In this document: positions 1-33,406 of the stretch, piece by piece
Layout: each line of letters starts with the position of its first letter
Numbering within the stretch: position 1 is the stretch's first letter
DNA from: Candidatus Gastranaerophilales bacterium
GTDB lineage: Bacteria > Cyanobacteriota > Vampirovibrionia > Gastranaerophilales > Gastranaerophilaceae
DNA length: 33,406 nucleotides
Direction of reading: 5' to 3'
NCBI GenBank assembly: GCA_944324445.1
Contig: CALUWL010000014.1
Location: 1-33,406, forward strand
Notes under the pieces: generated by a model
The model's input: only the letters and a program-made list of their open reading frames with translations
Told to the model about the DNA's origin: nothing
Database searches by the model: none
Translations under genes and position numbers: made by a program

Positions 1-75
1 CAAAAAAATAAATATATTCAGACTATATATGGTGGCGGTTACAGACTTTTAGCAAATGGTGTAGAAAAAAAATAA
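1..75 (+). CDS. Response regulator, C-terminal end (partial)
   Basis: The first 24 codons in frame 1, ending at TAA (73-75), read as the last strand and wing of an OmpR/PhoB-type winged-helix DNA-binding domain: the motif TIYGGGYRL matches the usual T(V/I)xGxGYRL that closes these domains. This would be the output domain of a two-component response regulator whose receiver domain lies outside the window. It ends 1 nt before the ctpA start codon, so the two are probably co-transcribed. Identification rests on one short motif. Confidence 0.6.
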   Translation, partial: QKNKYIQTIYGGGYRLLANGVEKK

Positions 76-76
76 G

Positions 77-1354
77 ATGAAATTTCAATTTAAAGATTTT
101 TTTCTTAATAAAAATAAATTGAAAAAATTTATTTTAGTTCTCACAAGCATTCTTGTGCTTTTTAGTATTACTTATAACAATTACAAAATAAGAGAAATAA
201 AAAGAATTAATGATATTTCCGAAGTAAATATCATTAATAGCAAAGAAGTTTCTTCAAAAGAATTGTTCCTTGATTCTTGGCAGATAATTAAATCAAACTA
301 TTATAAAAATAATTTGAATAAACAAAATTGGAATAAATGGAAAAAAAGATATATTCATCAAATTAAAACCGATGAAGATGCTTATGTTGCAATAAATACA
401 ATGCTTGCTTCTTTGGATGATTCGTATTCAAAATTTATGTCAAAAGAAGAATTTATGGCGCAAAACAGTGCAATAAATTCTAAATTATACGGCATTGGGA
501 TAAATATAGCTTCGATATCAGGAAAAATATATATTATAAATGTATTAGAAAATGCTCCTGCTTATATAGCAGGAGTTCGCTCGGGCGATATAATTTTAAA
601 AGTGAATGGTGAAGATGTAAACGGTCAAACAATTTATCATGTTGCACAGCTAATAAGAGGCGATGTTAATCAAAGTCTTGAACTAGAGCTTCTTAGAGGA
701 AGTGAGAAATTTTCAAAAACAGTTAAAAGAGAAGAAATTAAAATTAAAACAATTGATTATAAAAAAATAACCGATAATATAGGTTATATTAGAGTTTCGA
801 GTTTCATTGGAGCTGATACTCCAAAAGAATTTATAATTGCGCTAAATCGGCTTAAGGATTCAAAAGGTTTAATTCTTGATTTAAGAGGTAATTCCGGCGG
901 ATTATTTCAAAATGCTATAATGATTTCGAATTTATTTATGAAAAAAGGAGTTATAGTAAATGTTATAGCTCGTCAAGGCAAGAAAAACGTTTATTCTGCT
1001 CAAAGCGCAGGTTGTATATATGAAAATCCTGTTGTTGTTTTAATTGATAACAGTTCTGCTTCTGCATCCGAGATTTTATCTTCTGCCCTAAGGGATAATT
1101 CAAGAGCGGTATTAGTCGGAACAAGAACGTACGGCAAGGGATTGGTGCAAAAGATATTTTCGCTTCCAAATCAATCGGGTATGAATTTAACTATAGCGAG
1201 ATATTTAACTCCTAAAGGAGTTGATATTAATAAAAAAGGTATTGAACCTGATTTTAAGGTTACTTTTTCTCATAATGATTTTATAAATAATATAGATCCG
1301 CAATTGCTATATGCGCAAAGATATCTCGAAAAGCGTATAGTAAGCGGGTTATAG
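77..1354 (+). CDS. ctpA: C-terminal processing peptidase, S41 family (CtpA)
   Basis: A 425-residue serine protease of the tail-specific/C-terminal processing family, which trims or degrades periplasmic proteins from their C termini. An N-terminal hydrophobic segment (about residues 18-34) should be a membrane anchor or signal. A PDZ domain follows (about 135-215, with YGIGI and GVRSGDIIL), then the S41 core. The SASASE motif places the catalytic Ser at 329 and the general-base Lys at 354 in YGKGLVQ, spaced by 25 residues exactly as in E. coli Prc. The gene starts 1 nt after the response-regulator stop codon and has no strong ribosome binding site, which suggests coupling. The glycosyltransferase gene follows after 12 nt. 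Length is normal for the bacterial CtpA group. Confidence 0.95.
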   Translation: MKFQFKDFFLNKNKLKKFILVLTSILVLFSITYNNYKIREIKRINDISEVNIINSKEVSSKELFLDSWQIIKSNYYKNNLNKQNWNKWKKRYIHQIKTDEDAYVAINTMLASLDDSYSKFMSKEEFMAQNSAINSKLYGIGINIASISGKIYIINVLENAPAYIAGVRSGDIILKVNGEDVNGQTIYHVAQLIRGDVNQSLELELLRGSEKFSKTVKREEIKIKTIDYKKITDNIGYIRVSSFIGADTPKEFIIALNRLKDSKGLILDLRGNSGGLFQNAIMISNLFMKKGVIVNVIARQGKKNVYSAQSAGCIYENPVVVLIDNSSASASEILSSALRDNSRAVLVGTRTYGKGLVQKIFSLPNQSGMNLTIARYLTPKGVDINKKGIEPDFKVTFSHNDFINNIDPQLLYAQRYLEKRIVSGL

Positions 1355-1366
1355 AAGATAAAATGT

Positions 1367-3190
1367 ATGAAAAAGATAGTATTTATAATTTTATTTGTAT
1401 TAACTTTTTTATTTTCATTGTTTGTAAATAAAGATAAGATTAATGTTCCTTATTTTGGTGCATTGAATAAAAAAATTTATGCGGATTTAATTTATGAAAA
1501 TAATGTTCAAAACCCTGAAAAATTAATTTTATTTGATGATAAAAAAGCGGATAATATTCTAAAAATTGATAAAAATCATTATTTGCTTTCAATCAAAAAA
1601 AATAAATTAATTAAAAAAATAAAAATTAATGATACAAAAAATATCAAAAAAATTGTTATCTATGAGGATAATAAAATAATCTATCAAAGTAAAAATGTTA
1701 AATTAAAACCCTTTTCTAAGCTCAAAATTAATACGTCTAAACCGTTATATGATAAGGTTGTAATTTCTTTTCTTTCGTTTTTTTATAATCCGATTTTTTA
1801 TTTTGTAAGTTATGTATTTCTGTTTTTTATAATAAGCTGCACTAAAAAACCTCTAAATTCGAAAAGATATTTTTGTTTGATGATTTTTCTTACTGTTTTT
1901 TTGAGGTTGGCGCAATTAAATAATATTCCTTTTTGGGATGATGAAATTTATACGATAAAAATAACCGAATTAAATATGCCTTTTGGTTTGGTTTTTTCAG
2001 ACCCCGGAAACCCGCCTTTGTATTTTATTTTGTTTAAGATTTTCCGTTCTTTTGTTCAAAATCCTGATTTTTGGAGAATTTCTTCAGTGATTTTGGGGTG
2101 TTGTTTTAATATTGTTTTTTATTTTTATTTGAAAAAAATATTAAATAAAAAAGCTGCCAAAATTGGTCTTTTTATAACTGCAATAAGCGTTGTTTTGATT
2201 TATTTTTCGCAAGAGATTAGATGTTATATGCTTTTAATGCTTTTGAGCGTTATGAGTTCTTTATTTTTATTTAATTTTAAAAAAAAGAACAGGTTTTATT
2301 ATTTTATAGTTTCATCTGCTCTTTTATATACGCATTTTTACGGCGCTTTTTTGGTTTTGTATAATTTTATTTTCGGTTTTTTCTTTTATTTTAATAAGAA
2401 AAGAAAGTTTGATTTTTTAAGATTAAATTTATTTTCTTTTCTAGTATTTTTGCCGATTTTATTTTATAAAAAAACAAGTCTTTCAAATGACTTCAATTCT
2501 TGGATAACTAAACCAAACTGGCTTGATATTAAGCTTGTTTTGGAAACTTTTTGCGGGCATGGCGTTTTATTTTTAATGTTTTTGATTGTATGTATTTATG
2601 CTTTCAAAAAAGTTAGAAAAAGAAAGGAAAAAGTTTTCGTTTATTATAATTTTTGTTCTATAGTTTTTATTTTTATTTCAGCTATTATTTTTTCTTATTT
2701 AATTAAACCGATTTTTTCTTATAGATATTTTTATGTTGTATATCCTTGTTATTTAGCTTTAATTTCTTATTTTCTTTGTATAGATTATAAGTTTAAATTT
2801 CAAATTGTTTTAAAAACAATTATTTTAATTTTCTTTGCTTTATATTCAAGGTTGAATTATCAAAATCTTTTTTGTAATCACAATTTATATCTTGAATTTA
2901 TAAAAAATGATATTGATTATTCAATTAATAACTATATTTTTATGTCGGATACAATTGAAGGTTATAGAGGTTTTGAGGATAATTTTAAGGATAAAAATAA
3001 CGTAAAAATAATTTATTTACCGGTAAATAAAGGAATTAAGGAAATCGGTTTTGATAGTTTTAATTTTAAAAAACCATACAGTGCTTATGTTATAAATTTA
3101 TATTTAAAAGATGATGTCTATAAAAATGCTTCTATTATAGAATTATATAAAACGCCTCTTGGGGTTTATACAAAATCGGTATATAAATAA
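1367..3190 (+). CDS. GT39/GT-C family membrane glycosyltransferase
   Basis: A 607-residue polytopic membrane protein. After an N-terminal hydrophobic segment (about 1-20) comes a Lys/Asn-rich soluble stretch (about 25-135), then about ten hydrophobic segments rich in Phe and Tyr. The FWDDEIYT motif (Asp191/Asp192) at the start of the first large loop and PPLYFILFKIF about 25 residues later match the catalytic acidic motif and first-loop signature of the dolichyl/undecaprenyl-phosphate-sugar-dependent GT-C enzymes (ArnT, PMT, GT39). It probably transfers a sugar from a lipid-phosphate donor to a periplasmic acceptor; donor and acceptor cannot be read from sequence. It follows ctpA by 12 nt and precedes the nitroreductase by 10 nt. 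The soluble N-terminal domain is not part of the standard family. Confidence 0.75.
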   Translation: MKKIVFIILFVLTFLFSLFVNKDKINVPYFGALNKKIYADLIYENNVQNPEKLILFDDKKADNILKIDKNHYLLSIKKNKLIKKIKINDTKNIKKIVIYEDNKIIYQSKNVKLKPFSKLKINTSKPLYDKVVISFLSFFYNPIFYFVSYVFLFFIISCTKKPLNSKRYFCLMIFLTVFLRLAQLNNIPFWDDEIYTIKITELNMPFGLVFSDPGNPPLYFILFKIFRSFVQNPDFWRISSVILGCCFNIVFYFYLKKILNKKAAKIGLFITAISVVLIYFSQEIRCYMLLMLLSVMSSLFLFNFKKKNRFYYFIVSSALLYTHFYGAFLVLYNFIFGFFFYFNKKRKFDFLRLNLFSFLVFLPILFYKKTSLSNDFNSWITKPNWLDIKLVLETFCGHGVLFLMFLIVCIYAFKKVRKRKEKVFVYYNFCSIVFIFISAIIFSYLIKPIFSYRYFYVVYPCYLALISYFLCIDYKFKFQIVLKTIILIFFALYSRLNYQNLFCNHNLYLEFIKNDIDYSINNYIFMSDTIEGYRGFEDNFKDKNNVKIIYLPVNKGIKEIGFDSFNFKKPYSAYVINLYLKDDVYKNASIIELYKTPLGVYTKSVYK

Positions 3191-3200
3191 GGAGAATATT

Positions 3201-3857
3201 ATGTTGTTGGATTTGATTGAAAAAAGAAAAAGTGTTCGTGAATATCTTGAAAAAGATATACCGAATGTTGATTTGAAAAAAATTTTAAAAGCCGGATACC
3301 TTGCTCCTTCTTGGATGAATAGTCAGCCTTGGAAATTTATTCTTGTGAAAAATCCTGATACAAAAGCTCTTTTATCTCAATTATCAGGTAATCAACCGCA
3401 TGTTAAAAATGCAAACGCTCTTATTGTCTGCATAGCTGATAAAAAAGGCTGGTCAAAAGAAGAATTTGGCAAAGTTCTTGCAGCTAGAGGAATAGGAGAA
3501 TCAGGCAGAGAAAAAATCTTTAATATACCGATGTTTTATCCGCCGCTTTTGGGCGAAGATAAGGTTTTATTAAGAACGGTTGAACAGGTTACTTATGCTG
3601 TTTCTTATATGATGCTTGAAGCGAAGGATTTGGGGGTTGATTCTTGCATAATCGGCGCAATTTCAAACGAAGCAACCGTTAAAAATGAAGAATTAATGAA
3701 AAAAGCAAATGAAGTTTTAAATTTAGATGATGACGAAGTAATAATTACAATTATTACCCTTGGTTATGCTAAAGAAGAAACTCCGACAAATAAAATAAGA
3801 AAAGATTTTGATGAAGTTGTTTATCTTGAAAGAAAAGGAAATAAATTAGATATTTAA
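3201..3857 (+). CDS. Nitroreductase family protein
   Basis: A 218-residue FMN-dependent nitroreductase-fold protein. IEKRKSVREYLEKD at the N terminus and APSWMNSQPWKFILV at about 35-50 are the usual RRSxRxF and PSxxNxQPWxF FMN-binding motifs; DLGVDSCIIGAI near residue 155 and IITLGY near the C terminus complete the pattern. These enzymes use NAD(P)H to reduce nitro compounds, quinones or flavins; the natural substrate is unknown. The chosen start ATG has AAGGAG about 7 nt upstream; an in-frame start 42 nt earlier overlaps the previous gene and is less likely. It is the last gene before a convergent terminator. Confidence 0.88.
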   Translation: MLLDLIEKRKSVREYLEKDIPNVDLKKILKAGYLAPSWMNSQPWKFILVKNPDTKALLSQLSGNQPHVKNANALIVCIADKKGWSKEEFGKVLAARGIGESGREKIFNIPMFYPPLLGEDKVLLRTVEQVTYAVSYMMLEAKDLGVDSCIIGAISNEATVKNEELMKKANEVLNLDDDEVIITIITLGYAKEETPTNKIRKDFDEVVYLERKGNKLDI

Positions 3858-3884
3858 AAAAAGGTGATTATTCACCTTTTTTTT
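3856..3884. terminator. Bidirectional rho-independent terminator
   Basis: GGTGA (3863-3867), loop TTAT and TCACC (3872-3876), flanked by seven A on the left and eight T on the right, so both strands end with a U tract. It overlaps the stop codons of the convergent nitroreductase and PilO-like genes. Confidence 0.85.
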
Positions 3885-4461
3885 AAACAGTTTTTGTATA
3901 AAGTCTTATTTTAAACTTAACTATAAGTATGGTTTTATCTTTGTCGTATGGCTCAATATATATTTCATACAAACTGCTTAAGTAGTTTTCTTTTGCAATA
4001 CTTTTGAAAAATCTTTGAAATTGGCTGTAGTTTCCGACTGCAACAAAAGAAAGTTCGCAAGCATTATACCCTGGGACATTTGCAAAAAGAATTTTATCAT
4101 CAGCAGGTTGGTAGTTATAATCAATTGAGCGAATTCTAACCCCGTTATTTGTCATATTGGATAATACATTTTCAAACATTATGCCAAATGATGCTTCGGG
4201 GCTGAATTGCTGGCCTAAAACTTCATATATTACTTTTCCGCTTTCTGATTCTTTTTTCTTTTCAACTTTATTTGCTGCTTTTTCTCGTCTTATTTGAGCA
4301 AGTTTTGCTTGTTTTGTTTCAAGCTCTGCTTTTTTTTGAACTAATTCATTATGACTTTCAATTGCAAGAGAAGCAAAGTGCCAAGTTCCGTATAAACCGC
4401 CAACAACAGCGGCTATTATAAGCATAATGTATAAAATTTTATCTTTTATAAGTTTTTCCAT
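3883..4461 (-). CDS. pilO: PilO-like type IV pilus/type II secretion alignment protein
   Basis: A 192-residue bitopic protein: a short cytoplasmic tail, one transmembrane helix (about 9-32), a charged coiled-coil segment (about 35-75, rich in Lys/Glu/Gln/Ala) and a C-terminal alpha/beta domain. This is the PilO/GspM layout, although sequence identity is weak. It starts 10 nt after the PilM-PilN fusion gene in the same direction. PilO forms the periplasmic alignment subcomplex with PilN and PilP and links the pilus motor to the secretin. The assignment depends as much on its neighbour as on its own sequence. No pilP or pilQ follows; the next gene is convergent. Confidence 0.7.
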   Translation of the reverse strand: MEKLIKDKILYIMLIIAAVVGGLYGTWHFASLAIESHNELVQKKAELETKQAKLAQIRREKAANKVEKKKESESGKVIYEVLGQQFSPEASFGIMFENVLSNMTNNGVRIRSIDYNYQPADDKILFANVPGYNACELSFVAVGNYSQFQRFFKSIAKENYLSSLYEIYIEPYDKDKTILIVKFKIRLYTKTV

Positions 4462-4471
4462 TTTTGATTCC

Positions 4472-6163
4472 CTATTTTGCAGGTTTCATTTGACTTGAAG
4501 GTTGTTCAAGTTGTTCTGTATTTTCAGATCTTATTATGATATCGTTTTCATTCTTTTCTTCTTTAGCTTTTGGATCGCTATCCATTTGTATTTGAGTGTT
4601 AGAAATTTCAAAACTGTATAATCTATCTGAATCTTTATCAAGTGCAAGATCGCTTATAAATTTACTGTCTTGAGAATCCATATCTTCGGTTACAACTTTT
4701 AGTTCGGTTAATTTGATATCAGATTGCGGTGAAACAATTCTTAAATTTTTATAGTATTCATAAATATCAACAATGCTTGCTGCTATACCACGAACAGCAA
4801 TTTTGCTTCCGTCTTGATTGTAATATCTTGTAAGCCAAACATTTTTTGGTATGTCTGTAGCTATGGAATCGTAGAAATTAATTGCATTGACATTAGATGC
4901 TGCTACTTCATCTATAACCATGTTCATATCTACTTCTTGTTTTTTCTCACCTTGGCTTTCAGCGTTAATTTGAGCATCAACATTTTGGATTTGGCTGTTT
5001 AAATCTGAAATACCGTTTTGAGTTTGAGTATCAGTAAAGTAGCAAAGTCCGATTAAAGCTCCGAAAACTACTGCACATAAGGCAACAACAAGAATTGTAA
5101 ATCTATCTACAAGCTCACTTGTAACTTCAACGGGGCTTCCAAGAATTGTGGTGGTAAAATATGAGCCCATTGAAACACTTGGATCATCCTGAAGAACGTT
5201 GAGAACTATATTAAGACCTGATTCTTTTGTATCTACTGCACCAATGGCTGCAAGAGTTATAGAGTTTGTTGCATTAAAATCTGTTGCAGATAATACTTCC
5301 ATTAAAGGCTTTTTGGAGTATTTATTTGAATCTATTGCAATTATTTCTCTATCAAATTGCATTTGTCTTTTTAAGACTTCAGCGCATATATCGTCAGTTT
5401 GACTTATTACGAATAGGTTTGTGGAAGAAAAATTGGATAAAAGCTGCGATGAGCTTGAAATAATCGCTTGATAAGATTCTTCCATTGAAAAAGATTTAAT
5501 TGCAAGTGGAACTTCGGTGTAATCCAGCAGGTTTTTGCCTTCTAATTGGAACAAGGTATAACTGTTTGTGTTAATTACCATTGCTGTCCAAGGAGCTTCT
5601 TCAATTATTATGTCGTTTAGAAAACCTGTTAGATGTAAACCTCTTAAAGTTGCAGAATAAGCACTTTCTATGCTCATTATTTGCAGACCGATATCTGAAA
5701 TAATTTCTTTTATTTCATCTACTGCGCTTTTTTGGAAGGATGTGTATGCAATTTTCTTTTGTGAACCGCCTTCGGGATTGATTACTTCGCACCAGCCTGA
5801 TACGGGTTCATCTCTTTTAAAGATATAGAATTCTTCAGCTTTTGATAGAACCGCCGTTTTTATTTCAGGGTTGCTTATCATTGGGGGAATTTCAAGAAAA
5901 TCAAAGTAAACGTTAGGCAGGACAATGTATGCAGGTGTCTTAGGAGGAATTTTCATTTCATCCATAAGTTCCACTATAGCGGTTTTAAATTGAACGTAAT
6001 CTTGAATTTCTCTGGTTGAGAAATTGTATTCAACTTTTTTTCTGCCGTAACTTACAATCGTTGTTTTACTTTTGTCTAAAATAACGGCTTCTAAACCGAT
6101 ACTAGGGGTTAAAGTAATTCCTACGACTTGTTTTTGACTTCCTGAAGATAAAAAATTTAACAT
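4472..6163 (-). CDS. PilM-PilN fusion protein (GspL-like layout)
   Basis: A 563-residue protein. Residues 1 to about 310 resemble PilM, the actin-like cytoplasmic component of the type IV pilus platform. A motif resembling the PilN N terminus (LNIVLNVL, 317-324) follows, then one transmembrane helix (about 354-376), a coiled coil (about 380-405) and a PilN-type periplasmic domain containing IPKNVWLTRYYNQDG and a segment like the PilN 'G.A.S...I..Y..NL' motif (about 438-475). The last 50 residues are acidic and low complexity. PilM and PilN are usually separate genes; one chain with both halves has the architecture of GspL. The phosphate-binding loop typical of PilM (GIDIGSSSVK) is replaced by GITLTPSIGL, lacking the Asp and Gly, so ATP binding may be lost. 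First gene of a two-gene operon with pilO. Confidence 0.75.
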   Translation of the reverse strand: MLNFLSSGSQKQVVGITLTPSIGLEAVILDKSKTTIVSYGRKKVEYNFSTREIQDYVQFKTAIVELMDEMKIPPKTPAYIVLPNVYFDFLEIPPMISNPEIKTAVLSKAEEFYIFKRDEPVSGWCEVINPEGGSQKKIAYTSFQKSAVDEIKEIISDIGLQIMSIESAYSATLRGLHLTGFLNDIIIEEAPWTAMVINTNSYTLFQLEGKNLLDYTEVPLAIKSFSMEESYQAIISSSSQLLSNFSSTNLFVISQTDDICAEVLKRQMQFDREIIAIDSNKYSKKPLMEVLSATDFNATNSITLAAIGAVDTKESGLNIVLNVLQDDPSVSMGSYFTTTILGSPVEVTSELVDRFTILVVALCAVVFGALIGLCYFTDTQTQNGISDLNSQIQNVDAQINAESQGEKKQEVDMNMVIDEVAASNVNAINFYDSIATDIPKNVWLTRYYNQDGSKIAVRGIAASIVDIYEYYKNLRIVSPQSDIKLTELKVVTEDMDSQDSKFISDLALDKDSDRLYSFEISNTQIQMDSDPKAKEEKNENDIIIRSENTEQLEQPSSQMKPAK

Positions 6164-6275
6164 CTCTATAAAATTCTAAACTTATTCACATCCTACTCTT
6201 ATTTTATAATACAATAATTAAAACAAATAATGTAATAACTTTACAATTATATACAAAAATTGAGGTAAAATTTAT

Positions 6276-7043
6276 ATGCAAAATCATGAAAATAACTATA
6301 TATACGGCAAAAATCCGGTATGTGAGATTTTGTTAAAAAATCCTAAGAGAATTAACAAAATTTATATTCAAAAAGGAATTTTTTACGATAATCGTCTAAA
6401 AAAGATTAATGAACTTGCTATTTTAAATAAAATTCAAATACAACAAACTAACTTACAAAAATTTAGTGAATATTTCAATGATAAGCCAAATTTTCAAGGG
6501 GTTATTGCAAGTGTCAGCAGCGTTGAATATATTGAATTAGCAGATTTTTTAAATCAGGAAAAACAAGGTTTTAAAAGAATAGTTATATTGGATGAAGTTT
6601 CAGATCCTCATAATTTCGGCGCAATTATAAGAACAACTGCCGCAGCAGGTTTTGATGCAATCATGGTTTCAAATCATAGAACAGCGCCAATTACAGCTGT
6701 AGTTGAGAAGGTTTCATCGGGAGCTATTAACCATATTCCGATAATTAAAACAACCAGTCTTTCGGCTAGTATCGATATTTTAAAAAAACACGACTTTTGG
6801 GTAATTGCAACTCAAATGGAAGCAAAAGACAATTATTATGAAATTGATTATACCGATATGAATTTCGCTCTGGTAATGGGGTCTGAGGGAAAAGGTATAT
6901 CAAAAACGATTTTAAATAAAGCTGATTTTACGGTTAAAATAAAAACAAATTTTGAATCTTTGAACGTTTCTGCGGCTGCTGCCGTTATAATCTATGAAGC
7001 TAAAAGACAGATTGAAATTAAGGAAAAACCTAAATCTCTTTAA
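6276..7043 (+). CDS. rlmB: 23S rRNA (guanosine 2'-O)-methyltransferase RlmB/TrmH family
   Basis: A 255-residue SPOUT-class methyltransferase. An N-terminal substrate-binding domain opens with YGKNPVCEIL and KIYIQKG. The trefoil-knot catalytic domain shows the three TrmH-family motifs: DPHNFGAIIRTTAAAG, VMGSEGKGIS and SLNVSAAAAVIIYE. E. coli RlmB uses SAM to 2'-O-methylate G2251 in 23S rRNA. GAGG lies 9 nt before the ATG. The gene is divergent from the pilus genes across a 112-bp AT-rich gap and runs into the rpoD promoter. Confidence 0.9.
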   Translation: MQNHENNYIYGKNPVCEILLKNPKRINKIYIQKGIFYDNRLKKINELAILNKIQIQQTNLQKFSEYFNDKPNFQGVIASVSSVEYIELADFLNQEKQGFKRIVILDEVSDPHNFGAIIRTTAAAGFDAIMVSNHRTAPITAVVEKVSSGAINHIPIIKTTSLSASIDILKKHDFWVIATQMEAKDNYYEIDYTDMNFALVMGSEGKGISKTILNKADFTVKIKTNFESLNVSAAAAVIIYEAKRQIEIKEKPKSL

Positions 7044-7067
7044 GAAAATCGAAAAATAATGTATAAT
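7040..7067 (+). promoter_or_regulatory. Predicted rpoD promoter
   Basis: A perfect -10 box TATAAT (7062-7067) with a -35-like TTAAGA (7040-7045) at 16 bp. Transcription would begin near 7074, giving a leader of about 16 nt before the rpoD ATG. The -35 element overlaps the end of rlmB. Confidence 0.55.
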
Positions 7068-7089
7068 AGCTTTGTCTTTGGAGATTGAA

Positions 7090-8106
7090 ATGAAACAAAA
7101 AACTAAAGAAGAAAAAAAAGTTCAGGAAGATTTTTTGTATGATGATTTAGATGAAGAAACTCTTTTAGAAATTGATAACGATATTCAAAATAAAGAAATG
7201 GAAGAAGACGAAGAGGATTCTTCGAAAAATCATGAAGATTATAAATCAATTGTTGCTGATGATTCGGTTAAAATGTATCTTCAACAAATAGGCAAAATTC
7301 CTCTTTTGAGTTTTGAAGATGAACTTGAAGTTGCACGCCAGATTAAAGAGAACCATTCTCAAAAAGCGAGAGAAATTTTAATTAATGCTAATTTGAGATT
7401 GGTTGTTTCTATTGCAAAAAAATATATTGGAAGAGGTCTTTCTTTTCTTGATTTAATACAAGAAGGTAACTTAGGGCTTATGAAGGCAGCAGAAAAGTTT
7501 GACTATTCTAAGGGTTACAAGTTTTCAACTTATGCAACTTGGTGGATACAGCAGGCAATAACAAGAGGTATCGCTGATAAATCAAGAATGATAAGGCTTC
7601 CTGTTCATATGATTGAAACATTAAGCAGAATTAAAAGGGCAACCATTGAACTATCGACAGAATTAAACAGAGTGCCCACTAAAGAAGAAATTGCAAAAAG
7701 AGTTGATATGCCTGTTTCGAAGCTGGTTTCTTTGATGAAAAGTTCGCAAAGTACTATATCAATTGAAACACCTGCAAATCAAAAGGATGATACATCTAAA
7801 ATTGCTGATTTTATTGTGGATGATACTCATCTTACTCCTGATACAAAGGTAACGCAGGAGAATTTGCTTGAAGATGTTCAAAAAATGTTAAATCAACTTA
7901 ATCCTAAAGAAAAAGATGTTTTGATTATGCGCTATGGGCTTGATAATAACGGACAAAAAAAGACGCTTGATGAAATAGGAACACGTTACGGTGTTTCAAG
8001 AGAGAGAATAAGGCAAATTGAAACGAGAGCAATTGCAAAGTTGAAAAAACTTTGCAGGAATAAAAATCTTTCGGTTAATTTGAAAAATTATATCGGATTA
8101 GATTAA
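7090..8106 (+). CDS. rpoD: Primary sigma factor RpoD/SigA
   Basis: A 338-residue sigma-70. A short, very acidic N-terminal segment (about 1-55) stands in for region 1.1. Region 1.2 (about 57-85, SVKMYLQQIGKIPLL) passes directly to region 2 (about 98-168, DLIQEGNLGLMKA and YKFSTYATWWIQQAITR), so the large non-conserved insert of proteobacterial RpoD is absent. Region 3 follows, then region 4 with the helix-turn-helix TLDEIGTRYGVSRERIRQIE that reads the -35 box. It directs RNA polymerase to housekeeping promoters. The start was placed at the ATG with GGAG 6 nt upstream; an in-frame TTG 18 nt earlier has no ribosome binding site. It has its own promoter and terminator. Confidence 0.95.
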   Translation: MKQKTKEEKKVQEDFLYDDLDEETLLEIDNDIQNKEMEEDEEDSSKNHEDYKSIVADDSVKMYLQQIGKIPLLSFEDELEVARQIKENHSQKAREILINANLRLVVSIAKKYIGRGLSFLDLIQEGNLGLMKAAEKFDYSKGYKFSTYATWWIQQAITRGIADKSRMIRLPVHMIETLSRIKRATIELSTELNRVPTKEEIAKRVDMPVSKLVSLMKSSQSTISIETPANQKDDTSKIADFIVDDTHLTPDTKVTQENLLEDVQKMLNQLNPKEKDVLIMRYGLDNNGQKKTLDEIGTRYGVSRERIRQIETRAIAKLKKLCRNKNLSVNLKNYIGLD

Positions 8107-8130
8107 TTTCTAATCCGATTTCGGTTTTTA
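8092..8130 (+). terminator. Terminator of rpoD
   Basis: An 11-bp perfect stem ATCGGATTAGA (8092-8102)/TCTAATCCGAT (8109-8119) with loop TTAATT, followed by TTCGGTTTTT. The left arm contains the last codons of rpoD and the stop codon lies in the loop. Confidence 0.65.
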
Positions 8131-8213
8131 GGTAAAGAAAATCCCTTCCAGTTTCTGAAAGGGAGATTTTAGGTTTTTCTTGATATCTTCGGGTTTTATA
8201 GTGGTTTACTCTC

Positions 8214-8236
8214 TTGTATATATAAAGTATATACAA
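8214..8236. repeat. Inverted repeat, possible operator
   Basis: TTGTATATA (8214-8222), spacer TAAAG and TATATACAA (8228-8236) form a perfect 9-bp dyad with no T tract after it, so an operator is more likely than a terminator. Confidence 0.4.
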
Positions 8237-8399
8237 TATATAAAATTGCCAAACTATAATTTTTATGTAACATAACTTAATATAACCTCGAATAGTCAGG
8301 CATAATGAGCATTATATATTGTTAAGATATGTGAACACAACGTACTAAAAATTAAACTTAACTTAACATGTCTTAATAAAACACTTGAAAAAGTAATTT

Positions 8400-8422
8400 T
8401 ATAATGATATATTAAATATATC
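8400..8422 (+). promoter_or_regulatory. Possible -10 box with overlapping palindrome
   Basis: TATAAT (8400-8405) is followed directly by the palindrome GATATAT-TAA-ATATATC (8406-8422), which would span the transcription start. A protein bound there would block initiation. The -35 region is weak. Confidence 0.35.
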
Positions 8423-8516
8423 AATTGTATATCATTTTCCATTAAAAAATTTAAAAGCTACGGTTACAAATTGTGTTTCTCTAGTTTAATTTGTGTTGCA
8501 AAAAAGAGGTATCGGT

Positions 8517-9317
8517 ATGTTAAAAAAAGTTGAAAATCAAGCTGAAAATGAAACAGCATTAATTTTAAGAGCAAAAAATGGCGATGTTGATGCAAGAAAC
8601 GTGTTAATTGAAAAAAATATTCCTTTAATCCAAAAGATTGCTGCTAAAACAATAACTTCCTCTGTTCTTCCAAATTCTGATTTAATTCAGGAAGGAATTT
8701 TCGGGCTTGTTGTTGCAATTGAAAAATTTAATCCTTCGCTTGGTTATAAATTTTCTACTTATGCAAGTTGGTGGATAAGACAAGCTATGTTTAAGGCAAT
8801 ATCTGAGCAAAGTTATGCGGTAAACATTCCTGTTTATATTCAAGAAACACTTTCGAGATACAAAAAAACCAAGCAAGAAATGGAACAAACGGCAAATAAG
8901 GAAGTATCTAAAAAAGATGTGGCTGAAAAACTAAAAATGACAGAAGAAAAAATAGATACCTTTTTAAATGTATATACTCGTGCTCTATCAATTGAATCCG
9001 GTGTTGCATTGAATAATAATAAAGAGCTTACTTTAGCTGAAATTATTGAAGACGAAAAACAAAATGTTGAAAAAGAAGTTATAGATATTGAACTTAAACA
9101 TGATATTAAAATTGCGCTTGATAACCTGAAAGAAAAAGAAAAAAATGTCATAGTTTTAAGGTTTGGACTTGATAATCAACCTAAAAAAACACTTGAAGAA
9201 ATCGGCAAAAGCTACGGTGTTACAAAAGAATGCGTAAGACAAATTGAAAAAAGAGCATTGAATAAAATTGCAAACCTAGAATTTACAAAGCTTAGCCTTG
9301 CTTCTTATATGTGTTAA
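8517..9317 (+). CDS. Second sigma-70 family factor
   Basis: A 266-residue sigma factor paralogous to the adjacent RpoD. It has region 2 (DLIQEGIFGLVVAIEKF and YKFSTYASWWIRQAMFKAI), a region 3-like segment and region 4 with TLEEIGKSYGVTKECVRQIE, but no acidic N terminus and no recognisable region 1.2. In region 2.4 the stretch after WWIRQA differs from RpoD (MFKAISEQSYAVNIP against ITRGIADKSRMIRLP), so its -10 preference may differ. It is best described as a group 2/group 3-like alternative factor; what it controls is unknown. The start is the ATG with AGAGG 8 nt upstream; an in-frame GTG 24 nt earlier is less likely. It lies behind a long palindrome-rich leader, which suggests regulated expression. 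Confidence 0.85.
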   Translation: MLKKVENQAENETALILRAKNGDVDARNVLIEKNIPLIQKIAAKTITSSVLPNSDLIQEGIFGLVVAIEKFNPSLGYKFSTYASWWIRQAMFKAISEQSYAVNIPVYIQETLSRYKKTKQEMEQTANKEVSKKDVAEKLKMTEEKIDTFLNVYTRALSIESGVALNNNKELTLAEIIEDEKQNVEKEVIDIELKHDIKIALDNLKEKEKNVIVLRFGLDNQPKKTLEEIGKSYGVTKECVRQIEKRALNKIANLEFTKLSLASYMC

Positions 9318-9321
9318 TTAT

Positions 9322-9350
9322 TTGACAATAATATTTTTTAAAGTTAATAT
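9322..9350 (+). promoter_or_regulatory. Predicted sigma-70 promoter downstream of the second sigma gene
   Basis: A perfect -35 TTGACA (9322-9327), a 17-bp spacer and TAATAT (9345-9350). The -10 box lies in the left arm of a long palindrome. No protein-coding gene follows on this strand before the terminator at 9418-9448, so a transcript of about 90 nt is possible. Confidence 0.45.
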
Positions 9351-9400
9351 ATAACAATATAATTTATATCTGTAATATAAATATATTTGTTATATATTAA
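9344..9400. repeat. 57-nt near-perfect AT-rich palindrome
   Basis: Two 26-nt arms (9344-9369 and 9375-9400) around the loop CTGTA match at 22 of 26 positions. They are identical over TTAATATATAACAA and over ATTTATAT, and differ only in a central TATA/ATAT block. It lies 26 nt after the sigma gene stop codon. It could be an RNA hairpin stabilising the sigma mRNA, a protein-binding site or a remnant of a small element. Confidence 0.75.
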
Positions 9401-9417
9401 TAAACCAAAAACATGAC

Positions 9418-9448
9418 TGAGCACAGCTAAAAGGGTGCTCATTTTTTT
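9418..9448 (+). terminator. Rho-independent terminator
   Basis: TGAGCAC (9418-9424), a 10-nt loop and GTGCTCA (9435-9441), then seven T. It ends transcripts coming from the second sigma gene or from the promoter at 9322, and reaches the last bases of the convergent M16 gene. Confidence 0.85.
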
Positions 9449-12056
9449 ATTTTTGCTTAACAACTGTGTAGATATAAGGTTTTGAGAAATATTTGTTAGC
9501 AATTTCTATTATATCATTTTGAGAAACATTTTTTATCATTTCTTTGTATTCTTCTAATGCGTTTAAATCTCTGCCTAGTGCACTATACCAGCTTAAAAGG
9601 TCTGCTTCATCCATGTTGGTTTCAAGAGATAATAAGAATTTTCCTAAAAGCTTATCTTTAGCGTCATTAAGTTCTTTCGTTGTAACCATTTCGGTTTTGA
9701 TTGTTTCAATTTCTGCTAAAATTCCGTTTTTAGCTTCTTCTATACTGTTTTCGTTTGTTCCTATGTATGCTATAAAGGCTCCATCCAATACATTTGTCAT
9801 TAAACTTGAACCAACCGTATAGGCAAGACCCTTTTCTTCTCTTAATTTTGTAAACAGCCTTGATGACATTCCTTCTCCAAGGATTGAATTAATGACACTT
9901 AAGGTTGCTATATCTTTTCTGTTTAAAACTCCGCAAATTTTATAGCCTAAAGCAAGCCAATTTGCCTGAACTTCGTTTTTATATAAAGTTGTTTCGATAT
10001 TTTTTGCCGGATGATAGGGAGTGTATTTAACATTTGAAAATGAAAATTTACTTCCTTTCGGGTTTTTCTTAATTATTGAATTTAATTTTTCTTGAATATA
10101 ATTTTCATCTATATCCCCTACAACACTTATAGACATATTTTCAGGATTGATTACTTTTGAATAAAACTCAACAATATCATCTCTTGAAACGTTATTTATA
10201 TTTTTTAAGATAAATTCAGAGTTTTGACCGTATATTGAATTTAAAAACGCAAGTTTTCTAAATTCATCAAAAACAAAAGACGAAGGATTGTCTGAAATTC
10301 CTTTTAATTCTTGGATTTTTCTTTCTTTTATTTTTTTAATTTCATAATCTGAAAAAATCGGTTTATTTATAACTTCATCCAACGCTTTCATAGCATCATC
10401 AAGATGATCTTTTGTTGTTTGTATAACGATTGCAAAAATATCATTAGTGGAGCTTACTCCTAATTTTATTCCGTTTTCATCAAGAAAATTAGCAAATTCT
10501 GAATTTGTATAGTTTTGAGTTCCTGTTGTTGCAGCTAAGGCAGCAAGCATAGCGCTTGCAGGTTTTTTCTCAATTGCTTTTGAACCTTTTATTGTAATAT
10601 CAAGAGCTATAATTGAATTGGTTGTTTTCTTTTTGGTAATTAAAGTTGCTCCGTTTTCAAGGAGAACTTTTTTTTCATTATCTTTTTGTTGTATAAGTTT
10701 TGTTTCTTGTTTGGGTTCAACTTTTTTAACATTTGATATTTCTTTAAAATTTGTCGGTCTTACTATAGAAACAGCGTATTTATTTAATGTCAGATATTTT
10801 TTTGCAACGTTTATTATGTCGTTTTTGGTTACTTTATCGATGTTTTTTAGATAATTTTCATAATATGTGTCATCATTTGCAAATGTAAAATCATACCCAA
10901 GGTCATCCGATATATTTGAAATTGATTCTCTTGAATAGTATGTATCGGTTTTAATTGTGTTTTTTGCTTTTTGAACTTGTGATTTACTGAATTGTCCTTC
11001 TTGAATTTTCTTTAATTCAGATAAGATTTCATTTTCTACAGTTTTTTCTTTTTCGGGTTCAAATGTGCTATACACATAGAACATTCCTGAGTCCTTTTGA
11101 GAATAGTTTCCTGATGAAACAGATAAAACAAGTTGTTTATTTTCTTTTAAATCTTGATTTAAAATGGAGCTTTTTCCTGCAGAAAGCATTGTTGCAAGCA
11201 CATCAAGAGCATAGTTATCTTTTGTATCGGAGAATTTTGGGGCAAGAAAAGCAATCATTAAATGGCTTTTATTGATATCCATTGTATCTTCTATGCGCTC
11301 AATTTTATCCAAAGGTTTTATTTTAGGGTATTTTACTTTTTTTTGTTTTGCCTTTTTATTTGATGAAAATGCTTTAGCTACTTTATTTAGCGCTTCTTCT
11401 TTATTAACATCACCTACGATAACTGTTGTATAAGCGTCAGGTGTATAGAATTTATTATAATAATCAAGAATTTCTTCTCTTGTAACATTTTGAATAATTT
11501 CTTTGTTTCCTATGACATTTCTTTTATAAGGGTGGTTTGATTTTTCATATAGGGCTTTATAAATATTATCAAATAGCCTGTTTGAGGGGCTGTCTTTTGT
11601 TTTTGAAATTTCTTCAATTACAACCGGACGTTCGCGCTCTAATTCTTTTCTTGGAATCATCGGATTTAATAACATATCAGCATGTAATTCAAGAGCTAAA
11701 TCAAAATCTTTAGAGGGAATTTGAATATAATAGTGTGTAAAATCTTTGCTTGTTCCGGCATTTACGATTGCGCCTTTGGAATCTAAAATTTTATCCATTG
11801 TTCCTGTGGGATATTTTTGTGTGCCTTTGAAGAAAAGATGTTCTAAAAAGTGGCTAATACCTGTTGTTTTTTCATCTTCATTTATTGAGCCGGTATTTAT
11901 CCAAGTGTCAATTTTAACGATATTATTATCTCTTACTTCTTTGATTATAACTTTTTGACCCGAAGGAAGGATATTAACGCTCATTCCCTCTTCAAGAGCA
12001 AAAACTGTTCCGATTGAAAGAGTTATAATAACTAGCGCACCGATTAATTTTTTCAT
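9447..12056 (-). CDS. M16 family zinc metallopeptidase, two-domain
   Basis: An 869-residue protein with a signal peptide (about 1-20). The N-terminal M16 domain has the inverted zinc motif HFLEH (His69, Glu72, His73), with the third ligand Glu at about 148-149 in VVIEEI. The C-terminal half (from about residue 460) is a second M16 domain that lacks HxxEH but keeps the conserved GMSSRLFTKLREEKGLAYTV motif, so it should form the inactive half of the peptide-degrading chamber, as in pitrilysin, PqqL and mitochondrial processing peptidase alpha/beta pairs. It probably degrades or processes short peptides outside the cytoplasm. Its ATG is 1 nt beyond the stop codon of the upstream radical SAM gene, so the two are an operon. 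Confidence 0.92.
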   Translation of the reverse strand: MKKLIGALVIITLSIGTVFALEEGMSVNILPSGQKVIIKEVRDNNIVKIDTWINTGSINEDEKTTGISHFLEHLFFKGTQKYPTGTMDKILDSKGAIVNAGTSKDFTHYYIQIPSKDFDLALELHADMLLNPMIPRKELERERPVVIEEISKTKDSPSNRLFDNIYKALYEKSNHPYKRNVIGNKEIIQNVTREEILDYYNKFYTPDAYTTVIVGDVNKEEALNKVAKAFSSNKKAKQKKVKYPKIKPLDKIERIEDTMDINKSHLMIAFLAPKFSDTKDNYALDVLATMLSAGKSSILNQDLKENKQLVLSVSSGNYSQKDSGMFYVYSTFEPEKEKTVENEILSELKKIQEGQFSKSQVQKAKNTIKTDTYYSRESISNISDDLGYDFTFANDDTYYENYLKNIDKVTKNDIINVAKKYLTLNKYAVSIVRPTNFKEISNVKKVEPKQETKLIQQKDNEKKVLLENGATLITKKKTTNSIIALDITIKGSKAIEKKPASAMLAALAATTGTQNYTNSEFANFLDENGIKLGVSSTNDIFAIVIQTTKDHLDDAMKALDEVINKPIFSDYEIKKIKERKIQELKGISDNPSSFVFDEFRKLAFLNSIYGQNSEFILKNINNVSRDDIVEFYSKVINPENMSISVVGDIDENYIQEKLNSIIKKNPKGSKFSFSNVKYTPYHPAKNIETTLYKNEVQANWLALGYKICGVLNRKDIATLSVINSILGEGMSSRLFTKLREEKGLAYTVGSSLMTNVLDGAFIAYIGTNENSIEEAKNGILAEIETIKTEMVTTKELNDAKDKLLGKFLLSLETNMDEADLLSWYSALGRDLNALEEYKEMIKNVSQNDIIEIANKYFSKPYIYTVVKQK

Positions 12057-12057
12057 A

Positions 12058-13161
12058 TTAAATCCCCATTTTTACTTTTAGTTCGCAGCACATCTGGCAT
12101 GATGAAAATATTTTTGAATGTTTTAAATTTTTCCTAAAACAACGATATTTTGGATTGTTGATTATGTCAATTAGTTTTTGTTCCTTTATATTTCCCATTT
12201 TATATGATAAACAAGGGTAAATATCCCCCATTGGATTTATTATTGTATTTGAATAAGGATAAAGGCAAGGATAGTATATTTCTTTTATATCTTTTTTCGG
12301 GTTATTAAAAAAATTTTTTATTGCTTTTAATTCTATTTCGGGGTTATCGTTATCAAATTTTGGAGCAAAACGGATTTTGGTTTTAGAGAATTTTTTTATT
12401 TTTTGAATTTCAAGGTAAATTTTTTCAAATTCTTCTAAATCAAAATATTTTTCAATAGGATATTCGGGTTTGTAAAAAATTTCATCAAAACTATCATATA
12501 AAGTTCCGTTTTGTTTTAGGTTATTATTTCTTAAAAACGAAATTGATAAAAATTCAAATTTTGAATTTGCGGCATATTCGTATAATTTCAAGATATCTTC
12601 AAGATTATCCTTTAAAACAATCGTTTTGATATCAATCATAAGGGGGGATTTTTTCTTTTTTCGTTTTTCATTTAAATTTTCAAGATTGTTTTTTATTGTA
12701 TTAAAAATTCCTTCTTTGTTTCTGAATTTGTCATGATTTTTACCCCATCCGTCCAATGAAACGCTCAATAAAAGCATTTTTGATTTTATAATATCATCTG
12801 CTATTTTATCTTCTAAAAGGGTTCCGTTTGTTACGACATTTACTTTTCCAAAGGTTTTTTTAGCGCAGGCAAAAAGAATTTCTGAAAAATCCTTTCTAAT
12901 TAAGGGTTCACCGCCAACAAGCGTGATAAAACCGTAAAAAGGTATTTGCTTTATAACCTTCAGCCATTCATTGGTACTAAGTTCTTCTTTTGCGCGGTTT
13001 TTTCCTATATAGCAATAGGGACAATTTAAATTGCAAAGGTGAGTCAATTCAAAAAAATATCTTAAGGGTAAAATTGCTTGTCCTGTTTTAATCATCGGAC
13101 GAAAGTAGCTGATAAGACCGTATAAATTCCTTAATGTATCGAATAATTCCGATTTATTCAT
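12058..13161 (-). CDS. Radical SAM protein with SPASM-like C terminus
   Basis: A 367-residue radical SAM enzyme. The [4Fe-4S] motif is CNLNCPYC (Cys43, Cys47, Cys50), followed by GGEPLIRKDF. The C-terminal segment has a Cys in the CLYPYSN region, GDIYPCLSYKMGNI and a CxxCC end, the cysteine pattern of SPASM/Twitch domains that hold extra Fe-S clusters. Such proteins modify peptides (PqqE, AlbA), mature enzymes (sulfatases) or act on small molecules; the substrate is unknown. The start at 13161 was chosen because a promoter sits exactly upstream; the longer in-frame start at 13215 would place that promoter inside the gene. The protein is encoded 1 nt from an M16 peptidase, a pairing also found in PQQ biosynthesis (PqqE/PqqF). 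Confidence 0.82.
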   Translation of the reverse strand: MNKSELFDTLRNLYGLISYFRPMIKTGQAILPLRYFFELTHLCNLNCPYCYIGKNRAKEELSTNEWLKVIKQIPFYGFITLVGGEPLIRKDFSEILFACAKKTFGKVNVVTNGTLLEDKIADDIIKSKMLLLSVSLDGWGKNHDKFRNKEGIFNTIKNNLENLNEKRKKKKSPLMIDIKTIVLKDNLEDILKLYEYAANSKFEFLSISFLRNNNLKQNGTLYDSFDEIFYKPEYPIEKYFDLEEFEKIYLEIQKIKKFSKTKIRFAPKFDNDNPEIELKAIKNFFNNPKKDIKEIYYPCLYPYSNTIINPMGDIYPCLSYKMGNIKEQKLIDIINNPKYRCFRKNLKHSKIFSSCQMCCELKVKMGI

Positions 13162-13168
13162 AAAATAA

Positions 13169-13197
13169 ATTTTACTACATTTGATGTTTATAGTAAA
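13169..13197 (-). promoter_or_regulatory. Predicted promoter of the radical SAM-M16 operon
   Basis: On the minus strand: TTTACT (13197-13192), a 17-bp spacer and TAAAAT (13174-13169), then 7 nt to the ATG at 13161. No Shine-Dalgarno sequence is present, so the mRNA would be leaderless or nearly so. Confidence 0.5.
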
Positions 13198-13239
13198 ATC
13201 AGATTTAAAAAGCATGAAATTTTATTTTGCTTTTTATGG

Positions 13240-14676
13240 TTGGATATTAAAAAGATAGGAATGGCGGCTTTTTTGACGAGTTCATTAAACAAAAAAGAAA
13301 CTGAAGCTTGGGATAATTTTATAAATATTTTATCCGAAAAACTCCCCGGATTTGTGCGTCCTTGGATAAATTCTCTTGAGCCTGCCTTGCCTTTATTTGA
13401 AGAAAGCGAAAACGGAATATTTCTGATTAAAAGCTCGCAAAGCTTTGGTATTCAAGTTCTTCAGCAAAAACATTTAAAAGAAGTTGAAGAAGCTCTTTTT
13501 CAAGCAACAAATATAAAAAGAACTCCGAGGTTTGTGCTTGATGAAACGGTTAAAACAAAAAAGAAACATAAATTAACGCCAGAGCAAAAAACTCACGAAC
13601 AAACCGCAATTAAAATGGAAAATCTTTCTCAAATGCATTCTTTTTGCGGATTGAATTTGAAATATACGTTTGAAAATTTTGTGGAAGGTGAAAATTCTAA
13701 ATTTGCATATAAAATTGCTCAAATGATAGCTGAAGCTCCGGGGCAAAAATATAATCCTTTGTTTATTTCAGGCTCCGTCGGGCTTGGAAAAACACATTTA
13801 ATGCAAGCTATTGGGCATAGAATTTTAAGAAATTTTCCCAATTTAAAAATACGTTATACAAAAGCAGAAGAATTTGGAAATAAATTAATTGAATCTTTAA
13901 ATACCTGTAAAAATACCGGTGATTTAAACGAAAAAATGCGTAAATTCAGAGATATGCACAGAAATGTGGATGTTCTTTTAATTGATGATATTCAGTGGAT
14001 AGATGGTAAAAAAAGAACAGAAGAAGAAATATTTAACACATTCGACGCCTTGTATCATGCAGGAAAACAGATTGTTTTTGCATCAGATAGACCCCTATCT
14101 GCTTTTGAGATGATACCTGATAGGTTAAGAAGCCGTTTTGAATGGGGTATTGAAGCTAATATAAAAGTCCCTGATTTAGAAACCCGCATGGAAATTGTAA
14201 AGCGTCATGCCATATTATCAAATTTTCCGATATCGGATGAGGTTGCGCTTTTTTTAGCTAAGGAATTTTCAACAAATATAAGAGAATTGGAAGGTGCATA
14301 TAATAAAGCGAGCGCAAGAGCTTCAATTGAAGGGGTTGAACTTAATGTTGAAAATACCGTTGAATTTTTGGATTTAAAGAATAAGAAAAAGAAAATTACG
14401 GTATCGGATATTTTAAAAACTTGCGCCAGATATTTTTGTGTGGATGAGGATGACATTTTATCGACTGCAAGGGCAAAAGAAGTTGTTAATGCAAGAAAAT
14501 ATGCAATATATTTATCAAGAGAAATGCTTGATTTGAGTTATCCTAATTTAGCAAAAGAATTCAGAAAAAATCACACAACCATTATGTATCAGCATGAAAA
14601 ATTAAAAAAAGACATTGAAACAAATAAAGCAATGCAAATTATAACGGATGAATTAAAAGAGCTTTTAAATAAATAA
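13240..14676 (+). CDS. dnaA: DnaA replication initiator, divergent DNA-binding signature
   Basis: A DnaA-type AAA+ ATPase of up to 478 residues. Domain I is at about 20-95. The AAA+ core has Walker A GSVGLGKTHL (Lys184), Walker B LLIDDIQ (Asp249/Asp250), box VII RLRSRFEWG and sensor 2 NIRELEGAYNKA. Domain IV is present: VVNARKYAIYLSREML followed by EFRKNHTTIMY. In standard DnaA this second part is FGGRDHTTV; here GGRD is replaced by RKN, with one residue lost and the base-contacting Arg-Asp pair changed. It may therefore read a different DnaA box, or be a paralogue. dnaN is not adjacent. The start is uncertain: TTG at 13240 and ATG at 13261 are both possible and neither has a well-placed ribosome binding site. 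Confidence 0.85.
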   Translation: MDIKKIGMAAFLTSSLNKKETEAWDNFINILSEKLPGFVRPWINSLEPALPLFEESENGIFLIKSSQSFGIQVLQQKHLKEVEEALFQATNIKRTPRFVLDETVKTKKKHKLTPEQKTHEQTAIKMENLSQMHSFCGLNLKYTFENFVEGENSKFAYKIAQMIAEAPGQKYNPLFISGSVGLGKTHLMQAIGHRILRNFPNLKIRYTKAEEFGNKLIESLNTCKNTGDLNEKMRKFRDMHRNVDVLLIDDIQWIDGKKRTEEEIFNTFDALYHAGKQIVFASDRPLSAFEMIPDRLRSRFEWGIEANIKVPDLETRMEIVKRHAILSNFPISDEVALFLAKEFSTNIRELEGAYNKASARASIEGVELNVENTVEFLDLKNKKKKITVSDILKTCARYFCVDEDDILSTARAKEVVNARKYAIYLSREMLDLSYPNLAKEFRKNHTTIMYQHEKLKKDIETNKAMQIITDELKELLNK

Positions 14677-14685
14677 TTTATTTAA
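14665..14685. terminator. AT-only hairpin between convergent genes
   Basis: TTAAATAAA (14665-14673), loop TAA and TTTATTTAA (14677-14685) overlap the stop codons of dnaA and recN. It contains no G-C pair, so it would be a weak terminator. Confidence 0.3.
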
Positions 14686-16273
14686 TTAATGTTTTTGCAA
14701 ATTCAACCGTTTCTTCGCTGACTTGTCCGCTTGCAAGCTGCGCTAGAGCTTTTAATCTTTGTTCATCATCTAAAATTTCAACTTTAATGCTTGTATTTTC
14801 ATTGTGTGTTTTAGATATCCAAATGAAATTGTCTGCTTTAGCGCAAATTATTGCCTGATGACTTATGCATATTATTTGAGTCGTTTTTGAAAGTTCTATA
14901 AGAGAATTTGAAACGGCATTTGATGTAGTGCCTGAAATGCCTGTATCTATTTCATCAAATACAACGGTGGATACTTTATCCACGTTTGCAAAAATTGTTT
15001 TCATTGCAAGCATAACCCTTGAAATTTCTCCGCCTGAAGCAACTTTAGCTAAAGGCATAAGGTTTTGGTTTTTGTTTGTGGCAATTAAAAATTCCACATC
15101 GTCAGTTCCGTTTTCTTTTTTTGATGTTTTTTTAATTGATATTTCAAAGTTTGCTTCATTTAATTGTAAATCTTTTAACTTTTCAACAATGGCTTTAGAT
15201 AGTTCTTTTGCATTTTTATTTCTGTATTCGTTTAATTTTTCACTAAGCAAAACCAAAGAAGCTAAAAGAGTATTATAATTTTCTTCAACTGCTTCAATAT
15301 TGTTTTCGCCGTTTGTTAAACTTTCAAGTTTGTTTGAAATATTTTCTCTTTCTTCTTCAAGATTTTCGCCGTATTTTCTTTTTAATTTTTGAATGAGCGA
15401 GAGTCTTTCATTTAATTCATCCAATCTTTCAGGGTTAAATTCAAGGTTTGAAGAATAATCTTTTAAATTATTTGCTAAATCTTTAAGGTTTTCCAGTGAA
15501 TCAAAAAGTATTTCTTCATAACCTGAAAGATTTTTATCTAATGCCGCGCAATTTGAAATTTCATATTTGATTTTTGATAAACCTTCAACTATATTTTGAT
15601 TATCTCCGTATAGCGCCCAATATGCTCCGTAAGTTTTTTCTTTTAATTCTTGAGCGTTAACTAAAATATCAAGTTCGGATTTAATTTCTTCTTCTTCATT
15701 TGTTTTAATTTCAGCGTCATCAAGTTCTTTTAGCTGAAATGATAAAAATTCAATTTCTCTTTGATTGTTTTGCAGATTTTCTTTCAGATAGTTTAATTTT
15801 TTTTCAATTTCTTTAAATTCTAAGTATGTTTCTTTGTATGTTTTTAAAATCTCTTTAAATTCCGGATTTTTTTTGCTTGTATAATCATCTAAAAGCACTA
15901 TGTGGTTTTTAGGGGACATATAAGTATATGTTTGGTGTTGTGAGTGGATATCAACAAGATGTTCCCTTTTTTCTTTTATTTCATCAAGGCTTGATAAAAT
16001 GCCGTTTAATCTGAATTTTGATTGAGAGCCTATTTCTCTTGATATTGTTATTTCTTCATTATTAACTTCAAAAACAGCTTCAATTACAGCAGGCTTTTCT
16101 TTATTTAAAATAACTTCTTTTGATACCTTTAATCCTAAAGCGCAATCAAGAGCTTTAATTATGATACTTTTCCCTGCACCTGTTTCGCCGCACAAGACAT
16201 TGAAACCTTTTTTAAATTCTAAAAAAGCTTCATCAATAAGTATAAAATTTTTAATTAAAAGTGATTTTAGCAT
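14678..16273 (-). CDS. recN: DNA repair protein RecN
   Basis: A 531-residue SMC-like ATPase that acts early in double-strand break repair. Walker A GETGAGKS is at residues 29-36. A central region of about 300 residues rich in Glu, Lys and Leu forms the coiled coil. The ABC signature ASGGEISRVMLAMK and Walker B VVFDEIDTGISG come near the C terminus, followed by the conserved QIICISHQ. The start was set at the ATG giving MLKSLLIKNF, the usual RecN N terminus, which begins 1 nt after the nadK stop codon; a TTG 18 nt upstream would overlap nadK. The nadK-recN order is common in bacteria. Confidence 0.95.
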   Translation of the reverse strand: MLKSLLIKNFILIDEAFLEFKKGFNVLCGETGAGKSIIIKALDCALGLKVSKEVILNKEKPAVIEAVFEVNNEEITISREIGSQSKFRLNGILSSLDEIKEKREHLVDIHSQHQTYTYMSPKNHIVLLDDYTSKKNPEFKEILKTYKETYLEFKEIEKKLNYLKENLQNNQREIEFLSFQLKELDDAEIKTNEEEEIKSELDILVNAQELKEKTYGAYWALYGDNQNIVEGLSKIKYEISNCAALDKNLSGYEEILFDSLENLKDLANNLKDYSSNLEFNPERLDELNERLSLIQKLKRKYGENLEEERENISNKLESLTNGENNIEAVEENYNTLLASLVLLSEKLNEYRNKNAKELSKAIVEKLKDLQLNEANFEISIKKTSKKENGTDDVEFLIATNKNQNLMPLAKVASGGEISRVMLAMKTIFANVDKVSTVVFDEIDTGISGTTSNAVSNSLIELSKTTQIICISHQAIICAKADNFIWISKTHNENTSIKVEILDDEQRLKALAQLASGQVSEETVEFAKTLIK

Positions 16274-16274
16274 T

Positions 16275-17072
16275 TTATTTTCTGGGTGCAATGGACCAAT
16301 GTAGTTTTTCTTTTAAAATATCATAAAATTTATCATTTTGCCTGTTTAAAATTAAAAGTTTTGCATAGTTTTCGTTTTTTTCTATGATAATTTCTCTATC
16401 TGTTGTGTAATCTTCTTGTCCGTCAAAGGACACGTTTAATTTTTCTTTTTTTTCGCTTGCTGTGATTTTTATTTTTTCATTTGAAGGGATAATAATAGGG
16501 CGAGTATTAAGCGTATGCGGACAAATCGGAATAATTAAAAAGCAATCCACTTCGGGTGAAACAATTGGGCCTCCTGCAGATAGAGAATATGCAGTCGAAC
16601 CTGTCGGGGTGGAGATAATTAAGCCGTCTGCAACATAAGAACATAATTTTTTATCATTTATATATAAATCTAAAGTGGCTGTTCTTGCGCAATTTTGACC
16701 TTTTATTACGATATCGTTTAAGGCAATTTTGTTTTTGGATTTTAGCATAAGACGGTTTTCGATTTTGTAATCGCCTTTTTTTAGTTTTTCAATCACAAAA
16801 TCAGCTTCAGATGGGTGAGCTTGAGCCAAATATCCTAATCTTCCAACGTTAAAACCGATTATTGGAATATCTTTTTTGCTGTAAAAACGAGAGGCTTTTA
16901 AAAATGTGCCGTCCCCGCCTATAACAACGGCTAAATCGATGTCATTTTTCAAGTTATCAATAGAAAAAATTTTGGAATTTTGAATTTTTGCAGAAATTTT
17001 TTTTGCCAAGGATTTTGAATCGTCAAATTCAGGGTTAAATATTATTCCGATTTTTTCAAAATTTTTTTCCAT
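16275..17072 (-). CDS. nadK: NAD kinase
   Basis: A 265-residue NAD kinase, which phosphorylates NAD to NADP. The catalytic GGDGTFLKA motif is at 52-60, followed by GFNVGRLGYLA, the NE/D-type region around NDIVIKG, and the glycine-rich TPTGSTAYSLSAGGPIV nucleotide-binding motif. Length is typical of short bacterial NadK. It leads a two-gene operon with recN. There is no Shine-Dalgarno sequence; a promoter with its -10 box 6 nt before the ATG suggests a leaderless mRNA. Confidence 0.95.
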   Translation of the reverse strand: MEKNFEKIGIIFNPEFDDSKSLAKKISAKIQNSKIFSIDNLKNDIDLAVVIGGDGTFLKASRFYSKKDIPIIGFNVGRLGYLAQAHPSEADFVIEKLKKGDYKIENRLMLKSKNKIALNDIVIKGQNCARTATLDLYINDKKLCSYVADGLIISTPTGSTAYSLSAGGPIVSPEVDCFLIIPICPHTLNTRPIIIPSNEKIKITASEKKEKLNVSFDGQEDYTTDREIIIEKNENYAKLLILNRQNDKFYDILKEKLHWSIAPRK

Positions 17073-17078
17073 AGCTTT

Positions 17079-17129
17079 ATTTTATCAAAAATTAATATAG
17101 TTGCAAAAAATATTACTTTATGTTATCAA
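17079..17129. promoter_or_regulatory. Divergent nadK/malQ promoters sharing one -35 box
   Basis: The self-complementary hexamer TTGCAA (17101-17106) can serve as the -35 box on both strands. On the minus strand a 16-bp spacer leads to TAAAAT (17084-17079), 6 nt before the nadK ATG. On the plus strand a 17-bp spacer ending in TGT leads to TATCAA (17124-17129), 6 nt before the malQ ATG. Neither gene has a properly spaced ribosome binding site. Confidence 0.5.
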
Positions 17130-17135
17130 GAGTTT

Positions 17136-19088
17136 ATGAGAATAAATAGTGTTGTTGGGCTAAATGCAATTTCAGGTCGCAAAATTGCATTTAAAAGAGA
17201 GTTAAAAGAAAACGAAAAGCCGGGTTGCGCTAAAGCAATAGATGAGGCAATGAATTATTTAGGAATAGTAAATAGGGCCATGATAATCCATGGACCGAGT
17301 TTTCCTGTGTATGACGATGATATTGAACAAAAAACAGGAACACCTGTTGCTGCTGATGAATTTTTGGATTTTATTAAAGTGTTTGGTTTTAACGCTGTTC
17401 AATTGGGTCCTATGGGAAAATTGAATGATGGCGATAATTCACCTTATGCCTCTTCGATTTTTGCTAAAAATCCTTTGTTTATTAACTTATCATTATTAAC
17501 AACGGATGAATATGCTGGTATTTTAAGCGATGATGAACTGTATGCTAATACTTACGAAGTGGATACACCTGAACAAAATTATACAAAATCGGATTTTGCA
17601 GATTCTAAAAGTGTTATTAGCGGTGCCATTTCAACTGCTTATAAAAATTTTCAGCAAAAACTTGAAAATAAAGATAAAGATGCAATAAGACTAAATAGAG
17701 AGTTTTTGGATTTTCAGAAAAATAATGCATATTGGCTTGATTATTATGCAACTTTGGATGTTTTGTCGAAAAAATATAAAACGGATGATTATTCGGTTTG
17801 GAATTTAAAAGACAGAAATTTGATTAAAGGCTTAAAAGCGCATGATGCTGATACAGTAGATTATTTTGAAAAATTAAATAAAGAAAATGCATCAAGTATA
17901 AATTCATATAAGTTTACTCAATTTATAGTTGATAAACAGTTAAAACAAGATGAAGAAAATAGGGATGTAGTATATATTGGCGATTTGCTTGTAGGCGCTT
18001 CAAAATTTGATGAATTAATTTTTGAGGACGCCTTTTTAAAAGGAGTCAGGATAGGTGCTGAATATGGCGGACCTGATAATTCGCCTCAGTTGTGGGATGT
18101 TCCTTTTGTTAATCCGGATAAACTTTTTAATAAAAATGGAACCTTAGGGCCTGCCGGTCAATTTATAAAATTAAAACTTGAAAAAACTTTGCAAGATACT
18201 GAAAACATCAGAATTGATCATGCAATGGGGCTTGTAGATCCTTTTGTATATGCTAAAAATTCAGTTGTTTATGTTAATAAAAAAGATAAAGACGGTAAGA
18301 TTATTAAAATTCCTGTTCGAGATAAATTAAAGGCAAATTATTTATCCAGAACAAAATTTGATAAAAATAAAAATTATCAAAGAATTATTCCGGATATTAT
18401 AATCCCTGTCTTAAAATCCGGCGGATTAAATCCCGAAGATGTAATTTGGGAAGATTTGGGGGCTGATGTTACCGGTGTATTTAATAAAGTATTTAGAGAG
18501 GATAATCATCTTCCGGGAATAAGCTGTCTTGCTTGGGATAGAGGTGAAAATGCTCCAGAGCAAAACTGGGCATATTTAGGTTGCCATGATGATAAATCTA
18601 TTAGTATGGTTGTTGCAAAAGGTTTAGACAAAGATTCTCATGCTTGGAATCCTGATTATCTTGCAGGATACTTAAATCCCAGTCCAAATCGTGCAAAAGA
18701 AAGAGAACAATTTAAAAATGATATTATAAATAGTAAAGCTAGCAGGATAAAAGCGAAATTTGCAGATTTATTCCGCTCAACAAAAAATATTCAAATGTCA
18801 TTTATGGACTTTTTTGGAATTAATAAACAATATAACGTTCCGGGAACAAAATCTGATGAAAATTGGACATTAAGACTTAGCCCTGATTATCAGAAACATT
18901 ATTACGATGATTTAGCAAATAATAAAGATGCTGTAAATATGCCTGAAATATTGTCAATTGCTGTTCAAGCAAAAGCTGATATGGATTTTGCAAAAGGTGA
19001 AAAAACAGAAAGACAGGCAAAAGCAGAAGCTAAGCCAATTTTAGATAAATTAAATCATTATAGTAAGATTTTAAAAGAAAAGGAATAA
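17136..19088 (+). CDS. malQ: 4-alpha-glucanotransferase (GH77, amylomaltase)
   Basis: A 650-residue GH77 enzyme, which moves maltooligosaccharide units between alpha-1,4-glucans in glycogen or maltodextrin metabolism. The family motif NSPYASSIFAKNPLFINL lies near residue 105. Catalytic residues by motif are the nucleophile Asp361 in IRIDH, the acid/base Glu439 in WEDLG and Asp485 in GCHD. The spacing between nucleophile and acid/base is about 30 residues longer than in Thermus amylomaltase because of a Lys/Asp-rich insert (about 380-400), and another Lys-rich segment occupies about 145-300. The cytoplasmic N terminus has no signal peptide. It is a single gene, divergent from nadK, followed by the rpsU promoter. 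Confidence 0.88.
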   Translation: MRINSVVGLNAISGRKIAFKRELKENEKPGCAKAIDEAMNYLGIVNRAMIIHGPSFPVYDDDIEQKTGTPVAADEFLDFIKVFGFNAVQLGPMGKLNDGDNSPYASSIFAKNPLFINLSLLTTDEYAGILSDDELYANTYEVDTPEQNYTKSDFADSKSVISGAISTAYKNFQQKLENKDKDAIRLNREFLDFQKNNAYWLDYYATLDVLSKKYKTDDYSVWNLKDRNLIKGLKAHDADTVDYFEKLNKENASSINSYKFTQFIVDKQLKQDEENRDVVYIGDLLVGASKFDELIFEDAFLKGVRIGAEYGGPDNSPQLWDVPFVNPDKLFNKNGTLGPAGQFIKLKLEKTLQDTENIRIDHAMGLVDPFVYAKNSVVYVNKKDKDGKIIKIPVRDKLKANYLSRTKFDKNKNYQRIIPDIIIPVLKSGGLNPEDVIWEDLGADVTGVFNKVFREDNHLPGISCLAWDRGENAPEQNWAYLGCHDDKSISMVVAKGLDKDSHAWNPDYLAGYLNPSPNRAKEREQFKNDIINSKASRIKAKFADLFRSTKNIQMSFMDFFGINKQYNVPGTKSDENWTLRLSPDYQKHYYDDLANNKDAVNMPEILSIAVQAKADMDFAKGEKTERQAKAEAKPILDKLNHYSKILKEKE

Positions 19089-19095
19089 TATAAGC

Positions 19096-19124
19096 TTGAC
19101 GTCTGTTTTTTACTATGTTAGCAT
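19096..19124 (+). promoter_or_regulatory. Predicted rpsU promoter
   Basis: TTGACG (19096-19101), a 17-bp spacer and TAGCAT (19119-19124). The start would be near 19131, giving a leader of about 35 nt that contains a full AAGGAGGTGA ribosome binding site. Confidence 0.6.
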
Positions 19125-19165
19125 GTTCTAGCTTATACTATTAAACTCCAAAGGAGGTGAAAACA

Positions 19166-19339
19166 ATGCCTGAAGTAAGAGTTCGTGAAAATGAAAATAT
19201 AGAATCTGCACTTAAAAGATTCAAGAAAAAAATTCAAAAAGCGGGTATCTTATCTGAAATTAAACGCAGAGAAAGATACGAAAAACCTTCCGTAAAAAGA
19301 AAAAGAAAATCGGAAGCAGCAAGAAAAAGAAAAGTATAG
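19166..19339 (+). CDS. rpsU: 30S ribosomal protein bS21
   Basis: A 57-residue, strongly basic protein: the N terminus [20 protein letters not shown] and the internal motif [16 protein letters not shown] are diagnostic of bS21, which sits at the platform of the 30S subunit near the anti-Shine-Dalgarno sequence. The C terminus is a Lys/Arg-rich tail. The ATG follows AAGGAGGTGA (19151-19160), the strongest Shine-Dalgarno sequence in the window; a GTG within that element is not the start. Flanked by its own promoter and a strong terminator, so monocistronic. Confidence 0.97.
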
Positions 19340-19343
19340 AATT

Positions 19344-19372
19344 AAAAGCCGACAATTTATGTCGGCTTTTTT
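19344..19372 (+). terminator. Terminator of rpsU
   Basis: An 11-bp perfect stem AAAAGCCGACA (19344-19354)/TGTCGGCTTTT (19360-19370) with loop ATTTA and a U tract. The A run on the left would also allow function on the opposite strand. Confidence 0.92.
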
Positions 19373-19389
19373 AAACTTCATCACCTTTA

Positions 19390-19398
19390 TGTTATAAT
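19390..19398 (+). promoter_or_regulatory. Extended -10 promoter of yajQ
   Basis: TG-T-TATAAT (-10 hexamer 19393-19398) is a perfect extended -10 element. The -35 region (TTTAAA, 17 bp upstream) is weak and overlaps the rpsU terminator tail. The start would be near 19405. Confidence 0.55.
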
Positions 19399-19425
19399 GA
19401 ATATGATAATAAAAAGGAGAGTTAT

Positions 19426-19926
19426 ATGGCAAAAGATGCAAGTTTTGACATTGTTTCGGAATTTGATAAACAAGAGCTTTTAAATGCTGTTGATCAAGTT
19501 AAAAGAGAACTTACAACAAGATTTGATCTTAAAGATTCAAATTCGGATATAACTTTGGATGGCGATAAGGCAATTAATATAACAACCAATGATGAAATGA
19601 AATTAAAAAATATTTATGATATTTTGCAATCTAAATTAATTAAAAGAAATTTAAGTTTGAAAATTCTTGATCCGCAAAAAGTAGAAAATGCGCTGGGCGG
19701 AAACGTTAAACAAGAAATTAAATTAAAAAAAGGCTTATCAACTGAATTAGCTAAAAAAATCACAGGTTTTATAAAAGATACAAAACTGAAGGTTCAAGCT
19801 TCCATTCAAGGTGATTCAGTCAGGGTAACAGGTAAAAGCAGAGATGATCTTCAAGATGTCATAAAAGCAATCAGACAAAAAGAAGATGAAATTGATGCAC
19901 CATTGCAATTCACAAACTACAGGTAA
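19426..19926 (+). CDS. yajQ: YajQ/DUF520 nucleotide-binding protein
   Basis: A 166-residue protein that matches YajQ over its full length: ASFDIVSEFDKQELLNAVDQ at the N terminus, LTTRFDLKDS, and VRVTGKSRDDLQDVIKAIR near the C terminus. The fold is two ferredoxin-like domains; homologues bind nucleotides and RNA, and one from Xanthomonas binds cyclic di-GMP. Its role here is unknown. AAAGGAGA lies about 7 nt before the ATG. The methionine gamma-lyase-like gene follows after 5 nt. Confidence 0.93.
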   Translation: MAKDASFDIVSEFDKQELLNAVDQVKRELTTRFDLKDSNSDITLDGDKAINITTNDEMKLKNIYDILQSKLIKRNLSLKILDPQKVENALGGNVKQEIKLKKGLSTELAKKITGFIKDTKLKVQASIQGDSVRVTGKSRDDLQDVIKAIRQKEDEIDAPLQFTNYR

Positions 19927-19931
19927 ATAAA

Positions 19932-21194
19932 ATGAATAACAAAGAAAAAGCTTGCGTTTTGGTTGAAAACGCACAAAATTCGCTTGAAAAAATTTTTAGA
20001 GAAATTGATGAAATAGCTGAATATAATCAAAAAAAAGTTCTTGATGCTTTTTGTAAAAATAAAATAGGAGAAGAACATTTCTATACTGTAACAGGTTACG
20101 GGCATGATGATATAGGTAGGGAAGCTCTGGATAAAACCTATGCGGATGTTTTTAATTGTGAAGCGGCTATTGTTCGTCCTCATTTTGTTTCGGGCTCTCA
20201 TACCATAGCATGCGCTCTATTTGGTGTTTTAAGGTATAACGATAGGTTGGTTTCAATTGCAGGAGAACCGTATGATACTATGCAGCAGATAATTGGTTCT
20301 CGCCCTGATACGGATGATTTTGAAACGAGTTTAATGGGTCATGGGGTTAAATACAGTGAAGTTCCTTTAAAAAATGGACTAGATGTTGATTATGAAAATA
20401 TTGAAAAATATTTGCTTCCCGATACTAAAATGGTTTTAATACAGCGCTCGAGAGGATATTCTTTAAGAAAACCTCTTACAATAGCTGATATTAAAAGGAT
20501 AATTGATATTGTTAAAACAAAAAATCCTGAAATTTGTTGTTTTGTGGATAATTGCTATGGTGAATTTACCGAAAAATTAGAACCAACCGATGTCGGCGCA
20601 GATTTAATTGCAGGAAGCCTAATTAAAAACCCCGGCGGCGGGATAGTTGAAGCAGGCGGTTATATTGCAGGAAAGAAAAAACATGTAGATATGGCAGCAA
20701 GAAGGCTTACAGCCCCTGGTATAGGTGCTGAAGGCGGTGCTATGCACAATCAAACAAGAGTTATTTTGCAGGGCTTCTTTATGGCGCCAAGCATTACTTC
20801 TTATGCTCTAAAAGGTTCTATTTTAGCTGCAAAAGTCTTTGAGGATATGGGTTTTAGTACTTTTCCATCGTCTGAAACCAGAAGAACTGATTTAATCCAA
20901 ACAATTAAATTTAATAATGAAAAAGAACAGCAAGCATTTTGCACAATGATTCAAAAAAATTCTCCTGTTGAAAGCTATTTAACCCCAATTCCTGATACTG
21001 TTCCGGGGTATGATTGCAATTTGCTTATGGCAGGCGGCAGTTTTATTGAAGGTTCAACAATAGAGCTATCTGCAGATGGACCTGTAAGAGAGCCTTGGGC
21101 TATATATCTTCAGGGCGGATTGAGCTATTTTCACGTTAAAATCGCCCTTAAGGGAGTAGTCGAAGCATTGTTAAATCAAGAAAGAATATATTAG
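19932..21194 (+). CDS. Methionine gamma-lyase-like PLP enzyme ('aluminium resistance' family)
   Basis: A 420-residue PLP-dependent protein of the family named for aluminium resistance and related to methionine gamma-lyase. GYGHDDIGREALDKTYADVF and RPHFVSGSHTIACALFGVL are family signatures. The PLP lysine is Lys232 in SLIKNPGGGI. The C-terminal half contains GGGFIEGSTIELS-like and DGPVREPW motifs. The true substrate is not established; C-S bond cleavage of a sulfur amino acid is the usual expectation. The start is 5 nt after the yajQ stop codon with AGGTAA upstream, so the two are co-transcribed. The stop codon overlaps that of the convergent crcB remnant by 4 nt. Confidence 0.9.
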   Translation: MNNKEKACVLVENAQNSLEKIFREIDEIAEYNQKKVLDAFCKNKIGEEHFYTVTGYGHDDIGREALDKTYADVFNCEAAIVRPHFVSGSHTIACALFGVLRYNDRLVSIAGEPYDTMQQIIGSRPDTDDFETSLMGHGVKYSEVPLKNGLDVDYENIEKYLLPDTKMVLIQRSRGYSLRKPLTIADIKRIIDIVKTKNPEICCFVDNCYGEFTEKLEPTDVGADLIAGSLIKNPGGGIVEAGGYIAGKKKHVDMAARRLTAPGIGAEGGAMHNQTRVILQGFFMAPSITSYALKGSILAAKVFEDMGFSTFPSSETRRTDLIQTIKFNNEKEQQAFCTMIQKNSPVESYLTPIPDTVPGYDCNLLMAGGSFIEGSTIELSADGPVREPWAIYLQGGLSYFHVKIALKGVVEALLNQERIY

Positions 21195-21562
21195 CTTTTA
21201 CTTATCAAAAAACCAACATAAGTTGCAATTAGACCTATCGTAAGGCTTGAAATCATATAAACAGCAAAATGTATGTATTTTCCTTCCTTTAAAAAATACA
21301 TACCTTCAAGGCTAAAGGTTGAAAAAGTTGTCAGACCGCCAAGAAGCCCCGTAGTTAAAAGCAGTGTTACATATTAAGGGAGCTGAATTTTATTTATTAT
21401 TAATCCTGATATAAGTCCTATTAAAAAACATCCTGTTATGTTAACTAAAAACGTTGCAGGATAGCCGATTTTAAAATTATCTATGCAAAATTTTGTGATT
21501 AAAAATCTTAAAGCGGCTCCAATTCCCCCGCCTATAAAAACAGATAAAATATTAATCATCAT
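21191..21562 (-). pseudogene. crcB: Fluoride channel CrcB/FluC interrupted by an in-frame TAA
   Basis: Reading straight through one stop codon gives a 123-codon CrcB. The first 62 codons carry FIGGGIGAALRFLITKF and the Asn of NITGCFLIG; then comes TAA (21376-21374). The same frame continues with TTGLLGGLTTFSTFSLEG, the fluoride-pore signature, and two more membrane helices to a normal stop. The TAA falls in the loop between the second and third helices. No start codon near the break would rescue the second half. The start codon overlaps the stop of the MacB-type permease (ATGATGA), so it is the last gene of the efflux operon. A recent nonsense mutation or a sequence error fits; nothing else in the frame is damaged. 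Confidence 0.85.
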
Positions 21563-22785
21563 TCATACCTTAAAGCATCAATCGGGTTTAATAGGGAAGC
21601 TTTATAAGCCGGATAATACCCAAAACCAATTCCAACAAGTCCTGAAAAACCAAATGAAAGTAGTATGGGTGCTAAAGTTATTTCAATGCTTGTTCCAAAG
21701 ACTCCGCCGATAATAAGCGCAATAACAATTCCGACAATAACTCCGATTAGCCCGCCTAATAAAGATAAAATTAAAGCTTCTATCAAAAATTGCACCTGAA
21801 TATCAACCGCTCTTGCTCCGATTGCCATACGAATGCCGATTTCTTTAGTTCTTTCGGTTACGGAAACAAGCATGATATTCATAATTCCTATACCGCCTAC
21901 AACAAGGGATACAGAAGCAATTGAAGCAAGTAAAATTGCAAAAGTTCTTACTGTTGATTTCATTTTTTCTTGGAATTCTGCGCTGTTTCTTATTTCAAAG
22001 TCATTTTCCTGTAGTTTCCCTAGATTATGTCTGCGTCTTAGGATTTCTTCAATATCTTTTTGAGCTAAATTAGTATCTTCTAAAGTTGCAGCTTTTACTA
22101 TTATTTGATTAACCGAACCCGGAAAATCTGTTCCAAAAACTTTTCTTTGAGCTGTTGTAATCGGGATAAAAATAATATCATCCTGATCCATCGGTCCCAT
22201 TTGTCCTTTTGATTTTAGCGTTCCTATTACTTTAAAAGGGACGTTGCCTATTCTTATTGTTTTATTTATTGAATTTACATCTCCAAAAAGTTCTGTTTCA
22301 ACGGTTGAACCAATTATTGCAACTTTTGCTGCGTTTTTATCGTCATCTTTTGTGAAGGTTCTGCCTCTATTTACTTCGTAGTTTTTTACGTATAAATATG
22401 GTGTTGTAACCCCGTAGACAGTGGTTGACCAGTTTTGATTGCCATACATTACCTGTTTTGTTGAATTCATAACCGGAGCAACGGCTTCTACTCCTCTTGC
22501 TGTTTTTTGTATTGCGGTTGCATCTTTTATGCTTAAGGTTGGTTTTGTTCCCATTCCCATTGAAACACCGCCTGTTTTTGCTGTTGCAGAGCGGATTGTT
22601 AATAGGTTAGAACCCATAGATTCCATATTTTCCTGTACTTGTTTATTTGCGCCGGAACCTATTGCAAGCATAATGATAACTGCTGCAACACCGATGATTA
22701 TCCCTAAAGAAGTTAATGCAGAGCGCATTTTATTGACTTTAAGAGAATTTATTGCAATTTTCATAGTGGATTTAAAGTCTATCAT
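21559..22785 (-). CDS. MacB-type ABC transporter permease
   Basis: A 408-residue permease of the MacB/FtsX type: one transmembrane helix near the N terminus (about 20-45, in ALTSLGIIIGVAAVIIML), a periplasmic core domain of about 230 residues, and three C-terminal helices beginning near residue 285, with VTERTKEIGIRMAIGAR between them. Unlike E. coli MacB, the ATPase is a separate gene, with which it overlaps by 4 nt (ATGA). With the upstream MacA-like and TolC-like genes it should form a tripartite pump that expels a substrate from the periplasm. The substrate (macrolide, peptide or lipid) is not evident. Confidence 0.9.
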   Translation of the reverse strand: MIDFKSTMKIAINSLKVNKMRSALTSLGIIIGVAAVIIMLAIGSGANKQVQENMESMGSNLLTIRSATAKTGGVSMGMGTKPTLSIKDATAIQKTARGVEAVAPVMNSTKQVMYGNQNWSTTVYGVTTPYLYVKNYEVNRGRTFTKDDDKNAAKVAIIGSTVETELFGDVNSINKTIRIGNVPFKVIGTLKSKGQMGPMDQDDIIFIPITTAQRKVFGTDFPGSVNQIIVKAATLEDTNLAQKDIEEILRRRHNLGKLQENDFEIRNSAEFQEKMKSTVRTFAILLASIASVSLVVGGIGIMNIMLVSVTERTKEIGIRMAIGARAVDIQVQFLIEALILSLLGGLIGVIVGIVIALIIGGVFGTSIEITLAPILLSFGFSGLVGIGFGYYPAYKASLLNPIDALRYE

Positions 22786-23498
22786 GTTTGTCTTGTCCTT
22801 TGTTTAAGCCATTCTTCTTTGGGAAGATCGGAGACAATTTTGCCGTCTTTAAATTTTATAATTCTTTTTGTGTATTCTGCAATATCAGGTTCATGAGTTA
22901 CCAACACAACAGTTTTGCCCAGATTTTCGTTTAAATTTACGAAAAATTCCATAACATCAATACTTGTCTTGGTATCCAAGTTTCCTGTAGGTTCATCTGC
23001 AAGTATTAGAGGAGCATCGTTAACGATTGCTCTTGCAATTGCGACTCTTTGCTGCTGCCCGCCCGACATTTGAGAGGGCATATTATTTTCTTTTTTATCT
23101 AAGCCGACAATTTTCAAGGCTTCTCTTGCTCTTTTATATCTTTCTTCTTCGGGAATTCCTTTATATATCATAGGCATACAAACATTATCAATGGCAGATG
23201 TTCTTGAAATGAGGTTAAAACCTTGGAAAACAAAACCGATTTTGTTGTTTCTTATGTCTGATAATTGGTTTGCATTAAGCGAAAATACATCAACTCCTTC
23301 AAGATAATACTCTCCCGAGGTTGGTTTATCAAGAGTTCCAAGCATATTCATACAGGTTGATTTTCCGGAGCCTGATGTTCCCATAATTGCTACAAATTCA
23401 CCTTTTTCAATTGTAAAAGAAACATCATTAAGTGCATGGAAAGTTTCTTCTCCCATTTGATATGTTTTTATTGCATTTTTTACTTTAATTAGTTCCAT
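22782..23498 (-). CDS. MacB/LolD-type ABC transporter ATPase
   Basis: A 238-residue nucleotide-binding subunit: Walker A GTSGSGKST at 40-48, Q-loop in FVFQGFNL, signature MSGGQQQRVAIARA, Walker B LILADEPTGNLD and the switch His in VLVTHEPD. GNLD is typical of the MacB/LolD/FtsE subgroup. The ATG start was preferred to a TTG 9 nt upstream because MELIKVKNA is the usual N terminus. It lies between the MacA-like gene and the permease in the same operon and powers that permease. Confidence 0.92.
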   Translation of the reverse strand: MELIKVKNAIKTYQMGEETFHALNDVSFTIEKGEFVAIMGTSGSGKSTCMNMLGTLDKPTSGEYYLEGVDVFSLNANQLSDIRNNKIGFVFQGFNLISRTSAIDNVCMPMIYKGIPEEERYKRAREALKIVGLDKKENNMPSQMSGGQQQRVAIARAIVNDAPLILADEPTGNLDTKTSIDVMEFFVNLNENLGKTVVLVTHEPDIAEYTKRIIKFKDGKIVSDLPKEEWLKQRTRQT

Positions 23499-23508
23499 AT
23501 TTTTCAAT

Positions 23509-24657
23509 CTATATTCTTGGCGGACGCATATTGCCCGTTTGTTTTTTATTTTTCCCGCCTATTGATGAGATAACAACTTTATCCCCTTCTTTTATTTCGT
23601 TTGATATAATTTGTGTTTTATTTTCATCTGATACACCAAGTTCAACATTATAGCGTTTTAAGCCGCTTTTTGTTTGAATCCAAATGCCTTGTTGTTCATA
23701 TTTTTGAGTGTTATCTTCGGGAGTGAATTTTAAGGCTTTGTTTTCTACGCAAAGAACATCTTTAACTTCATCGGTTATAATAGATACATTAGCTGTCATT
23801 CCGGGGATAACGAGTCCTTCGGTGTTATCAACCGATACAATAACTGTGTATGTTACAACGTTATTTGTCGTAGTTGAAGCAAGACGGACCTGAGTAACTT
23901 CGCCTTCAAAAATCCTATCTTGATAACCGTCAAGAGTGTATTTTGCTTTTTGTCCTACTTCGATTTTTCCTATGTCTGCTTCTGATACGCTTGTTTCAAT
24001 TTGCATTTTTGTTAAATCTTTTGCTACTTCAAATAATGTCGGAGTATTAAAGCTTGCAGCAACTGTCTGACCAACATCAACAGCTCTTGAAATTACCGTA
24101 CCGTCAACCGGAGAGGTGATTTTTGAATATCTAAGATTTGTCATATTGTTATCCAAGCTTGCTTGAGCGGCGCTAACTTCGGCTTTTGCAGCGTCAACTT
24201 CGGCTTTTGCTTGCAGATAATTTGAAAGTGCTAATTCAACATCATCTTTTGATACATAATTTTTTTCATAAAGGTGTTTATATCTTTGATAATTGTTTTT
24301 CTTGTATGTTAAAGTAGAACTTGCTTTTGCATAGGCAGCTTTTGCGTTTCTTAATTTTGCGCTTGATTGATCAACATTTGCTTGAAATAAACTCGGGTCA
24401 AGCTCTGCTAATAAATCGCCTTGTTTAACTATCGAATTGTAGTCAACATAAATTTTAGCAACCGTTCCTGATACTTGTGTACCGACTGCGATTGTGTTTA
24501 TTGGTTTAATTGTTCCCGACGCTTCTACGTATTCAATAATTGAATCTTTTTTGATTGGTTTTGTTATATATTTAACAGTTGTTTTCTTCAAAATTAAAAT
24601 GAGAGAAATTATGACTATTAAACAAACGACGCCGATTATTATATATCTTTTTTTCAT
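23509..24657 (-). CDS. MacA-like periplasmic adaptor (HlyD family)
   Basis: A 382-residue membrane fusion protein with one N-terminal transmembrane helix (about 5-23). A beta-barrel/lipoyl half-motif starts at VEASGTIKPINTIAVGTQVSG; a coiled-coil hairpin rich in Ala, Lys and Gln spans about 95-165; the second lipoyl half is KITSPVDGTVISRAVDVGQTV; the rest is beta-barrel and membrane-proximal. This is the MacA layout, bridging the inner-membrane permease to TolC. It overlaps the TolC-like gene by 4 nt and lies just before the ATPase gene. Confidence 0.9.
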   Translation of the reverse strand: MKKRYIIIGVVCLIVIISLILILKKTTVKYITKPIKKDSIIEYVEASGTIKPINTIAVGTQVSGTVAKIYVDYNSIVKQGDLLAELDPSLFQANVDQSSAKLRNAKAAYAKASSTLTYKKNNYQRYKHLYEKNYVSKDDVELALSNYLQAKAEVDAAKAEVSAAQASLDNNMTNLRYSKITSPVDGTVISRAVDVGQTVAASFNTPTLFEVAKDLTKMQIETSVSEADIGKIEVGQKAKYTLDGYQDRIFEGEVTQVRLASTTTNNVVTYTVIVSVDNTEGLVIPGMTANVSIITDEVKDVLCVENKALKFTPEDNTQKYEQQGIWIQTKSGLKRYNVELGVSDENKTQIISNEIKEGDKVVISSIGGKNKKQTGNMRPPRI

Positions 24658-26243
24658 CTTACCCCCATTGATTTAAGTAAGGTTTCTCTTGCTACATTAT
24701 AATTAAACACTGCTTCAACAAAATTCAACTGCGAATTGTTGTAATTCGTAAGAGCATCTTGTAATTCCACATAGTTATTTAAACCCACGCTGTATCTTCC
24801 GTCTGCAAGTTCAAAGTTTTCAAGCGTTGCCTTAACTTTTGAATTCATAAGCGGAATTTTGCGCTCTAATTGTCGCATATTAACGTAATTTGTTTGAACT
24901 TCCCAGAAAATATCCGCCTTTGATATGTTTACGTTATGCAAAGCTATATCTAAGTACGATTCACCTTCTTTAACCTGATAGTGTATTCCGTAAGGATTAA
25001 TTGAACCTAAGCCTACACTTGCACCAAGCTGCAAAGGGCTTGAATATGTCGATTCGCTTTTGGTATAACCCCAAGTTAAATCGCCTGTAATTTCAGGCAT
25101 ATATTGTCTTTTAATTGCTTTTAAGGATTCATTTTGAACTAAAACAAGCATTTCATTAGATTTTAAATCAGGTCTAAGGTTAAGAGCTTCTTCAACTGCT
25201 TCTTTTCTTGTTAGAGTAAGGGGCTTGAATTCAAAATTTTGAATTATATCGCGATGTTCAATTCCTGATGACAACATAATAAGTCCGTCAGGAGTTTTTT
25301 TGATTGCCTCTTGGGGCGGTTTTATTGTTGTAAAACTTTCAACTTTTTTTCTGTAATCTGCTTTTAGGAAACTGAAATTTTCAGTGTTTTTAACAATAAA
25401 ATCAGTGTCTTCTTCATAGTACATTGAATTTTTAAGAGCAATTAAAGCTGTTTCCAGATTATTTTGCCCTTCTACAAGTTGTATTTTAGAATCCGTAAGA
25501 TTTACCTGAGCGTTTACAACGTCGATTTTAGATTTTAAACCCTCATCAAACATAGCTTTAGTTCGTTCGTAATTTAGGGTGTTAATTCTTACGTTTTGTT
25601 CGTATATATCAAGGTTTGCAAGAGCAGACAAGACTTTATAATAGTTAATTTTAACTTCGTAAATTACTCCTAAAACGTCAAAATCATAGTCATATTGAGC
25701 AGATTGAGTATCATATTTTGCCATGTTGATTTTTGCGGTTGTTCTTCCGAAATCCCATATCATTTCAGAAATCCCGACATTAAAACCAAGGGAGTTATCT
25801 TGAGAATTTACTATTCTTGTTCCGTTATTGTTATTGTGGTTGTAGTTGACTCTGCCTGTGAGCTTTGGTGCATAGTTTGCTCTTTGTTGTCCTATGCCTG
25901 ATTTTGCAGCGTTAATTCTTTCTTGTGATACACGAAGATTTGGATTATGGGTCATTGCATATTCAACACAATCTTCAATTGTCATAACCGAAAGTTGACT
26001 TAATGGTGGTCTTTTTCCTGTTCTCACTTCGGGGAGCTTGATTTCTTCAACTCTGAATTGTTGTTTTTTAGCTTTTTTTTGTTTTTTATTCTGTGGATTT
26101 TCTTGATTTTCAACTTTTGTTTTATTTTTTTTAAAGAAACTAAAAAACGATTTTTTTGTAGCTGTATTATTTTCTTCAATGGCAAGTGTGCTTTGAGCCA
26201 GTATTAAAAAAGAAAGTATTATAACCGGTGCTATTTTTTTCAT
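24654..26243 (-). CDS. TolC-like outer membrane efflux protein
   Basis: A 529-residue protein with a signal peptide (about 1-21), a Lys-rich linker (about 25-60), then two OEP repeats. SVMTIEDCVEYAMTHNPNLR opens the first and TLTRKEAVEEALNLRPDLKS the second, each followed by long helices rich in Ala, Asn and Gln. This is the trimeric outer-membrane channel of the efflux system. It leads the operon, with an AGGGGAAG ribosome binding site about 5 nt before the ATG. The spacer between the two repeats (about 280-340) is longer than in E. coli TolC. Confidence 0.9.
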   Translation of the reverse strand: MKKIAPVIILSFLILAQSTLAIEENNTATKKSFFSFFKKNKTKVENQENPQNKKQKKAKKQQFRVEEIKLPEVRTGKRPPLSQLSVMTIEDCVEYAMTHNPNLRVSQERINAAKSGIGQQRANYAPKLTGRVNYNHNNNNGTRIVNSQDNSLGFNVGISEMIWDFGRTTAKINMAKYDTQSAQYDYDFDVLGVIYEVKINYYKVLSALANLDIYEQNVRINTLNYERTKAMFDEGLKSKIDVVNAQVNLTDSKIQLVEGQNNLETALIALKNSMYYEEDTDFIVKNTENFSFLKADYRKKVESFTTIKPPQEAIKKTPDGLIMLSSGIEHRDIIQNFEFKPLTLTRKEAVEEALNLRPDLKSNEMLVLVQNESLKAIKRQYMPEITGDLTWGYTKSESTYSSPLQLGASVGLGSINPYGIHYQVKEGESYLDIALHNVNISKADIFWEVQTNYVNMRQLERKIPLMNSKVKATLENFELADGRYSVGLNNYVELQDALTNYNNSQLNFVEAVFNYNVARETLLKSMGVR

Positions 26244-26265
26244 TTAAACTTCCCCTAGTAATAAA

Positions 26266-26293
26266 ATTATAATTTAAAAAAGCTAAATTTCAT
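26266..26293 (-). promoter_or_regulatory. Predicted promoter of the efflux operon
   Basis: On the minus strand TATAAT (26271-26266) lies 16 bp from ATGAAA (26293-26288). Transcription would start near 26259 and give a leader of about 16 nt including the ribosome binding site. Confidence 0.5.
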
Positions 26294-26324
26294 ATCATTT
26301 TATTGTTGTATGATTTTTGTGTGC

Positions 26325-26353
26325 TTGATATTTGTTTTTGTGCGTTGTAGAAT
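26325..26353 (+). promoter_or_regulatory. Predicted tRNA-Arg promoter
   Basis: TTGATA (26325-26330), a 17-bp spacer and TAGAAT (26348-26353), each one mismatch from consensus. Transcription would start near 26360, the exact point where the 31-nt repeat begins, 13 nt before the truncated tRNA copy. Confidence 0.6.
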
Positions 26354-26359
26354 TGAGTT

Positions 26360-26390
26360 AAACTGAATATTTGCGCTTGTAGCTCAGCTG
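26360..26390 (+). repeat. Direct repeat, copy 1, with truncated tRNA-Arg 5' end
   Basis: This 31-nt sequence is identical to 26593-26623. It holds 13 nt of leader and the first 18 nt of tRNA-Arg (acceptor strand and D-arm up to AGCTG), then diverges, so the copy is not a functional tRNA. Confidence 0.9.
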
Positions 26391-26592
26391 AATGCGAAGC
26401 CGGTGCGATAATCGATAAGGCGATGAGCCTTAGCGATGGAGCAGTCGATGAGCGATGCACACAATCCGTTAGCGAAGTAATGAGCTTTACGGATTGGAAA
26501 CACCCTTGGGGTGCGTGGTATAATTGAACAAACGAACGACAGCGTTAGCGATAGTGAGATTTGTGAAATGCCTACGGAGCTATAAGTATAAA
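26391..26592 (+). repeat. Structured insert between the tRNA-Arg repeats
   Basis: This 202-nt segment is visibly richer in G and C than its surroundings. The heptamer TTAGCGA occurs at 26430, 26469 and 26545 (intervals 39 and 76), each followed by a GAG-containing stretch. Perfect stems are AAGGC/GCCTT (26417-26431), CAATCCGT/ACGGATTG (26462-26496) and CACCC/GGGTG (26501-26513). An extended -10 element TG-G-TATAAT (26516-26524) may form a second promoter for the intact tRNA. No protein is convincingly encoded. It may be a small mobile or palindromic repeat unit. Confidence 0.65.
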
Positions 26593-26623
26593 AAACTGAA
26601 TATTTGCGCTTGTAGCTCAGCTG
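26593..26623 (+). repeat. Direct repeat, copy 2, at the intact tRNA-Arg
   Basis: The second 31-nt copy, continuing directly into the complete tRNA-Arg. The distance between copies is 233 nt. Confidence 0.9.
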
Positions 26624-26679
26624 GATAGAGTGTTTGGCTACGAACCAAAAGGTCGGGGGTTCGAATCCCTCCAAGCGCG
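26606..26679 (+). tRNA. tRNA-Arg (anticodon ACG)
   Basis: A 74-nt cloverleaf: acceptor GCGCTTG/CAAGCGC, D stem GCTC/GAGT with one G-U pair, anticodon stem TTTGG/CCAAA around CTACGAA, and T stem GGGGG/CCCTC with loop TTCGAAT. The anticodon ACG (read as ICG after deamination) decodes CGN arginine codons. CCA is not encoded; the discriminator is G. A 16-bp terminator hairpin follows at once. Confidence 0.96.
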
Positions 26680-26719
26680 TATTAAAAAAAGAAGCTGAAT
26701 AATGCTTCTTTTTTTAATA
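26680..26719 (+). terminator. Terminator of tRNA-Arg
   Basis: A 16-bp perfect stem, TATTAAAAAAAGAAGC (26680-26695) against GCTTCTTTTTTTAATA (26704-26719), with an 8-nt loop. The U-rich right arm supplies the tract. Confidence 0.85.
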
Positions 26720-26779
26720 CAATGTTTATTAGGATGTAATTGTTTTACTTCTGCCTTTTTTAAAAACTTACTTATGGGG

Positions 26780-26808
26780 TTGACTTTTTGATAGAGTATA
26801 TTTATAAA
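26780..26808 (+). promoter_or_regulatory. Near-consensus promoter facing the XRE genes in antisense
   Basis: TTGACT (26780-26785), a 17-bp spacer and TATAAA (26803-26808), each one base from consensus. The start would be near 26815, just before the end of the minus-strand regulators. No plus-strand gene follows until the HAD fragment at 27538. Confidence 0.45.
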
Positions 26809-26819
26809 ATTTAAAAAAT

Positions 26820-27029
26820 TTACTTTAACAACAAATAAGCTTTTGTTTCAAAGTAATTAGCTAGTATTTCAATTTTATCTAAAGTAATATTTATTTTACA
26901 TTTTTCAAGTTTTGAAACATAAGAATTATCAACTCCTAAAATTAAAGACAATTCTTCTCTGCTTAACTTTTTCTGTGTTCGCAGATTTTTAACATTATTT
27001 GCTAATATTTGTCTAATATCTTGACTCAT
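26820..27029 (-). CDS. Small XRE-family regulator, third in tandem
   Basis: A 69-residue protein made almost entirely of a Cro/CI-type helix-turn-helix: KKLSREELSLILGVDNSYVSKLE is the HTH core, followed by LDKIEILANYF. It lacks a ligand or dimerisation domain. The ATG start (MSQDIRQ) was preferred to an upstream TTG that would overlap the preceding gene. It follows the second regulator by 4 nt and is the most divergent of the three. Confidence 0.82.
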   Translation of the reverse strand: MSQDIRQILANNVKNLRTQKKLSREELSLILGVDNSYVSKLEKCKINITLDKIEILANYFETKAYLLLK

Positions 27030-27033
27030 AATA

Positions 27034-27249
27034 TTAATCTTTAAAATCAAACAAATTCTTAACTTCAAGTTCTAAATTATCAGCTATAATTTTTAACTTA
27101 GTAACTGTAACATCGGTCTTTGCAAGTTCAAGCAAACTAATCATCGATCCTGATACACCATTTATGCCAAGGTCATCTTGTGTTAATTTTCTTTCTTCTT
27201 TTAGATGCTTTAATCTTTTTGCTAATTTTTCTAAAAAGGACTTGCTCAT
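27034..27249 (-). CDS. Small XRE-family regulator, second in tandem
   Basis: A 71-residue HTH-only protein. KLTQDDLGINGVSGSMISLLE is a Cro/CI HTH, with DVTVTKLKIIADNLELEV as the following helix. It shares KLAxRxKxL, TQDDL and xAxxDVTxxKLxxIA with the first regulator, so the two are clear paralogues. It starts 17 nt after that gene and has no obvious Shine-Dalgarno sequence. The C terminus LFDFKD is a short tail. Confidence 0.85.
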   Translation of the reverse strand: MSKSFLEKLAKRLKHLKEERKLTQDDLGINGVSGSMISLLELAKTDVTVTKLKIIADNLELEVKNLFDFKD

Positions 27250-27266
27250 TTTTGTTTAGCGACTAA

Positions 27267-27479
27267 CTAAAAATTTAAAAATTCAGCTAATGTTAAATTA
27301 AAAGCTTTTGCTATTTTGTTTAATTTAGAAAAGGTTACATCATTTTGAGCGGTTTCAATATTTCCTAAAGTAGAACGTGCAATTTGGGCTAAATCCGCTA
27401 AATCATCTTGAGTATATTTATGTAATTTCCTCAACTCTTTTATACGGTTTGCTAGTTTTTGTAATAAAACCTTGTCCAT
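27267..27479 (-). CDS. Small XRE-family regulator, first in tandem
   Basis: A 70-residue HTH-only protein: YTQDDLADLAQIARSTLGNIE is a textbook Cro/CI helix-turn-helix, followed by DVTFSKLNKIAKAFNLTL. The start is the ATG giving MDKVLLQ; the longer reading frame upstream runs through the promoter. It leads the three-gene cluster, and its promoter lies in a palindromic divergent control region, which suggests that one or more of these proteins repress their own transcription. No phage gene or integrase is nearby. Confidence 0.87.
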   Translation of the reverse strand: MDKVLLQKLANRIKELRKLHKYTQDDLADLAQIARSTLGNIETAQNDVTFSKLNKIAKAFNLTLAEFLNF

Positions 27480-27530
27480 AATAAAATTGTCCGCTATAAT
27501 GACAATATAAACAAACTGTGAGGCGGACAA
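27472..27530. promoter_or_regulatory. Divergent promoters and operator of the XRE cluster
   Basis: Plus strand: TTGTCC (27472-27477), 17 bp, TATAAT (27495-27500). Minus strand: TTGTCC (27530-27525), 17 bp, TATTGT (27507-27502). An 8-bp inverted repeat TTGTCCGC (27487-27494)/GCGGACAA (27523-27530) brackets the plus-strand -10 and contains the minus-strand -35. The hexamer TTGTCC occurs twice directly and once inverted in 59 bp. Confidence 0.6.
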
Positions 27531-27537
27531 AATAAAT

Positions 27538-27623
27538 ATGTACACAAAAAAATACTTATAGATTTAGACGGCGTATTGAATGAATACGGGAAAGAAAACG
27601 TGGTTTTTAAAGATATAACCTAA
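27538..27623 (+). pseudogene. Truncated HAD-family phosphatase fragment
   Basis: The frame from 27552 reads ILIDLDGVLNEYGKENVVF and stops at TAA (27621-27623). DxDGVL is the catalytic motif I of HAD hydrolases, which normally continue for 150 or more residues. The ATG at 27538 is out of frame with it, separated by a run of seven A (27546-27552); one more A would join them. It is therefore broken both by a frameshift and by loss of the rest of the gene, although it keeps a good promoter divergent from the XRE cluster. Confidence 0.65.
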
Positions 27624-27663
27624 ATAAAATTGAAAAGTTTAAAATTTATTGGAAATAAAAAAA

Positions 27664-28518
27664 CTAAATATCAAACTTAAATAGCTTATTTGTTCCCTGT
27701 TCGGTTGCATAAATTCTGTTATGTTCCAAATCATAGTAAATACAATAAGGTTTTTCAACATCTGCAAATATTTCAGCAAGCCCGTTAGGAGAAATTTTAA
27801 TTAAATTATTTGCAAGGTAATTTGCAACGTAGATATTGTCATTTTTATCAACAGCAACGCCGATCGGACCTTTTATTACAGCTGATTTAGAAAAAACAAC
27901 TTTCTTTCCGTAGATTGAAATTTTATAAATAACATTTTCAGCAAAACTTGCAACATAAATATTACCCCTTGAATCAACAGCAACGCCTGAAGGAGCAGGT
28001 ATTTCAGATAGCTCTACGCCTTTTATTTTACCCATAGAATCAACTGTTAATTTATGTTCTTTAATTTTTGCTTCAAGGTTAAGTTCAGCTTGTCTTTTTT
28101 CAATTTTAGAAATCAAAAGTTTTGCAGATTCATACTGCGGTGCGCTTTGAGGAATTTTAGATAAATACTCATGAGCGCTTAAAAGGTATCCTCTTTTGTG
28201 TTGAATTTTACCTATGTTATACAAACTTTCATAATCGTTTGGTCTTAATTTAAGTAATTTTTCTAAAACTAAATAAGCTTCTTCATCTTTATTTAAAGAC
28301 ATTAAAATTTGAGCTAAATTGTAATGTGCCTCATAAAAATCAGGCTTCAATTGAATTGCCTGATTAAACAATTCAACAGAACGTTCTACTTCATCTTGTT
28401 TATATAAATCAATAGCTTCGTTATATAAATCGGCAGCTTCATCTAATTCATTAGAAAATACAATATTTGAACCTAATGATATGAAAATTAAAAATGAAAT
28501 TAGAAGTTTATTTTTCAT
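27664..28518 (-). CDS. Secreted TPR-NHL repeat protein
   Basis: A 284-residue protein with a signal peptide (about 1-22). Three to four tetratricopeptide repeats follow (about 25-150; AVELF-, YEAHYNLAQI- and YESLYNIGKI-type helices). From about 165 come NHL/YVTN-type beta-propeller strands: SGVAVDSRGNIYVASF, IGVAVDKNDNIYVANY and a third ending EQGTNKLFKFDI. Only about three blades are present, fewer than a closed propeller needs, so it may oligomerise. Its function is unknown; protein-protein interaction in the periplasm is likely. The start has no Shine-Dalgarno sequence; a -10 box sits 6 nt before the ATG. Confidence 0.8.
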   Translation of the reverse strand: MKNKLLISFLIFISLGSNIVFSNELDEAADLYNEAIDLYKQDEVERSVELFNQAIQLKPDFYEAHYNLAQILMSLNKDEEAYLVLEKLLKLRPNDYESLYNIGKIQHKRGYLLSAHEYLSKIPQSAPQYESAKLLISKIEKRQAELNLEAKIKEHKLTVDSMGKIKGVELSEIPAPSGVAVDSRGNIYVASFAENVIYKISIYGKKVVFSKSAVIKGPIGVAVDKNDNIYVANYLANNLIKISPNGLAEIFADVEKPYCIYYDLEHNRIYATEQGTNKLFKFDI

Positions 28519-28524
28519 GCTATT

Positions 28525-28552
28525 ATTATAACAAAAGGCAAATAAACTACAA
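28525..28552 (-). promoter_or_regulatory. Predicted leaderless promoter of the TPR-NHL gene
   Basis: On the minus strand: TTGTAG (28552-28547), a 16-bp spacer ending in TGT, and TATAAT (28530-28525), an extended -10 element. Six nucleotides then lead to the ATG at 28518, so transcription should begin at the start codon. Confidence 0.6.
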
Positions 28553-28578
28553 CAAAAACTTAAAAAAGGAATTTATAA

Positions 28579-29553
28579 TTGATAATTTTTGCAATAGAAT
28601 CAAGCTGCGATGAAACAGCAGCAGCAATCGTAAAAGACGGACGTGAAGTATTATCCAACGTTGTTTCAAGTCAAATTAAAACCCATGAAAAATTTGGCGG
28701 GGTAATTCCTGAAGTTGCAGCTCGTGAGCATTTAAATTCAATAAATTTAGTTATTAAAGAAACCTACGAAAAAGCAAATATAACACCTGATAAAATTGAT
28801 GCTTTTGCTTCAACTGTTGGGCCGGGGCTTGTGGGATGTTTACTTGTTGGTTTGAATGCTGCTAAAACACTATCTTTAGTTCACAATAAACCCTATATCG
28901 GCGTTAATCATCTAAATGCTCACGTTTGTGCTAATTTTATAAATTCAGATTTAAAACCTCCTTTTATTTGTCTTTTGGTTTCAGGAGGACACAGCCAAAT
29001 AATCTATGTAAAAGATTATGATAAACAAGAAATTTTAGCTCAAACAATAGATGATGCCGTGGGAGAAGTATATGATAAAGTAGCAAGATTATGTTCAATT
29101 CCATACCCTGGCGGAATTTTATTGGATAAAATGGCGCATGAAGGTAATAGAAACGCTTTTAATTTCCCCGAAGCAAAAGTTAAAGAGGATGAATTTTCAT
29201 TTTCCGGTTTAAAAACTGCTGTTTTAAGGGAAGTGAAAAAATTTAATCCTGAAAATCTTCCAAAAGAAGATATAGCAGCAAGTTTCCAATATAGAATAGC
29301 AGATACATTAATTAAAAAAACAAAACATTTTGCAGACAAATTAAACTGCAAAACAATTACTTTAGCAGGCGGAGTTGCTGCTAATTCAGAACTAAGATTT
29401 CGTTTAGAAGAACTTAAAAAACAAGGTTATAAAACAAACGCTCCCGAGCTTAAATATTGTACGGATAATGCTGCTATGGTTGCAAGTGCAGCGTATTTCA
29501 ATCCGATTAAAACAGAAGATTCTCTTTTGCTTGAGGTTTTTTCAAGAGGTTAA
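28579..29553 (+). CDS. tsaD: tRNA N6-adenosine threonylcarbamoyltransferase TsaD
   Basis: A 324-residue ASKHA-fold enzyme that transfers threonylcarbamoyl from TC-AMP to A37 of ANN-decoding tRNAs. It opens with the family's IESSCDETAAAIV. The metal-binding HLNAH motif is near residue 115, the nucleotide loop is LLVSGGHSQI, and GGVAANSELR lies near 265. Length is typical. The start is TTG with AAGGA 8 nt upstream; no ATG in frame gives a complete N terminus. It is divergent from the TPR-NHL gene across 60 bp. Confidence 0.96.
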   Translation: MIIFAIESSCDETAAAIVKDGREVLSNVVSSQIKTHEKFGGVIPEVAAREHLNSINLVIKETYEKANITPDKIDAFASTVGPGLVGCLLVGLNAAKTLSLVHNKPYIGVNHLNAHVCANFINSDLKPPFICLLVSGGHSQIIYVKDYDKQEILAQTIDDAVGEVYDKVARLCSIPYPGGILLDKMAHEGNRNAFNFPEAKVKEDEFSFSGLKTAVLREVKKFNPENLPKEDIAASFQYRIADTLIKKTKHFADKLNCKTITLAGGVAANSELRFRLEELKKQGYKTNAPELKYCTDNAAMVASAAYFNPIKTEDSLLLEVFSRG

Positions 29554-29647
29554 TTGTTAACTTTTGTAAAATTATAAAAATACCTGTCAATTTTCATCCG
29601 AAAAAATACTTTTTTAATATGTATAGATTTAGTATAGGCATTTTTAT

Positions 29648-29989
29648 ATGGCAATAGATAAAATTAATCCGTTTATACAACAAACTGCATATCCTTCTTA
29701 TAATAATTCGCAAATAAAAGGATATCATCAAGCATATACCCAAGGAGCACCTACTACGCTTCCTACTGTTGAACAAGGTTATAAACAACCGACAACAGAA
29801 GAAATGGAAACTGCTCTTGCATATCTAAACGGAAACTACAATGTTCAAAGCAATCCTTTTATAGAAAGAACCAAAAAAACAACTCAAAAAGCAGGTTTTG
29901 AAGGATTTAGAGTTCCCGAAAACAACGGAACAGGCGAACTTAGACCTTTGGATGACGATGATACAAGAAGAACACTTTATTACGCATAA
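29648..29989 (+). CDS. Hypothetical protein, 113 residues
   Basis: Not recognised. The protein is polar, rich in Thr, Gln, Tyr and Pro, with no signal peptide or membrane helix. It starts MAIDKINPFIQQTAYPSY and has a repeated N-P-F-I motif (INPFIQQ and SNPFIER). A central helix (EEMETALAYL) and an acidic DDDD stretch before the C-terminal TRRTLYYA are visible. It is a single gene with a strong terminator after it and no Shine-Dalgarno sequence. Codon use resembles its neighbours, so it is likely to be real. Confidence 0.6.
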   Translation: MAIDKINPFIQQTAYPSYNNSQIKGYHQAYTQGAPTTLPTVEQGYKQPTTEEMETALAYLNGNYNVQSNPFIERTKKTTQKAGFEGFRVPENNGTGELRPLDDDDTRRTLYYA

Positions 29990-30019
29990 AAAATTAAATA
30001 ATAGAAAGAATAAGGAAAG

Positions 30020-30053
30020 AAAAAACGAGTTAATTAATTTTAACTCGTTTTTT
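30020..30053. terminator. Bidirectional terminator
   Basis: A 14-bp perfect stem AAAAAACGAGTTAA (30020-30033)/TTAACTCGTTTTTT (30040-30053) with loop TTAATT. A and T runs on both sides let it serve the convergent genes ending at 29989 and 30083. Confidence 0.9.
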
Positions 30054-30082
30054 TCCTGCGTTTATAATGTTTAACTATATTA

Positions 30083-30931
30083 TTAACTAAAGGTTTTAAA
30101 AGATGATTCAACATTATCATCAATTACTTTTGAAATACTGTCAATTTCTGTTTGAATAGCGCTTCTTTCTGTTTCAAGTTGATTTAGTTGAAGTTCTAAT
30201 TTTTTATCTATATTTTGAATTTTATCCGATGTAGCCTTGAATTCAGCTTCTGCTTGGGCATCATCCGTTGTATCATAAACTTCGCCTATTGCACCGCCGC
30301 CTATTGAATCCCAAGATTCAGTTTTGAATTCATACATATTTGTTTCTGTATTTAATTCACGTTTTGCAAAGAAATAAATTCCGTTTTCAATTGCACTTTG
30401 AAAATTATCAACATCATCCAAATTATCAACTATCATAAAATCATCTGCGCTGAATTCTCTATGAACAAGATTTTGAATACTGTTTCCTTGTTCATCTTCA
30501 CGAACAACTATCTCTGGAGTTTCGCCGTTTTCATCAACAGAATTTTCAGTTGAAGAAGCAGTATAGGGGGTATAAGTTGTATATTGCTCAATCATTTTAT
30601 CTCGTTCTTCTTCGCTTGCAACAATGATTTTATTTCCTGTTGAAGATACAAGAAAAAATTTATCCTGAGCAGTTGTAAGTCCTTCCATTTGTTGGTTCAT
30701 ATAATTTTTATAATTTTGATAAGTAACATCAACCTGTGTTATTCCATCTCCATTGTTAAAATTATAAACCATCTTACGATTGGAAGTTTTGTCCTGATAT
30801 TCGCTTGATGCTGCCGCTAATTTGTCAGACCATTGAAGACGCTGAAAATTAATCTGTTGAGCTTGATATTCAACATTACTTCTTCTTGCCGTCAATTGCA
30901 AAAATCTGGCTTGACTTGCTGAAAGCCCCAT
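30083..30931 (-). CDS. Hypothetical coiled-coil protein with flagellin-like N terminus
   Basis: A 282-residue protein of unknown function. The first 45 residues (MGLSASQARFLQLTARRSN followed by a Gln/Asn-rich helix) resemble the N-terminal coil of flagellar hook-associated and flagellin proteins. The middle is acidic and polar with no recognised domain. The C terminus (about 235-282) is a second coiled coil (NIDKKLELQLNQLETER and onward) ending SFKTFS. Paired terminal helices around a variable centre suggest self-assembly or an extracellular structural role, but no flagellar or type III secretion gene is nearby. The start has a strong AAGGAG 7 nt upstream; the in-frame TTG 45 nt earlier is unlikely. 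Confidence 0.7.
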   Translation of the reverse strand: MGLSASQARFLQLTARRSNVEYQAQQINFQRLQWSDKLAAASSEYQDKTSNRKMVYNFNNGDGITQVDVTYQNYKNYMNQQMEGLTTAQDKFFLVSSTGNKIIVASEEERDKMIEQYTTYTPYTASSTENSVDENGETPEIVVREDEQGNSIQNLVHREFSADDFMIVDNLDDVDNFQSAIENGIYFFAKRELNTETNMYEFKTESWDSIGGGAIGEVYDTTDDAQAEAEFKATSDKIQNIDKKLELQLNQLETERSAIQTEIDSISKVIDDNVESSFKTFS

Positions 30932-31109
30932 ATTATTCTCCTTAACTTCATTGTCTAACAATATAAATATCGGCAAAATTGCTATAAAACTTTAAAAATA
31001 GGACTTAAAAATTCTGAATTTTGTTACAAATTTTAATAATTTAATTGTACTTTTATTTACTGCCCTACTAACCGATGAAGATATTGAACTTTCAAAATAT
31101 TCTTTGAAT

Positions 31110-31628
31110 ATGAAAAAAATTATAACAATTATGACATTATTATTACTTCTTGATTCATTTGCATTTGCTTATAAAAAAGTTTATTTGCAGCAGCCGTCTT
31201 CTTATGGAATTACACCGAGAAGAACAATTTATAGACCAACCTATAATCCTTACGGAGCATACTATAATCCATATCAATACCGAAGATTAAATTCAAACAA
31301 TATACAAAGACTGCAAAGACTTCATAGATTAAGACAAATGGATAGATTAAGAAGAAGCCGTCTTAATAATTACCTTAGTTGGTTTAATAGAGGTAACAAC
31401 GGCGGAACACTCACAGGCTATTCGGTTCCCGTTAATCAGGATGTTTATCGACAAATGGGCATAAGTCCTTATAATTCAAATATAAAACAAAATCCAAAAT
31501 CCATAAATTGTAATCAAGACCTTTTTTCAAACCCTATGGGTAATGAAATGTATTATCGAAACGGCGAATATTATAAAGACATAGGCGGAGCAACAGGAAA
31601 AACAGGCGTTACCATAATTTATGATTAA
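31110..31628 (+). CDS. Secreted Tyr/Arg/Asn-rich hypothetical protein
   Basis: A 172-residue protein with a clear signal peptide (MKKIITIMTLLLLLDSFAFA, cleavage expected after Ala20). The mature part is basic and rich in Tyr, Arg, Asn, Gln and Leu: a P-x-Y-x-P-Y-type segment (about 35-60) is followed by an RLQRLHRLRQMDRLRRSRL helix with Arg on one face. It has no cysteine pair, enzyme motif or membrane helix. A surface or cell-wall-associated role is possible but not shown. There is no Shine-Dalgarno sequence; TATTCT lies 6 nt before the ATG, so it may be leaderless. Confidence 0.6.
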   Translation: MKKIITIMTLLLLLDSFAFAYKKVYLQQPSSYGITPRRTIYRPTYNPYGAYYNPYQYRRLNSNNIQRLQRLHRLRQMDRLRRSRLNNYLSWFNRGNNGGTLTGYSVPVNQDVYRQMGISPYNSNIKQNPKSINCNQDLFSNPMGNEMYYRNGEYYKDIGGATGKTGVTIIYD

Positions 31629-31653
31629 AAGTTTTAATTTTTGAAAATAATTG

Positions 31654-31659
31654 TATAAT
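31654..31659 (+). promoter_or_regulatory. -10 box of a possible leaderless ldcA-type mRNA
   Basis: A perfect TATAAT followed by exactly 6 nt and the ATG at 31666, with no Shine-Dalgarno sequence. The -35 region is poor (TTTTAA at 16 bp). Confidence 0.5.
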
Positions 31660-31665
31660 AAATTT

Positions 31666-32469
31666 ATGCAAAAAATTGAAACAATAGGGCTCGTTGCGCC
31701 ATCAGGAAACATCAAAAACTCCGATGAAATTAATGAAAAAATTTCTGTTCTTGAAAAATCATTTAAAATTAAAAAATTCTATAACCAAAATTCATCATAC
31801 GGATATTTATCAGACACCGATGAAAATCGTGCAAAATATTTTGAAGAAGCCTTTTTAGATGATGAAGTTGATTTAATTATTTCAATAAGAGGCGGCTATG
31901 GTGCACTTAGAATAGTTGATAAAATTAATTATGATTTAATTAAAAATAAAATTTATTTAGGCAGTTCAGATGCAACTATTCTTCTTATGGCGCTTTATAA
32001 AAAAACCAATGTAAAATGTTTTCATTCTTTAATGATTTCAAACGGTTTTGTTGAAAATTTAGCAAAAAATATCGAAATAATTGAAAATAATTCTTTTAAT
32101 CTAAATTTAAAACCTATAAAAAAAGGAAACTGCAAAGGAATTATCTGGGGCGGAAATTTATCCAGTCTTGTTTCAACTTTTTCTAATGAAGATTATCTTC
32201 CAAATGAAGATATAATATTATTTTTAGAAGATTTAAACGAACCTTTGTATAAAATTGATAAAATGCTTTATGAAATTTATCGTTTTAAAAAATTAAGAGA
32301 AAAAATAAAAGGAATAATTTTTGGCGATTTTTATTTTGAAGAAAGTGAAATTATGCCTCTTTTAAAAGAATATTCTTCAATTTTTAATGTAGCAACTTTT
32401 TTAAGTAAAGACATTTCGCACAAAAAAAATAATGTAACAATTCCTTTCGGAAAAGAAATTCAAATCTAA
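31666..32469 (+). CDS. ldcA: LD-carboxypeptidase (peptidase S66)
   Basis: A 267-residue S66 serine peptidase, the family of LdcA, which releases the terminal D-Ala from murein tetrapeptides during recycling, and of MccF. IGLVAPSG opens the protein; IISIRGGYGALRIVD is the family's RGGYG motif. The nucleophile Ser is in GSSDATILL; the catalytic Glu is in LFLEDLNEPLYKIDKML; the His is in KDISHKKNN near the C terminus. LdcA acts in the cytoplasm, which fits the lack of a signal peptide. The ATG was chosen over a TTG 15 nt upstream that overlaps the -10 box. The C terminus is slightly shorter than usual. Confidence 0.9.
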   Translation: MQKIETIGLVAPSGNIKNSDEINEKISVLEKSFKIKKFYNQNSSYGYLSDTDENRAKYFEEAFLDDEVDLIISIRGGYGALRIVDKINYDLIKNKIYLGSSDATILLMALYKKTNVKCFHSLMISNGFVENLAKNIEIIENNSFNLNLKPIKKGNCKGIIWGGNLSSLVSTFSNEDYLPNEDIILFLEDLNEPLYKIDKMLYEIYRFKKLREKIKGIIFGDFYFEESEIMPLLKEYSSIFNVATFLSKDISHKKNNVTIPFGKEIQI

Positions 32470-32477
32470 CTTTTTAT

Positions 32478-32506
32478 TTGTTTTGAAATTTTGTTTTTGT
32501 TATGAT
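32478..32506 (+). promoter_or_regulatory. Predicted promoter of the biotin ligase operon
   Basis: TTGTTT (32478-32483), a 17-bp spacer ending in TGT, and TATGAT (32501-32506), an extended -10 element. The ATG at 32513 follows after 6 nt, so the mRNA is probably leaderless. Confidence 0.45.
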
Positions 32507-32512
32507 TTAGCT

Positions 32513-33079
32513 ATGCGCAGTATTATTCATTTTGATGAGCTGAGTTCTACAAACGAATATGCTCGTCAGCATTTAGAGGAATTAGACAATTTTTGTGTGG
32601 TAGCTTGCGACCTTCAAACAAAAGGGCAAGGACAATTTGAGCGCACTTGGTATTCATCAAATCAAAACGGCGGAAATATCTACGCTTCTTTGATTTTAAA
32701 ACCGGAAAATATAACTCATTTAAATGAACTTACAAGATATACCGCTCTAATTGGCGCTAAAACACTTGAAAATTACGGTTTAAAACCTGCTTTTAAATAC
32801 CCTAACGATATAATGATTAACAACAAAAAAATAGCCGGAATATTGGCTAAATCAGAATTTTTCGGTCAAATATTCAAAGGTGTTGTGGTTGGTTTTGGAA
32901 TAAACTTAAATCTTGAAAAGAAAGAATTGATTAAAATCGACCAGCCTGCAACTTCAATTTTTGAAGAAACAGGAAAAACAGTTGATAAAAAGGAATTTTT
33001 AAATTTATTTTTAGATAATTTTGAAAATGAATACGAAGATTTTTTAAATAATGGAATAAAAGGAGAAATACTATGTTAA
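32513..33079 (+). CDS. birA: Biotin-[carboxylase/decarboxylase] ligase
   Basis: A 188-residue ligase that activates biotin with ATP and attaches it to a lysine of a carrier protein. FDELSSTNEYA opens the catalytic domain; KYPNDIMINNKKIAGIL is the conserved K(W)PNDI...KI(A)GIL motif, and VVVGFGINLN follows. The biotin-adenylate loop, normally GRGRxGRxW, reads KGQGQFERTW, keeping the glycines and Trp but replacing most arginines. There is no N-terminal HTH, so it is not a repressor, and the C-terminal cap domain is missing or very short. It overlaps oadG by 7 nt, which suggests that the decarboxylase biotin carrier is its substrate. Confidence 0.88.
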   Translation: MRSIIHFDELSSTNEYARQHLEELDNFCVVACDLQTKGQGQFERTWYSSNQNGGNIYASLILKPENITHLNELTRYTALIGAKTLENYGLKPAFKYPNDIMINNKKIAGILAKSEFFGQIFKGVVVGFGINLNLEKKELIKIDQPATSIFEETGKTVDKKEFLNLFLDNFENEYEDFLNNGIKGEILC

Positions 33080-33306
33080 ACCCTGAATTATGGACAGAAG
33101 GCGGCATAACAATGCTTGTCGGAATGGGAATTGTATTTTCATTTCTTATAGTATTGGTTTTTGCAATGATGATTATGGCAAAATGCGTTTGCTTTATCAA
33201 CAAACTTTGCCCGATTGCAGTTGAAGAAAACAAAGTTAAATCAAAAAATTCTTCGGATGAATCGGAAATTGCCCTTGCAATAGCTATTGCAGGAGCTCAA
33301 GCATAA
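33073..33306 (+). CDS. oadG: Sodium-pump decarboxylase gamma subunit (OadG-like)
   Basis: A 77-residue bitopic protein: a short N terminus, one transmembrane helix (about 12-36, GITMLVGMGIVFSFLIVLVF), a middle cytoplasmic part and an Ala/Ile-rich C terminus (ALAIAIAGA). This is the OadG pattern; OadG anchors the alpha carboxyltransferase subunit to the membrane sodium pump of oxaloacetate or methylmalonyl-CoA decarboxylase. AAGGAG lies 8 nt before the ATG, inside the end of birA. The alpha-type subunit follows. Confidence 0.85.
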   Translation: MLNPELWTEGGITMLVGMGIVFSFLIVLVFAMMIMAKCVCFINKLCPIAVEENKVKSKNSSDESEIALAIAIAGAQA

Positions 33307-33334
33307 TAAATTTTAAAAGAAAAGAGGATAAAAA

Positions 33335-33406
33335 ATGACAAAAAAACAAATTAAAGTTATGGATACATCATTCCGTGACGGTTTTCAATCAGTTTACGGC
33401 GCAAGA
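33335..33406 (+). CDS. oadA: Oxaloacetate decarboxylase alpha/carboxyltransferase subunit (partial)
   Basis: The first 24 codons only; the gene runs off the window. The peptide IKVMDTSFRDGFQSVYGAR matches the start of the carboxyltransferase TIM barrel of OadA and pyruvate carboxylase subunit B (ItDttLRDxxQSxxxxR), where the Asp of the RD pair binds the catalytic metal. GAGGA lies about 7 nt before the ATG. With OadG upstream, a sodium-translocating biotin-dependent decarboxylase is likely; which acid it decarboxylates cannot be told from this piece. Confidence 0.8.
   Translation, partial: MTKKQIKVMDTSFRDGFQSVYGAR

Follow-up and report, generated by a model that had tools for sequence, protein, structure and literature searches.

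tRNA genes belong to the most highly conserved loci, and partial tRNAs next to them are usually interpreted as scars of integration. Several described systems resemble the arrangement that we report here. REP/BIME repeats, which are mobilised by RAYT (Y1) transposases, are mosaics of small palindromes, as are the inserts described below. Rickettsia palindromic elements (RPE) are a short, dispersed palindromic family that also occurs in functional RNA genes. In tandem tRNA duplicates and pseudo-tRNAs, extra decayed copies adjoin the functional gene. Integrative elements are associated with tRNA fragments in which a partial tRNA copy lies beside an intact one (PMC9897764). Template switching during replication is a known maker of inverted copies in RNA genes, and such mutations create perfect stems (PMC8794818). 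We found no report of the present arrangement in Gastranaerophilales among open-licence papers.

The window, that is, the whole stretch of DNA that was analysed (33,406 nucleotides), is contig C14 in the 96-contig, 1.8-Mb assembly of a Candidatus Gastranaerophilales bacterium (G000). This genome and those compared with it (the other G numbers) appear to be MAGs. Features are on the plus strand unless otherwise stated. The near-consensus promoter TTGATA-17-TAGAAT proposed by the first-pass annotation was found by a consensus scan at 26325-26353, and it is present in congeners at both filled and empty orthologous tRNA-Arg loci. It is followed by a tRNA leader (AAACTGAATATTT, 26360-26372) and a truncated tRNA-Arg copy, designated X, which is an exact repeat of tRNA nucleotides 1-18 and breaks off in the D-loop (26373-26390). 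After an insert of 202 nt (26391-26592), the leader recurs as an exact direct repeat at 26593-26605 and abuts the 5' end of an intact tRNA-Arg(ACG) at 26606-26679 (Rfam RF00005, 68.6 bits; ARAGORN gives 26605-26680), which is the sole ACG gene among the tRNA genes examined in this genome. The 31 nt at 26360-26390 and 26593-26623 are identical, as first annotated, and the match extends to 33 of 34 nt over 26360-26393, with a spacing of 233 bp. An intrinsic terminator of the tRNA-Arg, consisting of a 17-bp stem and then a T run, is located at 26679-26720.

On the basis of its relatives and of its fold compared with shuffled sequences, the insert was divided into a type-E mosaic hairpin module, a closing strand (X') and a short A-rich spacer. 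The three TTAGCGA heptamers noted in the first pass start at 26430, 26469 and 26545, and the stems reappear in the RNA fold as three predicted hairpins: TAAGGC/GCCTTA (26416-26432), CAATCCGT/ACGGATTG (26462-26496), and CACCC/GGGTG (26501-26513). The closing strand (GAGCTATAAGT, 26577-26587) is predicted in both the minimum-energy and the centroid folds to pair with GCTTGTAGCTC in the truncated copy (26375-26385), which would close the whole unit; a unit from a congener has the same closing stem. The 233-nt unit has a more stable fold than 200 of 200 shuffled sequences (z -4.0). An Rfam scan of the insert gave nothing significant except the tRNA. Because the promoter lies before the unit and the intact gene after it, transcription would yield an RNA that contains, in the order originally suggested, a fragment of the tRNA 5' end, the folded spacer and the complete tRNA. 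The internal TATAAT (26519-26524) is probably accidental and not a real promoter, because most other copies of the insert have GGATAAT instead.

On the 3' side, the region 26732-26789 shows weak similarity to a downstream unit of G001 (local alignment score 31; best of 500 shuffles, 27), and thus the tRNA-Arg is probably flanked by units on both sides, with the 3' one decayed to a relic. A 96-aa ORF (MEGFEPPTFWF...) on the minus strand at 26384-26674, antisense to the tRNA and the insert, resembles the spurious reading frames that are commonly seen opposite tRNA genes. Further downstream of the tRNA, two small ORFs at 26820-27068 and 27267-27545 (minus strand) have a helix-turn-helix (Xre-like) look.

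When the insert was searched against its own and related genomes, a check that the first-pass annotation had proposed, it proved to be a member of a repeat family with dispersed copies. One of these, on contig C11 of the window's own genome, matches it with 89% identity over 251 nt; it lies upstream of tRNA-Arg(TCT), which is preceded by the arrangement twice (inserts of about 200 and 61 nt). Partial relatives are present on C16, C17 and C66. In the named genome collection, the pattern matched 7 contigs, all from Candidatus Gastranaerophilales MAGs; viral contigs (pattern search) and phage and plasmid collections gave no match. We then surveyed tRNA genes by direct-repeat detection, with unit boundaries taken from exact-seed repeats. 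Upstream partial tRNA copies were present at 8 of 30 surveyed tRNA genes in G000, 10 of 27 in G020, 4 of 20 in G024, 3 of 22 in G010, and 2 of 28 in G007. In the case of G023, the single tRNA examined has an upstream copy, and in G013 the automatic test detected none, although two identical units lie at a contig end (L041). Thus, six congeners carry units, G013 on the upstream side only at a contig end. Units are arranged in tandem in G000, G020, G013, G024 and G010. No upstream copy was found at the 63 tRNA genes surveyed in two outgroup genera or in the shuffled flanks used as a control. Downstream copies, which comprise the tRNA 3' end and the terminator, numbered 3 in G000, 7 in G020, 2 in G010, 2 in G013, 1 in G007, 1 in G024, and 3 in the outgroup genome G045.

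All of these counts are lower bounds with partial tRNA coverage in every surveyed genome, because many tRNA genes of G000 lie near contig ends and because the scan missed a unit with a diverged X (the G000 tRNA-Lys unit, spotted by eye). They also describe a non-random sample of the genus, as the genomes were partly picked for a unit at tRNA-Arg. Up to about one-third of the surveyed tRNA genes per genome have 5'-end duplications, often sealed by antisense and filled with modules. As the window repeat is one of dozens, it represents a genus-wide way, in these uncultured gut bacteria, of remodelling essential RNA genes and not a single accident. The suggestion of a tandem-duplication accident therefore survives in part: duplication is half of the explanation that we prefer (see below), but the event is not a one-off, the window unit being 1 of 36 tabulated upstream units in six genomes.

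MAGs invite the suspicion that such repeats are assembly artefacts, the more so as 15 of 36 tRNA genes in G000 lie less than 500 nt from a contig end (1.9 expected, P ~2e-10). This enrichment, however, is the effect expected of repeats near tRNAs. Units also occur in the interior of long contigs, as they do in the window, in one of 716 kb from G007 and, mid-contig, in G020; they come from separate assemblies and have species-specific sequences, and the tRNA-Arg(TCT) units of G000 and G020 are nearly identical; an artefact is therefore extremely improbable. Contig breaks beside tRNAs bear on MAG quality, and the units themselves bear on tRNA annotation.

The comparison of orthologous sites in relatives, also proposed earlier, revealed that the arrangement is not universal. 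An upstream unit is absent from tRNA-Arg(ACG) in G001, G003, G013, G022, G009, G024, G019 and G021, and the site is filled, differently in each case, in G000, G020, G023 and G010. At tRNA-Lys, G000 and G024 have a unit and G007 and G020 have none, with similar promoters in front. No one-step gain of a unit was caught between near-identical strains. Some units, namely those of tRNA-Asn and tRNA-Lys, retain recognisable inserts across species, the Lys insert being recognisably the same in G000 and G024, and this retention could reflect selection. As units come and go, a conserved essential role is unlikely.

The units share a common order, namely leader, X, modules, X', short A-rich spacer, leader, and intact tRNA. 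All 36 tabulated upstream copies end at tRNA nucleotides 11-21, and they start mostly in the leader; the table excludes copies ending at nucleotide 25 or beyond, of which the surveys had one, at tRNA-Met of G024. Downstream copies mostly begin at tRNA nucleotides 54-68, in the T-arm. The duplication length varies among the tabulated units, and the inserts are 50-400 nt. With two or fewer mismatches, the leader motif TTGAMAATTRAATA precedes 21 of 26 unit-bearing tRNAs and a minority of the others. This motif, which seems similar to the rRNA-operon leader on the boxA side in other bacteria, is found upstream of many tRNAs throughout the genus, also inside tRNA operons.

These boundaries bear on two explanations. 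Integration usually accounts for tRNA fragments that adjoin tRNA genes (PMC9897764), and the 3' units do duplicate the tRNA 3' end with its terminator, so that remnants (attL/attR) of ordinary integrative elements might be considered. Such an element is recognised by a tRNA 3' duplicate at its far end and an integrase; the window, in contrast, duplicates the 5' end, and its 202-nt insert is too small to encode an integrase. Beyond the window, most units likewise duplicate the 5' end, many different tRNAs are hit within one genome, and the structured inserts, which at 50-400 nt are below one kilobase, have hairpin modules in common, carry antisense to the cognate tRNA and do not need an integrase. 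We consider this origin very unlikely.

The other explanation is that an RNA made from the promoter was copied by reverse transcription and then inserted; the first-pass annotation, noting that the duplication starts at the transcription start, had raised copying through an RNA as one possibility. The window repeat does begin at about the expected start, and a reverse transcriptase is encoded in 12 of 28 genomes of the genus, including G000. This coincidence is peculiar to the window, however: the repeats at Leu-tag and Pro-tgg begin well downstream of the promoter, and the 3' units are mirror images of the 5' ones. A search for reverse transcriptase (PF00078) gave no hit in G020, which carries the largest number of units, or in the likewise unit-bearing G007, G010, G024 and G013. 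Neither a start-bounded duplication nor a reverse transcriptase is thus a regular companion of the units; as a general rule, RNA-mediated copying is contradicted, and we give it very little credence.

The inserts contain antisense to their own tRNA. The summed exact antisense match of inserts to nucleotides 1-35 of the cognate tRNA was 204, against 146.7 +/- 7.1 when inserts were permuted among tRNAs, and none of 20,000 permutations was as good; the 25 distinct units in this test include several related ones, and the test was picked after antisense stretches had already been noticed, so it confirms a prior observation. The same-strand control was weak (483 of 20,000 permutations as good). A preceding test of duplex energy between X and the inserts had also been weak (106 of 5,000 permutations as good), and therefore the antisense-match test was used next. 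The signal is carried by a subset of units: Lys (18 nt), Arg (16), Phe (15), Arg-TCT (11), Leu (11 and 10), Pro (10) and Val (9). In the window, the exact antisense match of X' is short (6 nt, and more with wobble pairs). Units are predicted to fold as closed domains. A CRISPR-like repeat-spacer reading was dropped, as the spacers carry antisense to the repeat and shared modules.

The cognate specificity of the antisense would suit a cis-acting leader RNA, in which X' pairs with the truncated X or with the intact D-arm as a switch or brake on the maturation of its own tRNA. Where a promoter is visible, units sit between it and the tRNA, and the Lys insert shared by G000 and G024 points in the same direction. 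In predicted folds, cloverleaf pairing dropped from 0.69 in the tRNA by itself to 0.22 when the unit was present, compared with 0.40 for shuffled upstream DNA, and because the unit lowers this in silico pairing, a cis-acting brake is still conceivable, although equilibrium folds of long precursors are unreliable. Deletion of X in silico, however, had no average effect, orthologous tRNAs often lack a unit, and mirror-image units lie beyond terminators. A general RNA function is disfavoured by the presence or absence of units among species and by their mirror-image forms, and we regard a cis-acting leader as possible but unlikely; if leaders do act in cis, they would be a new kind of tRNA control. 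A variant in which the truncated X shields the tRNA by sequestering X' was rejected on the same X deletion.

Modules M and E were recognised among the hairpin modules of the inserts. Module M consists of ACTCTGCCGA, a variable hairpin, and GAGAGG; its flanks are invariant in 20 sequences while the hairpin changes, the flanks having been part of the search pattern that gathered those sequences. In a similarity search of five genomes, 17 of 17 places with module M were at tRNA-derived ends, some of them at contig ends where the contig stops short of the tRNA itself; the query included a tRNA-Leu end, which biases the search towards tRNAs. ACTCTGCCGA always adjoins the broken tRNA end, and the orientation of the module relative to that end is the same in 5' and 3' units; module M is therefore on the opposite strand in 3' units. 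Such placement is symmetric at the DNA level and asymmetric at the RNA level. A kink-turn reading of module M was discarded because of a spacing misfit and because the module is on opposite strands in 5' and 3' units. Module E, the type present in the window, is GCGAAGCCGGTGCG...CAGGAGC.

As in RPE, several relatives of the insert occur within the same genome and in congeners, and also in RNase P RNA. The units differ from RPE in that the module comes with a truncated copy of the cognate tRNA, with a duplication of its leader or terminator and with antisense to that tRNA, and in that module M was found at tRNA-derived ends only; their tRNA bias is unusually strong. They differ from REP/BIME in their placement at tRNA ends and in lacking the enzyme: 27 of 28 genomes of the genus, including that of the window, have no Y1/RAYT transposase (PF01797).

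The invariant ends of module M around a variable hairpin, its location at tRNA-derived ends in all 17 places found, and the constant position of ACTCTGCCGA beside the break would fit a non-autonomous mobile DNA element for tRNA arms that makes a long target duplication (~30-45 nt). Against this stand the lack of a candidate enzyme, the variable duplication length, the lack of any phage, plasmid or viral-contig match (negatives that apply to the families and collections named here), and the bias of the module M query towards tRNAs; cognate antisense in the insert is also unexpected of a transposon, and the type-E insert in the RNase P RNA of G007 has no clear target duplication (by eye). We consider such an element rather unlikely. 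In its most specific form, the proposal would be that an undescribed, tRNA-specific DNA module (ACTCTGCCGA...GAGAGG with its variable hairpin) inserts at either tRNA end, each time duplicating the gene end with leader or terminator and adding an antisense copy of the arm that it targets; the essential tRNA would thereby be preserved, and a hairpin would seal the broken end. This is a speculative idea that we hold to be improbable but tenable. Should it prove mobile, the module would constitute a new element that targets tRNAs.

Some loci keep recognisable tRNA parts beyond the duplicated end, whereas the window keeps only the 5' end and the complementary closing strand. In G030, from another genus of the same family, a tRNA-Arg copy that lacks the T-arm and retains the pairing of its ends immediately precedes the intact tRNA-Arg(ACG) gene (L050). 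A tRNA-Met copy in G024 has a D-loop hairpin and also lacks the T-arm (L120), and G000 has a full-length pseudo-tRNA-Ile on the downstream side (L076). These intermediates point to tandem duplication followed by decay, and the series from a whole extra copy to a stem remnant offers natural material for the study of domain gain in RNA genes and of template-switch hairpins.

At the sequence level, the loci show direct duplication, restricted break points, shared modules, cognate antisense, empty sites, tandem amplification and intermediates, together with predicted closing stems. The explanation that we prefer, and to which we give about an even chance, is that the units are redundant tandem tRNA copies that were opened by hairpin modules and decayed with the closing stem kept, through DNA-level duplication and template switching. 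In this genus, local duplication would copy the leader and tRNA on the 5' side, or the tRNA and terminator on the 3' side. One copy would be kept intact, and the redundant one would be opened by small hairpin modules in the D-arm (upstream) or the T-arm (downstream) and then shrink to its outer end X and the complementary X' around the modules. Duplication would thus come first, and module insertion and decay later. The direct duplication and the inverted X' may both have arisen by replication template switching or slippage and not by a transposase. The unit would be transcribed yet close to neutral, presumably tolerated because the downstream tRNA is complete and excisable by RNase P.

The same module topology on both sides of the tRNA counts for a DNA-level origin, and the cognate antisense supplies the inverted copy of nearby sequence that marks template switching. 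The hairpin modules in RNase P RNA are a further point in favour of the preferred explanation. Other observations fit duplication and decay less well. The antisense of 15-18 nt in the Lys, Phe and Arg units exceeds the surviving X, and a separate inversion step is therefore needed beyond duplication and decay. The finding of module M at tRNA ends only is more readily reconciled with a tRNA-targeting element than with hairpins inserting generally. The lack of a one-step gain among near-identical strains and the inserts kept across species at tRNA-Asn and tRNA-Lys also count against this explanation. The units are like tandem tRNA duplicates and pseudo-tRNAs in that extra decayed copies adjoin the functional gene, but their interior is swapped for shared hairpin modules and the closing stem is retained. 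They likewise share with template-switch mutations the inverted copies that make perfect stems (PMC8794818), but here a direct duplication and an inserted module accompany them, and numerous tRNAs within a single genus are affected.

Module E relatives also occur in RNase P RNA. One lies within the full-length RF00010 match of G007. In G020, where the contig end interrupts the match, another is close to the 5' end of that match; none was found in the RNase P RNA of G024 or G033. Among congeners, RNase P RNA genes have structured inserts at different peripheral positions, P12-like in G007 (L275) and P3-like in both G020 (L049) and G013 (L276), and such inserts are absent from G024 and G033. In G001, tandem E-related units lie between rplF-like and rplR-like genes in an apparent ribosomal-protein operon (L057).
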